Position numbers and translations under genes: made by a program | Shown: positions 1-64,000 of the stretch, in pieces | Position numbering within the stretch: position 1 is the first letter of the stretch | Layout: each line of letters opens with the position of its first letter | Source of the DNA: Spartobacteria bacterium | Lineage (GTDB): Bacteria > Verrucomicrobiota > Verrucomicrobiia > Chthoniobacterales > UBA10450 | Length of the DNA stretch: 64,000 nucleotides | NCBI GenBank assembly: GCA_003169975.1 | Contig: PNAA01000057.1 | Location: forward strand, 62,001 to 126,000 | Direction of reading: 5' to 3' | The notes under the pieces: model-generated | What the model was told of the DNA's origin: nothing | Database searches by the model: none | Seen by the model: the letters and a program-made list of their open reading frames with translations, nothing else

Positions 1-161
1 TGGAGCAAATCCTCGAAGATGTAGGCGCGGAAGTTTCCGATATGCGCCTCGCTGTAAACGGTCGGGCCGCAGGTGTACATCTTCACCGCGCGACCGTCCG
101 GATCGAGCGGATGGAATTCCTCGATCGAGCGGGAGTAGGTGTTGAAGAAACGCAGAGCCAT
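1..161 (-). CDS. cysS: cysteine--tRNA ligase, N-terminal part (cut by window edge)
   Basis: Cytoplasmic class I aminoacyl-tRNA synthetase that charges tRNA-Cys. Only the first 53 or so residues are in the window. They contain the family signature [16 protein letters not shown], which holds the zinc-binding Cys and the HIGN form of the HIGH nucleotide-binding motif, about 28 residues in. The ATG at 159-161 overlaps the stop codon of the upstream ispF gene (ATGA), so the two are probably translationally coupled. The rest of the gene lies beyond the left edge. Confidence 0.93.
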
Positions 162-637
162 CACTCCATCTCCACGCTCGCCACCGCCAGCGCGGCCATT
201 CCTTCACCCCGGCCGAGCGCGCCCATCCCCTCGTTCGTCGTCGCTTTGATTCCGACCCGCGCCGGATCGATCCCGAGCGCCGCCGAAATCCTGCTTCGCA
301 TCGCCTCGAGATGCGGCCCGATTTTCGGCGCCTCCGCGATCAGCGTCGCATCGACGTTGGCGACCCGGCAATTTTTCTCCGCCAATATTTCGCCGACCCG
401 GCGCAGGATTTGGAGGCTGCTGATGCCTCGAATCGATTCATCCGTATTCGGGAAATGGTGACCAATGTCGCACTCCCCGATCGCACCTAACAATGCATCG
501 GCGATCGCATGCGTCAGCACGTCGGCATCCGAATGGCCCGCCAGCCCCCGGGCGTGCGGGATCTCGACTCCGCCGAGGACGAGCGTGCGCCCGTCTCCGA
601 AACGGTGCGCGTCATAGCCAATTCCGGAACGAAACAT
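161..637 (-). CDS. ispF: 2-C-methyl-D-erythritol 2,4-cyclodiphosphate synthase
   Basis: Cytoplasmic enzyme of the MEP isoprenoid pathway that cyclises CDP-ME 2-phosphate to ME-cPP with loss of CMP. The 158-residue length is normal. Visible hallmarks are the start IGYDAHRF with metal ligands D9 and H11, a third ligand H43 after the loop [11 protein letters not shown], and the C-terminal ATTNEGMG motif. It overlaps cysS by one ATGA and starts 10 bases after the inositol-phosphatase-like gene, so all three are probably one minus-strand operon. A CGTTAGGC octamer lies at the junction with that upstream gene (640-647). Confidence 0.96.
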
Positions 638-646
638 CTCGTTAGG

Positions 647-1393
647 CTAAAGCTGCAGATCGAGCAGACCGTTCGAGGCGATGATGCTGAATTTGTCCGG
701 CGCATCGCTCCGCGACTGCAGTTCGACCTGGCCGCCGGCGTTCTCCACCAGGATCCATCCCGCCGCGATATCCCACAGGCTGATCCCCTGCTCGATGTAA
801 GCGTCGAGCCGCCCGCAGGCGACGTAGGCCATGTCGAGGGCGGCGCTGCCTAACAATCGACACTTGCGCGCGCGATGCACCATTTTCTCCAGCAGCGGGA
901 AGCCCGCGTCAATTGTCGCCGTGGTTTTCGAGAGGCCAACCGAGAGGATTGCTTCCGCGAGTTCGGCGCGTGGACTGACGCGAAACTCCCGGCCGTTCAA
1001 CAACGGCGCTTCTTTCTTTTGCGTGGTCCAAAGCTCGTTGCGAATCGGGTCAAAAATCACGCCGACAATAATCTCCCGCCGGAAACGGAGCGCGATCGAG
1101 ACGCAAAAATGCGGGATGCCGTAAAAAAAATTCACCGTGCCGTCGAGCGGATCGACGACCCATTGATAATCGCTTGCCTGGTCGCCGACGATGCCTTCCT
1201 CGCCGTAAAGGGCGTGCTCCGGGAAGTGCTCAAGCAGAATTTTGGTGATCAAATCCTGGGCGAGAACATCGACCTCCAGCTTGATGTCGTGGGCCAGCGC
1301 GGCGTGCACCGCGAGCGGTTTCTGGAAATGTGAGCAAAGCAGATCGCCCGCGGCCCGCGCCGCTTCCGTCGCGACATCGACAAAATGAATCAC
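647..1393 (-). CDS. inositol monophosphatase family protein
   Basis: Mg2+-dependent phosphatase of the SuhB/CysQ/IMPase superfamily, which hydrolyses inositol-1-phosphate or related small phosphates such as PAP or histidinol phosphate. At 248 residues the length is normal. The metal site is complete: GEE (E65, E66), DPLDGT (D81, D84) and WDIAAG (D208). The substrate cannot be decided from sequence, so SuhB-like is the most that can be said. It heads the run suhB-like, ispF, cysS. Confidence 0.88.
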   Translation of the reverse strand: MIHFVDVATEAARAAGDLLCSHFQKPLAVHAALAHDIKLEVDVLAQDLITKILLEHFPEHALYGEEGIVGDQASDYQWVVDPLDGTVNFFYGIPHFCVSIALRFRREIIVGVIFDPIRNELWTTQKKEAPLLNGREFRVSPRAELAEAILSVGLSKTTATIDAGFPLLEKMVHRARKCRLLGSAALDMAYVACGRLDAYIEQGISLWDIAAGWILVENAGGQVELQSRSDAPDKFSIIASNGLLDLQL

Positions 1394-1439
1394 ACGCTGA
1401 AACTAACCGATTCTGCGGAGCTGCCGCGAAGTTTTTCCG

Positions 1440-1478
1440 CAAAAAAACCGGGAGAAGAAAATGAATTCTTCTCCCGGG
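1440..1478 (-). terminator. rho-independent terminator of the lysine-rich peptide gene
   Basis: Perfect 12-bp inverted repeat (1448-1459 with 1466-1477) around the 6-base loop AATGAA. On the minus strand it is followed by seven T residues (1447-1441). It lies 60 bases after the stop of the 27-residue gene and ahead of the suhB-like gene, so it should separate those transcripts. Confidence 0.85.
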
Positions 1479-1535
1479 TTGAAGTTAACTTGAGGAAGAA
1501 CGGTTCTGTCACCGCCCTTCTGTGGAGATCCGGAC

Positions 1536-1619
1536 CTAATGTTTCTTTTTGCCGGATGCTTTTTTCTTAGTCGCCATCTTTTTCTTGGCTGGCTTCTTAG
1601 CTTTCTTTTTTGCTGGCAT
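1536..1619 (-). CDS. 27-residue lysine-rich peptide (histone H1-like tail)
   Basis: A short frame starting with ATG at 1617-1619 encodes 27 residues, of which more than half are Lys and the rest mostly Ala and Pro (it begins MPAKKKAKKPAKKK). The purine-rich stretch AAAGGGGGGATT upstream can act as a ribosome binding site, and a strong terminator follows at 1440-1478, so it looks like a self-contained transcription unit. Lys/Ala/Pro tails of this type bind DNA in histone H1-like proteins of Chlamydiae and other bacteria. DNA or RNA binding here is an inference from composition only. It could also be the remnant of a longer protein. Confidence 0.6.
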   Translation of the reverse strand: MPAKKKAKKPAKKKMATKKKASGKKKH

Positions 1620-1700
1620 TAGGGAATCCCCCCTTTCAATCCGCAGAAGCGGTCTGTGAACAGTCTGTGAATAACTTCACTTTCATCGTGTCACTAATCG

Positions 1701-2354
1701 TCACGATTTTTTTGTCAAACATTTTTCGCGCGCATCTAAAATTATTTTCAACAGCGCGCGCGCAAGTTCCGTTTTCTTGGCGCGCGAAAGTTTCCTGCGT
1801 TCGCCGTTCGAAAAGAAAATCAGGAGTTCGTTGTCGTCGGAATCCATCCCCACATCCGCGCGGCTGACGTCATTCGCGACCAGCAGGTCACAATTTTTTT
1901 CCCTCAACTTGCGGGCCGCGTGCGCTTCCAGCTCCTGCGTCTCGGCCGCGAAGCCGACGACAAAACAGCGGTGCGGTCTACTCGTTAGGCTGGCGAGGAT
2001 GTCGCGCGTCGGGACGAGCGCGAGAGAAAAAGGGCCGCCTTGTTTTTCCATTTTCTCCGGGGTGTAGTGCGCCGGCTGGTAATCGCAAACCGCGGCGCAC
2101 ATCACGAGCACGTCGCAATGCTCGAGCCGCGCGGCGACGGCGTCGAACATTTCGTCGCCCGTGGTGACACGCATGACCTCTGCGCCGGCCGGCGCGGGGA
2201 TTGCGACCGGCCCCGAGATCAGGGTGACGGCATGATGTTCCTCCAGCGCGGCCGCCGCGATCGCGTAGCCCATCTTGCCCGAGGAGCGATTGCTCAGGTA
2301 GCGGACAGGATCGAGCGGCTCCCGCGTCGGCCCGGCCGTGACGACGAATTTCAC
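1701..2354 (-). CDS. coaB: phosphopantothenate--cysteine ligase (CoaB, separate from CoaC)
   Basis: Second enzyme from phosphopantothenate to CoA: joins 4'-phosphopantothenate and Cys using a nucleotide triphosphate. The 217-residue protein starts VVTAGPTREPLDPVR and continues with RYLSNRSSGKMGYA, both typical of the CoaB half of Dfp/CoaBC. The start is GTG at 2352-2354, overlapping the coaC stop as GTGA. In most bacteria CoaC and CoaB are one chain. Here they are two frames joined by a 4-base overlap, so translation is probably coupled. Confidence 0.93.
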   Translation of the reverse strand: MKFVVTAGPTREPLDPVRYLSNRSSGKMGYAIAAAALEEHHAVTLISGPVAIPAPAGAEVMRVTTGDEMFDAVAARLEHCDVLVMCAAVCDYQPAHYTPEKMEKQGGPFSLALVPTRDILASLTSRPHRCFVVGFAAETQELEAHAARKLREKNCDLLVANDVSRADVGMDSDDNELLIFFSNGERRKLSRAKKTELARALLKIILDAREKCLTKKS

Positions 2355-2917
2355 GCGATCAGATTATCCTGGCGCGCGAGCAGAAACTCGGCACGGAAGG
2401 CGATCTCCTCGACCTTCCACAAGCGACCGAGGCCTTCGTAACCGCAGGCCAGCATCCCGGCTTCCGGGCCGATGAATTCAACCCCGCGCGCGCCTAACGT
2501 TGCGACATTTTCTTTCGTCGCCGGATGTTCCCACATTTTTCCATTCATCGCCGGGGCGAGCAGAATCGGCGCGCGGGTGGCGAGCGCGATCGCCGCCAGG
2601 GGATGACCGGCCAGGCCATGCGCGAGCTCGGCGATGAGGTGCGCCGTGGCCGGCGCGATCACGAGCAAGCTGGCGCGATCGGCGAGCGCGATATGCCCGG
2701 GGTGCCAGCTTTGCTTTTCGTCGTAGAACCCGGTGGTGACGGGATTCTTCGAAAGTGTTTGCAAGGTGAGCGGGGTGATGAACTCGGTCGCATCCTTCGT
2801 CATCACGACAAAGACGTCGTGGCCTTGTTTAACCAGGAGGCTGGCCAGTTCCGCTGCCTTATAGGCGGCGATCGAGCCGGTGACGCCGAGGACGATGGAT
2901 CGCTTCTTATTTGTCAT
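2351..2917 (-). CDS. coaC: phosphopantothenoylcysteine decarboxylase (CoaC)
   Basis: FMN-dependent decarboxylase that makes 4'-phosphopantetheine for CoA synthesis. I chose the ATG at 2915-2917, which puts the Rossmann-like start VLGVTGSIAAYKAAELAS close to the N-terminus; a longer reading to 2998 would add 27 residues unlike the family. The active-site regions APAMNGKMW and CGYEGLGR (substrate-clamp Cys) are visible. The gene ends inside the coaB start. A cluster of hairpins (2938-3012) separates it from gmk. Confidence 0.92.
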   Translation of the reverse strand: MTNKKRSIVLGVTGSIAAYKAAELASLLVKQGHDVFVVMTKDATEFITPLTLQTLSKNPVTTGFYDEKQSWHPGHIALADRASLLVIAPATAHLIAELAHGLAGHPLAAIALATRAPILLAPAMNGKMWEHPATKENVATLGARGVEFIGPEAGMLACGYEGLGRLWKVEEIAFRAEFLLARQDNLIA

Positions 2918-2937
2918 CGTTATTCCACGTAGAAACT

Positions 2938-3012
2938 GGACTTGCGGAAGCAAGTCCCTCCGGAGGGACGCGCTTCCGCGCGTCCAGGCTCTCGCCAACG
3001 GAGGCCGTTGGC
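2938..3012. repeat. cluster of four short perfect hairpins between gmk and coaC
   Basis: Four inverted repeats follow one another: 2938-2945 with 2950-2957 (loop GGAA), the 16-base palindrome 2954-2969, 2966-2973 with 2978-2985 (loop TTCC), and 2994-3000 with 3006-3012 (loop GAGGC). Adjacent arms share bases, so alternative folds compete. There is no T-run, so this is less likely a simple terminator than a REP-like element or RNA processing site within the minus-strand operon. Confidence 0.7.
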
Positions 3013-3052
3013 AATTTCACTGTTGAACGGAAGGAGAACATCACGCAATTCG

Positions 3053-3664
3053 TTAGGCCAAAATCATCCGGCTGCTCAGGTAGCGTTCCGCTCCCATGAT
3101 GTGGCGAAATTTCATCAGGTCTTCCTCAATCGACTGGCTGATGATGGTGTAGCGATAATCGCGCCAGTGCTCCATTTCGCGCGCCGCGGTCTGCAAACGC
3201 ACTTCGATTTGCGCCGGTGTCTCCGTGCCGCGTTTCGTTAGGCGACGGCCCAGTTCCTCCAGATCCGGCGGCATGATGAAAACATCGGCCAGCGCCTGGC
3301 GGACGAAGGCGTCGTCGTATTCCCGGATGGCGGCCGCCCCCTGCGTGTCGATGTCGATCAGAACATCAACGCCACTGTGCAGGTTGCTCAGGATGGGATC
3401 CCGCAGTGTGCCGTAGAATTTGCCGTGCACGTTGGCGTGCTCGAGGAATTCCCCGGCCGCGACGCGGGCGCGGAAATCGGACTCGGAAAGAAAATGGTAA
3501 TCCTCGCCGTCGATCTCACCGGCGCGCGGCGCGCGGGTCGTGCAGGAGACGGAGTAAACGAAGTCAGGCGTCTGGCGGAGGGCGTCGCAGAGGGTCGATT
3601 TCCCGGCGCCGGAGGGCGCGGAGACGACAAAGAGGATTCCGTAGCGGCTGAATTCCTTATTCAA
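3053..3664 (-). CDS. gmk: guanylate kinase
   Basis: Phosphorylates GMP to GDP in the cytoplasm. The 203 residues include the P-loop APSGAGKST near residue 16, the GMP-binding part with TTRAPRAGE and DYHFLS, and the lid region with RLTKRGTET. Length is normal. The start overlaps the end of the yicC-like gene by 8 bases. The order yicC, gmk, coaBC is a common bacterial arrangement (often with rpoZ, which I do not see here). Confidence 0.96.
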   Translation of the reverse strand: MNKEFSRYGILFVVSAPSGAGKSTLCDALRQTPDFVYSVSCTTRAPRAGEIDGEDYHFLSESDFRARVAAGEFLEHANVHGKFYGTLRDPILSNLHSGVDVLIDIDTQGAAAIREYDDAFVRQALADVFIMPPDLEELGRRLTKRGTETPAQIEVRLQTAAREMEHWRDYRYTIISQSIEEDLMKFRHIMGAERYLSSRMILA

Positions 3665-4532
3665 GATTTTGGATTTGCTCGCGAATCTTCTCCACTTCGG
3701 ACTTGCAGGCCAGGACGTGGCGCGAGATTTCCGCGTCGCCCGCTTTCGCGCCTAACGTATTCAGTTCGCGGGAAATCTCCTGCGTAATAAATTCGAGCGT
3801 GCGGCCGACCGGCTCGTCCTTGCGCAGATGATGCGCGAACTGCGCAAGATGACTTTCGAGCCGGGTCAGCTCCTCGGAAACGTCGGAGCGATCGGCGAAA
3901 AAAGCGACCTCCTTGAGCAGGCGCTCGTCGTGAGGCTCAAGGTCGAGGCCGGCCTTGTTGATTCGCTCGAGCAACGTGGCGCGATATTTTTCCGCGACCG
4001 CGGGATGCATCTTCCGCACTTCCTTGAGTGCCTGGCGGACGACCTTCAGGCGATGAATCAAATCCTTCGCGAGATGTTTTCCTTCCCGCGCGCGCATCTT
4101 GATCAAGTCGTCGAGCGCGGCACTGAGCGCCTCCTCGAGCGCCGGCCAGAACTTGTGGGGCTCCAATCCGTCGTCGGAGAAACGGAGCACGCCGGGCGCC
4201 TGCAAAATCATTTCGATGGTGATTTCACCGGTCACGCCCAGTTCCTTCTGCAAGGAGCGCATCCCGTCGTGATAAGAACGGGCGAGCGCGCCATCGAGCG
4301 CCAGCCTGCGCGAGGCGTGCGCGCTCGGGTCATAGACCACGACCACATTGGTGCGCCCGCGCGCGAGCCGGTCGCTGACCACCTGCCGGACGCGCGGCTC
4401 GAGCGCGCTCAACTCGCGCGGCAGGTTGATCACGATGTCGCTTTGCTTGCGATTCACCGAGTTGACCTCGACGCTGATTTTCGCTCCGCCGCGCTCGCTC
4501 TCGCCCCGGCCATAACCAGTCATGCTTCTCAT
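3657..4532 (-). CDS. yicC: YicC/YloC family protein
   Basis: A 291-residue member of the YicC family, reported in other bacteria as an endoribonuclease or an adaptor for RNA decay. The N-terminus MRSMTGYGRGE and the C-terminal stretch ending VLACKSEVEKIREQIQNLE are characteristic of the family, whose C-terminal part is DUF1732. It is directly upstream of gmk and overlaps it by 8 bases, which supports cotranscription. Its target in this organism is unknown. Confidence 0.9.
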   Translation of the reverse strand: MRSMTGYGRGESERGGAKISVEVNSVNRKQSDIVINLPRELSALEPRVRQVVSDRLARGRTNVVVVYDPSAHASRRLALDGALARSYHDGMRSLQKELGVTGEITIEMILQAPGVLRFSDDGLEPHKFWPALEEALSAALDDLIKMRAREGKHLAKDLIHRLKVVRQALKEVRKMHPAVAEKYRATLLERINKAGLDLEPHDERLLKEVAFFADRSDVSEELTRLESHLAQFAHHLRKDEPVGRTLEFITQEISRELNTLGAKAGDAEISRHVLACKSEVEKIREQIQNLE

Positions 4533-4654
4533 CGGGATGCAGCTTCGAAAGATAGCGCGCGAATAACAAATAGAAACGCGCGGCTTCTTGACCGAGAGGT
4601 GGCCCTGTCGCGACGGGTGTTCGGCTCGCGCAGGGGATTGAAAGCTCCGCCAAC

Positions 4655-6559
4655 TCAGTGCGGCCGTGACGCGCCGAGTTCGAACAAACGTTGTTTTGCC
4701 TCCGGGTAGTCCGGCTGGAGTCGCAATGCTTCGGTCAGATGCGAGCGCGCCTCATCTTGTCGCCCAAACTGCGCAAGCAAACGTCCCAAGTTGTATTGCG
4801 CCTGGGCATACTTTTCGTTCATTCGCACCGCTTCGCTAAACTGTTCGAGCGCCTCATCCGTTTTTCCGATTGTTTCCAAGCCAACCCCCAGGTTATTGTG
4901 AGCCTTGTCATAGTTCGGCCGTATTCGCACCGCCGCCCGGTAGGAATCGATTGCACCGGGCCAGTCACCTTCGTTGGCAAGAGCGTTACCGAGGTTGCAG
5001 CGCAATTCCGCGGAGTCGGGTTTGATCGCAACAGCTTCCTTATACTGGGAGATTGCTTCGTCTAACCGCCCGATTTGCAGAAAGGCCGCGCCCAGATTGT
5101 TGTGGGCCTCCGCGTAATGAGTATTGAGTTGAACTGCCTTTTGAAAGTAACCGATAGCCTGGCGAGCTTGCTCCTTCTTCATAAGCGCGTCCCCCATATC
5201 GTTATAAGTTTCCGCGTAGGCAGGATTAATTCTTAGAGCCTTTTGAAAATGAACAATGGCCTCCTCTACCCGTCCCTCGCGAAGGAGCGCGTTTCCCAAG
5301 TTGCTCTCCACCGGTGCGACGTCAGGTCTAATCTCAAGGGCCTTTTCGTAATGTTCGATGGCACCATCAAGTCGACCCTGCTCCAGTAAGGCATTGCCGA
5401 GGCTGTTTTGAGCGATGTGATTGCTGGAAGTGTTATCGACGGCGTGCTGCCATAAAGTTTCGCTATTCTGCCAATAGGACGTTTCACCGTGGGCGAGCAC
5501 CAATCGCCGTGATAATGAGGGCGGCGGCAGCGACCAGCATCTCGCGGCCGCGGGGCCGTTTGGCGACCAGCTCGATCGCGCCCCACGTGGCCGCTATGTA
5601 CAAACCAATCTGGGGCAAGTATGTGTAGCGATCAGCTCGTGAATGCGACCCTACCTGCACAATGCCAATCATGGGAACGAGCATTCCCACGAACCAGGCC
5701 CAGCCAATCAGCAGAAATGGGTGTTTTTTCCGCCAAAGAAAAAAAGTAACCGAGATGCTGGATAGAAGCAGGAAGGCGAGAATGAATTCCGGGGATCTCA
5801 GACCGCCTTCCGGATAGGGATACAAAACCGCCAGGTGCGCGGGGTAGATCATCTGACCGAGGTAGGTGACGTAAGAGACGACGGACCAGCACCGTTGCGT
5901 ATCGACTAGGGGAACGCCGGTCGCTGCGCGCGTAGCGGGCGTAAGCCAGGAGGATGAGCATGAAGAAAACTCCGGTGAGCACATCCTTTCTCTCTGATAT
6001 CCACGCGACCGATTCGACGCGTAGCGGATGAATGGCAAAGACTGCGGCGACGAAGGCGCTGGGCCAAATATTGCCAATCCGGTCCGGGCGCCACGGCGGC
6101 ACGGATTTATCCTGTTGCGGTTTGGGGCGGCTGGTGAGTCGTCGCAACCAGGAACAGTAAGATAGCCGCGGTGGCTTGCAGCAGAACGTTGGTCAGATGA
6201 TGTCCCCATGGCTGGAGGCCGTAAAGCTGGCAGTCCAGCATGTGTGAGATCGTCGTGAGCGGATGCCAGCTGTCAGCGTGGAAATGGGTAAACGCCCACA
6301 GCATGCCTTTGAGCGTCAGCCCATTGGTTATATTAGGGTTATCGTAAACGTAATCATTGTCATCGTAGTTCACGAAGCCGAAGGCGAGCGTCTGGCCAAA
6401 GACGATCCAGGTGATGGCGACGAGCCCGAGACAGATGGCTGGAATCAACCACCACCGGGTTTGAGTGTCTGGGTGACTCGATCGTGGAATAATCCGTGGC
6501 GCAGATCCGGCCCGCAGACGTTGCTTCTTTCCCGCCTGCTTCCTGGCCTTGTGCTTCAT
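4655..6559 (-). pseudogene. decayed membrane glycosyltransferase/TPR protein (TMTC-like)
   Basis: The reading goes through four frames. About 6559-6130 encodes the exported N-terminal part with NYDDNDYVYDNPNIT and WHPLTTISHMLDCQLYG. About 6130-5930 has AIHPLRVESVAWISERKDVL. About 5920-5500 has SYVTYLGQMIYPAHLAVLYP. Then 5503-4655 is an intact run of TPR units (repeats ending in NLGNAL and similar). These are successive parts of one known family: a multi-pass O-mannosyltransferase-like domain followed by TPRs. Three frameshifts, plus a gap of over 100 residues near 5925 relative to what I recall of the family, make it non-functional. The original ATG (6557-6559) overlaps the stop of the upstream GT2 gene, so the two once formed a coupled pair. 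The TPR part alone (5503-4655) remains open and could still be made. Confidence 0.75.
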
Positions 6560-7314
6560 CAATCCTTGGCAGGCTGCGTCGGCGCAGGGGTCCGCCCAAG
6601 AAGCCTGCGGCGGCGCCAGCGAAATCCAGTCGCGATACAACCCAGCCCATAACGAACACTGGCGCGGAAACCGATCGAGGAAGCTTCCGGAAAATATTTG
6701 GTCGGGCAGCTGATTTCCCCGACGGAATAACCAAGCGCGATGACCTGGGCGAGGATCTGGTTATCGAAAAGGAAATCGTCGGAGTTCTCTTCCAGAGGGA
6801 GGCGCTCGAGCAGCGAGCGGGCGTAGGCGCGGTAGCCGCTGTGGTACTCCGAGAGCTTGGCGCCCAGCAGAAGATTTTCGACCAAGGTGAGAACCCGGTT
6901 CGAGATATACTTCCACCACGGCATCCCGCCGCGCAAAGCGCCCCCGCCGAGGATGCGCGAAGCGAGGACGCAGGGATAGAGGCCACTCGCGACGAGCGAC
7001 GCCATCGCGGGAATCAACGCCGGCGTGTATTGGTAATCGGGGTGGATCATGATCACGATGTCCGCCCCGGCGGCGAGGGCGAGGCGGTAGCAAGTCTTCT
7101 GATTGCCGCCGTAACCGCGATTTCGCGGATGGACTTCCACTTGGACGTTCGACAAAGCGCGCGCCATGGTCGCCGTCTCGTCCTTGCTGGCGTCGTCCAC
7201 CAGGATGACGCGATCGACCAGTCCGTGTGCCATGACTTCATCGTAGGTCTGGCGCAAAGTCCGGGCCGCATTGTAAGCCGGCATCACCACCACGAGTTTT
7301 TGACCGTGTATCAT
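6559..7314 (-). CDS. family 2 glycosyltransferase (DPM1/DpmA-like)
   Basis: Cytoplasmic GT-A enzyme of 251 residues, probably transferring a sugar from a nucleotide donor to polyprenyl phosphate. It shows VVVMPAYNAARTL at the start, the nucleotide site VDDASKDET near residue 40 and an HPDYQY metal-binding motif replacing DXD. The lack of C-terminal membrane helices fits the soluble DPM1 type. It is followed, with an ATGA overlap, by the decayed TMTC-like gene, which would have used a polyprenyl-phosphate sugar, so the pair may have been a protein or lipid glycosylation unit. Confidence 0.85.
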   Translation of the reverse strand: MIHGQKLVVVMPAYNAARTLRQTYDEVMAHGLVDRVILVDDASKDETATMARALSNVQVEVHPRNRGYGGNQKTCYRLALAAGADIVIMIHPDYQYTPALIPAMASLVASGLYPCVLASRILGGGALRGGMPWWKYISNRVLTLVENLLLGAKLSEYHSGYRAYARSLLERLPLEENSDDFLFDNQILAQVIALGYSVGEISCPTKYFPEASSIGFRASVRYGLGCIATGFRWRRRRLLGRTPAPTQPAKD

Positions 7315-7317
7315 TCT

Positions 7318-8340
7318 CTAGGAGCGGGAGCCCGACGGCAGCGGCAAGAGTTGCACGAGGGCACGGCGATGAGGCGAGGGAACCGGGAGACGATCGAGCG
7401 CGCGGAGCGAAAACCATTGTTGATTCGCGTGCGCGATTTTCGGCGCCGGCCGGGCGAAAACCGCCAGCGTAACGCGATGGTGAGTAAAGGGAAAATCAAG
7501 CTCCAACAGCGGCCGGCGACGCGGCGTGCTCGCCAGGCGCGGCAAAATCCACATCCCCTGCCAGCGAAGGTGGGATTGCTCGAGGAGAACATGATTTCGC
7601 TGCCGTGTGAAAGCGTGGCGTTCCCTCAGGCAAACAGTCGCCGGGCGCTGTTTTTTCCTCGGCAACAGAGCCGGTTCCACGGCGCGGCAGAATCTGCGCA
7701 CCGGACAAGCGCCGCAATGTGGCGTGCGCGGCAGACAAATCATCGCGCCGAGGTCCATCAAAGCGGAGTTGTGATCGCGCGCGCCCGTCATGGGAAGAAG
7801 AGATTCGGCCGTGCGCCAAAGATGAGCCCGGCCGGCGGTGGTATCGATCGTGTCTTGCCAATTCGTTAGGCGAGCAAGCACCCGTGCGATGTTGGCCTCG
7901 ACAATCGGCTCGGGCCGATCGAAGGCAAAGCTGGCAAGTGCGCCGGCCGTGTAGCGACCAACGCCCGGCAGTTGCGCGATGCCGGCCGTATGAGCGGGGA
8001 TCTCGCCACCGCAGTTTTCCGTCACGAATTTCCCGGCCGCATGCAGATTGCGCGCCCGGGCGTAGTAGCCGAGCCCCTGCCAGGCGTGCAGGACCTCCGA
8101 TTCCTTTGCGCGCGCGAGCGCGGCGAAATCAGGGAAACGCTTGAGCCAGCGTTGATAATAAGGAAGAACGGTCACGACTTGGGTTTGCTGGAGCATGAAT
8201 TCCGAAACCAGGATCGCGTAGGGGTCGCGGGTGCGGCGCCACGGAAGATCCCTGCCCCGGAGCCTGAACCAGCGCTGCAGGCTGCGGCGGAATTGGCGAG
8301 GGTCTGGTCGGGTCTCGGAAGAGTCAGCGCGTCGCGACAT
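7318..8340 (-). CDS. mutY: A/G-specific adenine glycosylase
   Basis: Base-excision repair enzyme that removes adenine opposite 8-oxoguanine. The 340 residues show the catalytic-helix motif VSEFMLQQTQV (E47), the helix-hairpin-helix LPGVGRYTAGAL (124-135) and the 4Fe-4S ligands C202, C209, C212 and C218 with C-x6-C-x2-C-x5-C spacing. A NUDIX-like C-terminal domain follows. One oddity: where E. coli MutY has the catalytic Asp (LDGN), this protein reads VEAN with E148. The start overlaps the sdpI-like gene by 17 bases. Confidence 0.92.
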   Translation of the reverse strand: MSRRADSSETRPDPRQFRRSLQRWFRLRGRDLPWRRTRDPYAILVSEFMLQQTQVVTVLPYYQRWLKRFPDFAALARAKESEVLHAWQGLGYYARARNLHAAGKFVTENCGGEIPAHTAGIAQLPGVGRYTAGALASFAFDRPEPIVEANIARVLARLTNWQDTIDTTAGRAHLWRTAESLLPMTGARDHNSALMDLGAMICLPRTPHCGACPVRRFCRAVEPALLPRKKQRPATVCLRERHAFTRQRNHVLLEQSHLRWQGMWILPRLASTPRRRPLLELDFPFTHHRVTLAVFARPAPKIAHANQQWFSLRALDRLPVPSPHRRALVQLLPLPSGSRS

Positions 8341-8986
8341 GCGTCCGGCAATGATGCCACGAGTAGACGAATCCCCAAGCGGCGAGCGAGAGAATCGAAG
8401 TCACAAAGAGCAAGCCGAAGATTCGCTCGCTGAGAAAGACCTGCGCGACCAGAAGGATGAGCGCTCCGAAAAACATCAGGCGCCCGCCCAGTCGATGCGT
8501 CGCGCGCCAGGTCTCGGAATTTTCCAGGGTCCAGGGCGTGCGGATGCCGACAAAATAGTTCGGCCGCAGATTGCCGAGATAATTTCCCAGGATGACCAGG
8601 AAGACGAGCACGCAGGTCATCATGATCCGGCCGCCAGCGACGTTTCGGCCTAACGATGTCGCGACTTGCAAAAAAAAGATCGTGTCCAGCAGGAATAGAC
8701 AGGCGATCCGAACAATCGGAAGGACGGCGGGCATCAGGCCTTCTTCGCTCGCGGTGCGCCGCAGTTTGGGATCGAACCACGGCAGAATGTGAAGGAGCGC
8801 TGTCATCGCGAGGGCAGTGCACGGAATGACGAAAATCCCGGGCGTTTTCGCTCCCCAACCGTCGATCTGGCCGCGGAAATCCCAGTGCGTGGGAACCGCG
8901 GCGGGCAGGTCGTTCCAGTAGATCGCGAGCGCGACAAAGGGCGCGGCGAGCAAGACACCTTCCAACCAACTGAGTTTGGTTTTCAT
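8324..8986 (-). CDS. SdpI/DUF1648 family membrane protein
   Basis: A 220-residue polytopic membrane protein with about six hydrophobic segments. The N-terminal part has the DUF1648 signature VPTHWDFRGQIDGW, and the middle shows GNYLGNLRPNYFVGIRTPW, the hallmark of the SdpI family. In Bacillus, SdpI gives immunity to the SdpC toxin and sequesters the repressor SdpR. Here it is translationally coupled (ATGA at 8983-8986) to an ArsR-type regulator, the same pairing. No SdpC-like toxin gene is seen nearby. Confidence 0.88.
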   Translation of the reverse strand: MKTKLSWLEGVLLAAPFVALAIYWNDLPAAVPTHWDFRGQIDGWGAKTPGIFVIPCTALAMTALLHILPWFDPKLRRTASEEGLMPAVLPIVRIACLFLLDTIFFLQVATSLGRNVAGGRIMMTCVLVFLVILGNYLGNLRPNYFVGIRTPWTLENSETWRATHRLGGRLMFFGALILLVAQVFLSERIFGLLFVTSILSLAAWGFVYSWHHCRTHVATR

Positions 8987-9252
8987 TTTCGTTTTCCTTT
9001 CTTTATCAAGTCGAGAATCCAGCCTAACGAATCATCGAGGACCGTCGTTTCGAGGGAATAGGTGACGAACTGGCCTTTCTTGCGGGAGGAGACGAGCTGG
9101 GCGTGCCGCAGGAGATCGAGATGATAGGAAATGCTCGGTGCGGTCATGGAGAATGCTTCGGCGATCTGGCCGGCGGTCAGGTCGCGTTCCTTGAGCATTT
9201 CGAGGATGCGGCGGCGGGTCGGATCGCGCAGGGCTTTAAAGAGAAGGTTCAA
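8983..9252 (-). CDS. ArsR-family winged-helix repressor (SdpR-like)
   Basis: An 89-residue winged helix regulator: ALRDPTRRRILEMLKERDLTAGQ forms the first helices, and APSISYHLDLLRHAQLV is the recognition helix region. No metal-binding Cys/His set of the ArsR sensors is visible, which fits the SdpR branch. The start is TTG at 9250-9252; an in-frame TAG two codons upstream excludes a longer version. It shares an ATGA overlap with the sdpI-like gene. It probably represses its own operon through the palindrome just upstream. Confidence 0.88.
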   Translation of the reverse strand: MNLLFKALRDPTRRRILEMLKERDLTAGQIAEAFSMTAPSISYHLDLLRHAQLVSSRKKGQFVTYSLETTVLDDSLGWILDLIKKGKRK

Positions 9253-9264
9253 TGACTATATAAT

Positions 9265-9274
9265 TAGTTAACTA
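9265..9274. promoter_or_regulatory. candidate operator/promoter of the sdpR-sdpI-like operon
   Basis: The perfect palindrome TAGTTAACTA sits 13 bases before the TTG start, in a short AT-rich patch (9253-9280) that contrasts with the GC-rich surroundings. The sequence TATATAG between palindrome and start could serve as a -10 element. A repressor bound here would block transcription, as expected for autoregulated SdpR/ArsR systems. Confidence 0.55.
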
Positions 9275-9848
9275 TCTAAGGATGTCAACGGTTCTCTTAC
9301 TGGGTTTCTTATTGGGTGAGGAGGAATCACACCCAGAGTTCCTACGGGCGGTCATCGCTTCCAATAGTGTTGGAGCCGTGTTCGAGCGGCGGTCTGTGAC
9401 CGCCGATGCCGTGCGCGAAGGCCAGGGAATCCGCGCTCACAGAACGCCGCTGGTTTCCCGTATCGCTTGAATGTATAGCGGAGCAGGCGATTTTTCGGGA
9501 GGGCCCGAACGCTTTCGGGGCTGGTTTCGGCGCCCCGCCGAAACGAACTTTGGTCGATCCCGATGGAGTGCTTTGACCAAGAGGGAAAAGTCCGCGATGA
9601 CGAAGGGCGTCATCGCCCGCACGCGAGGGGCGCACCCGGCCGGCAGGCTGTGCGCTCCCGAGATTCGCGCTCCCGCCGCGATGGCTGCTACCGAGTGACC
9701 GATACAGTCCATAGAGTGGGAACCTTTCTAAGACCACGGCCGAAACGGACGGCGCTCCATCAGCACGGTGAATCCCTGCTGGCGGCCCGCTCAGACAAAA
9801 ATTCTCGCCTCCGCGCGTGAGCGGTGATCTCGTTGAAACCCAACCGCA
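9275..9848. other. 574-base intergenic region with one hairpin, no gene recognised
   Basis: This stretch separates the divergent sdpR-like and rnhC genes. It holds a perfect 8-bp stem with a 3-base loop (9387-9394 with 9398-9405, CGGCGGTC/GACCGCCG), which looks like a REP-type element. The remaining frames on both strands give Arg/Pro-rich translations with no recognisable domain. Promoters for both flanking genes must lie here, but I cannot pick out convincing -35/-10 pairs for rnhC. Confidence 0.5.
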
Positions 9849-10811
9849 ATGGCCGCGCCACCACTAACAACGTACACCGCGCCCCTCTCCAGCGATCAGG
9901 TTAAGGCGCTCCGGCAATTGCTCGATGACTCCGGTTTCGATTTTTCGCCGAAACCCTACACGCTTTTTTTCGCGCAGAAGAATAAACTGAGCGTCGCGGT
10001 TTACGAGAAGGGGCCCAAGGTGCTCCTGCAAGGCAAGGGGATCGAGGATTTCGTTAGTTTCGAACTGGAGCCGAAGATTCTCGGCGAAGCGCGGCTCGGT
10101 TATGAGGAAGTGCATTCGCCGGAAATGTTCGAGCCGCATTTTGGCATCGACGAAAGCGGAAAGGGCGATTTCTTCGGGCCGCTGGTGATCGCCGGCGTAT
10201 TTACCGATCGCGCGATCGCGCGGGCGTTCCTGGAAAACGGAATCCAGGACAGCAAGCGGATCGGGTCGGACGCGAAAATCCGTGCGCTCGCCAAGATGAT
10301 TCGGCAGACGCCGGGCGTCTCGCTCGACGTCGTGCAGATCGGACCCGAACGCTACAACGATCTTTACGAAAAATTCGGCAATCTCAACAGCCTGCTCGGC
10401 TGGGGTCACGCGCGGGTAATCGAAAACCTGCTCGCGAAACGCCCGGATTGTCCGCGAGCGTTGTCCGACAAATTTGCCGATGCGCGCGTGATCGAGAAAG
10501 CGCTCCTGCAACGTGGCCAGCGCATTCAGCTCGAGCAACGGACAAAGGCGGAATCCGATTTTGCGGTCGCGGCGGCGTCAATTCTGGCGCGCGCCGCATT
10601 CATCGACTGGCTCGAGCGCACCGGCAAGCGCCTTGGCCTGACTCTCGGACGCGGCGTCTCGGCTGCGGTGAAAGAGACGGCGCGCCAGATCGTCGAGAAA
10701 GAGGATTCGGCCGCGCTCCGGCGATTGGCGAAAATCCATTTCCGCACCGCGCACGAAATCGCGCCCGACCACTACGCCGCGCCTCCACCGCGACGGGAGT
10801 GGCGGAAGTAA
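9849..10811 (+). CDS. rnhC: ribonuclease HIII
   Basis: Cleaves RNA in RNA-DNA hybrids. The 320 residues have the N-terminal TBP-like domain (DUF3378) of RNase HIII (about 10-90), then the catalytic domain starting GIDESGKGDFFGPLV (about 99-113). The DSK motif around residue 135 and a downstream acidic residue complete the site. The first acidic motif DES(G) rather than DE(A)GRG distinguishes HIII from HII. Confidence 0.94.
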   Translation: MAAPPLTTYTAPLSSDQVKALRQLLDDSGFDFSPKPYTLFFAQKNKLSVAVYEKGPKVLLQGKGIEDFVSFELEPKILGEARLGYEEVHSPEMFEPHFGIDESGKGDFFGPLVIAGVFTDRAIARAFLENGIQDSKRIGSDAKIRALAKMIRQTPGVSLDVVQIGPERYNDLYEKFGNLNSLLGWGHARVIENLLAKRPDCPRALSDKFADARVIEKALLQRGQRIQLEQRTKAESDFAVAAASILARAAFIDWLERTGKRLGLTLGRGVSAAVKETARQIVEKEDSAALRRLAKIHFRTAHEIAPDHYAAPPPRREWRK

Positions 10812-10905
10812 CGCGCGCGCTCCGGTCCACCTCCAGAAAATCCCCGGTTGATGAGCGGTTGCGGCAAGCTTCCTGCTTTTTACGTCATCGGCTGCACACA
10901 ACGGC

Positions 10906-11646
10906 GTGGAAACAAGACTGCTCATCCTCAACTCCGATCCCGTGTTCCAAGACCGGGCGCTGGCGATGCTCGACGCCATGCGCAAAGTCGAAACCCGGAT
11001 CGTCCGCACGCTTTCCGAAGCGGTTTACATCTTGATCCGCGAACATTTCGACCTGTTCGTGGTGGAAGGCGCACCGTCGGTCGCGATCGAGCAGGCGACC
11101 AATACCCGCCAGCACTTTCCCTCGCTCGAGATCGTCTGCGCGACGGATGAGGCGAGGGACACAACCCTGCAGGAGCAGGCTGCCCAGCAGAAAATCACGG
11201 TGGTGATCACCGATTGCAGCAATCGCCGCCTGCGCAAGCAGCTGCGGGCGATCATCTCGACTTTCGAAAGAACCACTGCGGCGCCCTCCGAAGGGATCGA
11301 CCCGTGCCACTCGTTGATCGGCAACCTCAACCAATTCACCGCCGCCGAAATCCTGCAAATGAGCTGCCTGAGCCAAAGAAGCGGCCGCTTTACTTTCAAG
11401 TCGGGCCGTGGCCAGAGCGAAATCTATTTGCATCACGGGATGGTCCGGCACGCGATTTACGACTCGCTCGAAGGCGAGGCCGCCGTGGCAGAAATCTTCC
11501 GCTGGCGCCAGGGCCGCTTCTACTTTGAAGAAGGCATCATCAGCCAGGTGCAGACGGTCAATCGACCGTGGACGCACTTGCTGATCGATAACCTGCAAAA
11601 ACTCGATGAGACCCTGCAGCTAGTCAGCGTTCAAGGACAACGATGA
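10906..11646 (+). CDS. DUF4388 protein with receiver-like N-terminal domain
   Basis: The first 120 or so residues look like a response-regulator fold (RLLILNSDPVFQDRALAML, then FDLFVVEG at the place of the phospho-acceptor strand) but lack the canonical Asp pocket. From about residue 135 comes a DUF4388 domain (LIGNLNQFTAAEILQM, GRGQSEIYLHHGMVRHA, FRWRQGRFYFEEG), known in PatA-type regulators of cyanobacteria and in myxobacterial signalling proteins. The start is GTG at 10906. It overlaps the next gene by ATGA, so they are likely coupled. A cytoplasmic signalling or scaffold role is an inference. Confidence 0.75.
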   Translation: METRLLILNSDPVFQDRALAMLDAMRKVETRIVRTLSEAVYILIREHFDLFVVEGAPSVAIEQATNTRQHFPSLEIVCATDEARDTTLQEQAAQQKITVVITDCSNRRLRKQLRAIISTFERTTAAPSEGIDPCHSLIGNLNQFTAAEILQMSCLSQRSGRFTFKSGRGQSEIYLHHGMVRHAIYDSLEGEAAVAEIFRWRQGRFYFEEGIISQVQTVNRPWTHLLIDNLQKLDETLQLVSVQGQR

Positions 11647-12077
11647 AAGACAACACACTCGAAACCCAAATCCGGTTGCTCACGCTCCAGGTGGAAAGCT
11701 GGAAGAAATTGCACGATTTCATCACCTACGCGCTCGACAAGTCGAAGCCGATCATCTCGGCGGACCAGGAACGCCAATTCACCGAGATCCGCGGAATCCT
11801 TCTCCAGGAGACCGAGCACGTCTTCAACGAGCTCGACCTCGTCGCGGAACTTTCCGGCAAAGCGATGAACGTCCTGCAAAGAGCCTCGTCGATCCGCGGC
11901 GTGCGCGAGCTCTCCGTCGAGGAGACGCGCCGCCTCGAGTCGGATTGGAACGCCGTCTTCACTAAGATCGGGGTGATTCAAGGACAACTGAAATCGCGCC
12001 GGCGAGAACTCCTCGGGCGCAGTGTGCTGATGCAGTCTTTGGCGGGGCTCTTCGGCCGGCGAGCAGCCGCGCGCTAG
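11643..12077 (+). CDS. small helical protein of unknown function, coupled to the DUF4388 gene
   Basis: A 144-residue protein, almost entirely alpha-helical by composition, with heptad-like stretches (LETQIRLLTLQVESWKKLHD, then a helix rich in E, L and V) and a basic C-terminus. No signal peptide or known domain is visible. The ATGA overlap with the DUF4388 gene suggests the products act together, perhaps as a coiled-coil partner. A resemblance to FlgN-like chaperones is possible but weak. Confidence 0.65.
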   Translation: MKDNTLETQIRLLTLQVESWKKLHDFITYALDKSKPIISADQERQFTEIRGILLQETEHVFNELDLVAELSGKAMNVLQRASSIRGVRELSVEETRRLESDWNAVFTKIGVIQGQLKSRRRELLGRSVLMQSLAGLFGRRAAAR

Positions 12078-12205
12078 CCGCTCCCTCCCCGGAACCCAGA
12101 TCGACAGAAGTGCTTTCGGGCGTGACGCCTGCCGCGGCGGGCGCGACAAACTAATTGCACACCCGATCCGCCCATCTGATGGTTGAAAGACGATTCTGAT
12201 ACACC

Positions 12206-12589
12206 ATGAGTAAACTCACAAAGCGCGACATTGTTGTCTCGATCAGCAATCAAACGGGTCTGGTGCAGCACCAGGTTTTCGATGTGGTCCAGCGTACGCT
12301 GGATCAAATCACCGACAGCCTGGCGCGGAACGTCGCGGTGGAATTGCGCAACTTCGGCGTCTTTCAGCCGCGCCTGACGAAGCCGCGCGTCGGTCGTAAC
12401 CCCAACCAGCCAGGGAGCAGTTTCGTGATTCCCGCGCGGGCGACAGTGAAATTCAAAGCGGGGAAAATCATGCGCCAGCGCGTCGAGAAGCTCTCGCGTG
12501 AGATGAAGGAAGCGGCGGAAAACGGGAATGGCCGCACAGCGACGAAGCGCAATTCCGACGGCGCAGCCGGGCAGGCCGAGAACAACTGA
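12206..12589 (+). CDS. HU/IHF family DNA-binding protein
   Basis: Nucleoid protein of 127 residues. The N-terminal helices (MSKLTKRDIVVSISNQTGL) and beta-arm (ELRNFGVFQPR, RNPNQPGSSFVIPAR) match the HU/IHF fold, with the DNA-intercalating Pro in RNPNQPG. The beta-arm positions favour an IHF-like type. A 30-residue polar C-terminal tail is longer than usual. It lies alone, 128 bases after the preceding gene. Confidence 0.9.
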   Translation: MSKLTKRDIVVSISNQTGLVQHQVFDVVQRTLDQITDSLARNVAVELRNFGVFQPRLTKPRVGRNPNQPGSSFVIPARATVKFKAGKIMRQRVEKLSREMKEAAENGNGRTATKRNSDGAAGQAENN

Positions 12590-12777
12590 GGGATTCGAGG
12601 TATCCTCCCCGGAATCGCAGTCGCATGAGCCGCGGTTGCGCTCCCGGCAGGCTCCCCCAACGGCGGCGCCAAGACGGTTCGCGGTAGTTTCCCGGCTCGA
12701 GACTCGCAAAAAGATTTGGGCCGATCGCGAATCCATTTTGTGCCCACCGCACGATTGAGCTAGGACAACCAGATCCG

Positions 12778-13692
12778 ATGAAGAATTTTTTCTCGTTCGT
12801 TGCCTGCTGCGCCGTCTCCTTCGCTTCGCTCAGCCGGGCGGGAACGGAGGTGGATGACAAGACAGCTATTGCCACCACCCAAGCTATCGCCCAGGCGGTT
12901 CCGCTCGACTTGTTCTCGATTGAACAGGGTTACGTTTTTGAGAGCGATCTGAATCACGGCGGCAGCCTTGGGAAGCAGGACGAAATCCAGAGCGAGTTCG
13001 AGTACGGGCATCGCTTCCATGTGCAGGGCGATCTCTACGTGCACGCTGGCCTGGCCTACAACCGCTACGATTTCGGGAGTACGCGGGCCCCCGTCCCCAA
13101 TCATCTCCAGTCGCTGGCCGGGGTGATTGGAATCGATGTCATGCACGACACGGATGTCGGCGCCTTCATCCAGGTGCGGCCCGGGTTTTACACCCAGAAC
13201 AAATTCGGCATCTCTTCCTTCGACGCGCCGATCACCTTGGGCCGGATCTTCACCCTGGAAACGGATAAGCTCTACATTTTCGGCGGCGCCTATGCCGCTT
13301 TCCTCAAAGGCGGCTACCCCGTCATACCGCTGGTCGGCGTGATCTGGATCCCGAGCGAGAAAGTGCGCCTGATGGGTGTGTTGCCGGAGCCAAAGCTGAT
13401 TTATTCGCCGACGAAAAAACTCGATCTCTGGGTCGGTGGCGAAATCGTCAGCGGCTCCTTCCGGACCGACCGCAACGACGATATCCGGCCGACCAAGCTC
13501 AACGGGACGCAGGTTGATTTCAGCGATTATCGGGCGGGCGTCGGCCTGGCCTATGACCTGACGAATAACTGCAACCTTGACGTGGGCGCGGGCTATTCGA
13601 TCGAGCGGCAGTTCGCCTTTCATCGCGCCGGCGAAAACTATCGCACCGATCCTTCCCCCTACCTGCGGATCGAGTTAAAAGCTGCATTCTGA
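12778..13692 (+). CDS. outer membrane beta-barrel protein (DUF6268-like), copy A
   Basis: A 304-residue exported protein with a signal peptide (MKNFFSFVACCAVSFASLSRAG) and alternating strands typical of a small barrel, ending in the aromatic C-terminal residue F expected for BAM-assembled proteins. It is a clear paralogue of the gene at 18172-19104: both have a conserved middle with PGFY, FVLGG/APITLG and FPVIPxxGxxW-like segments, and an FxFHR segment near the end. It is immediately followed by the exported protein at 13694. No substrate is known. Confidence 0.75.
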   Translation: MKNFFSFVACCAVSFASLSRAGTEVDDKTAIATTQAIAQAVPLDLFSIEQGYVFESDLNHGGSLGKQDEIQSEFEYGHRFHVQGDLYVHAGLAYNRYDFGSTRAPVPNHLQSLAGVIGIDVMHDTDVGAFIQVRPGFYTQNKFGISSFDAPITLGRIFTLETDKLYIFGGAYAAFLKGGYPVIPLVGVIWIPSEKVRLMGVLPEPKLIYSPTKKLDLWVGGEIVSGSFRTDRNDDIRPTKLNGTQVDFSDYRAGVGLAYDLTNNCNLDVGAGYSIERQFAFHRAGENYRTDPSPYLRIELKAAF

Positions 13693-13693
13693 G

Positions 13694-14725
13694 TTGGGCT
13701 TTTCCGCTTTTAAAAAGACGTCGCCGCGTTCGTTAGGCCAGGCGCTCTGCTGGCTCCTCGCGGCGGCGGCCACCGGCGCGCTCGCCCACGGCGGACCGCT
13801 CGACGAAATGCGGGCGCTCTCGAAGCTTCCGCCCGTCGACCTGGCCGCTCTGAAGAGAGGCGAGATCGTTTCCGTGCGCGGACCGATGGGTAATTTCTCG
13901 CGCGGAATTTATCTCGAATCCTGTTATTTCATCCACGCGTCGATCAACATCGTCGGCACCGCGCTCCTCCATTGGAATCCGGCCCCGCACAAGAGTCTGG
14001 AGGTCCGCCTTTATCGCGAATTTTCGCTGCCGGCTGCGGCCGATGCCTTCAAAACGCTGCAGTTGAACCCGGCGATTTCGGACGATCGCTGGCTCCTCGG
14101 TCACACCGCCGAGGTTTTCCAAGCCTATCAGACGGGCGACTTGCACCTGACGGAGGAGGAAGCTGCCCTCTTGCGCAAGAAACCGATGACGCCAAGCGTC
14201 ACGTGGCAGGAAATTCTGCGCCGACGCAGTGACGCTCTCGCCCGCGGCGGGCTGTCCGCGGTGGCGCCGTATGCGAGTAACGAACTAATCTCGCCTGGCT
14301 CCGAGTTCCACGGGCTGCTCACGCTCGCCCCGAAAATCGCGAGGCATTTTCGCCCGATCCTCGGCGCGCACCCGCTCGTCGCCAATGGCAGACTAGCGAG
14401 TGAGGTGGTGGCCTACTGGGAAACCGCCAGGGTGCGCAATCACACCACCTTGCAACTCGGTCTGGTCGCGGCCCACAAGTCGCTCGAGTCCTGGCAACTC
14501 ATCGACTGCATTTACTATCCATCGGACACCTATTTCATGGCGCTCGACCTTTATCAGCTCTGGCCGGTGGAGGGCGGCACGGTCGTCTGGCGGGTCAGCT
14601 TCGTCTCGGCGCCTTTTCGTAGCTATCTCGGCGGCCTCGATCGTTTTGTGGCCAGCAAGCAGATGATGCAGGAAACGCTCGACACCATCGGGGTCTTCCG
14701 CGCCGACATCGAGAAACGGCGCTGA
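13694..14725 (+). CDS. exported protein of unknown family, copy A
   Basis: A 343-residue protein with an N-terminal hydrophobic export signal (ALCWLLAAAATGALA). It starts with TTG one base after the stop of the preceding barrel gene, so translation is probably coupled. It shares overall plan and motifs with the protein at 17183: PVDLAALKRGEIVSVRGPM against KVDLAELARGEVKTAAGPP, and the late motif LYQLWPVE in both. I do not recognise the family. A periplasmic partner of the adjacent barrel is a reasonable inference. Confidence 0.7.
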   Translation: MGFSAFKKTSPRSLGQALCWLLAAAATGALAHGGPLDEMRALSKLPPVDLAALKRGEIVSVRGPMGNFSRGIYLESCYFIHASINIVGTALLHWNPAPHKSLEVRLYREFSLPAAADAFKTLQLNPAISDDRWLLGHTAEVFQAYQTGDLHLTEEEAALLRKKPMTPSVTWQEILRRRSDALARGGLSAVAPYASNELISPGSEFHGLLTLAPKIARHFRPILGAHPLVANGRLASEVVAYWETARVRNHTTLQLGLVAAHKSLESWQLIDCIYYPSDTYFMALDLYQLWPVEGGTVVWRVSFVSAPFRSYLGGLDRFVASKQMMQETLDTIGVFRADIEKRR

Positions 14726-14733
14726 GGCCCTCG

Positions 14734-15921
14734 CTATTCCTGGAGGCGTTTGAGAAGCAACGCGGCGCCGAAGAAGGTGGCGATCGCTCCGAGAAATAGA
14801 AAAACGAGATCGCCGCTGTAGAACCCGGGACCGGCCCGATAAAGATTCACCAGACGGAAGGCCCGGCAAAAGTGGGTGAGCGGAAAGCATTCCGAGAGGT
14901 AGCGGATCGGGAGAGGCAATTGCTCCAGCGGAGCGAATGCTCCCGAGAGGACAAAAACCGGGAGTAAAAAGAAAACCGAGAGCTGAATCGCCTGCGTCTG
15001 GGTCCGCGAAAAAGCGGAGATGAGGAGTCCGAGCCCTAACGAGCAGAGCAAAAAGAGGAGGCAAATCAACCCGAGGACGAAGGGTTGATGAAACTGGACA
15101 TGAAAATTCCAGCCCGCGACGACCATAATGACGAGAATGAGCAGAATTGAAATTCCGAGATAGGGCAGAATTTTCCCGATCACAATCTCGCCGCGCCGGA
15201 GCGAGGTGACCATTAATTGATAGAGCGTGCCGGACTCCCGTTCGCGGGCAATCGTGCAGGCCGTCAGGGTGACAGTGAGCAATTGCAAGATGATGCCGAT
15301 GATTCCCGGCACCACGTAGTCGATAAAGCGCTCCTCCGGGTTGTAGAGCACGTGCGCCTTGAGCGTCCATTGGCTCATCGCCGAGACGAACTCTTTGCGT
15401 ACCGCGACCGGCAACTTTTTCGCGAGATCGATCACCTCGTCGGGCAGCCCCTCGACCGTCGCCTCCAGTTGCTTCTTCTGGAAGACACCGAGGCTTTCCT
15501 GGATCCGGCCTTCCAATTCGCTCGCGGTGTTCGTGTCGCTCCCGTCAAGGTAAAGCGGGAGAGGAATCGGATCGCCGTTCTTCAAGCTCGCGCCCCAACC
15601 CTCGGGAACAATGAGCGCGGCGCTCACCTGCTCCCACAGCAGATCCGGGCGGCCGCCGATCTTCTGCGCCATCCTCCACTTAAAGGTCGTTTCGGTGAGC
15701 AGTTGCCTAACGAATCGATCACTCTCCGGCGAGTGATCGCGGTTCTCGAGCAGGGCCGGCACGTCGCTTGATCCGGTGGTCTCAAACGCATACCCGAAAA
15801 TGAGCGTGAAAACCGGCGGCAAAATGAGCAAAAGGACGAGGATGCGCCAGTCGCGGTAGATGTGGATGAACTCCTTCATCGCCACGCTGCCGATCGCCTG
15901 CCGGGACAACCGCATCCTCAT
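14734..15921 (-). CDS. ABC-2 type transporter permease
   Basis: Inner membrane exporter subunit of about 395 residues: one N-terminal helix (RILVLLLILPPVFTLIFGYA), a large extracytoplasmic loop of about 180 residues, then five C-terminal helices with the ABC-2 signature RERESGTLYQLMVTSL. I chose the ATG at 15919-15921, which overlaps the ATPase stop as ATGA; a longer reading runs backwards into the ATPase gene. The shape matches the YhhJ/YbhS class that exports drugs or envelope components. Confidence 0.9.
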   Translation of the reverse strand: MRMRLSRQAIGSVAMKEFIHIYRDWRILVLLLILPPVFTLIFGYAFETTGSSDVPALLENRDHSPESDRFVRQLLTETTFKWRMAQKIGGRPDLLWEQVSAALIVPEGWGASLKNGDPIPLPLYLDGSDTNTASELEGRIQESLGVFQKKQLEATVEGLPDEVIDLAKKLPVAVRKEFVSAMSQWTLKAHVLYNPEERFIDYVVPGIIGIILQLLTVTLTACTIARERESGTLYQLMVTSLRRGEIVIGKILPYLGISILLILVIMVVAGWNFHVQFHQPFVLGLICLLFLLCSLGLGLLISAFSRTQTQAIQLSVFFLLPVFVLSGAFAPLEQLPLPIRYLSECFPLTHFCRAFRLVNLYRAGPGFYSGDLVFLFLGAIATFFGAALLLKRLQE

Positions 15922-16901
15922 CGGATGGCGTCCTTGTTCAGCATCGCATCGTAACCTTGCGAATAAGCGGTAAAGACATCCTCCATGTCCGGCTCCGCCC
16001 AACGCTCGGCCAGCAGGCTGATCTCGGGAAACGGCCATCGCCGTTGCCAATCCGCGAGGAGGGTCTCCGCCTCCGGCGCGTAGATGCGCAGACTCCCGCT
16101 GCGCAACGACACGCCGAGGATTCCCGGGGCTTCGCGCAGCCTAACGAGTGCATCCATCGCCGGTTTGACGTCGAGTTCGAGCAGCTTCGCCTTGAAGGTG
16201 CCCTTCAGCGTGCGGGGCGAGGCCTTCGCCAGGAGGCGACCCTCATGCAGAAAACCGACTTCCGTGCAGCGCTCGGCTTCATCCATGTAATGCGTCGTGA
16301 CGAAAATCGTGATGCCGTTGTGACTCAGATCGTAGAGCAGATCCCACATCTGTTGCCGATGCACCGGGTCCAGCCCGGAGGTTGGCTCATCGAGAAAAAG
16401 CAGCGGCGGTTCATGGACGAGCGCGCAGCCGAGCGCGAGCAGTTGCCGCATCCCGCCCGAAAGGCTCCCGGCCGCCGTGTTGCGTTTCGCTTGCAAGTCC
16501 ATCTGCGCGAGCAGCCGCTCGATCCGCGCCTCCATCTTGCGCCGCGGCACCCGGTAGGCGCCGGCAAAAAAACGCAGATTCTCGAGCACGGTCAGGTCCG
16601 GATAGAGACTGAATTTCTGCGCCATGTAGCCAAACTTCACGCGCAGCGCACGCCGTTTCTGCCAGACATCGGCGCCCTCGATCGTCGCCCTTCCCGTCGT
16701 CGGGCGGGCCAACCCGCAAAGCATCCGCATCGTCGTCGTCTTGCCCGCGCCGTTGGCGCCCAGGAAGCCGAAAATCTCGCCCCGGTTGATCTCGAGCGAA
16801 AGATCGCACACCGCGCAGAGATTGCCGTAGCTCTTCGTTAGGCCGGCAAGAGAAATGATTGGCTCGTTCATCTGGGGAAAGGACCCGCGCTTCACGTCCA
16901 T
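15918..16901 (-). CDS. ABC transporter ATP-binding protein
   Basis: ATPase of the exporter. It shows Walker A GANGAGKTTT, the Q-loop region GYMAQKFSLYPDLTV, signature LSGGMRQ, Walker B LLFLDEPTSGLDP and the H-loop TTHYMDEAE, followed by a C-terminal extension of about 90 residues typical of ABC-2 drug/envelope exporters. I chose the ATG at 16899-16901 because GAGAGAG lies just upstream. An ATG at 16869-16871 is also possible and would give a more typical N-terminus. The operon is flanked on both sides by the paralogous envelope gene pairs. Confidence 0.92.
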   Translation of the reverse strand: MDVKRGSFPQMNEPIISLAGLTKSYGNLCAVCDLSLEINRGEIFGFLGANGAGKTTTMRMLCGLARPTTGRATIEGADVWQKRRALRVKFGYMAQKFSLYPDLTVLENLRFFAGAYRVPRRKMEARIERLLAQMDLQAKRNTAAGSLSGGMRQLLALGCALVHEPPLLFLDEPTSGLDPVHRQQMWDLLYDLSHNGITIFVTTHYMDEAERCTEVGFLHEGRLLAKASPRTLKGTFKAKLLELDVKPAMDALVRLREAPGILGVSLRSGSLRIYAPEAETLLADWQRRWPFPEISLLAERWAEPDMEDVFTAYSQGYDAMLNKDAIR

Positions 16902-16998
16902 CCGCTCTCTCACTAGGGAAAACGAGGCTTTTTTCAAGGCCAGGTCCGAAATGGCATTCAAATAAGTGCGCCACCGATCTCGTTATTCCGCGTCTCCC

Positions 16999-17078
16999 TT
17001 GTAGCCGGGGGGGCGGTGAACCCGGCGGGTGCGAGCTGCGACACTTGGCGTATCCGGGGTCACCGCCCCCGGCTACAA
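16999..17078. repeat. long imperfect inverted repeat upstream of the ABC operon
   Basis: Arm 16999-17025 (TTGTAGCCGGGGG and onward) is matched by the reverse complement at 17054-17078 with only a few mismatches, separated by 28 bases. The resulting stem of roughly 25 bp lies in the divergent region between the ABC ATPase and the exported gene at 17183. It has no T-run. It resembles a mobile REP-type element more than a terminator. Confidence 0.7.
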
Positions 17079-17182
17079 CTTGGCACGCAACACAACACGC
17101 CGCCGCTCGTTGACAGCCCGCCCGTCCGCTCAAGACTAATACCACCAGCGGCGCTCGCCGTTTCGAACCCTTCCCAACCGCC

Positions 17183-18175
17183 ATGAGATCCATCACCCTG
17201 CTTCGATCCTTCGCTCTCGCCCTCGTTTTTCCCGTCGCCGTTCTGGCCGCCGATCCCGTCGCCGAAATGGCGCAGTTCTCCGTCTTCGGAAAAGTCGACC
17301 TCGCTGAGCTCGCCAGGGGCGAGGTCAAAACGGCCGCCGGTCCCCCGATGAGCACGGCGCGCTACCTGTCGGTCCAGAGTTGTTTCGTCGCTCCAAACCC
17401 GCCGGGCAAAGTGATCGAAGCGATGAAGCGCTTCGATCCGACGGCGCATCGCGAATTGAAGGTCTACCTGCACACCGATCTGCTGGCGGCGCCTGCCGCC
17501 GCTAATTTTTCGAAACTCAATAATCCGCCCGACAACTCCGCGGTGAAGGCGCTGGGGGCCGCCACAGCAAAGATGTCGCCGGAGCTGCAAATCAGTCGCG
17601 TTGAAGCGCAAAAATACTCCCCCGGCCAGCCGGTTTTCGCTTTCTGGATCGATCTCCTGACGAAGCGCGCGCAGGACTTCGTCGCGGGCGGCGCGGCGCG
17701 CGCGGCGCCCTACGATCATACCAGCGACCCGGTCCAGCCGGGCCAGGAACTCGCCGCCCTCGTTAGGCAACAGGGCAAGGTCAACCGGCAATTCGGCGGT
17801 TTCCTTGGCCAGACGGGTTTCATTGGCGGCAAGGGCGCTCTCAAGCCCGAGCTCTACTGGGAACTGCTGGAGGTCGAGGATGAAGGCGTGCTCACCCTCG
17901 GCGCATCCTGCAACCGGCCAACGGCCGGCGGTGGGGCGCAGATCGCCGAGGGCCTCTACTACGCGAGCGGGGGCTACAACGTGTCGCTCATCCTTTACCA
18001 GCTTTGGCCGGTGGAGATCGCCGGCCGCGCTTCCACGCTCGTCTGGCGCGGCGATTTCACCTCCGCAACATCGTTAGGCGAGTTGCACGGTATCGAGCGG
18101 CTCGCCTCGGAAGCGGCCATGCGGAAAGATATTTTGAAGGCGGTCACGGTCTTTCAGGGCGATAGTGGCCGATGA
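17183..18175 (+). CDS. exported protein of unknown family, copy B
   Basis: A 330-residue protein with a signal peptide (LLRSFALALVFPVAVLAA, cleaved after A-x-A). It is the paralogue of the protein at 13694: the KVDLAELARGEV block near residue 38, and LYQLWPVE followed by a W-R-x-F stretch near the end. Its stop overlaps the ATG of the next barrel gene (ATGA at 18172-18175). In copy A the barrel gene comes first, here second, so the pair has been duplicated with rearrangement. Function unknown. Confidence 0.7.
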   Translation: MRSITLLRSFALALVFPVAVLAADPVAEMAQFSVFGKVDLAELARGEVKTAAGPPMSTARYLSVQSCFVAPNPPGKVIEAMKRFDPTAHRELKVYLHTDLLAAPAAANFSKLNNPPDNSAVKALGAATAKMSPELQISRVEAQKYSPGQPVFAFWIDLLTKRAQDFVAGGAARAAPYDHTSDPVQPGQELAALVRQQGKVNRQFGGFLGQTGFIGGKGALKPELYWELLEVEDEGVLTLGASCNRPTAGGGAQIAEGLYYASGGYNVSLILYQLWPVEIAGRASTLVWRGDFTSATSLGELHGIERLASEAAMRKDILKAVTVFQGDSGR

Positions 18176-19104
18176 ATTCCCGTTTTCTCACCGTCGCCGG
18201 CTTGCTCGCCGGCGCGTTTGCCGCCTCCGCTTTCGCGGGGAGCGACCAGGATTTTTCCAAAGCCTCGAATCCGATTGTGGAAGAACCGTATAAATTTTCC
18301 GCCGAATTCACCGTCGAACAGGCCTATCTCGGCGGCGCCGATGTGCAGCGTGGCGGACGGTCCGTCAGCGACTTCGACGAATATTATTCCAATCTCGCCT
18401 TCGTCTACACTCCGACAGTCAAGTTCGGCATCCTGCGCCTCGGCGCGCAATGGGAGCGCTATTCCTTCGGCTTCTCCTCGAGCGGCGGCCAGCAGTTGCC
18501 CAACACCCTTCAGGCGGTCAATTCCATCGTCGGTCTCGACACGAAATATTCCGATTCGCTCATCTTTCGGCTCGAGGCCCAGCCCGGTTTCTACGGCACC
18601 TCCTTCGACCACTTGAATGGCGATTCCTTCAATGTCCCATTCGTCCTCGGCGGCACCTACATCTACACCCCGGAATTGCAATTCGTCTTCGGGGTCGGGG
18701 TCAACGTGCAGAGCAGATTCCCCGTCATTCCGGGTGGGGGCATTCGCTGGAAATTTGCCCCGCATTGGGTGCTCAACGCCACTCTCCCCACACCGCGACT
18801 GGAGTACGAGCTCAACCGGGACGTCAAACTTTTCGTCGGCGGTGATATCAAAGCCAACACCTTTCGCGTCGACGACCGTTTCGGCGACAGCCACGGCGAC
18901 ACCAGCCTGAACAGTGCCTGGCTGACCTACGAAGAAGTCCGCACCGGCGCCGGCGCCGAGTGGAAAATCAACTCCTCACTTTCGTTCACGATCGAGGGCG
19001 GCTACGCGCCCTGGCGCCAGTTCGATTTCCATCGCACCGAAGTGCGTTACCACAACGAAAGCGGCGCGCCCTACGGAGCAGTCATGCTCCACGGGGCGTT
19101 CTGA
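18172..19104 (+). CDS. outer membrane beta-barrel protein (DUF6268-like), copy B
   Basis: A 310-residue exported barrel with a signal peptide (LLAGAFAASAFAG) and a C-terminal F. It is related to the protein at 12778 (shared QPGFYGTSF/RPGFYTQNK, FPVIPGGGIRW/YPVIPLVGVIW and FDFHR/FAFHR segments). It is translationally coupled to the exported partner upstream. The role may be transport or surface structure linked to the neighbouring ABC exporter, but that is inference. Confidence 0.75.
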   Translation: MNSRFLTVAGLLAGAFAASAFAGSDQDFSKASNPIVEEPYKFSAEFTVEQAYLGGADVQRGGRSVSDFDEYYSNLAFVYTPTVKFGILRLGAQWERYSFGFSSSGGQQLPNTLQAVNSIVGLDTKYSDSLIFRLEAQPGFYGTSFDHLNGDSFNVPFVLGGTYIYTPELQFVFGVGVNVQSRFPVIPGGGIRWKFAPHWVLNATLPTPRLEYELNRDVKLFVGGDIKANTFRVDDRFGDSHGDTSLNSAWLTYEEVRTGAGAEWKINSSLSFTIEGGYAPWRQFDFHRTEVRYHNESGAPYGAVMLHGAF

Positions 19105-19167
19105 GGCGAGCTTGCAATTTTCTTCGTCAGCATCCCCGATTTCGCAAGAAGTAGGCGTATCCTTGGA

Positions 19168-19780
19168 TGGCCGCGCATTTCGTCCGGCGTGAGCAATTGC
19201 AGGAGCGTGTGCCTAACGATGACGCTGACGCTGTCAAAAACACCGGTCAGGAAGAGCATCAGGAGCGAGAGCCATAACCAGTGGGACGCGCCGAAGACGA
19301 TCGTGGCCGCGCCGAAACCGGTCACGCACCAAAGCATGGTGCGGCCCGCATTTCGCATCGGCGGCAGATAGGCGATCAGCACCGCCATGACGAAAGCGCC
19401 AATCGCCGGCGCGGCGCGCAACCAGCCGAGCCCGATCGGCCCGCAATGCAAAATCTGGTCGGCAAAAATCGGCAGGAGCGCGGTCGCCCCGCCGAGGAGC
19501 ACGGCGAAAAGATCGAGCGTAATCGTGGCCAGGATCACTTTCCTGCCCAGCACAAAGCGGATCCCCGCCGCCAGACTGCGCCACGCGCTCCCCGTGACCG
19601 GGCGCACCTCGCGAACTTTCCTGATCGGCAGGACGAGGAAGAAAAAGGTCAGCGCGCAGGCCGCGTCGAGCACGTAGATGAAAGGGAATCCCAGCTTCAC
19701 GATGAGAGAACCGCCGGCGGCCGGGCCGAGCACGCAACTGATCTGAAAGATGCTGCTGTTCCAGGTGACCGCATCGGCGC
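19168..19780 (-). pseudogene. MFS transporter, C-terminal fragment
   Basis: The minus strand reads AVTWNSSIFQISCVLGPAAGG at about 19,780, then several transmembrane segments (FIYVLDAACALTFFFLVLPI, then LLGGATALLPIFADQIL) and LLQLLTPDEMRG at about 19,170. These are the second half of a major facilitator of the enterobactin-exporter type. The sequence departs from the family on both sides: no N-terminal half upstream, and the C-terminus is replaced after DEMRG. The missing first half lies at about 26,690-27,085 on the same strand. Confidence 0.75.
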
Positions 19781-20077
19781 ACTCGCCATTCCGGGTGTGG
19801 GCCCGCTTATTGCGGCTGGCCCCATTATGGCGGCGCTGAGCGGTGCGGCGATCGGTGGGACCACCGGTGGCATCGTCGGCGGCTTGATCGGGCCCGGGAT
19901 TCCTGAGATCGAAGCCAAACGTTACGAAGAGAAACTGAAGTCCGGTAACTACCTGATTGCAGTCCATGCGCACGATGGCGGCCGAGAGGATCTTGCCAAG
20001 AATATCTTATAAGGCTGCTAAGGCCGAAGACATCACGACCTCCTCGATGTCAAAGGCCCCTGACGTCAGGCGGTGAG
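19781..20077 (+). pseudogene. fragment of a glycine-zipper stress protein (YflT/DUF1269-like)
   Basis: Plus-strand reading gives ALAIPGVGPLIAAGPIMAAL and then a Gly-rich GGTTGGIVGGLIG hydrophobic stretch and IPEIEAKRYEEKLKSGNYLI, matching the second half of a common family of general-stress-like proteins with a glycine zipper. After AKNIL the frame hits TAA, but a shifted frame continues with AAKAEDITTSSMSKAP and ends near 20,077. So both a missing N-terminal part and a frameshift are present. It abuts the MFS fragment directly. Confidence 0.65.
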
Positions 20078-20109
20078 CCGGGCATTCTTTCCCGCGCTAA
20101 AAAGTATTC

Positions 20110-20137
20110 GAAGCCCGCGCCTTACGGCCCGGGCTTC
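20110..20137 (+). terminator. hairpin after the stress-protein fragment, possible terminator
   Basis: A 12-bp stem with one mismatch (20110-20121 with 20126-20137) and a 4-base loop TTAC. It is followed only by TTA, so termination would be weak. Position after the glycine-zipper fragment suggests it was that gene's terminator. The remaining 240 bases to the next gene hold nothing I recognise. Confidence 0.45.
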
Positions 20138-20377
20138 TTACGACAATTCGAGGCATGCGCGCGCAGCCCAATCCCGACACGATGCAGCATTAGCACTGTG
20201 AGCGTGTTTTGCTGCGGCCAGCGTGAGGCCGGGTCACGAAGCATTTAGCGGTGTGCGCCCTGCTTCCGAAGTCCTACCCAAACGCCAAACTCCGGTGCGA
20301 TCAATCCGCCAAGACACGCCTCGCTCACACTTTGGGCGAGTAATTCCTGCGAAAGCTTTCCAAACAATCAATCGCTC

Positions 20378-21337
20378 ATGAAAAAAACTGCTTCTCCGGT
20401 TCTCCTCGACGTGATCATCGTCGGAGGCGGACCGGCGGGGCTGAGCGCGGCGCTGGTGCTGGGCCGTTGCCGACGGCGAGCAATCGTGTTTGACGCCGGG
20501 CATCCGCGCAATGAAGCCTCACGCGCGCTGCACGGTTATCTTACACGCGACGGCATCTCTCCCGCGGACTTCCTCAAGATCGGCCGCGAGCAGCTCGCTC
20601 CTTATGACACGATTGAATTGCGCCATGTGAACGTGGTGGACGTCGCGCGCGGCGACCGCCGCTTCACGGCGACCGTGGAAGGGGGCGAGCAGATTTCTGC
20701 GCGCATGCTTTTGCTCGCCACGGGGCTCGTGGATGAACTGCCGCAGATCAAAGAGTTTCTCCGATTCTACGGAGTTACCGCCCACACGTGTCCGTATTGC
20801 GACGGATGGGAGCATCGTGATCAGCCGCTCGCTGTCGTCGGGGACGACAAGGAAGCTGCGGACCTTGCGCTCGAACTGCTGCTTTGGAGCAAGGATGTCG
20901 TCCTCTGCACGAACGGCGCGCCGGAGTGCGGCCGAGACGTACTAAATCCTATGGAACGTAACGGCGTCCGCATCATCGATGCCCCAATCGCTCGCCTAGA
21001 CGGCACCGGCAGCAAACTCGAACGCATCCACTTTCGCGATGGCACTCAGATCGCGCGGACGGCGCTCTTTTTCTCTCCCGGGCAGCACCAGCGGTCGCAT
21101 CTGGCCGAACAGCTCGGCTGCGAATTCTGCGAGGACGGGTGCATCCAGTGTGGCGAAAACGCGGCGACCTCCGTGCCGGGTGTTTACGCTGCAGGCAACG
21201 CGAGTCGCGGCGTGCAGCTCGTCATCGCGGCCGCGGCCGAGGGAATGCAGGCGGCCTTTGCGATCAACACTGCGCTCCTCGAAGCCGACGCGGCGCGCGG
21301 GAAGGTGCTCGAAACGGCCGCAGCCGGGGAGAAGTGA
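20378..21337 (+). CDS. thioredoxin reductase-like FAD/NAD(P)-dependent oxidoreductase
   Basis: A 319-residue two-domain flavoprotein. FAD binding is shown by VIIVGGGPAGLSAALVLG near residue 13 and by the late GVYAAGNASRG motif. The NAD(P) domain contains a CPYCDGWE redox motif at about residue 138, as in thioredoxin reductases. The NAD(P) site reads VVGDDKEA, a departure from the usual GGGxxA, so coenzyme preference is unclear. It stands alone inside the motif-free accessory region. Confidence 0.85.
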   Translation: MKKTASPVLLDVIIVGGGPAGLSAALVLGRCRRRAIVFDAGHPRNEASRALHGYLTRDGISPADFLKIGREQLAPYDTIELRHVNVVDVARGDRRFTATVEGGEQISARMLLLATGLVDELPQIKEFLRFYGVTAHTCPYCDGWEHRDQPLAVVGDDKEAADLALELLLWSKDVVLCTNGAPECGRDVLNPMERNGVRIIDAPIARLDGTGSKLERIHFRDGTQIARTALFFSPGQHQRSHLAEQLGCEFCEDGCIQCGENAATSVPGVYAAGNASRGVQLVIAAAAEGMQAAFAINTALLEADAARGKVLETAAAGEK

Positions 21338-21377
21338 TCTTTCAAGTCGCGCGTTCGCGTATTGCCTCGGGTGATCT

Positions 21378-23750
21378 TTATGCGGTCGTCCCGCAGGCTG
21401 GTGCGGGATACGGCGCGGCGGCAATCGCTGCTTCCAGGGCGCGGATATCCACCGGTTTGGTGAGATGGATGAAGAAGCCGCTTTTCCGGCTTCGCTCCAA
21501 GTCTTCATCGGTTCCGTAGCCGCTCATGGCGATGGCGGGCAAACGATGCGCATTGCGCAGCTCGACCAAGAGCGTGTGGCCATCTCCATCGGGCAAGCCC
21601 AGATCTGAGATGATGAGATCGCACTCGCTCGTGCCGACCAGTTTGCGTGCTTGCGCGGCGGTGGCGGCGATGGCCACGTAGTGACCGCGGCGTTGCAACA
21701 GACGCGCGAGCGTGGTCCGCGTCAGTTCGTGATCTTCCACGAGCAGGATGCGCCGGACTGGCTGGTTGGGCGCGGCATGTGCCGCTGGCTGTGATGAATC
21801 TGGAGCGCGTAGCGCGGACGCGGCGGCAAGTGGGAACTCGATGGAAAAAGTCGTGCCCTGATCTCGCCCGGCGCTCTCCGCGCGAATGCGGCCATGTTGG
21901 AGTTCGACGAGGTTGCGGGCGATGGCGAGTCCGAGCCCGAGCCCGCCGAAGCGGCGCGCGCGGGCGTGTTCCTCCTGGACGAAGGTCTCGAAGATATTGC
22001 CCAGCATCTCCGGCTCGATGCCGACGCCTGTGTCGGCGATCTCGATGAGCAGCGTTTTCTTATCTTCTGCCGGATTGCACGTGCGCACGGTGATAACACC
22101 GCCGGGCGCGGTGAATTTCACGGCGTTCTTGAGCACGTTCCAGAAAATCTGCTGCATGCGCATGACATCGGCTTCGATGGAATGCTCCGGCGCGGCAAGG
22201 TCTAGCGTGATTTGGATTTGCCGCTCCTGCACTTCGCCGCCGAGGATGTCGCAAGCGTGGCGCAGCGCGGTGTGGGCGTCGAGTGGATGGAGATCGAGGC
22301 GCAACTTGCCGCCGGTGATACGCGTAATATCGAGGAGGTCATCAACGAGCTGCGCCTGAAGAGCGATAGCTTTGCCAATGATTTCGACATCACTCCGCAC
22401 GCGTGGCGACAGCTCGACGTCATCGGCGAGAGAGGAGGCGAGGAGGAGCGCGGGATTAAGCGGCGTGCGCAGTTCGTGGGAGAGCGCGGCAAGGAATTCG
22501 TCCTTGGCTCGCGTGGCCGTCTCGGCGCGCGTCCGGGCCGTGTCGGCGCTGATCCTCGCGGCTTCCGCGTTTTCGAAATGCACGCGGGATTGCGCCTCGC
22601 TCTGGCGCAGCGCTTCCTCCGTCTGCTTGCGCTCGGAGATGTCGTCGAAGGAGGTGACAGCGCCGACGATTTCGCCTTGCGCATTTTTCAGCGCGGCGAA
22701 GTTGACGATCACGGGAAGGCGCGAGCCGTCGGGACGTTCGATGAACACTTCCACATTTCTCGCGGGAATTCCGGTGCGCATCACTTCCATCATGGGACTC
22801 TGCGCGTGGGGCAGGAGCGTGCCGTTCGGAAGCCACAACGTCATCGAGCCGCAATGCTGATCGACGCCGACTTTCGGCTCGCGCTGCCAGAGTTCCGTGG
22901 CGCGGGGGTTGTAATATTGAATCGTCGCGTCGCGGTCGCAGACAAATGCCGCCACCGGCAGCGCGCTGAATAAAACACGGTAGCGTTCCCGGCTTTCCTC
23001 GAGCGCGGCCTCGGTCTGTTTTCGTTCGGCGATTTCCTTTTGCAGTTGGGCGTTCGACGAGTCGGCGGCTTCGGTGAGTTCATGCTGGTGCACCGATCCG
23101 AGCACCAACGCCTCGTTCATCGCGACCGTCTTTTCATGGAACGCCAGCGTCTGGTAGGCCGATGAGGCAAACTTGCCCAGACTGACCAGTTGCCGCATAT
23201 CCTCAGCGTCGAACTTGCGGCGTTCATCGTGGGCGATCACCCAGATCGTGCCGACCGCTTTGCCCTCGACGTAAAACGGAACCAGCAGGCACTCTTCGAC
23301 CGGAGGCGTCACCGGTTGAAAATAGGTGTAACGCCGTTCAAAGTGCCTGAACAAGAGCGGGGTGTTGCGGTCAAGCACGTCGCCGCACGGGCCGAACTCG
23401 CGCGGCGTGCCGCCGCCGATGTGAGATTTCCACACCCCAGCAATCGCCGGCCAGTGGAATCTTTTTCCGCCATCGTCCTTGGTCAGCAGGCTGAAACCGG
23501 ACGATTCGGCGCGGAACGTCTCCAACATGACCTCGGCCATTTTCTGAAGAATGGTGTGCGGCGAGTCGGCCAGCGCTTGAGCCAGCGTCACCAGCGCGCG
23601 GTTCTCATTCTCGTAATCCGGTGGCCGCGACGGCCGCCGATTCAATTCCTCGGTGCACAGGACCGATTCGAGCGGCACCACGCTGTCGCCGGGAAGCGCG
23701 GCTGGAGATTCAGCTTCGGCCGGTTGCAGCTTGGTGCTTGGAGCTTTCAT
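21378..23750 (-). CDS. hybrid histidine kinase: GAF, PAS, HisKA, HATPase, receiver
   Basis: A 790-residue soluble sensor kinase without obvious membrane segments. Domains in order: GAF (about 55-200), a coiled stretch ending in an ERKQTE linker, PAS (about 253-375), HisKA with FLAALSHELRTP (phospho-acceptor H425), HATPase with NVLKNAVKF, ADTGVGIE and GLGLGLAIARN, and a C-terminal receiver (RILLVEDHELTRT, phospho-acceptor Asp in IISDLGLPDGDG, Lys in THLTKP-like HLTKPVD). It starts 6 bases after the kaiC-like stop, so it is the third gene of that operon and probably its signalling output or input. Confidence 0.92.
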   Translation of the reverse strand: MKAPSTKLQPAEAESPAALPGDSVVPLESVLCTEELNRRPSRPPDYENENRALVTLAQALADSPHTILQKMAEVMLETFRAESSGFSLLTKDDGGKRFHWPAIAGVWKSHIGGGTPREFGPCGDVLDRNTPLLFRHFERRYTYFQPVTPPVEECLLVPFYVEGKAVGTIWVIAHDERRKFDAEDMRQLVSLGKFASSAYQTLAFHEKTVAMNEALVLGSVHQHELTEAADSSNAQLQKEIAERKQTEAALEESRERYRVLFSALPVAAFVCDRDATIQYYNPRATELWQREPKVGVDQHCGSMTLWLPNGTLLPHAQSPMMEVMRTGIPARNVEVFIERPDGSRLPVIVNFAALKNAQGEIVGAVTSFDDISERKQTEEALRQSEAQSRVHFENAEAARISADTARTRAETATRAKDEFLAALSHELRTPLNPALLLASSLADDVELSPRVRSDVEIIGKAIALQAQLVDDLLDITRITGGKLRLDLHPLDAHTALRHACDILGGEVQERQIQITLDLAAPEHSIEADVMRMQQIFWNVLKNAVKFTAPGGVITVRTCNPAEDKKTLLIEIADTGVGIEPEMLGNIFETFVQEEHARARRFGGLGLGLAIARNLVELQHGRIRAESAGRDQGTTFSIEFPLAAASALRAPDSSQPAAHAAPNQPVRRILLVEDHELTRTTLARLLQRRGHYVAIAATAAQARKLVGTSECDLIISDLGLPDGDGHTLLVELRNAHRLPAIAMSGYGTDEDLERSRKSGFFIHLTKPVDIRALEAAIAAAPYPAPACGTTA

Positions 23751-23756
23751 TTTCCT

Positions 23757-25325
23757 CTACTTCTTCGCCTTCGGTTCCGGCGCGGTTTCTTCTTCCTGCG
23801 CCTGGCGCGGGCCGGTGCGCGTGGGGATTCCGGTGGTCAGCCCGTTATAGTCCGTGGATCGCGGGTGGATGACGACCACGCCCTTGCCCGTGATGACATA
23901 TTCGCGGATGTCTTTGCTGTGATTGCCGCCGCGCATTTTGATGACGACCATCACCTTCCGAAGCTGGCCGTCAATTTCCACATAACGCATCCGGATAATG
24001 TCATCGGTCAGAAACGAAATCGTATATTGGCTAAAGGGCAACGCGGTAAATGTATCCTCCACCTCAACCGTGCTGAGAACCGTAACCCCGGCTCCCGTCA
24101 ACCCCCCGATCATTCGGTAGAGCGACTCGCGAAAGTCCGTGCGGAAACCGGGCGCCAGCGCCATCTCAAAACCGACCAGCGAATCGATCACCAGCCGTTT
24201 CGCGCCGATCCTTTCGACGGCATCCAGAAGCTCTTGCATGGTTTCATCCACGGAAAGGTCGAGCGGACGAAGGTAAAGGATTTCGAGTTTTCCCTTTTCC
24301 TGCGGCTTTTTTAAATTCAAACCAAAACTGTCGGCCCGCTCCGTGTATCCTTTCTGGCGTTCTTCGAAGATCGCCATAATTCCCGGTTCCCCCTTGCGCA
24401 GTCCTTCGGCAATAAATTGCGTGGCCAGCGCCGATTTTCCCGTTCCCGAAGGCCCCGCCACCAGGAGACTGTCGCCTTCGAGGATGCCCCCGCCCATCAT
24501 CTTGTCCAACTCGGGAACGCCCATGGAAAGCCGCCGATTCCGCGTCGGTATCATCTTTTTGCCGACCAATCCCAGCGTGCGCGAGAAGGCTTGCAACCCG
24601 CCATCGCTGATGCGGATGGTGTGCAATCCCGGCACCGAGTTCTGCCCGCGCTGTTTCATGATTTGCAATTTCCGCACCACGGAATTTCTCTCCGCCAACT
24701 GCGAAAGCCAGATGAGGCCATCGGCGATGGTGAAGAGCGGGTTGTCGCGGATCTCTTCCTGGACATATTCGCCGACTAGAAACGTCGTGGCTTCCCAACT
24801 GGTCAGAAACTGGGCGAGGCGCTGGATGAACGATTGCATCTCCAATTCGCTCGCGCCGCTAATCGCTTTGCGCACCACGGTGCGAAAGGAATCCACCACC
24901 ACGATGCCCGGACTGATCGTCGTGACCTGTTTGATAATTTCATCGATGACCGCGTTCAAATCCTGCTGCAACGCCAGATCGGACAGGTTGATAAAGCGGA
25001 TGGCCTTGCCCAACTTGGATTCGTCGAAGAAAGAAAATTGTTGCTGATAGCGCAACATTTTCATGGCGGGTTCGCCAAGGACGGTGAAATAGAGCGCTGG
25101 TTTCTTCGCCGTGGCATTGGCGAAAACGATCTGATGCGACAGCGTGGTTTTACCGCAACCCGGCGAACCGGCAATGATGTTGAAAGAAAATTCCGGGATG
25201 CCGCCGCCCATGATGTCGTCGAGGCCGCGCACGCCGGTCGGCAGTTTGCGGATCGTGACTTTAGCCGGCTGGCTCACGGCTTTCTTCGGCAGTTTACGTT
25301 TAGCCGCGTCATTTTGCTTTTTCAT
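23757..25325 (-). CDS. kaiC: KaiC-like double RecA-domain ATPase
   Basis: A 522-residue protein with two KaiC domains. CI has Walker A GSPGCGKTT (53-61), CII has GPSGTGKSA (291-299), and the catalytic Glu regions read LGEP near 84 and FEE near 321. In cyanobacterial KaiC the CII phosphosites are adjacent S431 and T432; here the matching residues are S437 and F438 (TISFLTDD), by my hand alignment, so at most one site is kept. The N-terminus is Lys-rich. It is coupled by ATGA to the gene upstream and followed closely by a hybrid kinase. No kaiA or kaiB is present, so signalling rather than a true clock is more likely. Confidence 0.9.
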   Translation of the reverse strand: MKKQNDAAKRKLPKKAVSQPAKVTIRKLPTGVRGLDDIMGGGIPEFSFNIIAGSPGCGKTTLSHQIVFANATAKKPALYFTVLGEPAMKMLRYQQQFSFFDESKLGKAIRFINLSDLALQQDLNAVIDEIIKQVTTISPGIVVVDSFRTVVRKAISGASELEMQSFIQRLAQFLTSWEATTFLVGEYVQEEIRDNPLFTIADGLIWLSQLAERNSVVRKLQIMKQRGQNSVPGLHTIRISDGGLQAFSRTLGLVGKKMIPTRNRRLSMGVPELDKMMGGGILEGDSLLVAGPSGTGKSALATQFIAEGLRKGEPGIMAIFEERQKGYTERADSFGLNLKKPQEKGKLEILYLRPLDLSVDETMQELLDAVERIGAKRLVIDSLVGFEMALAPGFRTDFRESLYRMIGGLTGAGVTVLSTVEVEDTFTALPFSQYTISFLTDDIIRMRYVEIDGQLRKVMVVIKMRGGNHSKDIREYVITGKGVVVIHPRSTDYNGLTTGIPTRTGPRQAQEEETAPEPKAKK

Positions 25326-25759
25326 TTCTTATTTCCTTTACCAAAATCCAAATCGTTGAGGGACAGTTTCGGCCAGACCTCGCGCACCATCCGCAGCGTT
25401 AGATTTTCGCCGATGAAAGCCGCCAGCAGTCCGAGCAACTGGGCGAGCAGAACAACGCAACCCTCGAAAATCTCATCCGGGTGAATTTGCGCTTCAAGTT
25501 CGTCCAACCCTTCCAAAGAGCCATCCGCTTTGACATGTACCGCGCGCAGCCAGGCAGCTTCCGGGTGGGTCAGCGCGAGCGCGCGCGCGAGGAGCGCACG
25601 AAAACCGACGCTGCCCATGAGGGTCGCCAGATGCGGGCGCAGCTTCTCACTAACGAGACAGGCCGCCGGGGTTCTTGTCTCGGAAGATTTATTTTCCCTC
25701 GTCTCATAAGCAATGAGACACTGGGACAAACCCCGCATCTGTGGAGTGGCCCGGCTCAT
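25322..25759 (-). CDS. conserved protein of unknown function, first gene of the KaiC operon
   Basis: A 145-residue protein that I cannot assign to a named family. Its centre (LRPHLATLMGSVGFRALLAR, then an AAWLRAVHVKADG segment) and the hydrophobic helix VVLLAQLLGLLAAFIGENLT look well conserved, and I recall similar proteins next to KaiC-like genes, which is memory and not a search result. It shares ATGA with kaiC. It is not KaiB (no thioredoxin-like fold pattern) and not a receiver. Confidence 0.7.
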   Translation of the reverse strand: MSRATPQMRGLSQCLIAYETRENKSSETRTPAACLVSEKLRPHLATLMGSVGFRALLARALALTHPEAAWLRAVHVKADGSLEGLDELEAQIHPDEIFEGCVVLLAQLLGLLAAFIGENLTLRMVREVWPKLSLNDLDFGKGNKK

Positions 25760-26127
25760 TTAGAAATCCAGGATGCGTACGCTATCATGAAATAGGCGAC
25801 CGCCCAAGTGGAGAACGCGATCTCGCTTTTTCCGCGCTTGTCAGCCGCTGACTTCAGCGGATACCTAAAGCTTTCGGCAGAGCTGCGCGCGTAGTAAACG
25901 GCTTCTTTGCTGCTTCCGCATCGTGCTTTGAAACTGCTGATGACCCTGTCGCATTTCTCGATGGCAGCAGCCGGCTTTTTTCGCATCAAATAGCCTGCGT
26001 GCATCCTGAAGCAGATTCAGCATCTGGGGTCTTTATCGGGATCTCTAGATGGCGTTGTGGCCGCACTCAGCATCGCGACCGCGCAAACAACACAAATTCG
26101 AAGAACAAGTTGTGTATTACGCATCAT
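25756..26127 (-). pseudogene. decayed exported TPR-type protein fragment
   Basis: From an ATG near 26,127 the minus strand reads a signal peptide (LVLRICVVCAVAMLSAAT), then TGA. A shifted frame gives MLNLLQDARRLFDAKKAG, and a third frame gives AAIEKCDRVISSFKARCGSS through VYYARSSAESF to AYFMIAYASWISK. Together they look like the first half of a secreted TPR-like protein family with the YCARTxxES motif. At least two frameshifts and loss of the C-terminal half are seen. The final frame ends with an ATGA overlap onto the KaiC-operon gene, so transcription may still pass through. Confidence 0.55.
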
Positions 26128-26437
26128 TTCAGTCGTCGTATACTTCCCTCAATTATTAAGCGTGACCTGCAACGCTCGATTGTGGCCGATCCAAAGTGAA
26201 CGCAGGGTGAACGAGAACAAGTTGCATCGCATGGTTGAGGCTGTCGAAAAAGTGGCAGTTCATCGGTTTTTGTGCTGGCCGGGTGCGCTTGGCCTTTGTT
26301 AAGCGAATTCATGCCGCGATTCAAACCTTATGATTATCGACAGGACTTGATGGCGCCAATCAAACCGGAAGCCCAATTGCCCGCAAGCGGGAATACGGGT
26401 CAGGCATCGGGTCAGAGACTCGCGTAGAAGTTGGCGC
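26128..26437. other. 310 bases without a recognisable gene
   Basis: Visibly lower in GC than the core genes. It must hold the promoter for the KaiC operon if that is read from beyond the decayed gene. No reading frame gives a recognisable product and I see no clear hairpin. Confidence 0.4.
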
Positions 26438-26650
26438 GTGTTCAGGCTAACGAAGGCTCTCGGCAATGGGCCGCGGCGTAAGGTGCCCATGTTGCCGCTG
26501 CTGGCGGCCACTTACTTCATGGTCTCGGGCGGTCCGTATGGGCTCAAGGAGATCACCGGGGACAGCGGCTATGGCCGGACGCTGCTCGTTCTCTTCGCGC
26601 TCCCGTTTTTCTGGAGTCTGCCGACGGCGCTTTTGATCGGTGGTTCTGCC
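26438..26650 (+). pseudogene. N-terminal fragment of an APC-family amino-acid permease
   Basis: From GTG at 26438 the plus strand reads LLAATYFMVSGGPYGLKEIT and LFALPFFWSLPTALLIG, which are the first two membrane helices of amino acid/polyamine permeases of the APC superfamily. After about 26,650 the frame turns into an Arg-rich antisense of the MFS fragment, so the permease is cut after about 70 of some 450 residues. This marks a recombination junction. Confidence 0.7.
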
Positions 26651-26689
26651 GCAGCTGCTCTTCGTTGCGAACGCCGACGTGGACGCGCT

Positions 26690-27085
26690 GGCCGCCTGCG
26701 ACCAAAGAATGATCGATTTGCGGCGGAAACGATCGGCCAGATGACCTGCCGGGAGGGAAAGCGCGACGATCGGGACCGCCGCGACGAAACCGACCAGGCC
26801 AAGCGCGGTGGCGGAGTGCGTTCGGGCGTAAACTTCCCATTCGATCGAGATCGTCAGCATCTGGCGGCCGACGATCGAGACGAAGTTGCCGAGAATGTAG
26901 GAGGTGTAGCCGCGAAAGCGAAAAGCCGCGTAGGGATCGCGCGGCGCCGGCGAATCATCGAGCGGGGTAAAGGCGCGGACGGTTTTCGCTCGGGCATCGT
27001 CGCGCGCGGCAAATCGGCCCGGGCGCAGGAGATTGTAAAGTCGGGCGGGAGCGTCGCAACCGGCTTCCGCCTTTTCGAAGCGACG
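26690..27085 (-). pseudogene. MFS transporter, N-terminal fragment
   Basis: Minus-strand reading gives DPYAAFRFRGYTSYILGNF, then QMLTISIEWEVYARTHSA and the MFS signature loop AGHLADRFRRKSI at about 26,740, then breaks off near the permease fragment. No ATG or GTG lies between the upstream stop (27086) and the conserved part, so the 5' end may also be damaged. It has the same orientation as, and is complementary in coverage to, the C-terminal half at 19.17-19.78 kb. Confidence 0.7.
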
Positions 27086-27375
27086 CTAGCCTATAGCCGG
27101 GGCGGTGAGATTAAGCGCGGGTGAATCGGGGGTCGCGGCGGACGCGCGGCGGCAACGACCTTGCATTCGCGACGGCGGGCCGTTCTTGTGTCGATAGTTA
27201 GCTTTGACCCCCGTTCCCCCGACCCCGCAAACGCCCAAACGAAGTTGATCAATCAAAGAACTGAAGTGCTGAAAAATACCTTTCGGAAGCCACCAGCCCA
27301 TAATGCGCGGCGACAGTCAACTCATCGTCTCCAACGTCGTCGGCAACTCGTTTCCTTTGAGAACGAGAGCTTCAT

Positions 27376-28176
27376 CTATGTACGTGCCAGACGCTCGTAT
27401 CGTCCGCCACCGAGAAATAACACGAGCCCAAGGTCGCGAAGGCGTTGCATCTGTTGACGCAGCTTCTCGCGAACGTGTCGATTATCGGGATATCGCGATG
27501 TCGCGAGCGGTAAACATGCGGCGAATACTTCCGTCATCGTGAAACTCTCGGAGGGGATTTGTGATATTCCTTCCATTGTCAATTGTAGCCAACCTGAGAA
27601 GCTTCCGATGAGCCGTTCCAATTGACGGCGCTGAAGTCGGACCCGCAGCGGCGTTTCGATAGCCTTGTCCCGCAATATCGTGACGCGCGGCAGAGCCGCG
27701 CGCAAGCTCTCGACGGGGCCTCGCAACTCCGCCAGATCGTCGGCAGTCCAGAGCTGCGGCTTCGCCTTGCTGCCAAACCCCGACCTAATGAAACCTCGAA
27801 GTACGCCGATATCTTTGCGGCGCCTAATCTCAAAACCGCACTCGCGATTGTGATGCATTCCTGAGAACGTCGCGTTTGCAGATGTGATCAGCGCTCGTCT
27901 GTTGTCGACAACGTAGACTTTCGCGTGAAGAGAGCTAAGGCTCAGAACTCCACCGCTTCTAACGGCTAATGCCCAAACGGCTTCCAAATCAGAGGCATCA
28001 CGGGCGAAATCGCTTAGGAGTGTTCTTGTGAGAAGCGTAAACTCGACGTTGTTGCGGACCTGCGAGACAGCCTTCTCCAAGTAGACTCCGACGTATGGAC
28101 TCGCAACGGCGAAGGACGATGAGCAGTCCTTCAAAGCACTCGCGAGCCATCGATCTGTGGGAGAAACAATGATCAT
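27376..28176 (-). CDS. phospholipase D-superfamily nuclease-like protein with C-terminal winged helix
   Basis: A 266-residue protein. The N-terminal 120 residues form a PLD-like domain with one HKD motif (LHAKVYVVDNRRALITSAN: H84, K86, D91, N101); a single motif implies a dimeric active site, as in the endonucleases Nuc and BfiI. The C-terminal 70 residues (YPDNRHVREKLRQQMQRLRD, then GLVLFLGGGRYE) resemble the DNA-binding winged helix at the end of several restriction endonucleases such as the Dam-replacing family. The start overlaps the small gene upstream (ATGA). A DNA-cleaving defence role is an inference. Confidence 0.75.
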   Translation of the reverse strand: MIIVSPTDRWLASALKDCSSSFAVASPYVGVYLEKAVSQVRNNVEFTLLTRTLLSDFARDASDLEAVWALAVRSGGVLSLSSLHAKVYVVDNRRALITSANATFSGMHHNRECGFEIRRRKDIGVLRGFIRSGFGSKAKPQLWTADDLAELRGPVESLRAALPRVTILRDKAIETPLRVRLQRRQLERLIGSFSGWLQLTMEGISQIPSESFTMTEVFAACLPLATSRYPDNRHVREKLRQQMQRLRDLGLVLFLGGGRYERLART

Positions 28177-28382
28177 TTCCCAATCATATCGACCACGCCG
28201 CGTGTTTGGGTTGGAAGAACGGACATCGGTTGCACAAACAAGTTACCAGCCTCGACGTCATCTCCCGGTGACTCGCCAACGTCCCAATCGATCTTAACAA
28301 CGCGCAGGTTCTTCGCATCGCTGTAAACCTCCTGAATCACGCCGCCACTAATTTCGATGATGAGCGTCTGCATATGAGTCAT
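28173..28382 (-). CDS. 69-residue protein of unknown function
   Basis: A small acidic protein with MQTLIIEISGGVIQEVYSD and VVKIDWDVGESPGDD. Similar short proteins with this I-E-x-x-G-G-V-V-Q-x-V-Y pattern occur sporadically in bacteria as far as I recall. It sits between the BglII/BstYI-like remnant and the PLD gene, overlapping the latter by 4 bases and following the former with no gap, which implies one operon. No function can be given. Confidence 0.6.
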   Translation of the reverse strand: MTHMQTLIIEISGGVIQEVYSDAKNLRVVKIDWDVGESPGDDVEAGNLFVQPMSVLPTQTRGVVDMIGK

Positions 28383-28793
28383 TTATTTCCATCTCATCAC
28401 AAGATCCACATCAAAGTCATAAGTTCGACTTACAATGGGGCTACCTATTGACCGCTTCTCGGGTGACCCATCGACAGGGCCCATCGCTTTCTTGCAACAA
28501 TCAACCTTGTGAGTGGGACTGTCCATTACGGTTTCATCGACCCGGATTTGCGTTTCGAATTTTCGTTCGCGCCAACCCCGTTTTGTAAATTCGCTGTCAA
28601 TCGATCCTGATACCTTACTCTTCCCGCCTCCCCCGACACTAATGTGACTCTTCAGGAGACGAAAAGCGCTCAGCACCGCCACGATGTCATCCCATTCCTG
28701 GCGAAAATCGCTGCGCAATACGGCTGATGCCTGCCGCCATTCGTGAACTGCGTAGTTTTTGCGAATGAATCCGGAAAGATTGCTCAGCGCCAC
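28383..28793 (-). CDS. BglII/BstYI-family restriction endonuclease, truncated
   Basis: The 136 residues begin (GTG) with LSNLSGFIRKNYAVHEWRQA and include LLKSHISVGGGGKSKVSGSI and VDETVMDSPTHKVDC, the N-terminal and central parts of BglII/BstYI-type enzymes. In relatives the next segment carries the catalytic E-x-E and a conserved W-N-N-K-D stretch. Here it is replaced by an unrelated tail after KVDC, so the active site and the C-terminal half are missing. It may be a dead remnant or a regulatory remainder. No cognate methyltransferase is seen within the window. Confidence 0.6.
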   Translation of the reverse strand: MALSNLSGFIRKNYAVHEWRQASAVLRSDFRQEWDDIVAVLSAFRLLKSHISVGGGGKSKVSGSIDSEFTKRGWRERKFETQIRVDETVMDSPTHKVDCCKKAMGPVDGSPEKRSIGSPIVSRTYDFDVDLVMRWK

Positions 28794-28953
28794 GCGCCGG
28801 ATCTACTCGGCTAATTCGCTCAGAACCAGCCTTAAAGTCGAAACGGTCCGGTTTTTGAGATTTGAATTGGCGGGGTGGTCCGATCGGCGAATTGAGGTAG
28901 AGCAACTAGGCAACTAGGGTCAGTCAACATTTCTTGACTGCTCGGGCGCGCAC

Positions 28954-29286
28954 TCATTCGTTGAATGGTTCGTCGCGATGGCCGTGCCAAAAGCGCAGCA
29001 CTTCGACGATTCCATCGGCTTCTTTTAGCAGGTAAAGGATGCGGTACGAGTGCTTGAAAACCGGCAGCTCCTGCGTCTCCGGATAGGCGGTGTGGCGGAG
29101 ATGACGGCCCGCGCGCGCCGTGCCGTGCCGCAATCGCTCAGCTGGCGGATCGCTTCAGTCGGAAGGTCGTGCGCGTATTGCTCGCCACGCTCCGGTTCAT
29201 CGCGGTCGGTCCAGTAGCCGACGATTTCGCCGACGTCGTCCCACGCGCTCTCCGTGAAGGATTACGCGGAAGTTTTGCGCGGCCAT
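28954..29286 (-). pseudogene. RelE/ParE-type toxin with two frameshifts
   Basis: From ATG 29284-29286 the reading MAAQNFRVIL matches a toxin N-terminus. A shifted frame continues AWDDVGEIVGYWTDRDEPER and RQLSDCGTAR. A third frame gives SYRILYLLKEADGIVEVLRF and ends WHGHRDEPFNE with stop at 28954-28956. All three pieces together make a normal-length ParE-like mRNA interferase or gyrase toxin. The frameshifts, at about 29,255 and 29,120, should inactivate it unless they are sequencing errors. Confidence 0.7.
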
Positions 29287-29462
29287 CGCTCCTGCACTTT
29301 CGCCAGGAATTCCTCCCCGCCGTAAGTGCGTCCTTCGCGCACGTCTTCCATCGCTTCACCGATGGCGTGATTCATCCGCAAGGTCTCGCGAACTTCAGTG
29401 AGCAACGGAGAATTATCGGGACGTTCATCAACGAGATTGTGAATCTGTTGCTTGAGCGTCAT
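29262..29462 (-). CDS. antitoxin of the broken RelE/ParE module
   Basis: A 66-residue protein (MTLKQQIHNLVDERPDNSPL and a C-terminal region EGRTYGGEEFLAKVQERW) that overlaps the start of the toxin remnant by 25 bases, the usual antitoxin-first arrangement. The C-terminal part is the likely toxin-binding segment. No classical ribbon-helix-helix motif is obvious, so the antitoxin class is unclear. Confidence 0.6.
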   Translation of the reverse strand: MTLKQQIHNLVDERPDNSPLLTEVRETLRMNHAIGEAMEDVREGRTYGGEEFLAKVQERWPRKTSA

Positions 29463-29683
29463 GTGTCGAGATTAGCACGGTCTCGTCCTTTTCCTCAACC
29501 ACGAGTTTTAGTAAATTGGGTGCGGAAGAAGCGGGGTGGCGTCTCAAACAATCGACGGAGGGTTCCGATCGGCGAACTGGATGGGCAGCTTTGCCGTGGC
29601 GAACTCCGAAAGGCTTCGCGAGCCAGCTCAGAAGAGAATCTGTGTAAATCTGCGCAGTCTGTAGATAAGGACGAAAATGCCGG

Positions 29684-30451
29684 CTATTTCTTGTCGTCGG
29701 CCTTTGGCTCTGCCTTGCCCGCCATTTTTTGGGCGAGACCGGCGGCGAATTTCGTGTACTGCGCGCTGTCGACCGTGAAGTGGCCCAGCATGTAGTTGGA
29801 GTTTTCCCACGACCAGTTTTGCTCCGCATCGTTATAGGTCATCATGGCGGTGCGGCCTTGCTGGTATTCGTGGTGGATCGGGTCGGCCCCCGGCGGGTTA
29901 ACGACCTTGGGCGCGCCCCCGAGGCCGCCTGCGAGGAGGTGACCGCTGAATTTGCCGTACTGCCCGAGGGAGATCTCGTGATCTTTCCCTTTGATCTTGC
30001 GGGTGATGGCGACGTAGCGCGTCTCCGTTTTCGGGGAGGCGCCTGGAATCAAGACGACGCCGGCGATCGCTTCGAGGGCTTTGCGTTGCGCGGGGTTGGC
30101 CTTCTCGTCGATGTAGTTATAGGAAAAATTCCATTTCCCGAAGGATTCCATCATGGCCTGGCCTTCCGGACTTTGTGACATATTGGCGATGGCAAGCCCA
30201 TCGAGCTTTACTTTGCCGTAGGTCCCCTTCTCGATGAAAAGGACCTGGCCACCACCACAGGTCATCTTGGTCGGTTTGGAATCAAACCAACAGGGACAAG
30301 CCGCGTCACAGGAACAGGCTTCCTCAAGTTGCCCAGTGATTTTCCACGGCGTTTTGTCTCCGGTTTTTTCCGATGCACGACCGATGGAGATGGTCGTAAG
30401 GAAGCCCGCAGCGAGCATCGGAACCAGCGCGATGAATCGCGTAGTTCTCAT
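29684..30451 (-). CDS. exported DUF1326 domain protein
   Basis: I start at the ATG 30449-30451, which yields a signal peptide (MRTTRFIALVPMLAAGFLTT) and a 255-residue product; a longer frame upstream to 30814 is not supported. The mature protein begins with WKITGQLEEACSCDAACPCW, the Cys-rich motif of DUF1326, followed by CGGGQ and a beta-rich body. The family function is not established; the paired Cys residues may bind a metal. It ends with a Lys/Ala-rich tail. Confidence 0.8.
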   Translation of the reverse strand: MRTTRFIALVPMLAAGFLTTISIGRASEKTGDKTPWKITGQLEEACSCDAACPCWFDSKPTKMTCGGGQVLFIEKGTYGKVKLDGLAIANMSQSPEGQAMMESFGKWNFSYNYIDEKANPAQRKALEAIAGVVLIPGASPKTETRYVAITRKIKGKDHEISLGQYGKFSGHLLAGGLGGAPKVVNPPGADPIHHEYQQGRTAMMTYNDAEQNWSWENSNYMLGHFTVDSAQYTKFAAGLAQKMAGKAEPKADDKK

Positions 30452-30719
30452 AATGAAAGAGACTACGCCCGGGCATTCCGTCGCGACAAGCAAATTGTGC
30501 GCGCAGCCGGGTAGCCGGGCAGAGAGCACGAGGAGGACGATGCGAAATGATTCAAGCCTGGGCCGGAGCCGACTTTCGCGAGGGCAGGAGGTGGTAGACG
30601 ATTCTCTCGGAGTCGGAGGCTGCGAAACGCGAGGGGCAACTCGCAACCAACAACCGTCTGCGATCGGCGACGATTTGCCCCGCGCTTCGCACAGCGAAGC
30701 GGCTACAGAAGCGAAGCGT

Positions 30720-31772
30720 TTACAGCAGCACCGTGCTCCGTACCCAGCCGGTGTGATTGTTAGGAGAAAGCGCGGCTCGTTCCATCCGCCGGTTTTGCAG
30801 GTGAGCCGATTCATTCCCGTCCTCCGGCGCGCGCGGCACGTCCGGCGTCGGCGGAATTTCCGGCAAATCCTGGTTTTCTAATTTTTCCAGGCGTGCCCGC
30901 ACTCCGGCCGGGATTTTGCCGCGCTGCTCCGCGGTATCGATCGGCCCCTTGAAGAGCACTTTCCCCTGCGCGTCTTTGGCGCTCAGCATTTTCCGGCCGT
31001 CAACTTTCTCAATCTTCAGCTCGCCCTGCTCATCGGAAAAACTGATCGTCGCTTTCCCGAGATCGACCCGGGTGGTCTTGGTCGTGTCGTCGTCCGTCGT
31101 CACAACGCGCAAATGGCGCGCCGCCCGCCGCGCTTCGTCGCCCGCCCGCATCGCTTCATCCCTCGCGCGGGCCACCGCATCCCGGACCGCGGTCATATCC
31201 GGCATTTGGAAATCAAAATTCATCTTTCCCATGTCGTCCCATTTCCAGTCTCGCTCGAAGCCGAATGGTCCGTGACCCATGGACTCGTCATGCTTCTTCA
31301 GTTTCACTGTGACTTTCATCTCCTTGCCTTTGCGCAGGAGCGTGAGGTTGACGGTGGCGCCGTCGGCGAAGCTGCGCACCAGTTTCCCGAGCTGGCTGGG
31401 CTCGAGGATGATCTGGTCGTTCAACATCCGGATGATATCGCTCTGCTGCACGCCCGCGGCGGCCGCGGCGCTCTCCGGCACGACGTAATCGACCACCACG
31501 CCGAAGCCGCGGGGCAGGCCCATCTGCTCCGACAACACCCGTGGAACATTGGATGTCTCGACGCCGAGAAAGGTAACCGGTTCCTTCGGCCCCATGTCGT
31601 GCTCCGGCATGCGTCCGTGACTCATCATGGGAGGCGGAACAGGCGGGACGGGAGGCATCGGCGGGATGGGCTGCAGCGGCGGTTGCGACGGGGTCGGAGC
31701 GGGTGATTGCGCGAAGGCGGCGAGCGGCAGCAACGCGGCCAATGCAGTCGTTAGGATGATTTGTTTTTTCAT
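30720..31772 (-). CDS. exported PDZ-domain protein
   Basis: A 350-residue periplasmic protein: signal peptide (LTTALAALLPLAAFAQS), a Pro-rich linker (about 25-50), a PDZ domain (about 65-160, with LGVETSNVPRVLSEQ and GFGVVVDYVVPESAAAAAGV), then a charged helical region (AVARARDEAMRAGDEARRAA) and a small beta segment. No protease domain is attached. It is third in an operon with a sigma factor and a membrane anti-sigma-like protein, which suggests a periplasmic sensing or quality-control role in that pathway. Confidence 0.85.
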   Translation of the reverse strand: MKKQIILTTALAALLPLAAFAQSPAPTPSQPPLQPIPPMPPVPPVPPPMMSHGRMPEHDMGPKEPVTFLGVETSNVPRVLSEQMGLPRGFGVVVDYVVPESAAAAAGVQQSDIIRMLNDQIILEPSQLGKLVRSFADGATVNLTLLRKGKEMKVTVKLKKHDESMGHGPFGFERDWKWDDMGKMNFDFQMPDMTAVRDAVARARDEAMRAGDEARRAARHLRVVTTDDDTTKTTRVDLGKATISFSDEQGELKIEKVDGRKMLSAKDAQGKVLFKGPIDTAEQRGKIPAGVRARLEKLENQDLPEIPPTPDVPRAPEDGNESAHLQNRRMERAALSPNNHTGWVRSTVLL

Positions 31773-31790
31773 GGATTCAGGTGCGCGGAC

Positions 31791-32291
31791 TCATTGAAAG
31801 GAAACCGGCGTGAGGACGACCTGCTCCGCCGGATAGGAGACACGCAGGGAGGCGCCAGTCTGCGGATTGCGCCACTGCATCGTCTCGCGGGTTTGGTAGC
31901 GGACCCGCCGGAGCAGACGCTCCGATTGGTTAGGCGAGAAAACCAGACCCTCGTCCCGCTGGCGGTAGACGACCTGCGTCAGCGCGGAAGGTAGAAATCC
32001 GCTTGTCCCTGGCCCGAAGGGAGCCGGGGTCTTTTGCACCACGGCCGGTTGCGTCCGCGGCGGTTCGGCGAAAAAGGTCAGCCCGATGAAAACGAGCGCG
32101 GAAGCGGCCGTGAGGCCAAGACCAAGCGACCACCAGATATTTCGCCGCTGCGCCGTACGCGGAAGAAAACCGGCGGTTGGGGTCGGATCAGATTGCGCCA
32201 GGGCGCATTCCAACCGCGCGAACAGCTCGTCCGACACCGGCGCGGGCTGCAACTCTCTCAGCTCCGTTTCCAATTCGGAAAAATCATTCAT
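31791..32291 (-). CDS. membrane protein, probable anti-sigma factor
   Basis: A 166-residue protein with a cytoplasmic N-terminus (MNDFSELETELRELQPAPVS), one transmembrane helix (about 52-72, WWSLGLGLTAASALVFIGLT) and an extracytoplasmic C-terminal part. It overlaps the sigma factor gene by 8 bases. That topology and position are typical of ECF anti-sigma factors, although no zinc-binding ZAS motif is present. Similar proteins are often annotated only as hypothetical. Confidence 0.7.
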   Translation of the reverse strand: MNDFSELETELRELQPAPVSDELFARLECALAQSDPTPTAGFLPRTAQRRNIWWSLGLGLTAASALVFIGLTFFAEPPRTQPAVVQKTPAPFGPGTSGFLPSALTQVVYRQRDEGLVFSPNQSERLLRRVRYQTRETMQWRNPQTGASLRVSYPAEQVVLTPVSFQ

Positions 32292-32778
32292 AGGGCTGCA
32301 TCGCTTTCTTGAGGGCGCTGAGCGCGTAGCGGTAGCGCGAGGCTGCGGTGTTCGGGGAGATCGCGAGAATCTGAGCGATTTCGGCGAAGGTGAGGTCGTT
32401 CCAGATTTTCAAAACGACAACCTCCTGTTGTTCGTCAGGCAAACGCTCCACGGCTGCCGCCAGCATTTGCTGGCCTTCGTCCAGGGTGGTGAATTGCGGC
32501 TCCCAATGTTTGGCGCCATCGAGCGCGACCGCGGCTTCGCGCCGCGCCCGGCGCTGGTCGCTGCGCAAGCGGTCGAGTGCGGTCGAGCGGACGGTGGCGT
32601 AGAGCAGCGCGCGGTTTTCGATCGAATGCTGGCGTCGCCAAAAACGGACGAACGCGTCCTGCACGATGTCCTCGGCGTCAGCGCGCGAATTCGTCCAGCG
32701 GCGCGCGAAAAGGAGAAGCGCGGGGCCGAGCTGTGCGAAACAGGTTTTCCAATCTTCATCCGTAAGCGTACTCTCCAT
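32284..32778 (-). CDS. ECF RNA polymerase sigma factor
   Basis: A 164-residue sigma-70 family protein. Region 2 shows ADAEDIVQDAFVRFWRR (core binding and -10 recognition), and region 4 shows LPDEQQEVVVLKIWNDLTFA and AISPNTAASRYRYAL, the -35 recognition helix. It heads the sigma, anti-sigma, PDZ operon and probably drives its own transcription. It diverges from the gene at 32817 with only 38 bases between starts, so promoters must overlap. Confidence 0.92.
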   Translation of the reverse strand: MESTLTDEDWKTCFAQLGPALLLFARRWTNSRADAEDIVQDAFVRFWRRQHSIENRALLYATVRSTALDRLRSDQRRARREAAVALDGAKHWEPQFTTLDEGQQMLAAAVERLPDEQQEVVVLKIWNDLTFAEIAQILAISPNTAASRYRYALSALKKAMQPYE

Positions 32779-32816
32779 GACCTCTTCACGGTCTTTTAAT
32801 ATGGAGACGCCGCCAA

Positions 32817-33683
32817 ATGCAGTTTTTGTCTAGCCAGGTGAAATTTCCTTTCTCCATCGCGGCCACGCTGCTCTCGCTCTGCGCCGCGACCGCTTCTTTC
32901 GCGGAAGTCCCCGCGACGGACGGCAACGCTCGGTCGCTCGCCGCGGCGGAGTCTGCTTTCGCGCAGGAAGCACTCGCCAAAGGGACGCGCAGCGCGTTTC
33001 TCGACGCGCTCTCCGACGATGGCGTCGTCTTCCAGCCCGGACCGCAAAATGGCCGGAAAGCGTGGGAAGCGCGGAAGGATGGGAGCGGGGTTCTGGAGTG
33101 GCAACCGGTGCTCGCGGTCGTCGCAGCGAGCGGCGATTTCGGTTACACCACGGGTCCGTGGACTTTCAGAAAGACCGCGGCGGAAAAGCAGTCGGCCGCT
33201 TGCGGGCAATTCGTTTCCATCTGGCGCCGGGAAGCCGGGAAATGGAAACTGCTCTTCGATCTCGGCACTGAAAATCCGCCGCCGACGGTGCCGGCCCCGG
33301 CCCTGCAGCTGCGCGACAACCGCACGCCTAACGAATCGGCAGCGGCGGCGCACGCCACTTTGTTGGAGCAGGAACGGAGCTATTCTGCGGACCGCGGAAA
33401 GAATTTTCCCACCTGGGCCGCGGACGATGTCCGTCTTTATCTGCCGGAGAAATTTCCGGTGATCGGCAAGGCCGAAGCGATCGCAGCTCTGAAGGACGCG
33501 CCCAACACGATCACGTTCCGCGAGCCGAAAGGAGAAGTCGCGAGCAGCGGCGACCTCGGCTTCGCCTGGGGCGAGTATGCCGCCGGGCAAACGGCGGAAG
33601 CGACCGGCTACTACCTGCATATCTGGCGCAAGAACGAGCAGGGCCAATGCCGGCTCGCGCTCGATTTGCTGCACCCCCGTTAG
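32817..33683 (+). CDS. exported protein with two DUF4440/NTF2-like domains
   Basis: A 288-residue protein with a signal peptide (IAATLLSLCAATASFA). Two related halves follow: about 35-150 with AESAFAQEALAKGTRSAFLD and GQFVSIWRREAGKWKLLFD, and about 160-285 with HATLLEQERSYSAD and GYYLHIWRKNEQGQCRLALD. Each ends in the W-R-x(n)-G-x-W/C pattern of SnoaL/DUF4440 domains. Ligand unknown. It ends CGT TAG inside one of the CGTTAGGC octamers. Confidence 0.8.
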   Translation: MQFLSSQVKFPFSIAATLLSLCAATASFAEVPATDGNARSLAAAESAFAQEALAKGTRSAFLDALSDDGVVFQPGPQNGRKAWEARKDGSGVLEWQPVLAVVAASGDFGYTTGPWTFRKTAAEKQSAACGQFVSIWRREAGKWKLLFDLGTENPPPTVPAPALQLRDNRTPNESAAAAHATLLEQERSYSADRGKNFPTWAADDVRLYLPEKFPVIGKAEAIAALKDAPNTITFREPKGEVASSGDLGFAWGEYAAGQTAEATGYYLHIWRKNEQGQCRLALDLLHPR

Positions 33684-33697
33684 GCAGACGAACCAGC

Positions 33698-34444
33698 ATG
33701 GAACCAGCCTCTCTCGTGCAGTCGGTCTCGATCATCGTTCCGACACTGAACGAAGCGGAAAACGTGGAGCAGCTAACCCGACAGATCATGGCGAGCGGCA
33801 TTGATCCGCTGGAAATTATCTTCGTCGACGATGGCTCGACCGATGGAACCTGCGAGCGCGTCCGCGCGCTGGCCGCGGAATTTCCCGTTCGCCTCGTGGT
33901 GCGCGAAAATCCGACCCTCGGTCTCTCCGGGGCGGTCGTCGCCGGCGCGCACGCCGCGACGGGCGATCTCCTCGTGGTGATGGATGCCGACCTCAGCCAC
34001 CCGCCATCCCGAATTCCCGACCTCGTTAGGCCGCTGCAGGCGGGCGGCTGCGAAATGGTCATCGGCAGCCGTTACGTGCGCGGCGGCACCACTCCGGGTT
34101 GGCCGCTCTGGCGCAGGATCATGTCGCGCGCCGCCTCGGCCTTCGCCTATCCGCTGACCCGGGTGCACGATTCGATGTGCGGCTTCTTTGCCATCCCGCG
34201 GCCGCTGTTACTCGAGCTGGCGCCGGCCGCGACTGGATTCAAGATCGCTTTCGAAATCATCGTGCACGGCGGGCGAAGTATCCGGGTCAGGGAGATCCCG
34301 ATCGCCTTTCGCGATCGGGCGCGGGGCGCGTCGAAAATGACCTTCCGCGTCGCCGCCGTCTTTTTCGTCCGCTGGCTGGCGGCGGTCGTTAGGCGGAAAC
34401 CGGCGCGCGCCGCAGCCGCCACAGTTCGAGCGCCAGTCCGATAA
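33698..34444 (+). CDS. family 2 glycosyltransferase (dolichyl/polyprenyl-phosphate mannose synthase-like)
   Basis: GT-A enzyme of 248 residues from the ATG at 33698 (an earlier in-frame start would overlap the previous gene). It has SIIVPTLNEAENVEQL, the nucleotide site FVDDGSTDGT, and the metal motif MDADLSHPP, with RARGASKMTF near the end as in DPM synthases. It probably makes a polyprenyl-phosphate sugar for the adjacent GT87-like membrane enzyme, with which it overlaps tail to tail by 56 bases. Confidence 0.9.
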   Translation: MEPASLVQSVSIIVPTLNEAENVEQLTRQIMASGIDPLEIIFVDDGSTDGTCERVRALAAEFPVRLVVRENPTLGLSGAVVAGAHAATGDLLVVMDADLSHPPSRIPDLVRPLQAGGCEMVIGSRYVRGGTTPGWPLWRRIMSRAASAFAYPLTRVHDSMCGFFAIPRPLLLELAPAATGFKIAFEIIVHGGRSIRVREIPIAFRDRARGASKMTFRVAAVFFVRWLAAVVRRKPARAAAATVRAPVR

Positions 34445-35654
34445 AAAGCAGGAGGGCGGCGAAAAGAGCATTGCCGTAGCGTTGCGACCAACGCTGGAGC
34501 GGGATGGTCAAGGCGAGCAGGAGAATCGCCGTCAGGGCCCACCAGCGCAGCGGCGAGTCTGGCCTAACGAGCCAGATTCGTGTGATGATGGCGAACGGGA
34601 GAAGAAGGAAAGCGAAGAGATAATTAAAGGAGAGCGGCGCGGCGATGAGCAACATGAGAAGGAGCATCGACCACTCGATGGCGTCCGTTTCCCAGGTGCG
34701 CCGCGCGCCCGGTGGCATCGCCGCGAGATAAACCAAGCCCAGGAGCAAAGAGAGCGCGACGATGATGGCGTTGACCACCTTGAAGGAGAGATCGACAAAG
34801 TTGACGAAGACCGGTTTGTCCGGCGGGCGCGTGGCATCCACGTCCACTTTGCGCAGGAACCGATTTGCCACCCCGGCGAGCGATTGGTTTTTCCAAGCCA
34901 CGCTGCGCTCCGGCCGCTGCGCGATTCCCTTCTCGTCATATTGGAAAAGCATGCCATCGGCCCATCGCGTGAGATCCTGGCGCGCTCCCGCCCAGCCCCG
35001 AAATCCGGCCGGCAAGACGAGGAGGAGGAGCGCGAGCGAGAGCAGCATCGAGAGCGCCGCGATCCAGTAACGCCGGTAAATCAGGTAGGCGATAGCCGCT
35101 ACCGGGAACGCCTTGATCGCGGCGGCGAGGGCGAACATCGCTCCCGCACTCCAGGAGCGGCCCGCGCGCAGCGCCAGAAAACCGGCCAGGAGCAAAGCCA
35201 GCAAAACCAGTGTCGGTTGCCCGAGCAGATAGCAGCTCCAGACGTAAACCACGATGACGAGGTTGGGCGCGAGGTAGAGCAGGGCATGCGGGCGTTCACC
35301 CTTGGGGCTCGCCAGGCGGAGCGACCAGACGATGCAGGCCCACCAGGCCAGGCTATTGACAAGGACAAGCGCGGCGATCAAACCGGCCTGGCCTAACAAA
35401 CTCAGCGGCGCGAGCATTTCCGCCGCAGTGGGCGGGTACATGAACGGGAAACGCTGACCCCGTGGCGGATAGATGGCCCGGCCCTGGAGCACCGTCTGCC
35501 CGGTGCTGAACCACAGCTTGTAGTCTTTGGCGCCCCGCCCGGCCGCCAGATTGACCAGCGGCACGATCGAAAAAACGGTCGTCGTCAGGACGAAAAGAAC
35601 GACGAGCACGCGGAAGCTGGCGCGACTGTTCAGCCAGTGGAGAAATCGTGCCAT
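34389..35654 (-). CDS. GT87/DUF2029 family membrane mannosyltransferase-like protein
   Basis: A 421-residue protein with about ten membrane helices. The first extracytoplasmic loop holds KDYKLWFSTGQTVLQGRAIY and PFMYPPTAAEMLAPL, the conserved Asp/Pro region of GT-C enzymes of the DUF2029/GT87 (PimE-like) family, which use polyprenyl-phosphate mannose. The converging GT2 gene could provide that donor. The stop of the GH26-like gene upstream is 3 bases away, suggesting cotranscription. Confidence 0.82.
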   Translation of the reverse strand: MARFLHWLNSRASFRVLVVLFVLTTTVFSIVPLVNLAAGRGAKDYKLWFSTGQTVLQGRAIYPPRGQRFPFMYPPTAAEMLAPLSLLGQAGLIAALVLVNSLAWWACIVWSLRLASPKGERPHALLYLAPNLVIVVYVWSCYLLGQPTLVLLALLLAGFLALRAGRSWSAGAMFALAAAIKAFPVAAIAYLIYRRYWIAALSMLLSLALLLLVLPAGFRGWAGARQDLTRWADGMLFQYDEKGIAQRPERSVAWKNQSLAGVANRFLRKVDVDATRPPDKPVFVNFVDLSFKVVNAIIVALSLLLGLVYLAAMPPGARRTWETDAIEWSMLLLMLLIAAPLSFNYLFAFLLLPFAIITRIWLVRPDSPLRWWALTAILLLALTIPLQRWSQRYGNALFAALLLFIGLALELWRLRRAPVSA

Positions 35655-35657
35655 CGA

Positions 35658-36755
35658 TTATTTCGTTCGCGCCGCCGGGCGCAGAATCAAATCGCCCAGC
35701 CAATAGGGATCCGCCACCGCTTTTCGGTAGGCGGCGAGCGCTTCGGGCGAAGAATTGATGTGCAGATTGCTGTAGGTTTGGTCGTCGTTCTGCCAGCGCT
35801 CATGCCAATAGACCTCCGCTTTCACTCGCGGGCATTTCGTCCGCATGACTTCGAAGGCTTCGCTAATCCACTGCGCCTTGTTGCCCGAATCGGGGAATTC
35901 GCCAGCGGCCCATTCCGTGATCATGATCGGTTTCGTCGGGTCGAGCCGGGCCATTTCCCGATATGGCCAATCGAGCAGCGGCAAAAAATTCGACCACGGC
36001 TCATCCGTGAATTGCTGGCCGTAGACGCTTAAGCCCAGCCAGTCGACATAATCCGAGCCGGGATAATAGGCGGCGGCAAAATTCCACGTATCCATCGGGA
36101 AAGAATAATTATTCGTCTGGAAAATCCACTGGATGTTGTGCGCGCCGCGCGCCCGAACGCGGTCCACCACGTAGCGAAAGGTGCGCTTGAAAAGGTCGGG
36201 CCCTTCCCATTCGTTAGGCCGGCCGGGGATCCGTTTTCCGCCGCCGTAATAAACACCTGACCAGGGAAACCAGTCGCCATTCATCTCGTCGCCGAACGAG
36301 ACGAGCAACGGATGGCCGAAGGCGCGCGCCGCGTCCGCCCAGTCGTCGATGTAACGATTCCAGGCGCCGGCGAGGATCGCATTGAGACCGAACCGGTCGG
36401 GCCCTTTCTTTTGTTCGTAAGGCCGGTCCCAGGGCGACCAGAAGACAAGGGGAAGCGAGCCGTGCCGCCAGATCATTTGCAGATTCGCGGTGGGAAAACT
36501 CTGCTCCCCCCAGTAGCTCGAGGAGGCGATGATCGCCTGATGCTTGCCGACCATCTGCTCGAAGTCTTCGATCGTTTCGAGCGCTACCGCGTCTTCCGCA
36601 TCGCCGAAATCGACGAACGCGCCGGTGTAGGCGCCATTTTTCGGCAGCACAACCTGCACGGGCGCGTTCGGATCGACGCGAACCGCTTCGGGCGCGGTCT
36701 TGCGACAGCTAACCAGAGCCAGAAGGAGACCGAGCGTGACGAGAAGCTGCTTCAA
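35658..36755 (-). CDS. GH26-like glycoside hydrolase lipoprotein
   Basis: Starting at TTG 36755 the protein has an ideal lipoprotein signal (KQLLVTLGLLLALVSC, lipobox ending in Cys); an ATG at 36818 would add 21 residues in front. The catalytic domain shows SFGDEMNGDWFPW, with the probable acid/base Glu, and MITEWAAGE, with the probable nucleophile Glu, as in clan GH-A family 26 (mannanases and related). Likely attached to the outer membrane or periplasmic face, acting on a beta-linked polysaccharide, perhaps the one made by the neighbouring fusion enzyme. Confidence 0.8.
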   Translation of the reverse strand: MKQLLVTLGLLLALVSCRKTAPEAVRVDPNAPVQVVLPKNGAYTGAFVDFGDAEDAVALETIEDFEQMVGKHQAIIASSSYWGEQSFPTANLQMIWRHGSLPLVFWSPWDRPYEQKKGPDRFGLNAILAGAWNRYIDDWADAARAFGHPLLVSFGDEMNGDWFPWSGVYYGGGKRIPGRPNEWEGPDLFKRTFRYVVDRVRARGAHNIQWIFQTNNYSFPMDTWNFAAAYYPGSDYVDWLGLSVYGQQFTDEPWSNFLPLLDWPYREMARLDPTKPIMITEWAAGEFPDSGNKAQWISEAFEVMRTKCPRVKAEVYWHERWQNDDQTYSNLHINSSPEALAAYRKAVADPYWLGDLILRPAARTK

Positions 36756-37082
36756 TAGACGCTGATGCCCTTCAGACCGAAGTGGAAGATCATCGACCGC
36801 TGCGGTCGGCTGAAACATAGTCGGTCGAATCGACTTTCACCCGCGGCATTTTTCTCCGATCGCGCTTCGGAAAGGGTTGCCTCCCAGGTCGGCGACTTTC
36901 ATGCATCCAAAATGAGATATCGACCCGGCGTCGTCAATCCGCGCCATCCCGTCGAGAGGTTATGGAAAGAGTCCAGGAATCCGTGCCTGAAGTCTGGATA
37001 AATTGGCGAGAGGAGGGCCTGGGTAGCGCGCGCGTCTCGCGTGCGCTACCCCGACCGTCTTGATTCGTGGCCCAAAGTGGCG

Positions 37083-40000
37083 CTACACCCGGACCGGCAC
37101 CGAAGCCGTTCGTTCCAATTTTCCCCAGCCGACCCACGCGCCTTTGAGCGCCCGCAGGATCGCTTTCCAGATCACATAACTGAGGAGGGGCCGGTAAATC
37201 AGGCGCATCGGGATGATCCGCCAGGCGCGCAGAATCGATTCCCGCTCCAGCAAACAAGCGAGCGTCGCGAGAATCACATCCATCGCGACGAAGATGACGA
37301 AGAAAGGCAGGACGGCGCGCCAGGCGCCGAAGGGCAGTGAAGCGAGGAGAAAAAAATCGACCAGCGGCGTGAGCGCGACGAGCAGGATTTGAAAGAACCA
37401 GACGCTCGGCAGACTGAACCAAGCGAGCGCGCGATAACGCCAGTTAAAGACTTTGTCCCGATGCTTCCAGAGACATTGCAGCGTTCCGTAAGCCCAGCGA
37501 AAGCGTTGCCGCGCGAGCGTCCGCAAGGTCTCGGGCGCTTCTGTCCACGCAATCGCTTCGGGCGTGTAAACGATCCGCCCTCTGTCCTTGTGCAAAGCCA
37601 GCGTCAAATCGGTATCCTCGGCCAGGGTATCGAGACTGAGCCCGCCGGCTTGCGCGATCGCTGAGCGACGCAGGGCGCTGATCGCCCCGGGCACGACGGT
37701 GATGCAGTTCCAGCGGTCGTAAGCGCGCCGGTCGAGATTGAAGCCGCAGGTGTATTCGAGCGCCTGGCAGCGCGCGATGAAACTGCGCAGGTTGCCGACC
37801 TTGGCGTGGCCGGAAACAGCGACCACGGCTTCGTCGCTCAGCGGTTGGACCAACAGGCGCAGCGTGTCGCTCTGCAGGTGCGTATCGGCATCGAGAAAAA
37901 CGATGAAGTCGTGCTGGACTAACGACAAGCCGCGCTGCAACGCGACCGCTTTGCCGCGATTCGGTTGCCTAACGATTCGGACCCGCGCATCGCCCTGCGC
38001 GATTTTCTCGACCTCGGCCGTGGTCTCATCGCTCGACCCGTCGTCGACCACCAGCACTTCGATGGGGCCCGGATGATCGTTCGCCAAAACCGCGCGCAAG
38101 GTCGCGGCGATGACCTTTTCTTCGTTATACGCCGCGATCAGGACGCTGACCGCCGGAGCGAAACCCGGCGGGGCGGGATGCCGGCGAAAACGCGTGGCGA
38201 GAAAAATCACCACCAGGGTCCGAATGACGATCAGCGCGGTGGCAACGATCATGAAGGCCCAGAGGAATTCTTCGACGGCGTGGAAAACGCGAAAACCTGC
38301 GCTGCTAACGAATCGGGGAATGCGCTGCCCATCGCCCAGCGGCGGCATGACGGCGTCGCGCGAGCTGCCGATGAGCGTGCTCAGCGGCACGATGGTGTCG
38401 CCGCGCGTCCGCAGCCAATCGATGATCCGCGGGAGCGCCTCGATCGTTTGCGCGCGGTCGCCGCCGGCGTCGTGCAGCAGGATGATGCTGCCATCGCGGC
38501 GCTGCTGTTTGATGCGCTGGAGAATGACATCGGCACCGGGTCGCGCCCAGTCCTGGGGGTCGATATTCTCGAGCACGACGAGATAATTCAGTTCGTTCGC
38601 GATGCGCAGCGGCGTGAGTTCGGCGAGCGACGATGGGCTGGTGTCGGCGTTGTAAGGCGGGCGGAAGAGCGTCGTCGAACGACCGGTGATGGTCTCGAGG
38701 AGGAGTTGCGTGGCGTTCAACTCGAGCCGGATATGTTCCGGCCAGCAGATGGCAAGGTTCGGATGATAGTAGGTGTGGTTGCCGATCTCGTGCCCCTCGG
38801 CAACGATCCGCCTAACGAGATCCGGGTACTTTTCCGCATTCACTCCGACGAGGAAGAAGGCGGCTTTGACCCCGTTCGCTTTCAGGAGATCGAGCACCTG
38901 CGGCGTCCACTTCGGATCGGGTCCGTCATCGAAAGTGAGCGCGACCTGATGTTCGCCGCCGGCGCCCTGGTGATAGAGCGTCGGGAATTCCGGGAATCTG
39001 AGGTAGGTCGCGCTGAGATAACCGTCCGGGCCGAGCTCGATCTTGCGCGCGCCATCCGCCCGGGTTTCATCCACGCTCACGATTTCACCCTCGCCGACAT
39101 CGGTGATGGTCTCGTTGCCGAGGAGGGTTTCGAGCGACGCCTTCACCGTGCCATCGAGCTGGAATTTGCGCGGGAAATTGATCGCGTCCCAGATCGCCGA
39201 GTCCTCCGTCCCGAGGCGATAGATCGCGAAGCCGCCTGCCTGCTGGTCGCGGACCGCGTGCAGCTCGTTCAAGAAACTGACGACGTCAAGAAACCAGACG
39301 GTATGTTCCTTGTTCGCATCCTCGTAATAAAAATCGGAACTATGATCGGGTGGCGCGACTGTACCGGGTTCCACGCCCGCGTTGCTCGCGCGGCTCATCG
39401 CCTCGGGGAAACTGATCAGTTCCGCCCGGTGTGCCCCGCTCGTCCAATCGTAACCGTAGCTGCCGAGGGCGACGATCCATTGCTGCGGATCGGCGTCCTT
39501 GAGCAGGGCATGCAGCCAGGACTCGAACCATTGGCGCGACGCAATCGGTCCGGGTGAATCCTCCTCGGAAGTCTCGTCGAAGAGGAGCGCGACAAAACGG
39601 TCGATCTTTTCCGAGATGTTTTCGAAATCGATGTAATCGAGGTCCTGCCCGGGTTGGACGCAGAGCCAGAGCTGCCGGCCCTCGGCGTGCAGCGCGTCGG
39701 CCATCTTGTTGAGCAATTTCGTGATGTCATCCTGGTAGGCCGGATCGACCTGCTCCCAGTCCAGCACCACGCCGGCGGCTTTCGCATTCCGCAGATTGGT
39801 CAGCAGGTTCTGGATGAACCGCTCCTGTCGATCGGCCGGGCCGTGCGCGAGATTCTCGACCGCTTCCGGCTTCCAGGCATCGCCGACGAGATTGGTCAGA
39901 AGGGGCATGAGCGCGATGCCTTTCGCGGCCGCGAGTTTGGGGAGGCGGACGTCGGCGTCGATCTGCATATTCCCGAGCCCATCGACGAGTGAAAACCACT

Positions 40001-40457
40001 CCGGGCAGACATGCGTCAGCTGGGCCGCATGTTCCTCGAGCGACTTGTAACTATAGGGATCGCCGTTGGTATAAAACGCCATCCGCACTTCGCCCCCGGC
40101 CGATTTCCGGGCGGAAGCGGGCGGCGCAGTGGCCGACGGCGAGGGCTGCTTCCGGGCCGCGGCGCGCGTGGCGATGAACTTCTCCCAGAGCGGGACGTTA
40201 GGCGGGAGCTGACCGGCCGGGTTCGCTTTCTGCAGGGCCTTCAATTGGCCCTTCAACTGCCGCAAACTAAAGGGCAGCCGCAATTGCGGCGTGACGAAGA
40301 GCGTCTGGACGAAAAAGACCGAGGCGAGAAACACCACGATGCCGCCCAGAAGCAGCATCAGCCGGAAACGCGGCCAGCGTCTTCCGGCGGGATCGGAGAA
40401 GATGAAAGCGGTGCGCTCTTTGGGAAGATCGGCGTCCATCAAAGCATTGGGGCGCAT
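37083..40457 (-). CDS. trifunctional GH18-like / polysaccharide deacetylase / GT2 synthase fusion
   Basis: A 1124-residue membrane protein. After a cytoplasmic stub and one helix (about 32-54) comes a GH18-like domain (about 120-455) with VVLDWEQVD (D233, E235). Next is a NodB/CE4 deacetylase (about 505-705) with LTFDDGPDPKWTP, EIGNHTYYHP and FRPPY. A second helix (about 735) leads to a processive GT2 domain with VVDDGSSDET, LDADT, EDTDLTL and QRFRW, then C-terminal helices. This joins in one chain the synthase and processing functions of PgaC and PgaB, so it probably makes and trims a beta-linked amino-sugar polymer. Start may be 40457 or the ATG at 40439. Confidence 0.92.
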   Translation of the reverse strand: MRPNALMDADLPKERTAFIFSDPAGRRWPRFRLMLLLGGIVVFLASVFFVQTLFVTPQLRLPFSLRQLKGQLKALQKANPAGQLPPNVPLWEKFIATRAAARKQPSPSATAPPASARKSAGGEVRMAFYTNGDPYSYKSLEEHAAQLTHVCPEWFSLVDGLGNMQIDADVRLPKLAAAKGIALMPLLTNLVGDAWKPEAVENLAHGPADRQERFIQNLLTNLRNAKAAGVVLDWEQVDPAYQDDITKLLNKMADALHAEGRQLWLCVQPGQDLDYIDFENISEKIDRFVALLFDETSEEDSPGPIASRQWFESWLHALLKDADPQQWIVALGSYGYDWTSGAHRAELISFPEAMSRASNAGVEPGTVAPPDHSSDFYYEDANKEHTVWFLDVVSFLNELHAVRDQQAGGFAIYRLGTEDSAIWDAINFPRKFQLDGTVKASLETLLGNETITDVGEGEIVSVDETRADGARKIELGPDGYLSATYLRFPEFPTLYHQGAGGEHQVALTFDDGPDPKWTPQVLDLLKANGVKAAFFLVGVNAEKYPDLVRRIVAEGHEIGNHTYYHPNLAICWPEHIRLELNATQLLLETITGRSTTLFRPPYNADTSPSSLAELTPLRIANELNYLVVLENIDPQDWARPGADVILQRIKQQRRDGSIILLHDAGGDRAQTIEALPRIIDWLRTRGDTIVPLSTLIGSSRDAVMPPLGDGQRIPRFVSSAGFRVFHAVEEFLWAFMIVATALIVIRTLVVIFLATRFRRHPAPPGFAPAVSVLIAAYNEEKVIAATLRAVLANDHPGPIEVLVVDDGSSDETTAEVEKIAQGDARVRIVRQPNRGKAVALQRGLSLVQHDFIVFLDADTHLQSDTLRLLVQPLSDEAVVAVSGHAKVGNLRSFIARCQALEYTCGFNLDRRAYDRWNCITVVPGAISALRRSAIAQAGGLSLDTLAEDTDLTLALHKDRGRIVYTPEAIAWTEAPETLRTLARQRFRWAYGTLQCLWKHRDKVFNWRYRALAWFSLPSVWFFQILLVALTPLVDFFLLASLPFGAWRAVLPFFVIFVAMDVILATLACLLERESILRAWRIIPMRLIYRPLLSYVIWKAILRALKGAWVGWGKLERTASVPVRV

Positions 40458-40587
40458 ATCCTAACCGGTCGCGCGGGAAATACCAAAGGTCGTTTTTCCA
40501 CGCGCCACCTTTGCTTCAACCTTCCCGGCCACGAGCCGGGCTGACCAATTGGCGTTCACCGCGAAGAACACTATCTTTTTCAAACCC

Positions 40588-41943
40588 ATGCGCACCGGCC
40601 CTTTCGCTCTCCTCTTCGCCACGGTTGCCGTCGCTTGCTCTGCGCCCATTCCGCCGCCGAACCCGCAGATCGACGGCGTGGTCAAGGAAATCTCCGCGCG
40701 CAACATCGAGGCCAGCATCCGCCGGCTCGTCAGTTTCGGCACCCGGCACACCCTTTCCGACGCGACGAGCGAGACGCGCGGGATCGGCGCGGCGCGCCGC
40801 TGGATTCAATCCGAATTCGAACATGACGCGAAAGATTCCGGCGGCCGCCTCCAGGTCACGCTGGATGAATTCACTCAGCCGCCCGGAGAAAGAAATCCGC
40901 AGCCGGTGCAGGTGGTGAACGTGGTCGCGACCCTGCCGGGAGAGCAGCCGGAATCGCGCGATCGCATTTATGTGGTGAGCGGTCATTACGATTCGCGGGT
41001 GAGCGATGTGATGAACGCCACCGCCGACGCGCCGGGCGCAAACGACGATGCTTCCGGCGTGGCGGCGGTGCTGGAGATGGCGCGCGTGATGTCGAAGCAA
41101 AAATGGGACGCGACCCTCGTCTTCATGGCAGTCGCGGGCGAAGAACAGGGGCTCTTCGGTTCCACTCACTGGGCGGAAATGGCGCGGGAAAAAAATTGGA
41201 ACGTGGCCGGCATGATCACCAACGACATCATCGGCAGTTCGCACGCCGACGACGGCCGGATCGACAACACACGTGTGCGCCTTTTCGCGGAAGGCGTGCC
41301 GTCATTGAAGGAAATGCCGGAGCCATGGCGGAAGCAGATCCAGACCGGTGGGGAAAACGACAGCACCGCGCGCGAATTGGCGCGCTTCATCAAGCCGATG
41401 GGCGAGCGTTACGTCCGCGGGATGACGGTCAATATCATCTATCGCAAGGATCGTTACCTGCGCGGCGGGGATCACTCGCCTTTCCTCGAAGCCGGTTTTC
41501 CGGCGGTGCGCATGACCGAGCCTAACGAGAACTTCCGGCATCAACACCAGGATGTGCGGAAGGAAGACGGCGTCCAGTTCGGCGACCTGCTGGAGTTCGA
41601 TGATTTCGCCTACATCGCGCAAGTCGCGCGGATCAATGCGGCGGCGTTAGGCGCGCTCGCCCTCGCCCCCGCCGTGCCCGCTGGAGTCGAGATGGAGACC
41701 AGGGAACTAACCAACGACACGACGCTCCATTGGCAGCGGAATCGCGAACCGGATGTGGCCGGCTACGAAGTGCTCTGGCGCGAAACCACTTCGCCCCTCT
41801 GGCAGCACGCCGTCTCCGCCGGTAACGCGACCCGTTTTACCGTCCCGCATGTTTCCAAAGACAACTTCCTTTTCGGCGTCGCGGCCGTCGATCGCGATGG
41901 AAATCGCAGCCCGGCCGCCTATCCCGTGCCTTCCGCAAAATGA
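40588..41943 (+). CDS. M28 family metallopeptidase, exported, with C-terminal FN3-like domain
   Basis: From the ATG at 40588 the 451-residue product has a probable lipoprotein or cleavable signal (MRTGPFALLFATVAVACSAP). Zinc aminopeptidase motifs are complete: SGHYDSR, GANDDASGVAA, AVAGEEQGLFGS (catalytic Glu pair) and a later D-H region (YLRGGDHSPFLEAGFPA). About 85 C-terminal residues (ETRELTNDTTLHWQRNREPD onward) form a fibronectin III-like fold. Probably a periplasmic aminopeptidase. Confidence 0.9.
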   Translation: MRTGPFALLFATVAVACSAPIPPPNPQIDGVVKEISARNIEASIRRLVSFGTRHTLSDATSETRGIGAARRWIQSEFEHDAKDSGGRLQVTLDEFTQPPGERNPQPVQVVNVVATLPGEQPESRDRIYVVSGHYDSRVSDVMNATADAPGANDDASGVAAVLEMARVMSKQKWDATLVFMAVAGEEQGLFGSTHWAEMAREKNWNVAGMITNDIIGSSHADDGRIDNTRVRLFAEGVPSLKEMPEPWRKQIQTGGENDSTARELARFIKPMGERYVRGMTVNIIYRKDRYLRGGDHSPFLEAGFPAVRMTEPNENFRHQHQDVRKEDGVQFGDLLEFDDFAYIAQVARINAAALGALALAPAVPAGVEMETRELTNDTTLHWQRNREPDVAGYEVLWRETTSPLWQHAVSAGNATRFTVPHVSKDNFLFGVAAVDRDGNRSPAAYPVPSAK

Positions 41944-41998
41944 ATTTTATCCGCGCACAAACGTCCTACCGACCGAACTTTGATAGCACCCAACCATC

Positions 41999-42556
41999 AT
42001 GAAACGCCCCATCCTCCCTCTGCTCCTCACGGTCTTCGCCTTCACCTCCTGCGAAACGACGCACCAGGCGGCGGTTTCAACTTTTCGCGTGATCGACGCG
42101 CCGGCTGCATATGTGCGGCGAAAGCTGGCCGTCGACGAGGAACCGCCGCGCACCACCACGACCACCACCACGACTCAAACAAACGTTTATTCCGATAGCA
42201 CTGCTTACCCTCCAACACAGCCTTATCCGGCCCAGCAGCCACCGCCGCCGCCGCCCGTACAAACGCCGAACCGGATTGTCACGGAGGAGCGCAATCGCAA
42301 ACCAGAATCCGAAGCCCGGCCCAGCCCGACGCCGCGCGTCACCCGCAAGGAAAGCGCCTCGACTGCGCCGCGCACGACGGCAGGTTCGCCTTCGTCCCAG
42401 AAATCGGAGTTTCCCTACGGTAAGCCGGTGCCCGGCAAGCCGGGCTACGTCTTCAGCCCTTACGACAAAAACGGCGGCTATGTCGACGTGACGGGCTATA
42501 GCCCCGGGCAGAAAGTGAAAGATCCCTACACCGGGAAAATTTTCCTCGTTCCCTGA
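41999..42556 (+). CDS. proline/threonine-rich lipoprotein
   Basis: A 185-residue protein with a lipoprotein signal (LLLTVFAFTSC). A middle low-complexity region has a run of eight Thr and a Pro/Gln-rich stretch (PYPAQQPPPPPPVQTP). The C-terminal 50 residues (FPYGKPVPGKPGYVFSPYDK, then DVTGYSPGQKVKDPYTGKIF) form a compact motif known from small Verrucomicrobia lipoproteins as far as I recall. Likely anchored in the outer membrane. Function unknown. Confidence 0.75.
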   Translation: MKRPILPLLLTVFAFTSCETTHQAAVSTFRVIDAPAAYVRRKLAVDEEPPRTTTTTTTTQTNVYSDSTAYPPTQPYPAQQPPPPPPVQTPNRIVTEERNRKPESEARPSPTPRVTRKESASTAPRTTAGSPSSQKSEFPYGKPVPGKPGYVFSPYDKNGGYVDVTGYSPGQKVKDPYTGKIFLVP

Positions 42557-42574
42557 AGATCGGCTCCCGCGCCG

Positions 42575-43588
42575 CTAGCGCCCGAGTTTATCCTCGAGCG
42601 CCTTGACCCGGGCGAAAAGTTTCCCGAGGCGCCGCACCCAGGCGAGGTGCTCCATCGACTCCTTCAGCGGGACCGCCGGCGTCGCCCACCACGTCCCGCC
42701 ATGCAGGCTTTTCGAGACGCCGGTTTGCGCGCCGATCATCGTGCCGTCATCAATCTCGATGTGGCCGATGATTCCGGCCTGGCCGCCGATCACCACGCCC
42801 GCGCCGATACGCACGCTGCCCGCGATACCAACTTGCGCGACGATGATCGAGTGTTTCCCGATGACCACGTTGTGCGCGATCTGCACCAGGTTGTCGATCT
42901 TCACTCCTTCCTGAATCCAGGTGCGGCCAAAGCGCGCCCGATCGATCGTCGTGTTTGCGCCGATCTCGACGTCGTTGTCGATCTGCACGATGCCGATTTG
43001 CGGCACTTTCTTATGCCCGCCGGTGGCCATTTCAAAGCCAAACCCATCCGAGCCGACCACGGTGCCGCTGTGCAGGATGACGCGGTCTCCGATCTGGCAG
43101 CGCTCCCGAATCGTGACGTTCGGGTAAACCAGACAGTCAGCACCGATTGTCGTCTCATGACCGATGTAGCTCTGCGCGCCGATCCGGGTGCCGTCGCCAA
43201 TGCGCGCCCCCGGTTCAATGACCGCGTGGGCGCCGATCGACACCTTCTCGCCTAACGACACGCCGGGAGCGACGACCGCGCTCGGATGAATTCCGGCCGG
43301 AAAGGTGATCTGCTGCGGCGCAAACTTGAGGACGACCTGTTCGAAAGCCCTGGTCGGATCTGCCACCCGGATTTGCCCCTCGACAATCTGTTCCGCAAAA
43401 TCTTCCGGCACAAAAGCCGCGGAAGCCCGCGTCTTGCGAAAGGCCGCGAGATAGCGCGGATTGCCGTAAAACGTAATCTCGCCCGGAGTAGCTTCCGCGA
43501 GGGAAGCCACGCCCGAGATTTCGCAATCGGCGTTGCCCGATATCTCGCCGGCGCACATCGCCGCCAACTCTCGCAGCTTAAAATTCAC
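42575..43588 (-). CDS. lpxD: UDP-3-O-acylglucosamine N-acyltransferase
   Basis: Lipid A biosynthesis enzyme that adds the second acyl chain to UDP-3-O-acyl-GlcN. The 337 residues have the LpxD N-terminal uridine-binding domain (ISGVASLAEATPGEITFY), then a left-handed beta-helix of hexapeptide repeats (about 105-300) with the catalytic His in VQIAHNVVIGKHS, and a C-terminal helix. Its presence shows the organism makes LPS. Confidence 0.95.
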   Translation of the reverse strand: MNFKLRELAAMCAGEISGNADCEISGVASLAEATPGEITFYGNPRYLAAFRKTRASAAFVPEDFAEQIVEGQIRVADPTRAFEQVVLKFAPQQITFPAGIHPSAVVAPGVSLGEKVSIGAHAVIEPGARIGDGTRIGAQSYIGHETTIGADCLVYPNVTIRERCQIGDRVILHSGTVVGSDGFGFEMATGGHKKVPQIGIVQIDNDVEIGANTTIDRARFGRTWIQEGVKIDNLVQIAHNVVIGKHSIIVAQVGIAGSVRIGAGVVIGGQAGIIGHIEIDDGTMIGAQTGVSKSLHGGTWWATPAVPLKESMEHLAWVRRLGKLFARVKALEDKLGR

Positions 43589-43601
43589 AAGGCACTTTTC
43601 G

Positions 43602-44471
43602 TTAGCCGCCGGTGGCGAAGCCGGGGTAAAGCGTCATGCCGCCGTCGACGAAAATGGTCGCGCCGGTGATGTAATCCGAGAGGTCGGAGGCGAGCCAGAC
43701 GACCGTGTTCGCGATGTCTTCCGGCTCGCCGATGCGCTGGTCCGGGATCAACTTCAGCAGCGTGGTCAGCGCTTCGGGCGTGTCCCACGCGGTGCGATTA
43801 ATCGGCGTCTTGATCGCGCCCGGGGCCACGCTGTTCACGCGAATTTTTTTCGGCGCCAGCTCCTGCGCCATGCTTTTCATCAACTGCATGACGCCGCCTT
43901 TGGACGACGCGTAATTCACGTGGCCGCCCCACGGAATCACTTCGTGCACCGAGCTCATGCAGATGATTTTGCCCGCCGCGCGCGAGACCGCCGGGACCAC
44001 CCCGCGCCGGAGAAATTCCCGCACCGCGTCGCGCGCACAAAGAAACTGTCCGGTCAGGTTGACGCCGATCACCGTGGCCCATTGTTGCAGCGTCATTTCC
44101 TGGAAAGGCGCGTCCTGTTGCAGCCCGGCATTGTTGACCAGGACGTCGATCGTCCCGAACTTTTTTATCATCTCGGCAAACATTGCCTGGACCTCATTTT
44201 CGCGGCTGACATCGGCCCGCAAGGCGATCGCTTCACTGCCCTGGTCACGAATCAATCCGACGACGCGCTCCGCCTCTTCCGGATGCGAGACATAATTAAC
44301 CACGACGGCCGCGCCGGCGGCACCGAGCGCGAGGGCACAGGCTTCGCCGATGCCGGAATTTGCGCCGGTCACGAGCGCCTTTTGGTTTTGCAGCGGGCGG
44401 CGGGGATCGGCGGAGCTGGAAGCGGGCATCACGTCGAGCGCAGCCATATTTTCGATGCCGTCGAAAGGCAA
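43602..44471 (-). CDS. short-chain dehydrogenase/reductase
   Basis: Classical SDR of 289 residues: NAD(P) site TGANSGIGEA near residue 36, VNNAG, and a catalytic S-Y-K set in CMSSVHEVIPWGGHVNYASSK. The C-terminal DYITGATIFVDGGMTLYPGF resembles glucose 1-dehydrogenase-type enzymes, but the substrate cannot be read from sequence. It lies 13 bases upstream of lpxD on the same strand, so cotranscription is likely. An internal start near MAALDVM is possible. Confidence 0.85.
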   Translation of the reverse strand: MPFDGIENMAALDVMPASSSADPRRPLQNQKALVTGANSGIGEACALALGAAGAAVVVNYVSHPEEAERVVGLIRDQGSEAIALRADVSRENEVQAMFAEMIKKFGTIDVLVNNAGLQQDAPFQEMTLQQWATVIGVNLTGQFLCARDAVREFLRRGVVPAVSRAAGKIICMSSVHEVIPWGGHVNYASSKGGVMQLMKSMAQELAPKKIRVNSVAPGAIKTPINRTAWDTPEALTTLLKLIPDQRIGEPEDIANTVVWLASDLSDYITGATIFVDGGMTLYPGFATGG

Positions 44472-44548
44472 GGGAATTCCATCGCAGCGCGGATCATGGC
44501 GGGCATAGATCTAGCTTTCTGTATCGTGCGGCCGCGGCCGTGACCGCA

Positions 44549-46189
44549 ATGCCAACAGCAAGCCTTAACTTAACACGGCAACTGTCCAGAAAAACCAATG
44601 AAAACGGTTCTAAAGCACAAAACGCCACGCGTCTTGAAGATGTTTCAGCAAAGGGCGCGGATTATTTTGAAATCATTGCCCAGGCTACGAACGATGCGGT
44701 TCGGGATTGGAATGTAAAGACCGGCACGCTCATCTGGCCGCATGGTCTGAAAAGCTTGCTCGGTTACGAACGCTCGGCCGCGACCGAAAAGATCGGCTTT
44801 TGGTTCAACCAGATTCATCCGGAGGATATTGCGCGCATCCAAGACAGCCTGCACGAAGCTTTTGCCAGCTCCGATGCGCATTGGATGGGAGAATATCGCT
44901 TCTTGCGTGCGGATGGCGAATACACGCACATTCTCGAGCGGGCGCTGATCTTCCGCGACGCGGACGGCGCCGCGGCGCGCGTGGTCGGTCCAATGATGGA
45001 CGTGACCACGAGAAAGCAATTGCAGGCGCGGGCCTGCCGCTCACAACGAATGGAAGCATTCGGCCAACTGGCCGGCGGCGTGGCGCACGATTTCAATAAC
45101 TTCCTGACCACCATCCTCGGTTACAGCGATCTGCTTTTGTCCGAAGCGGCGGTAAAGGGTCAGGTGTCCGGTCAGATCAAGGAGATTCGCGACGCCGCCG
45201 GCCGCGCTTCTGAACTCACGAACCATCTCCTCGCCTTCAGCCGGCGCCAGGCCCTCGAGCCGACCGTGCTCGAGGTCAACAAACTCATCACCGACCTCGA
45301 GCAAACGCTCCTGCGGCTCCTCGGCGACAACATCTCGATCGCCTGTCACCTCCATCAGCTGAAGGAAGGCGCGCACATGAAGGTCGACGCCGGCCAGCTG
45401 ACGCAGATCATTCTGAATCTGGCCGTTAATGCGCGCGACGCAATGCGCAAGGGCGGCGACCTAACGATTGAAACCTCGACCCTCAAGGTTTCACCAGAAA
45501 CGCAGCAGCCTTGCGTCGGAGCGGACCTGCCACCCGGGGAATACGTCGCGATCACCGTGGCCGACAACGGCAGCGGGATGAGCGACGAAGTCAAAGCGCG
45601 CCTTTTCGAGCCGTTCTTCACCACGAAAGATGAGGCGCGCCACAGTGGTCTTGGGCTCGCCACCAGCTACGGCATCGTTAGGCAAAGTGGTGGCCACATT
45701 TGTGCGGAGAGCGCGCTGGGCGAGGGAACCACCTTCCGTATCTTCCTGCCACGCGTGGCCGCGCCCCCGGTGGCTCGTTACAAGAAGGCGGGCTCGCGAA
45801 AAGCTCTCACCGGCACCGAAACCGTGCTCGTGCTGGAGGATGAAAAAAGCGTGCGGCATCTTTCTGTGCGCGTGCTGCGCAATCTCGGCTATAAAGTGCT
45901 GGAAGCGGCCCATGGCGACGACGCGAAACGCCTCATCGCGCCGCGCGGCGCGCCGAAGATCGATTTGCTCCTGGCCGATATGGTGATGCCAGAAATGAGC
46001 GGCCGCCATTTCGCCGACTGGCTGCAAAAGACCAGCCCGCAAACGAAAGTCATCTTCATCTCAGGCTATCTCGAGGAATCGATGCACCCCGGAGACCGGC
46101 GCGATCCGGAAATGTGTTTTCTGGCGAAGCCGTTCAGTGCTGATCAGCTCGCCAGCAAAGTGCGCGAGGCGCTGGATGGGGAAGTTTGA
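44549..46189 (+). CDS. PAS hybrid histidine kinase with C-terminal receiver
   Basis: From the ATG at 44549 the 546 residues comprise a PAS domain (about 30-150, FNQIHPEDIARIQDSLHEAF), a HisKA of the NtrB/blue-light type (QLAGGVAHDFNNFLTTILGY, phospho-acceptor His), a HATPase (LNLAVNARDAM, VADNGSGM, GLGLATSYGIV) and a receiver (TVLVLEDEKSVRHLSVRVL, LLLADMVMPEMSG, LAKPF). No membrane segment, so it senses a cytoplasmic signal. It is divergent from the SDR gene. Confidence 0.92.
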   Translation: MPTASLNLTRQLSRKTNENGSKAQNATRLEDVSAKGADYFEIIAQATNDAVRDWNVKTGTLIWPHGLKSLLGYERSAATEKIGFWFNQIHPEDIARIQDSLHEAFASSDAHWMGEYRFLRADGEYTHILERALIFRDADGAAARVVGPMMDVTTRKQLQARACRSQRMEAFGQLAGGVAHDFNNFLTTILGYSDLLLSEAAVKGQVSGQIKEIRDAAGRASELTNHLLAFSRRQALEPTVLEVNKLITDLEQTLLRLLGDNISIACHLHQLKEGAHMKVDAGQLTQIILNLAVNARDAMRKGGDLTIETSTLKVSPETQQPCVGADLPPGEYVAITVADNGSGMSDEVKARLFEPFFTTKDEARHSGLGLATSYGIVRQSGGHICAESALGEGTTFRIFLPRVAAPPVARYKKAGSRKALTGTETVLVLEDEKSVRHLSVRVLRNLGYKVLEAAHGDDAKRLIAPRGAPKIDLLLADMVMPEMSGRHFADWLQKTSPQTKVIFISGYLEESMHPGDRRDPEMCFLAKPFSADQLASKVREALDGEV

Positions 46190-46196
46190 TGGTTGA

Positions 46197-47483
46197 TTGT
46201 GGTTGATAAGAAAGAGCGCCCGCGCTCAGTCTCTCAAGCACTCAACCTTCTTGATCACCTTTCACGATATCGAAGAGGCTGCCGCCCGCATTAAGGGTGC
46301 GGTTTACGAGTCGCCCTGCCGGCAATCGATTCCGCTGAGCGAGATCACCGGCATGGAGATCTATTGCAAGCTCGATCACCTGCAGCGCACTGGCAGCTTC
46401 AAGGAACGCGGCGCGCGCAACGCACTCGCGCAGCTTTCGGACGAGCAAAAAAAGAAAGGCGTGATCGCAGCTTCCGCCGGCAACCATGCACAGGCGCTGG
46501 CCTACCAGGGGAAGTTACTCGGCATTCCCGCCACCGTGGTGATGCCGAAATTCGCGCCCCTCATCAAGGTGACCAATTGTCAGAAATTGGGCGCCACCGT
46601 GGTCTTGCACGGCAAGGACTTTGCCGAAGCAAAAGTTCGCGCCCACGAAATCGCGGACGAGAAGGGCCTCGCTTATATCGACGGTTACGACGCCCCCGCG
46701 ATCATCGCCGGCCAGGGAACGATGGGCCTGGAGATTGTCGCGCAAGTTCCGGATCTCGATGCGGTCATCGTTCCGGTGGGCGGCGGCGGGTTGCTCGCCG
46801 GCGTGTCGCTGGCGATCAAAACGTTGCGGCCGCAGGCCAAAGTGATCGCGGTCGAAGCGGACAGCGTCGCGAGTTTCTCGGCGGCTCTGCGAGAGGGAAA
46901 ACCGACTCGCATCGAAACTCAGGCGACGCTCGCCGACGGTCTCGCCATCGCGCAGGTCGGGAGCGACGCGTTTGAAGTCGCGCGCCGCTGCACTGACAAA
47001 ACGGTGCTCGTCAACGAGGGACAAATCGCGCTCGCCATCCTGCGCATCGTGGAGTTGGAAAAAGGGGTCGTCGAAGGCGCGGCCGCGACCCCGCTGGCCG
47101 CGTGCCTCTCCGGCCAACTGCCCGAACTCGCCGGCAAGCGCGTCGTTCTCCTCCACTGCGGCGGCAACATCGACCCGAATGTGCTTGGCCGGGTGATCGA
47201 GCGCGGCCTGGTCGCCGATGGCCGGCTCGCGCGTTTCACCGCCGTGATCAGCGATCGCCCGGGCGGTCTCGCCGACCTCACGACCCGGATTGCCGCCGCC
47301 GGGGCAAGCATCAAGCAAGTGGTGCACGATCGCGCCTTTGCCGGCTCGGATGTGTCGGCCGTCCACGTCCTTTGCACCGTGGAAACGCGCGATCGCAATC
47401 ATCTCTTGGAATTGCGCGCCAAGCTGAAAGAACACGGCGTCGAGACCTACGACGAGACGCAGCGCTCGCCGCGCGTAGCTTGA
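46197..47483 (+). CDS. ilvA: threonine dehydratase (ACT-domain form)
   Basis: PLP enzyme that deaminates Thr to 2-oxobutanoate. The PLP Lys lies in LQRTGSFKERGARNAL; ASAGNHAQALAY, VPVGGGGLLAGV and LLHCGGNID follow. A C-terminal ACT-like domain (about 345-425, AVISDRPGGLADLTTRIAAAG) implies allosteric control. Length (about 410-428) matches the catabolic/short biosynthetic form. The start is uncertain: no ATG precedes the conserved part, and TTG at 46197 or 46251 are candidates. Confidence 0.92.
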   Translation: MWLIRKSARAQSLKHSTFLITFHDIEEAAARIKGAVYESPCRQSIPLSEITGMEIYCKLDHLQRTGSFKERGARNALAQLSDEQKKKGVIAASAGNHAQALAYQGKLLGIPATVVMPKFAPLIKVTNCQKLGATVVLHGKDFAEAKVRAHEIADEKGLAYIDGYDAPAIIAGQGTMGLEIVAQVPDLDAVIVPVGGGGLLAGVSLAIKTLRPQAKVIAVEADSVASFSAALREGKPTRIETQATLADGLAIAQVGSDAFEVARRCTDKTVLVNEGQIALAILRIVELEKGVVEGAAATPLAACLSGQLPELAGKRVVLLHCGGNIDPNVLGRVIERGLVADGRLARFTAVISDRPGGLADLTTRIAAAGASIKQVVHDRAFAGSDVSAVHVLCTVETRDRNHLLELRAKLKEHGVETYDETQRSPRVA

Positions 47484-47512
47484 ATCGCTGACGTTCCCCC
47501 GTAGGGTGCGCC

Positions 47513-50439
<2,927 letters not shown>

Positions 50440-50443
<4 letters not shown>

Positions 50444-50595
50444 GCGAGGTGAAGGTGGCCCTCGACATAGGTGATGGCGTCGCCGGCAATCGAAACGCGA
50501 GCGCCGCGATCTCGGCAGAATAATTCGCCGCCGCGGGCGGAGATTTGCCGGGCGAAAAGCTCGCGCTTTCCCACGCGCTTCGTTCGTCGGCCCTC
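50440..50595 (-). pseudogene. C-terminal remnant of a PhzF-family protein
   Basis: The minus strand reads VGKRELFARQISARGGELFC and then VSIAGDAITYVEGHLHLA before TAA at 50440-50442. This is the normal C-terminus of PhzF/YddE-type isomerase-like proteins (RQxSxRGGEL followed by a GxAVxxxEG-like strand). Upstream sequence no longer matches, so roughly 85 percent of the gene is missing. Its stop codon and that of gcvP lie in the same CGTTAGGC octamer, read from opposite strands. Confidence 0.55.
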
Positions 50596-50690
50596 CCGGC
50601 TCCGCCGGCAGCGCCGGAAAATCGTTGTGCCGGCAATCCGGTGAAGGCGACTCGCCAGGCGGTTGCCGTCTGCGCTATGGTTGCGACCGC

Positions 50691-51788
50691 ATGCGCCTTC
50701 TGATTGCGCCCGATAAATTTAAAGGCTCGTTAGGCGCGGCGGAAGTCGGAGCGGCCATCGCCGCGGGCGTGCAGGCGGCGCTGCCGGGGGCGCAAATCGA
50801 GGTCGTCGCGCTCGCCGATGGCGGCGAGGGTACGGCCGACGCCATTTGCCGGGCACGGGGAGGAGAATGGATCGCGTGCGCGGCGCACGACGCGCTCGGC
50901 CGCGAGGTGCCGACCCGCTTTGCCTGGCTCGCTTCCTCCCGTCTCGCCGTGATCGAAATGAGCGCGGCCGCCGGGATGCAAGGACTTTCGCCTAACGAAC
51001 TCGATCCGTTCCATGCTTCTACCTTCGGAGTGGGTGAAATGATCAGAGCCGCCGCGGCTCGAGGCGCGACGGAGATCATCGTGGGACTCGGCGGAAGCGC
51101 GACGAACGATGGCGGCTTTGGTTTGGCGCGAGCCCTTGGTTTTCGTTTCCTCGGGAAGGACGACCGCCTGCTCACCAGTCCGGTTTCGGCCTTGCTCGCC
51201 TTGTCCCGGATCGATCCGCCCGACGATCTGTCGCTGCCGCGTATCACCGCTGCTTGCGATGTGCGCAACCCGCTCCTCGGCCCGGAGGGCGCAACCCGCG
51301 TCTTCGGCCCGCAAAAGGGGGCCACGCCGGAGCAACTCGAGATCCTCGAGCGCGCTTTGACCCGTCTGGCAGAAGTCGCGGCGCTGACTTTTGCCTCCGA
51401 TCATCGCGAGACGCCTGGCGCCGGCGCGGCCGGCGGCCTGGGCTTTGGTCTTCTCACTTTTTGCCGTGCGGCGATCCGCTCGGGCTTCGAGGTGGTCGCG
51501 GAAGCGATCGAGCTGCGGGCGAAGATCGAGCGCGCCGACATCGTCATTACCGGGGAAGGGAAGCTCGATCGCCAAACGCTCGCTGGAAAGGGTCCGGCCG
51601 GCGTGGCCCGAATTGCGCGGGAGCTGCAAAAATCCGTCTTCGCAATCGTCGGTCAGGCAACCCGCGAGGCTGGCGTGCGCCAACTTTTCGACGCCGTGGT
51701 GACGCTGGATGACAAGAGCCCCGATCACCGCAACGCCGCGCATTTACTGGAGACCCGCGCGCGCGAGCTGGCGCTCCGGTGGCGCTAA
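50691..51788 (+). CDS. glycerate kinase
   Basis: Phosphorylates D-glycerate (GlxK/GarK type). From the ATG at 50691 the 365 residues begin MRLLIAPDKFKGSLGA and contain VVALADGGEGTADA and VGLGGSATNDGGFGLARALG, all family signatures. The late GEGKLDRQTLAGKGPAGVA motif is also present. Position after gcvP may reflect glycine/serine/glycerate metabolism, though the gap of 248 bases argues for its own promoter. Confidence 0.94.
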   Translation: MRLLIAPDKFKGSLGAAEVGAAIAAGVQAALPGAQIEVVALADGGEGTADAICRARGGEWIACAAHDALGREVPTRFAWLASSRLAVIEMSAAAGMQGLSPNELDPFHASTFGVGEMIRAAAARGATEIIVGLGGSATNDGGFGLARALGFRFLGKDDRLLTSPVSALLALSRIDPPDDLSLPRITAACDVRNPLLGPEGATRVFGPQKGATPEQLEILERALTRLAEVAALTFASDHRETPGAGAAGGLGFGLLTFCRAAIRSGFEVVAEAIELRAKIERADIVITGEGKLDRQTLAGKGPAGVARIARELQKSVFAIVGQATREAGVRQLFDAVVTLDDKSPDHRNAAHLLETRARELALRWR

Positions 51789-51889
51789 GGTTTCGGTCCC
51801 TTTCGCAGCCGCCATTTAAATCTGTGCATTCACAGAATATTTGAGTCCTTGCAGCGTGTCCAATGTCCCAAATCGGCAGTCCCAGCGCA

Positions 51890-52894
51890 TCAGGGAGATT
51901 TCCGCTGGGAACAGCGGACGCTACAGTCTTCGGAGCTCCCGTCTGCCTCTGCGAGAAAATCGGTGACGCGCTTTTCGAACCACGGCCGAAGCCCGTCGGC
52001 GAATTCCAGGAATCCAAGATGACCGCCAGACTCCGGTGTCTCGAGAAACAGACACGGGTTCTGTTCCGCTTCGGGAAATGGAAAACATTCCGGCGCGAGA
52101 AATGGATCGTTCCGCGCGTTGAGCAATAAAGTCGGCCGCGTGATTTGGTGGAGGAACTGTCGGGCGCTGGCCTGCTTCCAATAATCAGCGGCATCGCGGA
52201 ACCCATGCAACCGCGAGGTGTAGCGATCGTCAAACTTCTGGAAGGTGCGCAGGTTGCGACTCCCCTGCGCGTCGATCTCGCCGGGGAAAAGCCGCGCTTT
52301 CGCTTCCACCTTGGCGATCAGACTATCAATGAAGCGGCGCAGATAGATGCGATTACTCCAGCGCTGGTCCAGCATGCGCGCGCTAGCCGCGAGGTCGACC
52401 GGCGCCGAGATGGCCACCGCGGCCATGACCGAGCGATGGGGCGGCGCTTCTCCCATGTACTTAAGAGCCAGGTTACCGCCGAGGCTGAACCCGATCAGCG
52501 CGACGCGCGCATAATTCGCGGTCGCATGCTCGATGACCGCGCTCAGATCCTCCGTCGCCCCGCTATGGTAAAGGCGAACGAGCCGGTTTGGCTCGCCCCC
52601 GCAGCCCCGAAAATTCCAGGCCAACACATCCCAGCCGGCGGCGGCCAGAGCGGCGGCCATCCCCCTGATGTAGCCCTCATCCGCCGACCCTTCCAGCCCG
52701 TGCGACAAGATCGCCAGTCGCTCGCGACCCTGGCGCAGCCAGCGAAGATCAAGAAAATCCCCATCCGCGAGTTCCAAACGGTCCGGTTCGAACTTAGTCT
52801 GGCGGCCCCGTCGGAGAAACGCACCCACGATCGTCTGGGCGTGACCGTTACGGAGAAAAGCGGGCGCTCTAAAGGTGGAGGTAACGAGGGGCAT
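51890..52894 (-). CDS. alpha/beta hydrolase of the YheT (AB-hydrolase 4) family
   Basis: I start at ATG 52892-52894, giving MPLVTSTFRAPAFLRNGHAQ, the usual YheT N-terminus (an ATG 18 bases earlier is possible). The hydrolase core shows SHGLEGSADEGYIRG, WNFRGCGGEPN, the nucleophile elbow GFSLGGN and a late GGHLGF with the catalytic His. Likely a cytoplasmic esterase or lipase-like enzyme. The last 20 residues are Ser/Cys-rich and unlike the family. Confidence 0.88.
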   Translation of the reverse strand: MPLVTSTFRAPAFLRNGHAQTIVGAFLRRGRQTKFEPDRLELADGDFLDLRWLRQGRERLAILSHGLEGSADEGYIRGMAAALAAAGWDVLAWNFRGCGGEPNRLVRLYHSGATEDLSAVIEHATANYARVALIGFSLGGNLALKYMGEAPPHRSVMAAVAISAPVDLAASARMLDQRWSNRIYLRRFIDSLIAKVEAKARLFPGEIDAQGSRNLRTFQKFDDRYTSRLHGFRDAADYWKQASARQFLHQITRPTLLLNARNDPFLAPECFPFPEAEQNPCLFLETPESGGHLGFLEFADGLRPWFEKRVTDFLAEADGSSEDCSVRCSQRKSP

Positions 52895-53084
52895 GGCCGG
52901 CCACCACGGCAATGGCCCTCCGGGTGGTTTGCGTAATCGACGGGAAATTCACACGGTCTGCGGTTCAGAACACCACGCGAGCATGATCCGCAATTCGACG
53001 TGCCAAGCCAAGGCAAAAGGACGGTGAGCAAATTGATCAGCCGAAGGGTCTTGGGGGATCAGCAAGGTAATGTTTCGCTTTCTG

Positions 53085-53144
53085 CGGCTCGGATATTTGG
53101 TGATATCAGCGCCTTTTCTGCACGGGTTTTGCAAAGGCGATGCA
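53085..53144 (+). repeat. 60-bp dispersed repeat, copy 1
   Basis: This 60-base unit starting CGGCTCGGATATTTGGTGAT matches 54330-54389 at 54 of 60 positions by direct comparison. It lies in the gap between the hydrolase and NERD genes, which otherwise holds nothing I recognise. The unit carries no frame of its own. Confidence 0.8.
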
Positions 53145-53171
53145 CGCTGATTGCAGCACGATGCGTTCAGC

Positions 53172-53942
53172 TTAAGCCGCATTCCGGAAATCGGCGTCCA
53201 TTCCAGCGATGCCTTGGAACGCTCTCGTGACCAAATCAATTTCTTCCGCTGTTAGCCGCCGGTCGAATTTCTCGTTCTCGATGTAACCGCAGAGCTGTCC
53301 ATCACGCACGCAATGGACGTTCCGCGTAGTTCCGAACTTGGCGTCGACGCGCGCCTTTGGAAACACCATCACGCCTTGGATGAACACTTCGCGTCCAGTG
53401 AGCGCAACAACTTGTTCGCGCACGGCCATGATCCGGCGGACCAACTGTTTGACATACGGTTGTGAGGACGGTGTCCCATCCTGCATCAGCTCACCTTCTC
53501 CGTCGGCGGTGATCGTCCCTCGAAAGTTCTTCGTCTCGACCGCAAAAATGCCGCTGGGACCTACCACCAGGTGATCAAAGTTTCCTCTCGCCGTGTTGAA
53601 ATCATGGAAAACGACAAAATTCTTCGACAACCGGTCCAACGCGATAGCCACGACACGTTCACCCTCCGCTCCGCTTCTCCAAGTATGCCTCTCGCGTTCG
53701 TAAAGATCAATTCGTCGATTCTGCGCTTTGAAGAGTCGCCAAACGATTACCGTACCCAAAATTGCACCTGCCAGCGCCGAAAGTGGCTTCGAGCCGCCCC
53801 TCAAAAGGAGGTTGGAAACAATGGCCCCTTCGAATACGCTGATAGCAACAGCCACGAACATCGTCGTCATCAACATTCGTTGAAAGGCCCGCATCGATTG
53901 GTCTGCTGCATAGCGGCCCGCTGTTCCAATAACCTTCGGCAT
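53172..53942 (-). CDS. membrane-anchored NERD-domain protein
   Basis: A 256-residue protein: two hydrophobic segments (about 25-70, FVAVAISVFEGAIVSNLLL and ALAGAILGTVIVWRLF), then a nuclease-related NERD domain (about 88-200) with HDFNTARGNFDHLVVGPSGI and FAVETKNFRGTI, which supplies the D and E-x-K of a PD-(D/E)xK-like site. The family is linked to DNA processing, but activity is mostly untested. Flanked by the two copies of a 60-bp repeat. Confidence 0.82.
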   Translation of the reverse strand: MPKVIGTAGRYAADQSMRAFQRMLMTTMFVAVAISVFEGAIVSNLLLRGGSKPLSALAGAILGTVIVWRLFKAQNRRIDLYERERHTWRSGAEGERVVAIALDRLSKNFVVFHDFNTARGNFDHLVVGPSGIFAVETKNFRGTITADGEGELMQDGTPSSQPYVKQLVRRIMAVREQVVALTGREVFIQGVMVFPKARVDAKFGTTRNVHCVRDGQLCGYIENEKFDRRLTAEEIDLVTRAFQGIAGMDADFRNAA

Positions 53943-54128
53943 ACTCCACCGTTGCTGCTAAATCCGTGCCACGCTCCAGAATCGAATTTCTCTCGTAAGC
54001 CAACGGGGACGCACTCGGTCACGGAATCCGCCACTGCCTGCAATCGCTGGCTGGTTCAACCGCACAGAGAGCAATCGTGCCGCCACAGCTTCCAAATCCC
54101 GTTTCGTGGGTGCGCCAGGCAGCTTCCT

Positions 54129-54325
54129 CTACCTTTTCACACGATGTTCGAGCTGTTCGCTTGTCCAGCCGGTCCGCTTCTCGACCCGCGCCTTCAATTT
54201 GGCGAATTGATCGGTGCAAATGAGCGCCACGGGAACCTGCTGATTGACAAGCGGCGTGTTTACCCAGTCGACCAACTCGGGGCTGGAATGACTGCGTTGA
54301 TGCTGGGCCAGAGGTAGCGCGCTTC
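54129..54325 (-). pseudogene. unidentified C-terminal gene fragment
   Basis: An open frame of about 65 residues ends with TAG at 54129-54131 and reads PELVDWVNTPLVNQQVPVAL, ICTDQFAKLKARVEK and RTGWTSEQLEHRVKR. The pattern of a hydrophobic strand followed by ICTDQF and a charged helix recalls the sensor region of AAA ATPases associated with transposition, but I cannot confirm it. The frame has no start and stops upstream exactly at the 60-bp repeat copy 2, so it looks truncated by that element. Confidence 0.35.
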
Positions 54326-54329
54326 ATCA

Positions 54330-54389
54330 CGGCTCGGATATTTGGTGATATAAGCGCCTTTTCCGCGCAGGTTGTGCAAAGACGATGCA
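54330..54389 (+). repeat. 60-bp dispersed repeat, copy 2
   Basis: Second copy of the unit at 53085-53144, in the same orientation, six differences. The two copies bracket the NERD gene and the unidentified fragment, about 1.25 kb apart. Confidence 0.8.
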
Positions 54390-54475
54390 GCCGCTTCCTG
54401 ATACGCGCCGCGTGCGGCTCGTGCTCGGAAAGGCCCGTCGCTTGAAACCTGACGCCGGCGTGGTGCACCTTGTCT

Positions 54476-54814
54476 CTAGCCGTTTTCACTCGGCAGCCGG
54501 CCACCCTCGCGCGCCGACGCGGTGTCCGGAAAGATCCGGAAGATCTGATCGAGCCGCGCGATTTCAAAAATCGGCCGGACACCCTCCTGCAAACCGCTGA
54601 GAGCGAATTTGCCACCGTACTTGCCGACATTTTGCATCGCCTCGATCAGCACCGCGAGACCGGAGCTGTCGATGTAGCTGACCTTGGAGAGATCGACCAC
54701 CACTTGCGGCGGCTTTTTCGCAATCATTGCGGCCAGCGCCGCCCTGATCTGCGGGTAAACGTGAAGGTCAATTTCGCCCTCGAGGGGAAGAATGTTCAGC
54801 TGGTTCTTGGGCAT
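54476..54814 (-). CDS. STAS-domain anti-sigma factor antagonist
   Basis: From ATG 54812-54814 a 112-residue SpoIIAA/RsbV-like protein: LNILPLEGEIDLHVYPQIRA, then VVVDLSKVSYIDSSGLAVLI, where the SS pair includes the usual phosphorylated Ser, and GGKFALSGLQEGVRPIFEIA. Such proteins bind anti-sigma kinases in a partner-switch. No partner kinase or phosphatase lies nearby. A TTG four codons upstream is an alternative start. Confidence 0.9.
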   Translation of the reverse strand: MPKNQLNILPLEGEIDLHVYPQIRAALAAMIAKKPPQVVVDLSKVSYIDSSGLAVLIEAMQNVGKYGGKFALSGLQEGVRPIFEIARLDQIFRIFPDTASAREGGRLPSENG

Positions 54815-54896
54815 GGCGTGTGCCAAACGATGTCATTCTTGCAGATTCCGTCAATCGCTTCACCAACCGAGGTGGGTTCGCTTTGTCAAGAAATGA

Positions 54897-55045
54897 GGGC
54901 GTGTTGCTCAAATCGGCTTTAGCCACAAATGTTGCTAAGTGAGGGGGTTCAAATCACCCTGCCGCAGAATCAAAATGCGTTACAGGTCATTCTGTGACTT
55001 CGTCTTTTACCCTCATTACAGAAAGGGCGTTTGAGCAACACGCCC
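54897..55045. repeat. element bounded by 16-bp perfect inverted repeats
   Basis: The arm GGGCGTGTTGCTCAAA (54897-54912) has its exact reverse complement at 55030-55045, with 117 bases between. No frame is enclosed. The geometry fits a miniature inverted-repeat element or the ends of a decayed transposon. No target duplication is obvious. Confidence 0.65.
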
Positions 55046-56470
55046 ATGATGCCTGACCCCAATTCCCTGCCTCCCTGTTTCGGTGTTTGACATCCCAACG
55101 GCGACGACACATGATCATGTTCAGGACACTTCGGTTTTTCCAACGCCGTAGCGGCGAACGCGAACTAGCCGAGTATTCTGGTCTGCGCGGCTAGCGGAAA
55201 TTATGCCGAGGTGCCTCAACTCATCGAGCGACATAGGTGTGATAAGGAGCCAATTACCTGCGCGAGGCCGATTCGAAATACGTCCATCGCGTCTAGCAAC
55301 AAAATGCGGTAGCCGTTCTTGCTTGCTGAGGATTGTGGGGAGTCCCTCATTTTTCAAGCGCAGCATTGACCAAAAACCAAATTTGAGGCAAGCGCTTTAT
55401 TGCGCGTCAGGGATTAAGAAAATCTAAGACCGAAACGGAACTGAGGCGAACGCCGCATCCGAAAGCACCTTCGCCGGCCTGGAAGAAGTGATAGTCAAAA
55501 GCTCGCAATCGCCGCTCGTAATGCGCAACTCGTCGGCGAACTTCAACCTCGTCGATCTCCGTGCGCTTCTGCCAGCGCGACCCAGTGGAAGGCTGGCGTC
55601 GATGGACGCGCTGGTTTTGCGCCGGTCTTGAAAATCCTCGCGGACTGGCGAAGGTCGGGCCTCCAAAATGCGAACTGCGGAATTAGGAATGCGGAGCGAG
55701 TCAAACAGAAGTCGAGAATCAGAATTGCCTTGACGCTGGATGATTGCGGCGGTTCGCAGTGGCTCACTCGCTCTTGCGCCGACGACTCTGCGGCGGCGAT
55801 GGTGCGGATGGGGTTCGAAAGAAGTAGAAGTTGAAATTCAACAGTAGAAAATCGGATCTCCCCCAGCGCCCCTTCTGGGACCGTGAGTCGTAAGTCGGCG
55901 CGATTCAAAATATTCCCACCCGCGCGGGTAGCCCCCACCGGGAGACCCCGGGGGACGGGACCCGGCAGTACACCGAGAATGCCCATTCCCTCACCGCTCG
56001 CGGGTAGGCCCCACCGCCGAGAGATTGAGTCGCTGAGCTCTCCGTTAATCGCAACGCAGGCGGGCAATCGAAAAGGAGGGGGTGGGGTGACCACACGGGG
56101 TATGACCCCTCCCGGGAGAGCCCGGGTCGAAAATTCGGCCTCCCCCGGCCTTTCGCCAGCAACCGCTTTATCCACTATTTTATCCACCGATGAAAATAAT
56201 TGGGATCATTTTGGAGCAAATGGGACACGGCAAGTGCCGCGAGTTTTCAGAGAATGCGAACGGTGAGAGTTGGGGAGGAGAGGGGAAAAATATTTTCCGG
56301 AACTCCGAATTTCGTCATCAAGAGCAAGAAACTTCGGGCGTTCGCATCCAAGGTCTGGTCTCGCACCAGAATGGTAAGAGTGTCCAAGAAATGTCCAAGC
56401 AACCAAAACTGGAGCTGAAATGAATGACCGATGCTATATTATAAATGGTTTATAACAAAAGCATTAAAAG
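55046..56470. other. 1.4 kb with no recognisable gene, including a very GC-rich block
   Basis: Between the inverted-repeat element and tRNA-Thr I find no convincing gene. A frame of 81 residues (55366-55121, minus) has no recognisable feature. The block 55,900-56,160 is unusual: runs of G or C, the palindrome ACCCGCGCGGGT (55918-55929), and several self-complementary pieces such as GGCCGGGGGAGGCC on the minus strand. It could form a structured RNA. From 56,190 the sequence is AT-richer and carries direct purine-rich strings. Frames of up to 214 residues here look like by-products of GC richness. Confidence 0.5.
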
Positions 56471-56546
56471 TGGAGCCGAAGACGGGACTCGAACCCGTGA
56501 CCTGCTGATTACGAATCAGCTGCTCTACCAGCTGAGCTACTTCGGC
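56471..56546 (-). tRNA. tRNA-Thr (anticodon CGT)
   Basis: A complete 76-base cloverleaf on the minus strand. The acceptor stem GCCGAAG pairs with CTTCGGC, followed by discriminator T and encoded CCA. D-arm is AGCTCAGCTGGTAGAGC. The anticodon stem GCTGA/TCAGC holds loop TTCGTAA with anticodon CGT. The T-arm contains GGTTCGAGTCC. It reads ACG codons. The DNA on its 3' side (lower coordinates) is the repeat-rich, motif-free accessory region, so it may be an integration site. Confidence 0.97.
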
Positions 56547-56727
56547 GCGCGAACGAGGCGGAAGATGGCATCCCGGTGGGCTCTGAGCAAGAGACGGTCG
56601 CGCGAGAGGGCCGCCGGTCGCCAGAAGGAAGCCTCTCTCGCCTGGCGGATTTTCGGGCCATCTGCGTGCTTGCTCCGACGGGGGGGCACCTTATGCTCGG
56701 CGCGGAAATACCAAAACCGAACTGCGC

Positions 56728-57213
56728 ATGATCATCCCCACCGAACCCATTGGCAGCATCCCACGGCCGCTTCCTTTGGTTGCGGCGTTGGCCAAAACGG
56801 ACTGCGACGATCCGGCGCTTGATCCCCTCTATGAAGAGGCGATCCGCGACACGATCGCGCGTTTCGAAGCGACTGGTTCGCCCGTGACCACCGACGGCGA
56901 ACAACGCAAATATCACAATTTCGGAACCTATTGCGTCGATCTCGCCGCTGCGCTCAAGCTGGCCGAACAAGAAATGCCCGTCGCCCCGATCGACCTCGTG
57001 ATGAGCGACCTCGGTCTGCCCGATGGCATCGGTCTCGACTTGATGCGCCAACTTTCCTCCAAATACGGACTGCCCGGCATCGCACTCAGCGGCTTCGGAA
57101 TGGACTCCGATTTGGCGCAAAGTAGCGCGGCCGGATTTTCCCGTCACCTGATCAAGCCGATCGACATCGCGGTTCTCCGCGCCACCCTCGCCGAGATGTC
57201 GAGCGGGGCATAA
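56728..57213 (+). CDS. chimeric frame: MetE-like N-terminus joined to a receiver domain
   Basis: The first 70 or so residues (IPTEPIGSIPRPLPLVAALA, then FEATGSPVTTDGEQRKYHNF) are the start of the cobalamin-independent methionine synthase-like (UROD/MetE) family. After about residue 72 the sequence becomes the second half of a receiver domain (IDLVMSDLGLPDGIGLDLMR, GIALSGFGMDSD, HLIKPID), lacking the first beta strand and its acidic pair. The fusion is in frame. It probably arose by deletion between two genes and is unlikely to keep either function, but a product of 161 residues can be made. Confidence 0.7.
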   Translation: MIIPTEPIGSIPRPLPLVAALAKTDCDDPALDPLYEEAIRDTIARFEATGSPVTTDGEQRKYHNFGTYCVDLAAALKLAEQEMPVAPIDLVMSDLGLPDGIGLDLMRQLSSKYGLPGIALSGFGMDSDLAQSSAAGFSRHLIKPIDIAVLRATLAEMSSGA

Positions 57214-57251
57214 AGCCGGTCACGGCCAGAATCGCGCACGATACGGTGTCG

Positions 57252-57816
57252 ATGACGACCAAATTCCCGTCCACCACTCCGACCGGTCTCCCAATCCGAC
57301 GTCTGGCCCGGATCACGTTCACCACCTTTCTCCTCACCTTCATCGCCTCGCGCGTGCTTGTGATTCTCATCATGACGCGGCGGATGCCGGACTTGTTTCT
57401 GCATTTTCGGCGGCACGCACATCCATCATCTCAACTACGGCATCTTCCTTCTCTCCGCGGTCGGCGGCATCCTCGTCTTCGTGGCGCAGCCGACCGACCG
57501 GATGCGCCAGGTCTGTGCGTTGCTCTACGGCTTTGGGATGGCGCTCACTTTCGACGAATTCGGAATGTGGCTGCACCTTGGCGGCAGCTACTGGCAGCGC
57601 GCCAGCTTCGACGCCATCATCGTCCTGCTCAGCCTCTTCGGCGTCATCGCCTTCGCGCCGACTCTCAAGCGGATGCGCACGCATCATTGGGCCACCGCGA
57701 TCATTACCTTGCTCGCGGTCGCGACCTTTTACCTGATGCTTTTCAAGTCGATCAAATACGTCGGGAAAAGAGTCGGCACGAAATTGATCGACATCGAGGA
57801 AGCCGGGCCGCGGTAG
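57252..57816 (+). pseudogene. multi-pass membrane protein with one frameshift
   Basis: The N-terminal frame (from ATG 57252) encodes a helix (ITFTTFLLTFIASRVLVILI) and MPDLFLH. The continuation GGTHIHHLNYGIFLLSAVGG, then QVCALLYGFGMALTFDEFGM and two more helices through 57816, lies in the +1 frame. The join at about 57,405 needs a one-base change. The conserved H-x-H-H-x-N region and the D-E-F-G-M motif suggest a family of small membrane proteins of unknown function. If the frameshift is a sequencing error this is one intact gene of about 188 residues. Confidence 0.65.
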
Positions 57817-57992
57817 GGGCTGGTCTGACAGGCCAATGATCCCAGGTGCTTTCTCCAGCCTTGCTGAAAGCGTATCCAACGATTGGGGCAGCGACTCCAT
57901 TTCTCGTGCGCAATCATGCTCAACCCGTTTCATTTGCTATTTGAGCTTGGAAGCGTGCACATGATCTGCTTTAGGAAGGGAACGAACAGGAA

Positions 57993-58826
57993 ATGAGCGA
58001 CGCTGACGCAACCCTAGCCAAACAATCGGAGACGGCCCAGGTCAGATTTCGGAAACCTCCAATAATCGAGAGAGTTGCGACTGTTTCCGGCAATATTTCT
58101 CCGGAGCAGTTTCATTCCCGGATGGACAGCTGGAAGAGTATTGTCGCAGCCGATTTTCCGATTTACGACCCGCTCACTGAATGGCTGTTAAATGTCCAAG
58201 AGAAAGACGGAGTCCCCCTACTGGACGAGGCCGAACCGGAGGTTGTTGTTACGCATCGTTTTTCAAGGCGCAACCAAAATGGAGATCGGACGTGGAGCAT
58301 GCGCTGTCCGGCTGACCGGCTGACGTTGAACCTTCATTCAGAGCACAACGAGCCTCACAACTTCGAGGAACTATTTGCAGCGATGGCAAAATGGTTGCCG
58401 CGATGGAGCGATCACTTTGGCGCGACTGCCTACCCGACCGTCCAACTTGACTATGTCAATCTGCTCGGCCCGCAGACGACTCCCACGTTTGTTGACAGGA
58501 ACGGAGGGATCCAGATAAACCGCCTAATCGAGGTCTTCGGCAAGATTCCGGGGCCGCACATCTCAATTATAGCGCCGTATGATTGTCGAGTCGGACTCTT
58601 GATCGAGCCAAACCGGTGCATGGTGAACATTCATGTTCATGCCGTTCGTGATCGCGACGCTGCATTGCACGTGCGAGTTGACTTACAGGTCATCGCAACC
58701 CAACGTGATCCGTTGACGAGTGCAGACGCAGCGATGGGTGAAGTGCGGTATACACACGATGTGCTCATCGGTCAGTTCTTGGCGATCTTTACGGAGGAAG
58801 CCAAGACGTCTTTCGAACCACTATGA
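57993..58826 (+). CDS. TIGR04255-family protein, first gene of a three-gene cassette
   Basis: A 277-residue protein. The start FRKPPIIERVATVSGNIS, the central HRFSRRNQNGDRTWSMRCPA and QLDYVNLLGPQTTP fit the TIGR04255 family, a sporadically distributed group with no known function. There is no signal peptide or membrane segment. Base composition is visibly less GC-rich than the core genes around it, consistent with transfer. It overlaps the second gene by ATGA (58823-58826). Confidence 0.72.
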   Translation: MSDADATLAKQSETAQVRFRKPPIIERVATVSGNISPEQFHSRMDSWKSIVAADFPIYDPLTEWLLNVQEKDGVPLLDEAEPEVVVTHRFSRRNQNGDRTWSMRCPADRLTLNLHSEHNEPHNFEELFAAMAKWLPRWSDHFGATAYPTVQLDYVNLLGPQTTPTFVDRNGGIQINRLIEVFGKIPGPHISIIAPYDCRVGLLIEPNRCMVNIHVHAVRDRDAALHVRVDLQVIATQRDPLTSADAAMGEVRYTHDVLIGQFLAIFTEEAKTSFEPL

Positions 58827-59470
58827 TTGCCGCTGATTTACCGCGCACCATTCAGCGGCCGGACTATGTAGAGGGGTTCAATGTTGGTGTGCCTAAAGAG
58901 CTTCGCGCCCGTCAGGAACCACGAAGAGATCGGAAGACGTCTTTCCGCTTCGACCAACGCATTATCCCTTTGGATGGCGGAACCGTCTTACTACGACTTC
59001 GTCAGTCCCTTAATCTCGCCGTAGATCCACAGACGATGCGATTCGAAGTCGACGGATGGAACATTCAGTTGCCCTGCGGCGAAGTTGCGGATCTGCCTCG
59101 ACAGATTGCGCGGCGATTCATTGAGCTTTTCAGCAAGGCCGACGCCCGCATTTTAACTGAGGCAGAGGAGCAGGATTGGCTCCACGTCCTAGATGAAGTG
59201 GATTACACGCAATTTTGCGTAGATCGCGCAGCCCCTCATTACGTTGAGGGGACTCTTCTGCGTCACACTCCGGTGTGCAGGGTGGAGTGGCACGACGGCG
59301 AGTTCGAAAACCTGAACCCACAGGCAGCCACGGCACTTCGCTTTTTAGAGGCGGGACAAAGGTTTGGCGCATTTGTAAAACTCGGCAAAGCAAACGAGGT
59401 AAAATCGATCGAGCGTGTGACAATGGTATTCGATTCTCCCGAAGGCCTCGCAGATGGGGCTAACGGTTGA
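58823..59470 (+). CDS. protein of unknown function, second gene of the cassette
   Basis: A 215-residue soluble protein that I do not recognise. It starts MIAADLPRTIQRPDYVEGFN. It has a Trp-rich middle (FEVDGWNIQLPCGEVADLPR) and a helix with a D/E-rich stretch around residue 110. It overlaps its neighbours by 4 and 17 bases, so the three are almost surely translated together. Possibly an adaptor between the TIGR04255-like protein and the MBL-fold enzyme. Confidence 0.7.
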   Translation: MIAADLPRTIQRPDYVEGFNVGVPKELRARQEPRRDRKTSFRFDQRIIPLDGGTVLLRLRQSLNLAVDPQTMRFEVDGWNIQLPCGEVADLPRQIARRFIELFSKADARILTEAEEQDWLHVLDEVDYTQFCVDRAAPHYVEGTLLRHTPVCRVEWHDGEFENLNPQAATALRFLEAGQRFGAFVKLGKANEVKSIERVTMVFDSPEGLADGANG

Positions 59471-60446
59471 TTTTTGGAATGTCGCTCAAGGCGACTGCAC
59501 CGTAATCACTCTTCCCACCGGGGAGCTGATAATTATCGACATCGGGCCGAAAGGAAGTCCGCTGATTGACTACCTGAACGATCACCCCAAGACAATCCAA
59601 GCAGTCGTCTTGACTCATAACGACGCAGACCATGCTGGGGCATTGCCATCCCTCATCCAGGTTCATCGAAACCGGATACATAATTTCTTCATGCTTGCTG
59701 ATCGGCCTGTGGGGGACGTCCGGTTTCAAAAGCTCTTTCGAGCTGCGCTTCAAGGCGAGGTCGAGGGTCATTACACTATTACCAGGCTTCAAACCGGCGC
59801 TGAGATCTGGAGGGATGATTCTTTAAGATCTAGACTGGTGACGGTATATCCCGGATTCTCAGCAAACATTTTGGCGGGAAATCCGAACGAGACGTCGGGT
59901 ATCATCTGTTTGGAGATAGCCGATCACATCCGGATTATCTGGCCCGGAGACTCAACGACTGATCGCCTATCCCGAGAGTGTGGCGGAGCGAGGCCGTTTG
60001 TCTTGCATGGTCCTCACCATGGAGCCCCCGCAGACTTCCGTTCGCAGGAATCGTTCGAAGCGATCAAGCGAGTCGGGCCGAAACGGGCCTTCATTTCCGT
60101 TGGAACTACAAACGGGTATTCCCATCCTCGCGCAAAATACATTCGTCGTCTGGGCCGAACGCAGTGTCACGTAGTCTGCTCTCAACTAACGTCTCGATGT
60201 GATCGTCAGACGATCCAACATGAGGATCATGTGATGCAGTCAGAAGCATTGCTTGGGCTCCGATCGCCAAGGCGGGGTACAAGCTGCCGAGGAGCATGGA
60301 GATTGGAATTACATGTTGATGTTCTCGTTCCCGATAAGTGGGATCAGGAACATTTGAACCGTATCTCTAAACTCCGGCGACCTCAGTGTTTATATGGACG
60401 AGGATGGCGACGAGGTTCTAACTTGCCTCCCGCCGTGGTTGACTAA
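59454..60446 (+). CDS. MBL-fold metallohydrolase (ComEC/Rec2 C-domain-like), third gene of the cassette
   Basis: A 330-residue soluble protein. It begins LTVDFWNVAQGDCTVITLPT, the ComEC-like lead-in, and has the metal motif LTHNDADHAGAL (H55, D57, D59, H60), a further Asp in WPGDST and His in VLHGPHHGAPAD. The C-terminal 90 residues contain CHVVCSQLTSRC and SCRGAWRLELH, possibly another metal site. ComEC C-domains are nucleases, so hydrolysis of nucleic acid or a nucleotide second messenger is plausible but unproven. No membrane part is attached, so this is not a DNA-uptake channel. Confidence 0.82.
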   Translation: MGLTVDFWNVAQGDCTVITLPTGELIIIDIGPKGSPLIDYLNDHPKTIQAVVLTHNDADHAGALPSLIQVHRNRIHNFFMLADRPVGDVRFQKLFRAALQGEVEGHYTITRLQTGAEIWRDDSLRSRLVTVYPGFSANILAGNPNETSGIICLEIADHIRIIWPGDSTTDRLSRECGGARPFVLHGPHHGAPADFRSQESFEAIKRVGPKRAFISVGTTNGYSHPRAKYIRRLGRTQCHVVCSQLTSRCDRQTIQHEDHVMQSEALLGLRSPRRGTSCRGAWRLELHVDVLVPDKWDQEHLNRISKLRRPQCLYGRGWRRGSNLPPAVVD

Positions 60447-60684
60447 GTCTGTGTGGTTTTCCCATCGGTCGGCTCTCCGCCAGCCCTCGGTGAAGATGCG
60501 AGCGCTGAACGACCGCGCGGGCATTGCGATTCCGCCTCTGAAATGCGCGCGGCTACGCCAGCGCTGTGTGTCGGGGTTGGTGCTGGCGTGGGCTGTTGCA
60601 AACAATCGGGCCGAGCTCGATTTTGACTTCGGCCGCGCGTTTCTAAATTTCGAGCCAATGCGACCGCGCTAAACGCGCGGGCCT

Positions 60685-61782
60685 ATGCGATTCTTTGGCG
60701 TGATTGTGCATCAGAACGCTCACTTATTTTCGCCGCTGACCATACGCGACGTGCAATTCCGCAATCGCATCGTGGTCTCGCCGATGTGCCAGTATTCCAG
60801 CACAGACGGCTGCGCCAACGACTGGCATCTGGTCCATCTCGGCAGTCGCGCAGTCGGCGGCGCGGCGCTCGTTTTCACCGAGGCGGCGGCCGTGCTCGAA
60901 GACGGGCGGATCAGCCCGGACGATCTCGGGATTTGGAAAGATGCGCAGATCGAGATGTTGGCGCGGATATTCCATTTCATCGAAGGCCAGGGAGCGGTGC
61001 CGGGAATGCAACTCGCGCACGCCGGACGCAAAGCGAGCACGAGCGCGCCGTGGAAAGGCGGGAAGTCGTTAGGCGTGGCGGAGGGCGGCTGGAGCCCGAT
61101 CTTCGGACCGAGCCCGCTCGCCTTCGACGCAGGTTATCAGACACCGCGAGAACTGGATCAGTCCGGAATCGAACGCGTTCGCGAAGCGTTCGCGCACGGG
61201 GCGCAACGCGCGCTGCAGGCCGGCGCAAAGGTGATGGAGATTCACGCGGCGCACGGTTATTTGCTGCACAGTTTTCTTTCGCCACTGAGCAACCGGCGCA
61301 CCGATCAGTACGGCGGTTTATTTGAAAACCGGATCCGGCTTCTCTGCGAGACGGTGCTGGCCGTGCGCCATGCGTGGCCGGAAAAATATCCGCTCTTCGT
61401 GCGCATCTCGGCGACCGATTGGACCGAGGGCGGCTGGACCGGCGAAGATTCAGTCGCGCTGGCGAAGAAGTTGAAACCGCTCGCAGTCGACCTGATCGAC
61501 TGCTCGAGCGGTGGCAACGTTCCGAACGCCAAAATCCCCATTGGCGCCGGCTACCAGGTGCCGTTCGCGGCGCAGATCCGCCGGGAAGCGGAGATCGCCA
61601 CCGGCGCGGTTGGTATGATCACCGCGCCCGAGCAGGCGGACCACATCGTGCGCACGGGCCAGGCCGATCTCGTGCTGATGGCGCGCGAATTTTTGCGCCA
61701 TCCCTACTGGCCGCTCAACGCGGCATGTCCGCTCCACCAGAAAATGGACGCGCCATCGCAGTACGGCCGGGCGTTCCTGTAG
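60685..61782 (+). CDS. NADH:flavin oxidoreductase, old yellow enzyme family (YqjM-like)
   Basis: An FMN ene-reductase of about 365 residues with a TIM barrel. VVSPMCQYSSTDG carries the YqjM-type Cys, MQLAHAGRKAST binds FMN, and IHAAHGYLLHSFLSPLSNRR and TDQYGG hold the His/His and Tyr of the active site. The C-terminal QADLVLMAREFLRHPYWPL is typical. It starts after the motif-free region and again contains a CGTTAGGC octamer (61067). The first ATG (60685) or one a few codons later could be used. Confidence 0.92.
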   Translation: MRFFGVIVHQNAHLFSPLTIRDVQFRNRIVVSPMCQYSSTDGCANDWHLVHLGSRAVGGAALVFTEAAAVLEDGRISPDDLGIWKDAQIEMLARIFHFIEGQGAVPGMQLAHAGRKASTSAPWKGGKSLGVAEGGWSPIFGPSPLAFDAGYQTPRELDQSGIERVREAFAHGAQRALQAGAKVMEIHAAHGYLLHSFLSPLSNRRTDQYGGLFENRIRLLCETVLAVRHAWPEKYPLFVRISATDWTEGGWTGEDSVALAKKLKPLAVDLIDCSSGGNVPNAKIPIGAGYQVPFAAQIRREAEIATGAVGMITAPEQADHIVRTGQADLVLMAREFLRHPYWPLNAACPLHQKMDAPSQYGRAFL

Positions 61783-61796
61783 CCCAATGCGCCATT

Positions 61797-62159
61797 TCAG
61801 GAAGCGAGCACAAATCGATTTCCCTCGCTGTCCTTGAACATGGCGTAGGTGCCCCACGGCTGCTTTTCCGGCGGACCCTCAAATTCGACGCCGCGCGCCT
61901 TCAATTCCTCGTAGGTTTTCTCGATGTCATCGCAGGCATAGGACATGTTCATCATCGTCCCGATGCGTTTTTCTTCGCCTTCCGCGGTGAAGAGAACGAC
62001 CCGCGTCTCAGCCTTCGGCACGCGCAGTTCGATCCAGCGCTGTTTCTCGTCGAACGGCTGGTCGGTGATGATCGTGAACCCAAGTTTTTCCGTGTAAAAA
62101 TCCAGCGCCCGACTTTGGTCGGCCACCGGAATGCTGACGAATTTGATTTGTTTGATCAT
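61797..62159 (-). CDS. VOC-family (glyoxalase/bleomycin resistance-like) protein
   Basis: From the ATG at 62157-62159 a 120-residue protein with two beta-alpha-beta-beta-beta units: IKQIKFVSIPVADQSRALDF through LGFTIITDQPF and MSYACDDIEKTYEELKARGV through GTYAMFKDSEGNRFVLAS. Metal-binding positions include E and D rather than the full glyoxalase I set. A small-molecule binding or detoxification role is all that can be said. Confidence 0.88.
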   Translation of the reverse strand: MIKQIKFVSIPVADQSRALDFYTEKLGFTIITDQPFDEKQRWIELRVPKAETRVVLFTAEGEEKRIGTMMNMSYACDDIEKTYEELKARGVEFEGPPEKQPWGTYAMFKDSEGNRFVLAS

Positions 62160-62264
62160 GGCAGCCGCAGCGTAGGATGCGCCGCCCGCTATCGCCAGCG
62201 CCGGCGACCGGGCGGACGACAAAATTGCTGTCCGTTAATCGGTATAGCAGCTTCAATTCGGATT

Positions 62265-62609
62265 ATGCCACGTTTCCGCGCAACCATCCCGATCGACGAT
62301 TATGTCTTCGATGTCCTGATGCGCGACCTTGTCGGCCACGATCACCAGCCGGCGGCTTTCCTGGTTTATCTCCATCTTTACCGCGCGGCGGAGCGCCAAC
62401 GATGGAAGCCGGTCGCCGCCAGCCTGCGGATGGTCGCGGAAGGCACCGGTCTTTCCAAGAGCGCGGTGCAGATCGCGCTCGAAAGATTGCGGGCGCGTGA
62501 GCTCATCCGTTCCGCGAGCGAGCATGCCACCGCCGTTCCGCAGCATCGCGTTCTGCGCCATTGGCGCGAACCGGCCACGCGCCCGACACGTGTCCTGAAA
62601 AAGAGGTAA
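62265..62609 (+). CDS. winged helix-turn-helix protein
   Basis: A 114-residue protein from ATG 62265. AAFLVYLHLYRAAERQRWKP and SLRMVAEGTGLSKSAVQIAL followed by ERLRARELIRS form a helix-turn-helix with recognition helix TGLSKSAVQIALERL, as in replication initiator/GntR-like helix domains. No ligand domain is attached. It is divergent from the VOC gene, with 105 bases between starts, and could regulate it. Confidence 0.75.
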   Translation: MPRFRATIPIDDYVFDVLMRDLVGHDHQPAAFLVYLHLYRAAERQRWKPVAASLRMVAEGTGLSKSAVQIALERLRARELIRSASEHATAVPQHRVLRHWREPATRPTRVLKKR

Positions 62610-62667
62610 CCGATGGGGATTGCGCCCTCGTTAGGCAAAGGTCGGCCAAAATCCGCCCGCACCGGCC

Positions 62668-63135
62668 TCAGGAAGCGACGCCGCGGGCGATCTGTCCGAG
62701 CAAATTCTCGACTTCGCGGACGCCGGCCTCGCTTTGCGCCCGATCGAGCGGCACGACGCCGCCGAGGTCTTTCTGCGGCGTCTTGAGCCAGCGGCGCGCT
62801 TCGTCCAGGCTACCGACGAGATGCGCAGCGTGACCAAGCAGGCGCGCGAAACGCACGACTTTGTCGGATTCATCTTTCGTTAGGCGACCGGCCGTCTTGC
62901 GCCGGTCGATCGTCGCGCGGGAGAGACCGAGCCGGACCGTCAACTCATCCAGCGAAAGGTCCAGTTGCCGGCGCAAAGCTTCGAATTCGCCAAAATCGAG
63001 ACCAGGTGGAGCGACGGGCAGCTTCTTCACCGGCAACCCCTTAACCGGCGACCCTTTTGGCTTCTTCGCCGGCACGGGCCGCGCAGGAGCTTTCTTGCCG
63101 GGCTTGGCGGACTTTGCTTTCGTCGCAGTTTTCAT
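62668..63135 (-). CDS. Xre/MbcA/ParS-like (DUF2384) antitoxin-type protein with a Lys/Pro-rich tail
   Basis: From ATG 63133-63135 a 155-residue protein. The first 45 residues are Lys/Ala/Pro-rich (KTATKAKSAKPGKKAPARPV), then comes a helix-turn-helix (LSLDELTVRLGLSRATIDRR) and the DUF2384 toxin-binding part (LGHAAHLVGSLDEARRWLKT, GVREVENLLGQIARG). Such proteins normally sit directly upstream of a RES-domain toxin. Here the downstream neighbour is the converging winged helix gene, so the antitoxin appears to be an orphan. The basic tail may add DNA affinity. Confidence 0.8.
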   Translation of the reverse strand: MKTATKAKSAKPGKKAPARPVPAKKPKGSPVKGLPVKKLPVAPPGLDFGEFEALRRQLDLSLDELTVRLGLSRATIDRRKTAGRLTKDESDKVVRFARLLGHAAHLVGSLDEARRWLKTPQKDLGGVVPLDRAQSEAGVREVENLLGQIARGVAS

Positions 63136-63260
63136 CGCGAAGCCCGTCATAACAGATCGGCCAACAACCTGACAAGCCCGGTCGTGTCCCAGCAATAGGA
63201 GGGTTGCCGCCACGCAAATCGACTTGCGGGCAGGAGCACGCCCTCCGTACATTCAAAAAT

Positions 63261-64000
63261 ATGAAGACGAATCCGACCGAATACGCGCATCCCGAAGCGT
63301 TGGTCGACGCCGCCTGGCTCGAGCAACACGCGAACGACAAGGACGTCCGCATTGTCGAATCGAATGAGGACATCCTGCTCTACGACACCGGCCACATCCC
63401 GGGCGCGGTGCACATCGATTGGCGGGCCGATCTCCAGGACCCGGTCATTCGCGATTACATCGCGCCGGATAAATTCGCCGAGCTCTGCAGCCGCAACGGC
63501 ATCACACCCGAGACAACCTGCGTTTTCTACGGCGACAAGGCTAACTGGTGGGCCTGCTACGCTCTCTGGGCGTTCCGATTATTTGGCCACAAAAAAGTCA
63601 AAATCCTGAACGGCGGGCGCGATAAATGGAAAGCCGAGGGCCGCAAAATGACGCGCGAAGTGCCGAAATATCCGCGCACGACCTATCCCGTCCCGGCGCG
63701 CCGGATGGACAAGGAGATTCGCGCCTTTGCGGATGAGGCGCTCGCCCAGAGCCAGGCGAAAAAGCCGCTCATCGATGTGCGTTCGCCCGGCGAATACAAG
63801 GGCGAGATCACGCACATGGCGGAATACCCGCAGGAAGGCGTGCTCCGCGGCGGCCACATTCCCAGCGCGAAAAGCGTGCCGTGGAAGACGGCCACAAACG
63901 ATGATAACACCTTCAAATCGGCCGCGGAGCTGCGGAAGATTTACCTCGAAGGCGCCGGCGTGAAGCCGGATGTTGACACGATAGTCTATTGCCGGATCGG
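63261..64000 (+). CDS. thiosulfate/3-mercaptopyruvate sulfurtransferase (cut by window edge)
   Basis: A two-domain rhodanese. From ATG 63261 the first domain shows [20 protein letters not shown] and [20 protein letters not shown], and the second shows [30 protein letters not shown] and ends at the window edge in DTIVYCRIG, which carries the catalytic Cys. About 246 residues are present of roughly 280. It transfers sulfur from thiosulfate or mercaptopyruvate to an acceptor. Confidence 0.94.

Follow-up and report, generated by a model that had tools for sequence, protein, structure and literature searches.

A PLD–winged-helix nuclease gene with a small partner gene in the probable ruin of a BglII-type restriction–modification operon

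Within a 64,000-nucleotide stretch of the genome of a soil bacterium of the Spartobacteria (the window), three minus-strand genes at 27376-28793 are, in the reading we consider reasonably probable, the ruin of a type II restriction–modification (RM) operon. Its middle would have been replaced by a small gene, orfB, and by orfC, encoding a PLD nuclease with a DpnI-type winged helix (PLD-wH), with the locus switching from self-marking to attacking marks. The enzyme class is already known, while the setting is new, with a small partner of its own, in the ruin of a probably incompatible system and apparently twice. At the sequence level, this reading draws on the domain make-up of the genes, on stubs, on relatives that keep the operon intact and on two cases in which an orfB–PLD-wH pair adjoins such stubs. 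An earlier note on this DNA had reported the same three reading frames and their operon-like layout with the PLD protein as the sole intact nuclease, and both points held. Its further suggestion, a possible shift of nuclease function to the PLD protein from the BglII-type one, is not supported: orfC encodes a separate enzyme of opposite logic, a predicted cutter of methylated DNA.

The first gene, orfA (28383..28793, minus strand; 136 aa, GTG start), is the 5' remnant of a BglII/BstYI-type endonuclease gene. In a Pfam search, it matched the BglII profile PF09195 at 2.6e-11, over profile positions 2-80 of 163 only, and its product is 88% identical to a stub in genome G010 and 71-72% identical to one in G063 (G and L numbers denote genomes and loci). 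Full-length homologues carry D98-x8-E107-x-E109 followed by ~85 more residues. Compared with these, orfA departs from the family just past 'HKVDC', with both glutamates missing, and is without the D-x8-E-x-E/Q set, which we take to be catalytic in BglII, and without the C-terminal half. PDB sequence searches with the full-length endonuclease as query gave no match. Homology to full-length relatives and to G063 stops at about residue 105, and an unrelated tail (~residues 106-136; 28383..28478, minus strand) replaces the catalytic half, bearing out the earlier description of a truncated endonuclease that kept its N-terminal part and lost its catalytic segment. The stub is probably a passive leftover, and its low dN/dS of 0.074 against the G010 stub may leave room for some remaining function. 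Upstream lie a short reading frame whose match to the ParE toxin profile stays below threshold (PF05016, 20.5 of 23 bits) and a small one preceding it (window 28954-29133 and 29262-29462, both minus strand), a possible toxin–antitoxin remnant.

The nuclease gene, orfC (27376..28176, minus strand; 266 aa), encodes a predicted N6-methyladenine (6mA)-dependent type IV restriction enzyme. Its Pfam matches to PLDc_2 (1.2e-8), PLDc (1.5e-5) and DpnI_C (8.1e-16), with a PF17726 score of 58.4 bits against a cut-off of 23, are, as profile comparisons go, far above chance, as is that of orfA. Alignment located the HKD active-site motif at residues 84-101 (H84-x-K86-x4-D91 ... N101; 27874..27927, minus strand), and the winged helix spans residues 191-263 (27388..27606, minus strand), according to a structure match to DpnI (4kyw) and a profile match to 4esj (1.5e-13). 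By profile alignment, with a numbering shift of 3 set by this analysis, K238 and R240 (27457..27465, minus strand) are the equivalents of DpnI K229 and R231, whose K229A/R231A exchange weakens methyl-DNA binding, according to the available text of PMC4117772. H84, K86, D91, N101, K238 and R240 are unchanged in all 11 rows of an alignment of the window protein with ten relatives (L015 omitted for its stop, L024 partial); together with the DpnI_C match, this agrees with the intact H-K-D-N set and DNA-binding C terminus proposed earlier. In the structure model (mean pLDDT 86.3), the first 150 residues matched Nuc (Z 14.5, 138 residues, 2.7 A), with SauUSI (Z 11.8), BfiI (Z 11.5) and also NgoAVII as lower matches of the PLD part, and the last 75 residues matched the DpnI winged helix (4kyw; Z 11.5, 71 residues, 2.3 A, 32% identity). 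Assignments to DISARM DrmC (NF038319, 45 bits against 133 required) and to NgoFVII-type PLD restriction enzymes (PF09565, 13.5 against 23.8 bits) were rejected. DrmC, BfiI, NgoAVII and SauUSI have the PLD nuclease fold in common with orfC, and none of them, to our knowledge, has a C-terminal DpnI-type winged helix.

By architecture, orfC belongs to the PLD-wH class that Helbrecht et al. (2024, PMC11037411) described as type IV restriction enzymes with a predicted dependence on N6-methyladenine, and of which 27 proteins are listed in the available sections of that paper. Two of its members, Aba4572I and CbaI, have the same arrangement of N-terminal PLD nuclease and C-terminal DpnI-type winged helix, and winged-helix fusions mostly occur without a cognate methyltransferase, as at the orfC locus: among >1,000 such fusions, 87% had no methyltransferase in the three genes on either side (PMC11037411). 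CbaI toxicity was reported as Dam-dependent, Aba4572I was toxic even without Dam and neither could be purified (PMC11037411), so methyl-dependence is a prediction for the class and an inference for orfC. Unlike these two genes, orfC is preceded by a small gene and sits in a BglII/MT-A70 operon ruin; no such ruin is reported among the gene neighbours given for Aba4572I and CbaI in the same sections of PMC11037411.

A genome scan with an alignment of four proteins as query returned 27 loci, 11 of which (L014-L024) match orfC over nearly full length at 39-73% identity. These relatives belong to Verrucomicrobiota, Planctomycetota, Chloroflexota and one unclassified bacterium; L014, L015 and L018 are metagenome assemblies by title. 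Eight of the 11 have neither orfA nor orfB, and in the flanking DNA examined nine show no trace of a BglII/MT-A70 RM system and the other two stubs only. Pfam assigned none of ten neighbour proteins from six loci (L016-L020, L024) to an RM family, the ResIII match among them sitting within a DEAD helicase, and plasmid-type D12 methyltransferase stubs accompany the PLD-wH gene at 0 of the 11 loci. Searches of plasmids, phages and viral contigs for a complete PLD-wH protein gave partial matches or nothing. In a phylum sample of 387 genomes, DpnI_C was matched in 18, and the 18 loci comprise 11 DpnI-like, three HNH-type by eye, two outside the motif used and two PLD-wH loci, one in the window and the other, L083, reading as the L018 protein.

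Between orfA and orfC lies orfB (28173..28373, minus strand), a small acidic gene product (computed pI 4.2) with homologues upstream of the PLD-wH genes in L014, L015 and L018, the last at 36% identity by tblastn and 32% by alignment. Its reading frame was present as the earlier note had described, at 69 aa (28173-28382, with an ATG 9 bases earlier); from comparison of start codons, the protein probably has 66 aa, because ATG 28373 is the start common to relatives, its equivalent codon being the start in L014 and L015. Of the gene overlaps described in that note, one stood, a 4-base ATGA shared by the orfB stop and the orfC start (28173..28176, minus strand), while orfA and orfB merely adjoin. 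Neither Pfam nor NCBIfam contained a family matching orfB, a plasmid search found no match and its structure model is of low confidence (pLDDT 56.9). Our guess is that orfB controls or chaperones the nuclease. PLD-wH enzymes are described as hard to express (PMC11037411, available sections), and orfB would be a natural partner gene for co-expression. Small genes also follow the distant PLD-wH genes in L019 (3265-3513, 82 aa) and L020 (2515-2748, 77 aa); by eye, their products resemble each other and not orfB, and the L019 protein has no Pfam match.

The form of the ancestral operon emerged from relatives. With the G063 stub as query, orfA homologues were detected in 11 of 147 relative genomes, and seven regions were examined. 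Five (G034, G005, G119, G019 and G003; L105-L109) carry an MT-A70 gene whose start either falls inside the end of the endonuclease gene or comes no more than ~40 bases after it, with PF05063 matches of 8e-31 and 9e-27 in two of the proteins. MT-A70 proteins are adenine methyltransferases. Across the phylum sample, PF09195 was found in 28 of 387 genomes at 29 loci: MT-A70 adjoins at 15, another methyltransferase-like motif (motif only) is present at ten and four, including the window, have no methyltransferase in the flanking DNA examined. The earlier note had named two findings that would speak against its idea, and both occur: a methyltransferase linked in relatives, here MT-A70 directly after the full-length endonuclease, and homologous loci without the restriction-like gene, namely the eight PLD-wH loci mentioned above. 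Among 11 genomes tested for PF05063, some of them already known to carry MT-A70, the family was present in six and absent in G000, G063, G079, G108 and G010; all six tested genomes whose endonuclease sequence extends past the stub have MT-A70, and those without it are four with a full PLD-wH gene (G000, G063, G079 and G108) plus G010, which has an endonuclease stub and no PLD gene. In G003 (L108) and G019 (L107), the endonuclease is frameshifted and the MT-A70 frame is open, which suggests that the endonuclease was lost before the methyltransferase. In L104 (G010), a methyltransferase-like N-terminal fragment with weak Pfam matches only (5018-5206) precedes the endonuclease stub, further gene ruin.

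The probable mark of this operon can be approached by analogy. Acinetobacter baumannii A118 has a BglII/BstYI-type RM system of the same endonuclease family as orfA, and SMRT sequencing showed that it methylates adenine in RGATCY, giving RGm6ATCY (PMC10287943, available text). Its methyltransferase is annotated there as a DNA adenine methylase, with an HTH gene between, whereas the Verrucomicrobia operons have MT-A70. Plasmid relatives of the Verrucomicrobia endonuclease, from Acinetobacter TR3 (47% identity) and Dyadobacter (55%), come with the gene set of A118, an HTH gene plus an adenine methyltransferase. By this analogy, the Verrucomicrobia operon probably marked RGATCY with 6mA.

The replacement is most complete in G063, where the 5' half of the endonuclease gene, orfB, the PLD-wH gene and a C-terminal MT-A70 stub follow one another on one strand. 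On the left, 330 bp match the RM operons (E 1.4e-49) up to base 640 of the reversed contig, with orfB at 681. On the right, the MT-A70 stub (34 aa, 65-74% identity, E 8e-9 to 8e-11) starts no more than some tens of bases from the PLD stop, and 66 bp of DNA (1725-1790) match RM operons at E 1.4e-10. Both flanks keep the order and strand of the RM operons; as judged from these matches, the orfB–orfC pair replaced the middle of the RM operon in G063. The case for an operon ruin at the locus is strong. Each genome has its own end point for the endonuclease stub, which closes with 'FYD' in G063, with 'HKVDCCKK' in the window and with 'DRDVNN' in G079, there at the edge of the contig; the G079 DNA match to the RM operon is weak (26 bases, E 0.024). 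No methyltransferase stub was found in the window, and the orfA tail also differs from that of G063.

In the PLD gene of G063, codon 10 is an in-frame TAG, and this copy may be dead. This stop, the cut orfA, the broken endonuclease genes of G003, G010 and G019 and the ParE-like fragment nearby would all fit plain decay, in which an eroding defence region retains all three genes as inactive remains and the switch brought no function that lasted. We consider this unlikely, as orfC is full length in both the window and L014 with every catalytic and winged-helix signature residue, and differences in orfB (dN/dS ~0.22) and orfC (dN 0.19, dS saturated) are mostly synonymous.

A second case favours replacement of an RM operon. 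In L018, a Verrucomicrobiaceae genome, a PLD-wH gene 44% identical to orfC is accompanied by an orfB homologue and, inverted on the opposite strand ~80 bases before orfB, by the last 72 residues of a protein of the same MT-A70 type with its stop codon (70.8% identity, E 5e-32). With the near loci (window, L014 and L015) counted as one event, an orfB–PLD-wH pair apparently came to lie beside stubs of one operon type on two separate occasions. Clear RM stubs accompany three of the four orfB-bearing PLD-wH genes (the fourth, L014, has a weak edge match) and none of the eight without orfB, and the RM queries matched 0 of 40 other control loci. In a tree built from the window protein and its 11 relatives (12 PLD-wH proteins), the presence of orfB in four rows takes two changes, and at least two separate gains or losses are forced by branches with good support. 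Clustering of these rows is in itself unremarkable, because 27 of 500 shuffles matched it. A bolder proposal is that orfB–PLD-wH is a dedicated cassette that singles out adenine-methylating BglII/MT-A70 operons for invasion and destruction, at least two times independently, with orfB restraining the nuclease until replication dilutes the old marks. We regard it as doubtful; if true, it would convert a self-marking defence into a mark-attacking one.

For the replacement reading itself, we propose that the ancestral operon comprised a BglII/BstYI-type endonuclease gene followed by an MT-A70 adenine methyltransferase gene, and that a two-gene cassette of orfB and PLD-wH took the place of part of the former and most of the latter. 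The winged helix would read 6mA in or near GATC, two PLD chains would pair into one metal-independent active site, and foreign-marked DNA would be cut while unmarked host DNA is spared. A methylating RM system and a cutter of the same mark cannot share a cell; 6mA in RGATCY is the probable mark of the displaced system, whose methyltransferase could then not have coexisted with orfC. Likewise, PLD-wH would persist only where MT-A70 has been lost, as the mark, if RGATCY 6mA, is what a DpnI-type winged helix reads. Streptococcus pneumoniae offers a likeness in DpnI/DpnII, where one chromosomal place holds either a GATC-methylating RM system or a cutter of methylated GATC (PMC3573125, available text). 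The pneumococcal alternatives are intact, whereas stubs of the old operon remain at the orfC locus, and DpnI is a PD-(D/E)XK-wH enzyme whereas orfC is PLD-wH. Crossing from one logic to the other is hardly documented outside DpnI/DpnII among the open-access papers searched, which also yielded none on BglII with MT-A70 or on RM-to-type-IV replacement. Here, the crossing left both stubs in G063 and seems to have occurred twice, and the order of steps is open to study.

The absence of a methyltransferase nearby, which the earlier note had found odd, was confirmed in the window for PF05063, PF02086, PF01555, PF02384 and PF00145. It is explained twice over, the old methyltransferase having been displaced and the predicted 6mA-dependent type IV enzyme needing none. 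Elsewhere, the host encodes other adenine methyltransferases, with 12 PF01555 matches, six PF02384 matches and a D12 protein whose match to the Dam family falls short of threshold (80.6 of 114.85 bits); a host methyltransferase marking GATC, if any, would mean self-attack by orfC. With 471 occurrences in the window against 414 expected, GATC shows no depletion, which fits the methyl-dependent reading but cannot discriminate. Mutual exclusion of PF09195 and PF17726 gave no signal in the 387-genome phylum sample, with one co-occurrence (this genome) against 1.3 expected, and genome-wide exclusion is therefore unsupported.

That orfC instead recognises a different modification or a structure, or is a toxin triggered by phage, is quite unlikely: a 6mA/GATC motif or close relatives occurred in only ~10% of new winged-helix fusions and Aba4572I behaved oddly (PMC11037411, available sections), but orfC has 32% identity to the DpnI winged helix over 71 residues, keeps the K229/R231 equivalents and belongs to a pair that recurs in the remains of an operon whose methyltransferase is of the adenine type. 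Very unlikely is a working orfA stub that binds DNA or dimerises as a partner of the PLD-wH enzyme and so lends it a preference for GATC, as the stub's low dN/dS, its open frame abutting orfB and the GATC-core sites read by BglII-family enzymes (PMC10287943, available text) are set against stubs whose last residue varies among the window, G063, G079 and G010, retention of the G010 stub without a PLD gene, the eight of 11 PLD-wH loci without orfA or orfB and divergence that may mostly predate truncation.

Two further observations concern neighbouring matters. One contig in L007 (G069) bears a Dam-like methyltransferase fragment (423-836, plus strand) and a DpnI-like gene (1489-2208, minus strand) in which a stop stands where Trp is conserved; the two may be a further pair of opposing GATC systems, likewise broken. 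The window also encodes, at 23757-25325 (minus strand), a KaiC-type ATPase with two KaiC stretches (PF06745, 4.6e-71).

Follow-up and report, generated by a model that had tools for sequence, protein, structure and literature searches.

A sporadic three-gene cassette with a ComEC-type MBL-fold protein and two new partners as a candidate defence system

The window, that is, the whole 64,000-nucleotide stretch of DNA analysed here, carries a cassette of three overlapping genes (p1, p2 and p3), for which the most fitting description is that of a candidate defence system with a known effector type and new partners. The unit is real, conserved and sporadic, and it is linked to restriction and mobile genes; judging from this genome context, we consider it probable that the cassette is an uncharacterised three-component anti-phage or anti-plasmid defence system acting through a DNA nuclease. 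A ComEC-like MBL nuclease is here found with two entirely different partners, one of which comes from the common, uncharacterised TIGR04255 group. If confirmed, the system would add a second mode of control for ComEC-like MBL nucleases and would give TIGR04255-type proteins their first testable function; a literature search found no publication on this group.

Layout and setting of the cassette

The three genes are encoded on the forward strand in the order p1 (57993–58826, an ORF of 277 aa coding for a distant TIGR04255-superfamily protein), p2 (58823–59470, 215 aa, without a known family) and p3 (59454–60446, 330 aa, coding for a ComEC-type MBL-fold protein, predicted to be a Mn-dependent DNA nuclease, without a transmembrane channel). 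The ORF coordinates agree with the overlaps of 4 bp (p1/p2) and 17 bp (p2/p3) described in an earlier note on this DNA, and the genes would be transcribed together as one operon; a promoter scan at the cassette gave no signal above chance. The low GC content mentioned in the same note was also evident, with 53.4% in the cassette versus 60.6% in the rest of the window: the cassette itself is the GC minimum of the window, just 0.3% of same-size windows being equally low, and GC3 was 0.52–0.59 in its genes versus 0.77 in the next gene.

The cassette was said to stand between a broken gene and an enzyme gene, and this is what we found. On the upstream side lie a small membrane ORF and a remnant ORF of hybrid make-up (56728–57213, forward strand), and an FMN oxidoreductase gene (60685–61782) forms the downstream flank. 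The first part of the remnant ORF, which lies next to a tRNA-Thr gene (56471–56546), resembles a fragment of another enzyme and its end is a response-regulator receiver domain; the region upstream of the cassette may accordingly bear scars of deletion or recombination. From gcvP to the oxidoreductase gene, the interval measures 10.2 kb in the window versus 2.8 and 1.7 kb in two congeners, which carry other genes there and lack the cassette; the position of the cassette therefore looks like a variable site carrying acquired cargo. Further downstream, a gene on the reverse strand (62668–63252) codes for a Xre/MbcA/ParS-type antitoxin (Pfam PF09722 and PF20432); no RES-type toxin was seen beside it, and it is possibly an orphan antitoxin.

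Recurrence and gene neighbourhood

The same p1-p2-p3 order was found in distantly related bacteria, namely in five further genomes of the phylum, and also on an IMG/VR contig, bringing the known loci to seven with the window included. With six further loci showing this gene order, chance falls far short of explaining the pattern. The cassette is intact in G360 (L007), G218 (L008), G356 (L009), G540 (L020) and G676 (IMG/VR contig 3300031903_000090, L054), in all of which the genes overlap or lie no more than 14 bp apart; G670 (L046) has the genes in the same order but with an interrupted p3, possibly through an error of assembly or sequencing. Identity to the window proteins was 28–36% for p1, 29–42% for p2 and 35–53% for p3, and the identity matrices of the three proteins co-varied (r 0.82–0.87; Mantel test, 2–9 of 720 permutations as good), an agreement that would be expected of genes inherited together. 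Among 289 genomes, a search with p1 and an independent search with the p3 tail found exactly the same four genomes. The cassette is rare, occurring in approximately 1–2% of sampled genomes (4/289, 3/246 and, among those with full gene sets, 3/193). All four remaining genomes of the genus lacked it, and p2 was absent from 97 of 98 genomes comprising the window's own and its genus-, family- and order-level relatives, the exception being the window's own genome. A protein search of phage and plasmid collections yielded no cassette: the plasmid matches to p3 were rejected, being MBL-DUF3006 pairs in both records examined, as were the phage matches, which mainly covered the motif region.

The earlier note had proposed a search for co-occurrence and for closeness to defence genes; the cassette recurs intact and sporadically, and in three of the five long-flanked loci it stands beside restriction-modification (R-M) or type IV restriction genes. 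The note's refuting condition, homologues without a recurrent neighbourhood, is contradicted by the loci found. In G676, hsdR, hsdM and hsdS are followed by a GmrSD_N gene (PADLOC HEC-05) that lies directly upstream of the cassette in the same direction and ends 15 bp before p1; RepB and serine recombinase genes lie downstream, and Mu-like portal, protease and terminase genes on the contig mark a Mu-like prophage beside the cassette. In G218, genes for an EcoRI-type methylase, a GmrSD-HNH protein (a type II REase according to PADLOC) and a NERD protein stand in series ahead of p1, and in G360 a C5 methylase, an AAA protein and a DUF2357-PD-(D/E)XK protein are encoded 4 kb away on the other strand. 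G356 has a phage-type integrase gene 4.3 kb from the cassette and replication genes within about 6 kb. No restriction genes were seen near the cassette in the window, in G540 or in G670, the contigs of the latter two being just 8–9 kb long. In the window, a gene for a NERD-domain membrane protein (53172–53942, reverse strand) lies 4 kb upstream of the cassette and is similar to the NERD gene next to the cassette in G218, its membership in the system being uncertain. The background comparison for this context consists of two gene counts: the GmrSD-HNH gene beside the cassette is the only GmrSD_N gene in the 4.2 Mb genome of G218, and there are two NERD genes per genome in each of the two genomes that have one near the cassette (the window's own and G218). 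As a side observation, the IMG/VR contig encodes, between the Mu-like prophage genes and hsdR (L062, 17311–18633, reverse strand), a 440-aa protein that is phospholipase-D-like by eye and has no Pfam or PADLOC match.

Such neighbours could also mean that the cassette is an accessory module of the adjoining restriction systems or of a mobile element, its nuclease clearing DNA already cut by a host restriction enzyme without sensing infection. What speaks for this reading is that the cassette continues a series of type I R-M and GmrSD genes in G676 and one of type II R-M, GmrSD and NERD genes in G218. We nevertheless regard it as unlikely, since the type of the restriction partner differs from locus to locus and the copy in the window is isolated, without R-M genes nearby.

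The MBL-fold protein and known nuclease systems

In the Pfam search, p3 matched Lactamase_B (E 8e-11). Its best NCBIfam match was ComEC/Rec2 (TIGR00361), with 47.8 bits versus a cut-off of 190 and with the match confined to the C-terminal nuclease part of the model, so that p3, scoring below the cut-off and having no competence channel domain, is not a member of ComEC/Rec2 proper. Compared with the solved ComEC nuclease domains (PDB 9ic4 and 30bt), the p3 profile gave E values of about 1e-16 over residues 1–246, a region that resembles the ComEC/Rec2 C-terminal MBL nuclease domain in fold, length and all metal-ligand positions; up to residue 246 the sequence alignment shows no more than short gaps, the extra part being C-terminal. 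Candidate ligands are D29, H55, D57, D59, H60, N145, D166 and H188/H189, and all of these from H55 onwards (H55, D57, D59, H60, N145, D166, H188 and H189) are invariant in the six complete p3 proteins, including the H55 and D59 that the earlier note had picked out for mutation. The ComEC-specific ligand set, consisting of the His and Asp residues of HxDxDH, the motif III Asn, a bridging Asp and the motif V His (PMC8579336, PMC12455585), maps to H55, D57, D59, H60, N145, D166 and H188/H189, which places p3 in the ComEC-type MBL nuclease superfamily. The description of p3 as a soluble relative of the ComEC nuclease domain, already given in the earlier note, is thus well supported by best matches and invariant ligands, and by analogy p3 would be the effector of the cassette, a soluble two-metal, probably Mn2+-dependent, DNA nuclease of the ComEC type.

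The MBL fold is shared by enzymes of diverse activity, and the glyoxalase II and RNase Z/J models also matched p3 weakly. It could accordingly be another MBL hydrolase, such as a nucleotidase, a signal-nucleotide phosphodiesterase or an RNase, within a system directed against a small molecule or RNA; we judge this improbable, given that the ComEC models match best and that the ComEC-specific pattern of HxDxDH plus Asn is invariant.

Unlike ComEC, p3 has no channel domain, is encoded together with p1 and p2, and carries an extra C-terminal tail of about 80–90 aa beyond residue 240. This tail (60141–60407, forward strand) contains four invariant cysteines (C242, C249, C278 and C312) and was found in no other context among the 289 genomes, occurring only with p1. 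A frameshift as the source of the odd last 90 residues was rejected: relatives carry the same tail in frame, and the tail is therefore genuine.

Several defence systems have been proven to use ComEC-like MBL nucleases as their effectors (PMC12799240). Soluble proteins of this kind in Hachiman, AVAST and canu have been shown or modelled to be protease-activated pro-nucleases, and a protease + MBL pair is also present in Lamassu and DRT (PMC12799240). With these systems (Hachiman, AVAST type 1, Lamassu, DRT and canu), the cassette shares a ComEC-like MBL effector encoded in a defence-island operon; it differs from them in having no protease, STAND ATPase, helicase or reverse transcriptase and in having the MBL gene in last place. 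No protease was matched in p1 or p2 (Pfam, NCBIfam, PADLOC), and the adjacent trypsin- or caspase-like protease of the Avs1a, LmuA, HamM, RTasMBL and canu systems, fused to the sensor or encoded alongside it, is missing from the cassette. A further trait by which these systems are recognised is a pair of gating insertions that block the active site. The LmuA, RTasMBL, Avs1a and 6A-MBL models matched p3 weakly, mainly in the metal-site region and far below their cut-offs; for 6A-MBL (NF058524, cut-off 220 bits), p3 reached 17–25 bits, mostly over the N-terminal 60–75 residues. Plasmid MBL + DUF3006 pairs contain a soluble ComEC-like MBL protein of similar length to p3, but consist of two genes and lack p1, p2 and a tail of the cassette type. 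Assignment of the cassette to any named MBL defence system thus fails on both partners and scores. Because the cassette contains no protease, control of its nuclease must differ from that in the protease-activated MBL systems, and might come from complex formation, from the Cys-rich tail or from a signal bound by p1.

The partner proteins and TIGR04255 operons

The window p1 had no match in Pfam, NCBIfam or PADLOC, the TIGR04255 model itself included. When compared by hhalign with a profile built from 19 TIGR04255 proteins of the same phylum, however, p1 matched over residues 18–271 with 97.2% probability (E 4e-11), whereas the control profiles of p2 and p3 reached at most 0.2% with the same set. 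The p1 of G218 matched the TIGR04255 model over its full length with 22.2 bits, below the NCBIfam cut-off of 30 bits. Neither of these two p1 proteins therefore exceeds the 30 bits that define the family, and the full-length profile similarity identifies p1, by sequence comparison, as a distant relative at the superfamily level only; the label "TIGR04255-like" used in the earlier note holds in this wider sense and not for the family itself. The AlphaFold2 model of p1 (mean pLDDT 79) predicts a duplicated beta-saddle of two b-a-b-b-b(-b)-a halves, with guanidino kinases as best structural neighbours (Z 9.0, rmsd 4.4, 186 aligned), followed by a Rep protein (Z 7.8) and TBP (Z 7); these weak matches to a common arrangement would indicate a fold type and not a function. 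In the proposed mechanism, p1 would act as a sensor or scaffold that holds the nuclease inactive as long as neither foreign DNA nor a signal of infection is present.

The middle protein, for which the earlier note could offer no identity, likewise matched no family in Pfam, NCBIfam or PADLOC. Its AlphaFold2 model (mean pLDDT 79) has 33 disordered residues at the start, an N-terminal beta domain (approximately 39–84), a helical segment (85–135) and an OB-like barrel (136–204) for which the best OB-fold match gave Z 6.4 (rmsd 2.7, 64 aligned), again a weak match to a common arrangement that would indicate fold type only and is no proof of function. A lone p2 relative without adjacent p1 or p3 was found once (L021, 26% identity to the window p2), and a p2 match in a Bacteroides MAG (L002) was rejected as a chance match of 44 residues inside unrelated proteins. 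ComEC nuclease domains are Mn-dependent DNases, and an OB fold within the same polypeptide assists them (PMC8579336, PMC12455585). With its OB-like barrel at the C-terminus, p2 would similarly bind nucleic acid and keep p3 in place or guide it, in this case in trans.

A p2 that models as an OB fold next to a p3 that is closest to the ComEC nuclease domain amounts to the soluble domain pair of ComEC, and the cassette could therefore be a soluble split ComEC with a housekeeping role in DNA uptake and processing, that is, in competence or DNA repair. We consider this very improbable and the least likely of the readings discussed here: a core function is hard to reconcile with a cassette that only about 1% of the phylum's genomes carry, that is low in GC and that has a variable site and a restriction context, and no competence genes were noticed beside any copy.

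The operons headed by genuine TIGR04255 genes offer a point of comparison. In 17 of 19 cases, the TIGR04255 gene heads an operon in which the next same-strand ORF overlaps it or begins no more than 12 bp away. In most of these operons, the second gene belongs to one family with a W-D-G motif, and kinship of p2 with this family was rejected (0.2% profile probability). The third genes vary: they code for a conserved ETSV-R-motif protein of about 150 aa, a PIN-domain protein (L028, E 3e-11), a HEPN-like protein just under the Pfam cut-off (L024) and others. Several of the operons lie beside R-M genes, coding for Eco57I-type (L025), HsdM (L029) and N6/N4 methylase (L030) proteins. The cassette is likewise an overlapping operon headed by a distant full-length relative, but differs in the unrelated p2 and in the MBL enzyme encoded by its third gene. 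As TIGR04255 operons keep the first gene and vary the third, the cassette would seem to have diverged within a modular type of operon, its third position being taken by an MBL enzyme. More tentatively, the TIGR04255 superfamily may be the sensor or scaffold module of a widespread immune platform that keeps its first gene and exchanges the later ones (an MBL DNase here; PIN, HEPN-like and other proteins elsewhere), the cassette being its MBL branch; we regard this as possible, though doubtful.

The PIN and HEPN-like genes in third place also bear on the earlier note's suggestion of a defence or toxin-antitoxin-like system, of which the defence part fits the genome context and the toxin-antitoxin part found no direct support for the cassette itself, this loose parallel elsewhere aside. 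According to that alternative, the cassette is a toxin-antitoxin-like or plasmid-maintenance unit in which p3 is a DNase toxin neutralised by p1 and/or p2, and the tight gene overlaps and the copy carried beside RepB and a recombinase are in keeping with it. It appears slightly less likely still than an accessory role in restriction: typical modules have two genes, in contrast to the three genes here, which code for 200–330 aa each and include an N-terminal saddle protein, and Pfam and NCBIfam searches revealed no antitoxin-type domain in p1 or p2.

The TIGR04255 loci of the phylum (L024–L041) are compact overlapping operons that form an operon type of their own. The C-terminal part of the PADLOC model PDC-M32A was weakly matched at three of them (L033, 4972–5436; L035, 4973–5428; L038, 3450–3926); these matches belong to the second genes of classical TIGR04255 operons, and PDC-M32A was rejected as a label for the cassette. 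One of the three, L033, is a genuine TIGR04255 operon that the window's own genome holds elsewhere (contig C42:99276–99959).
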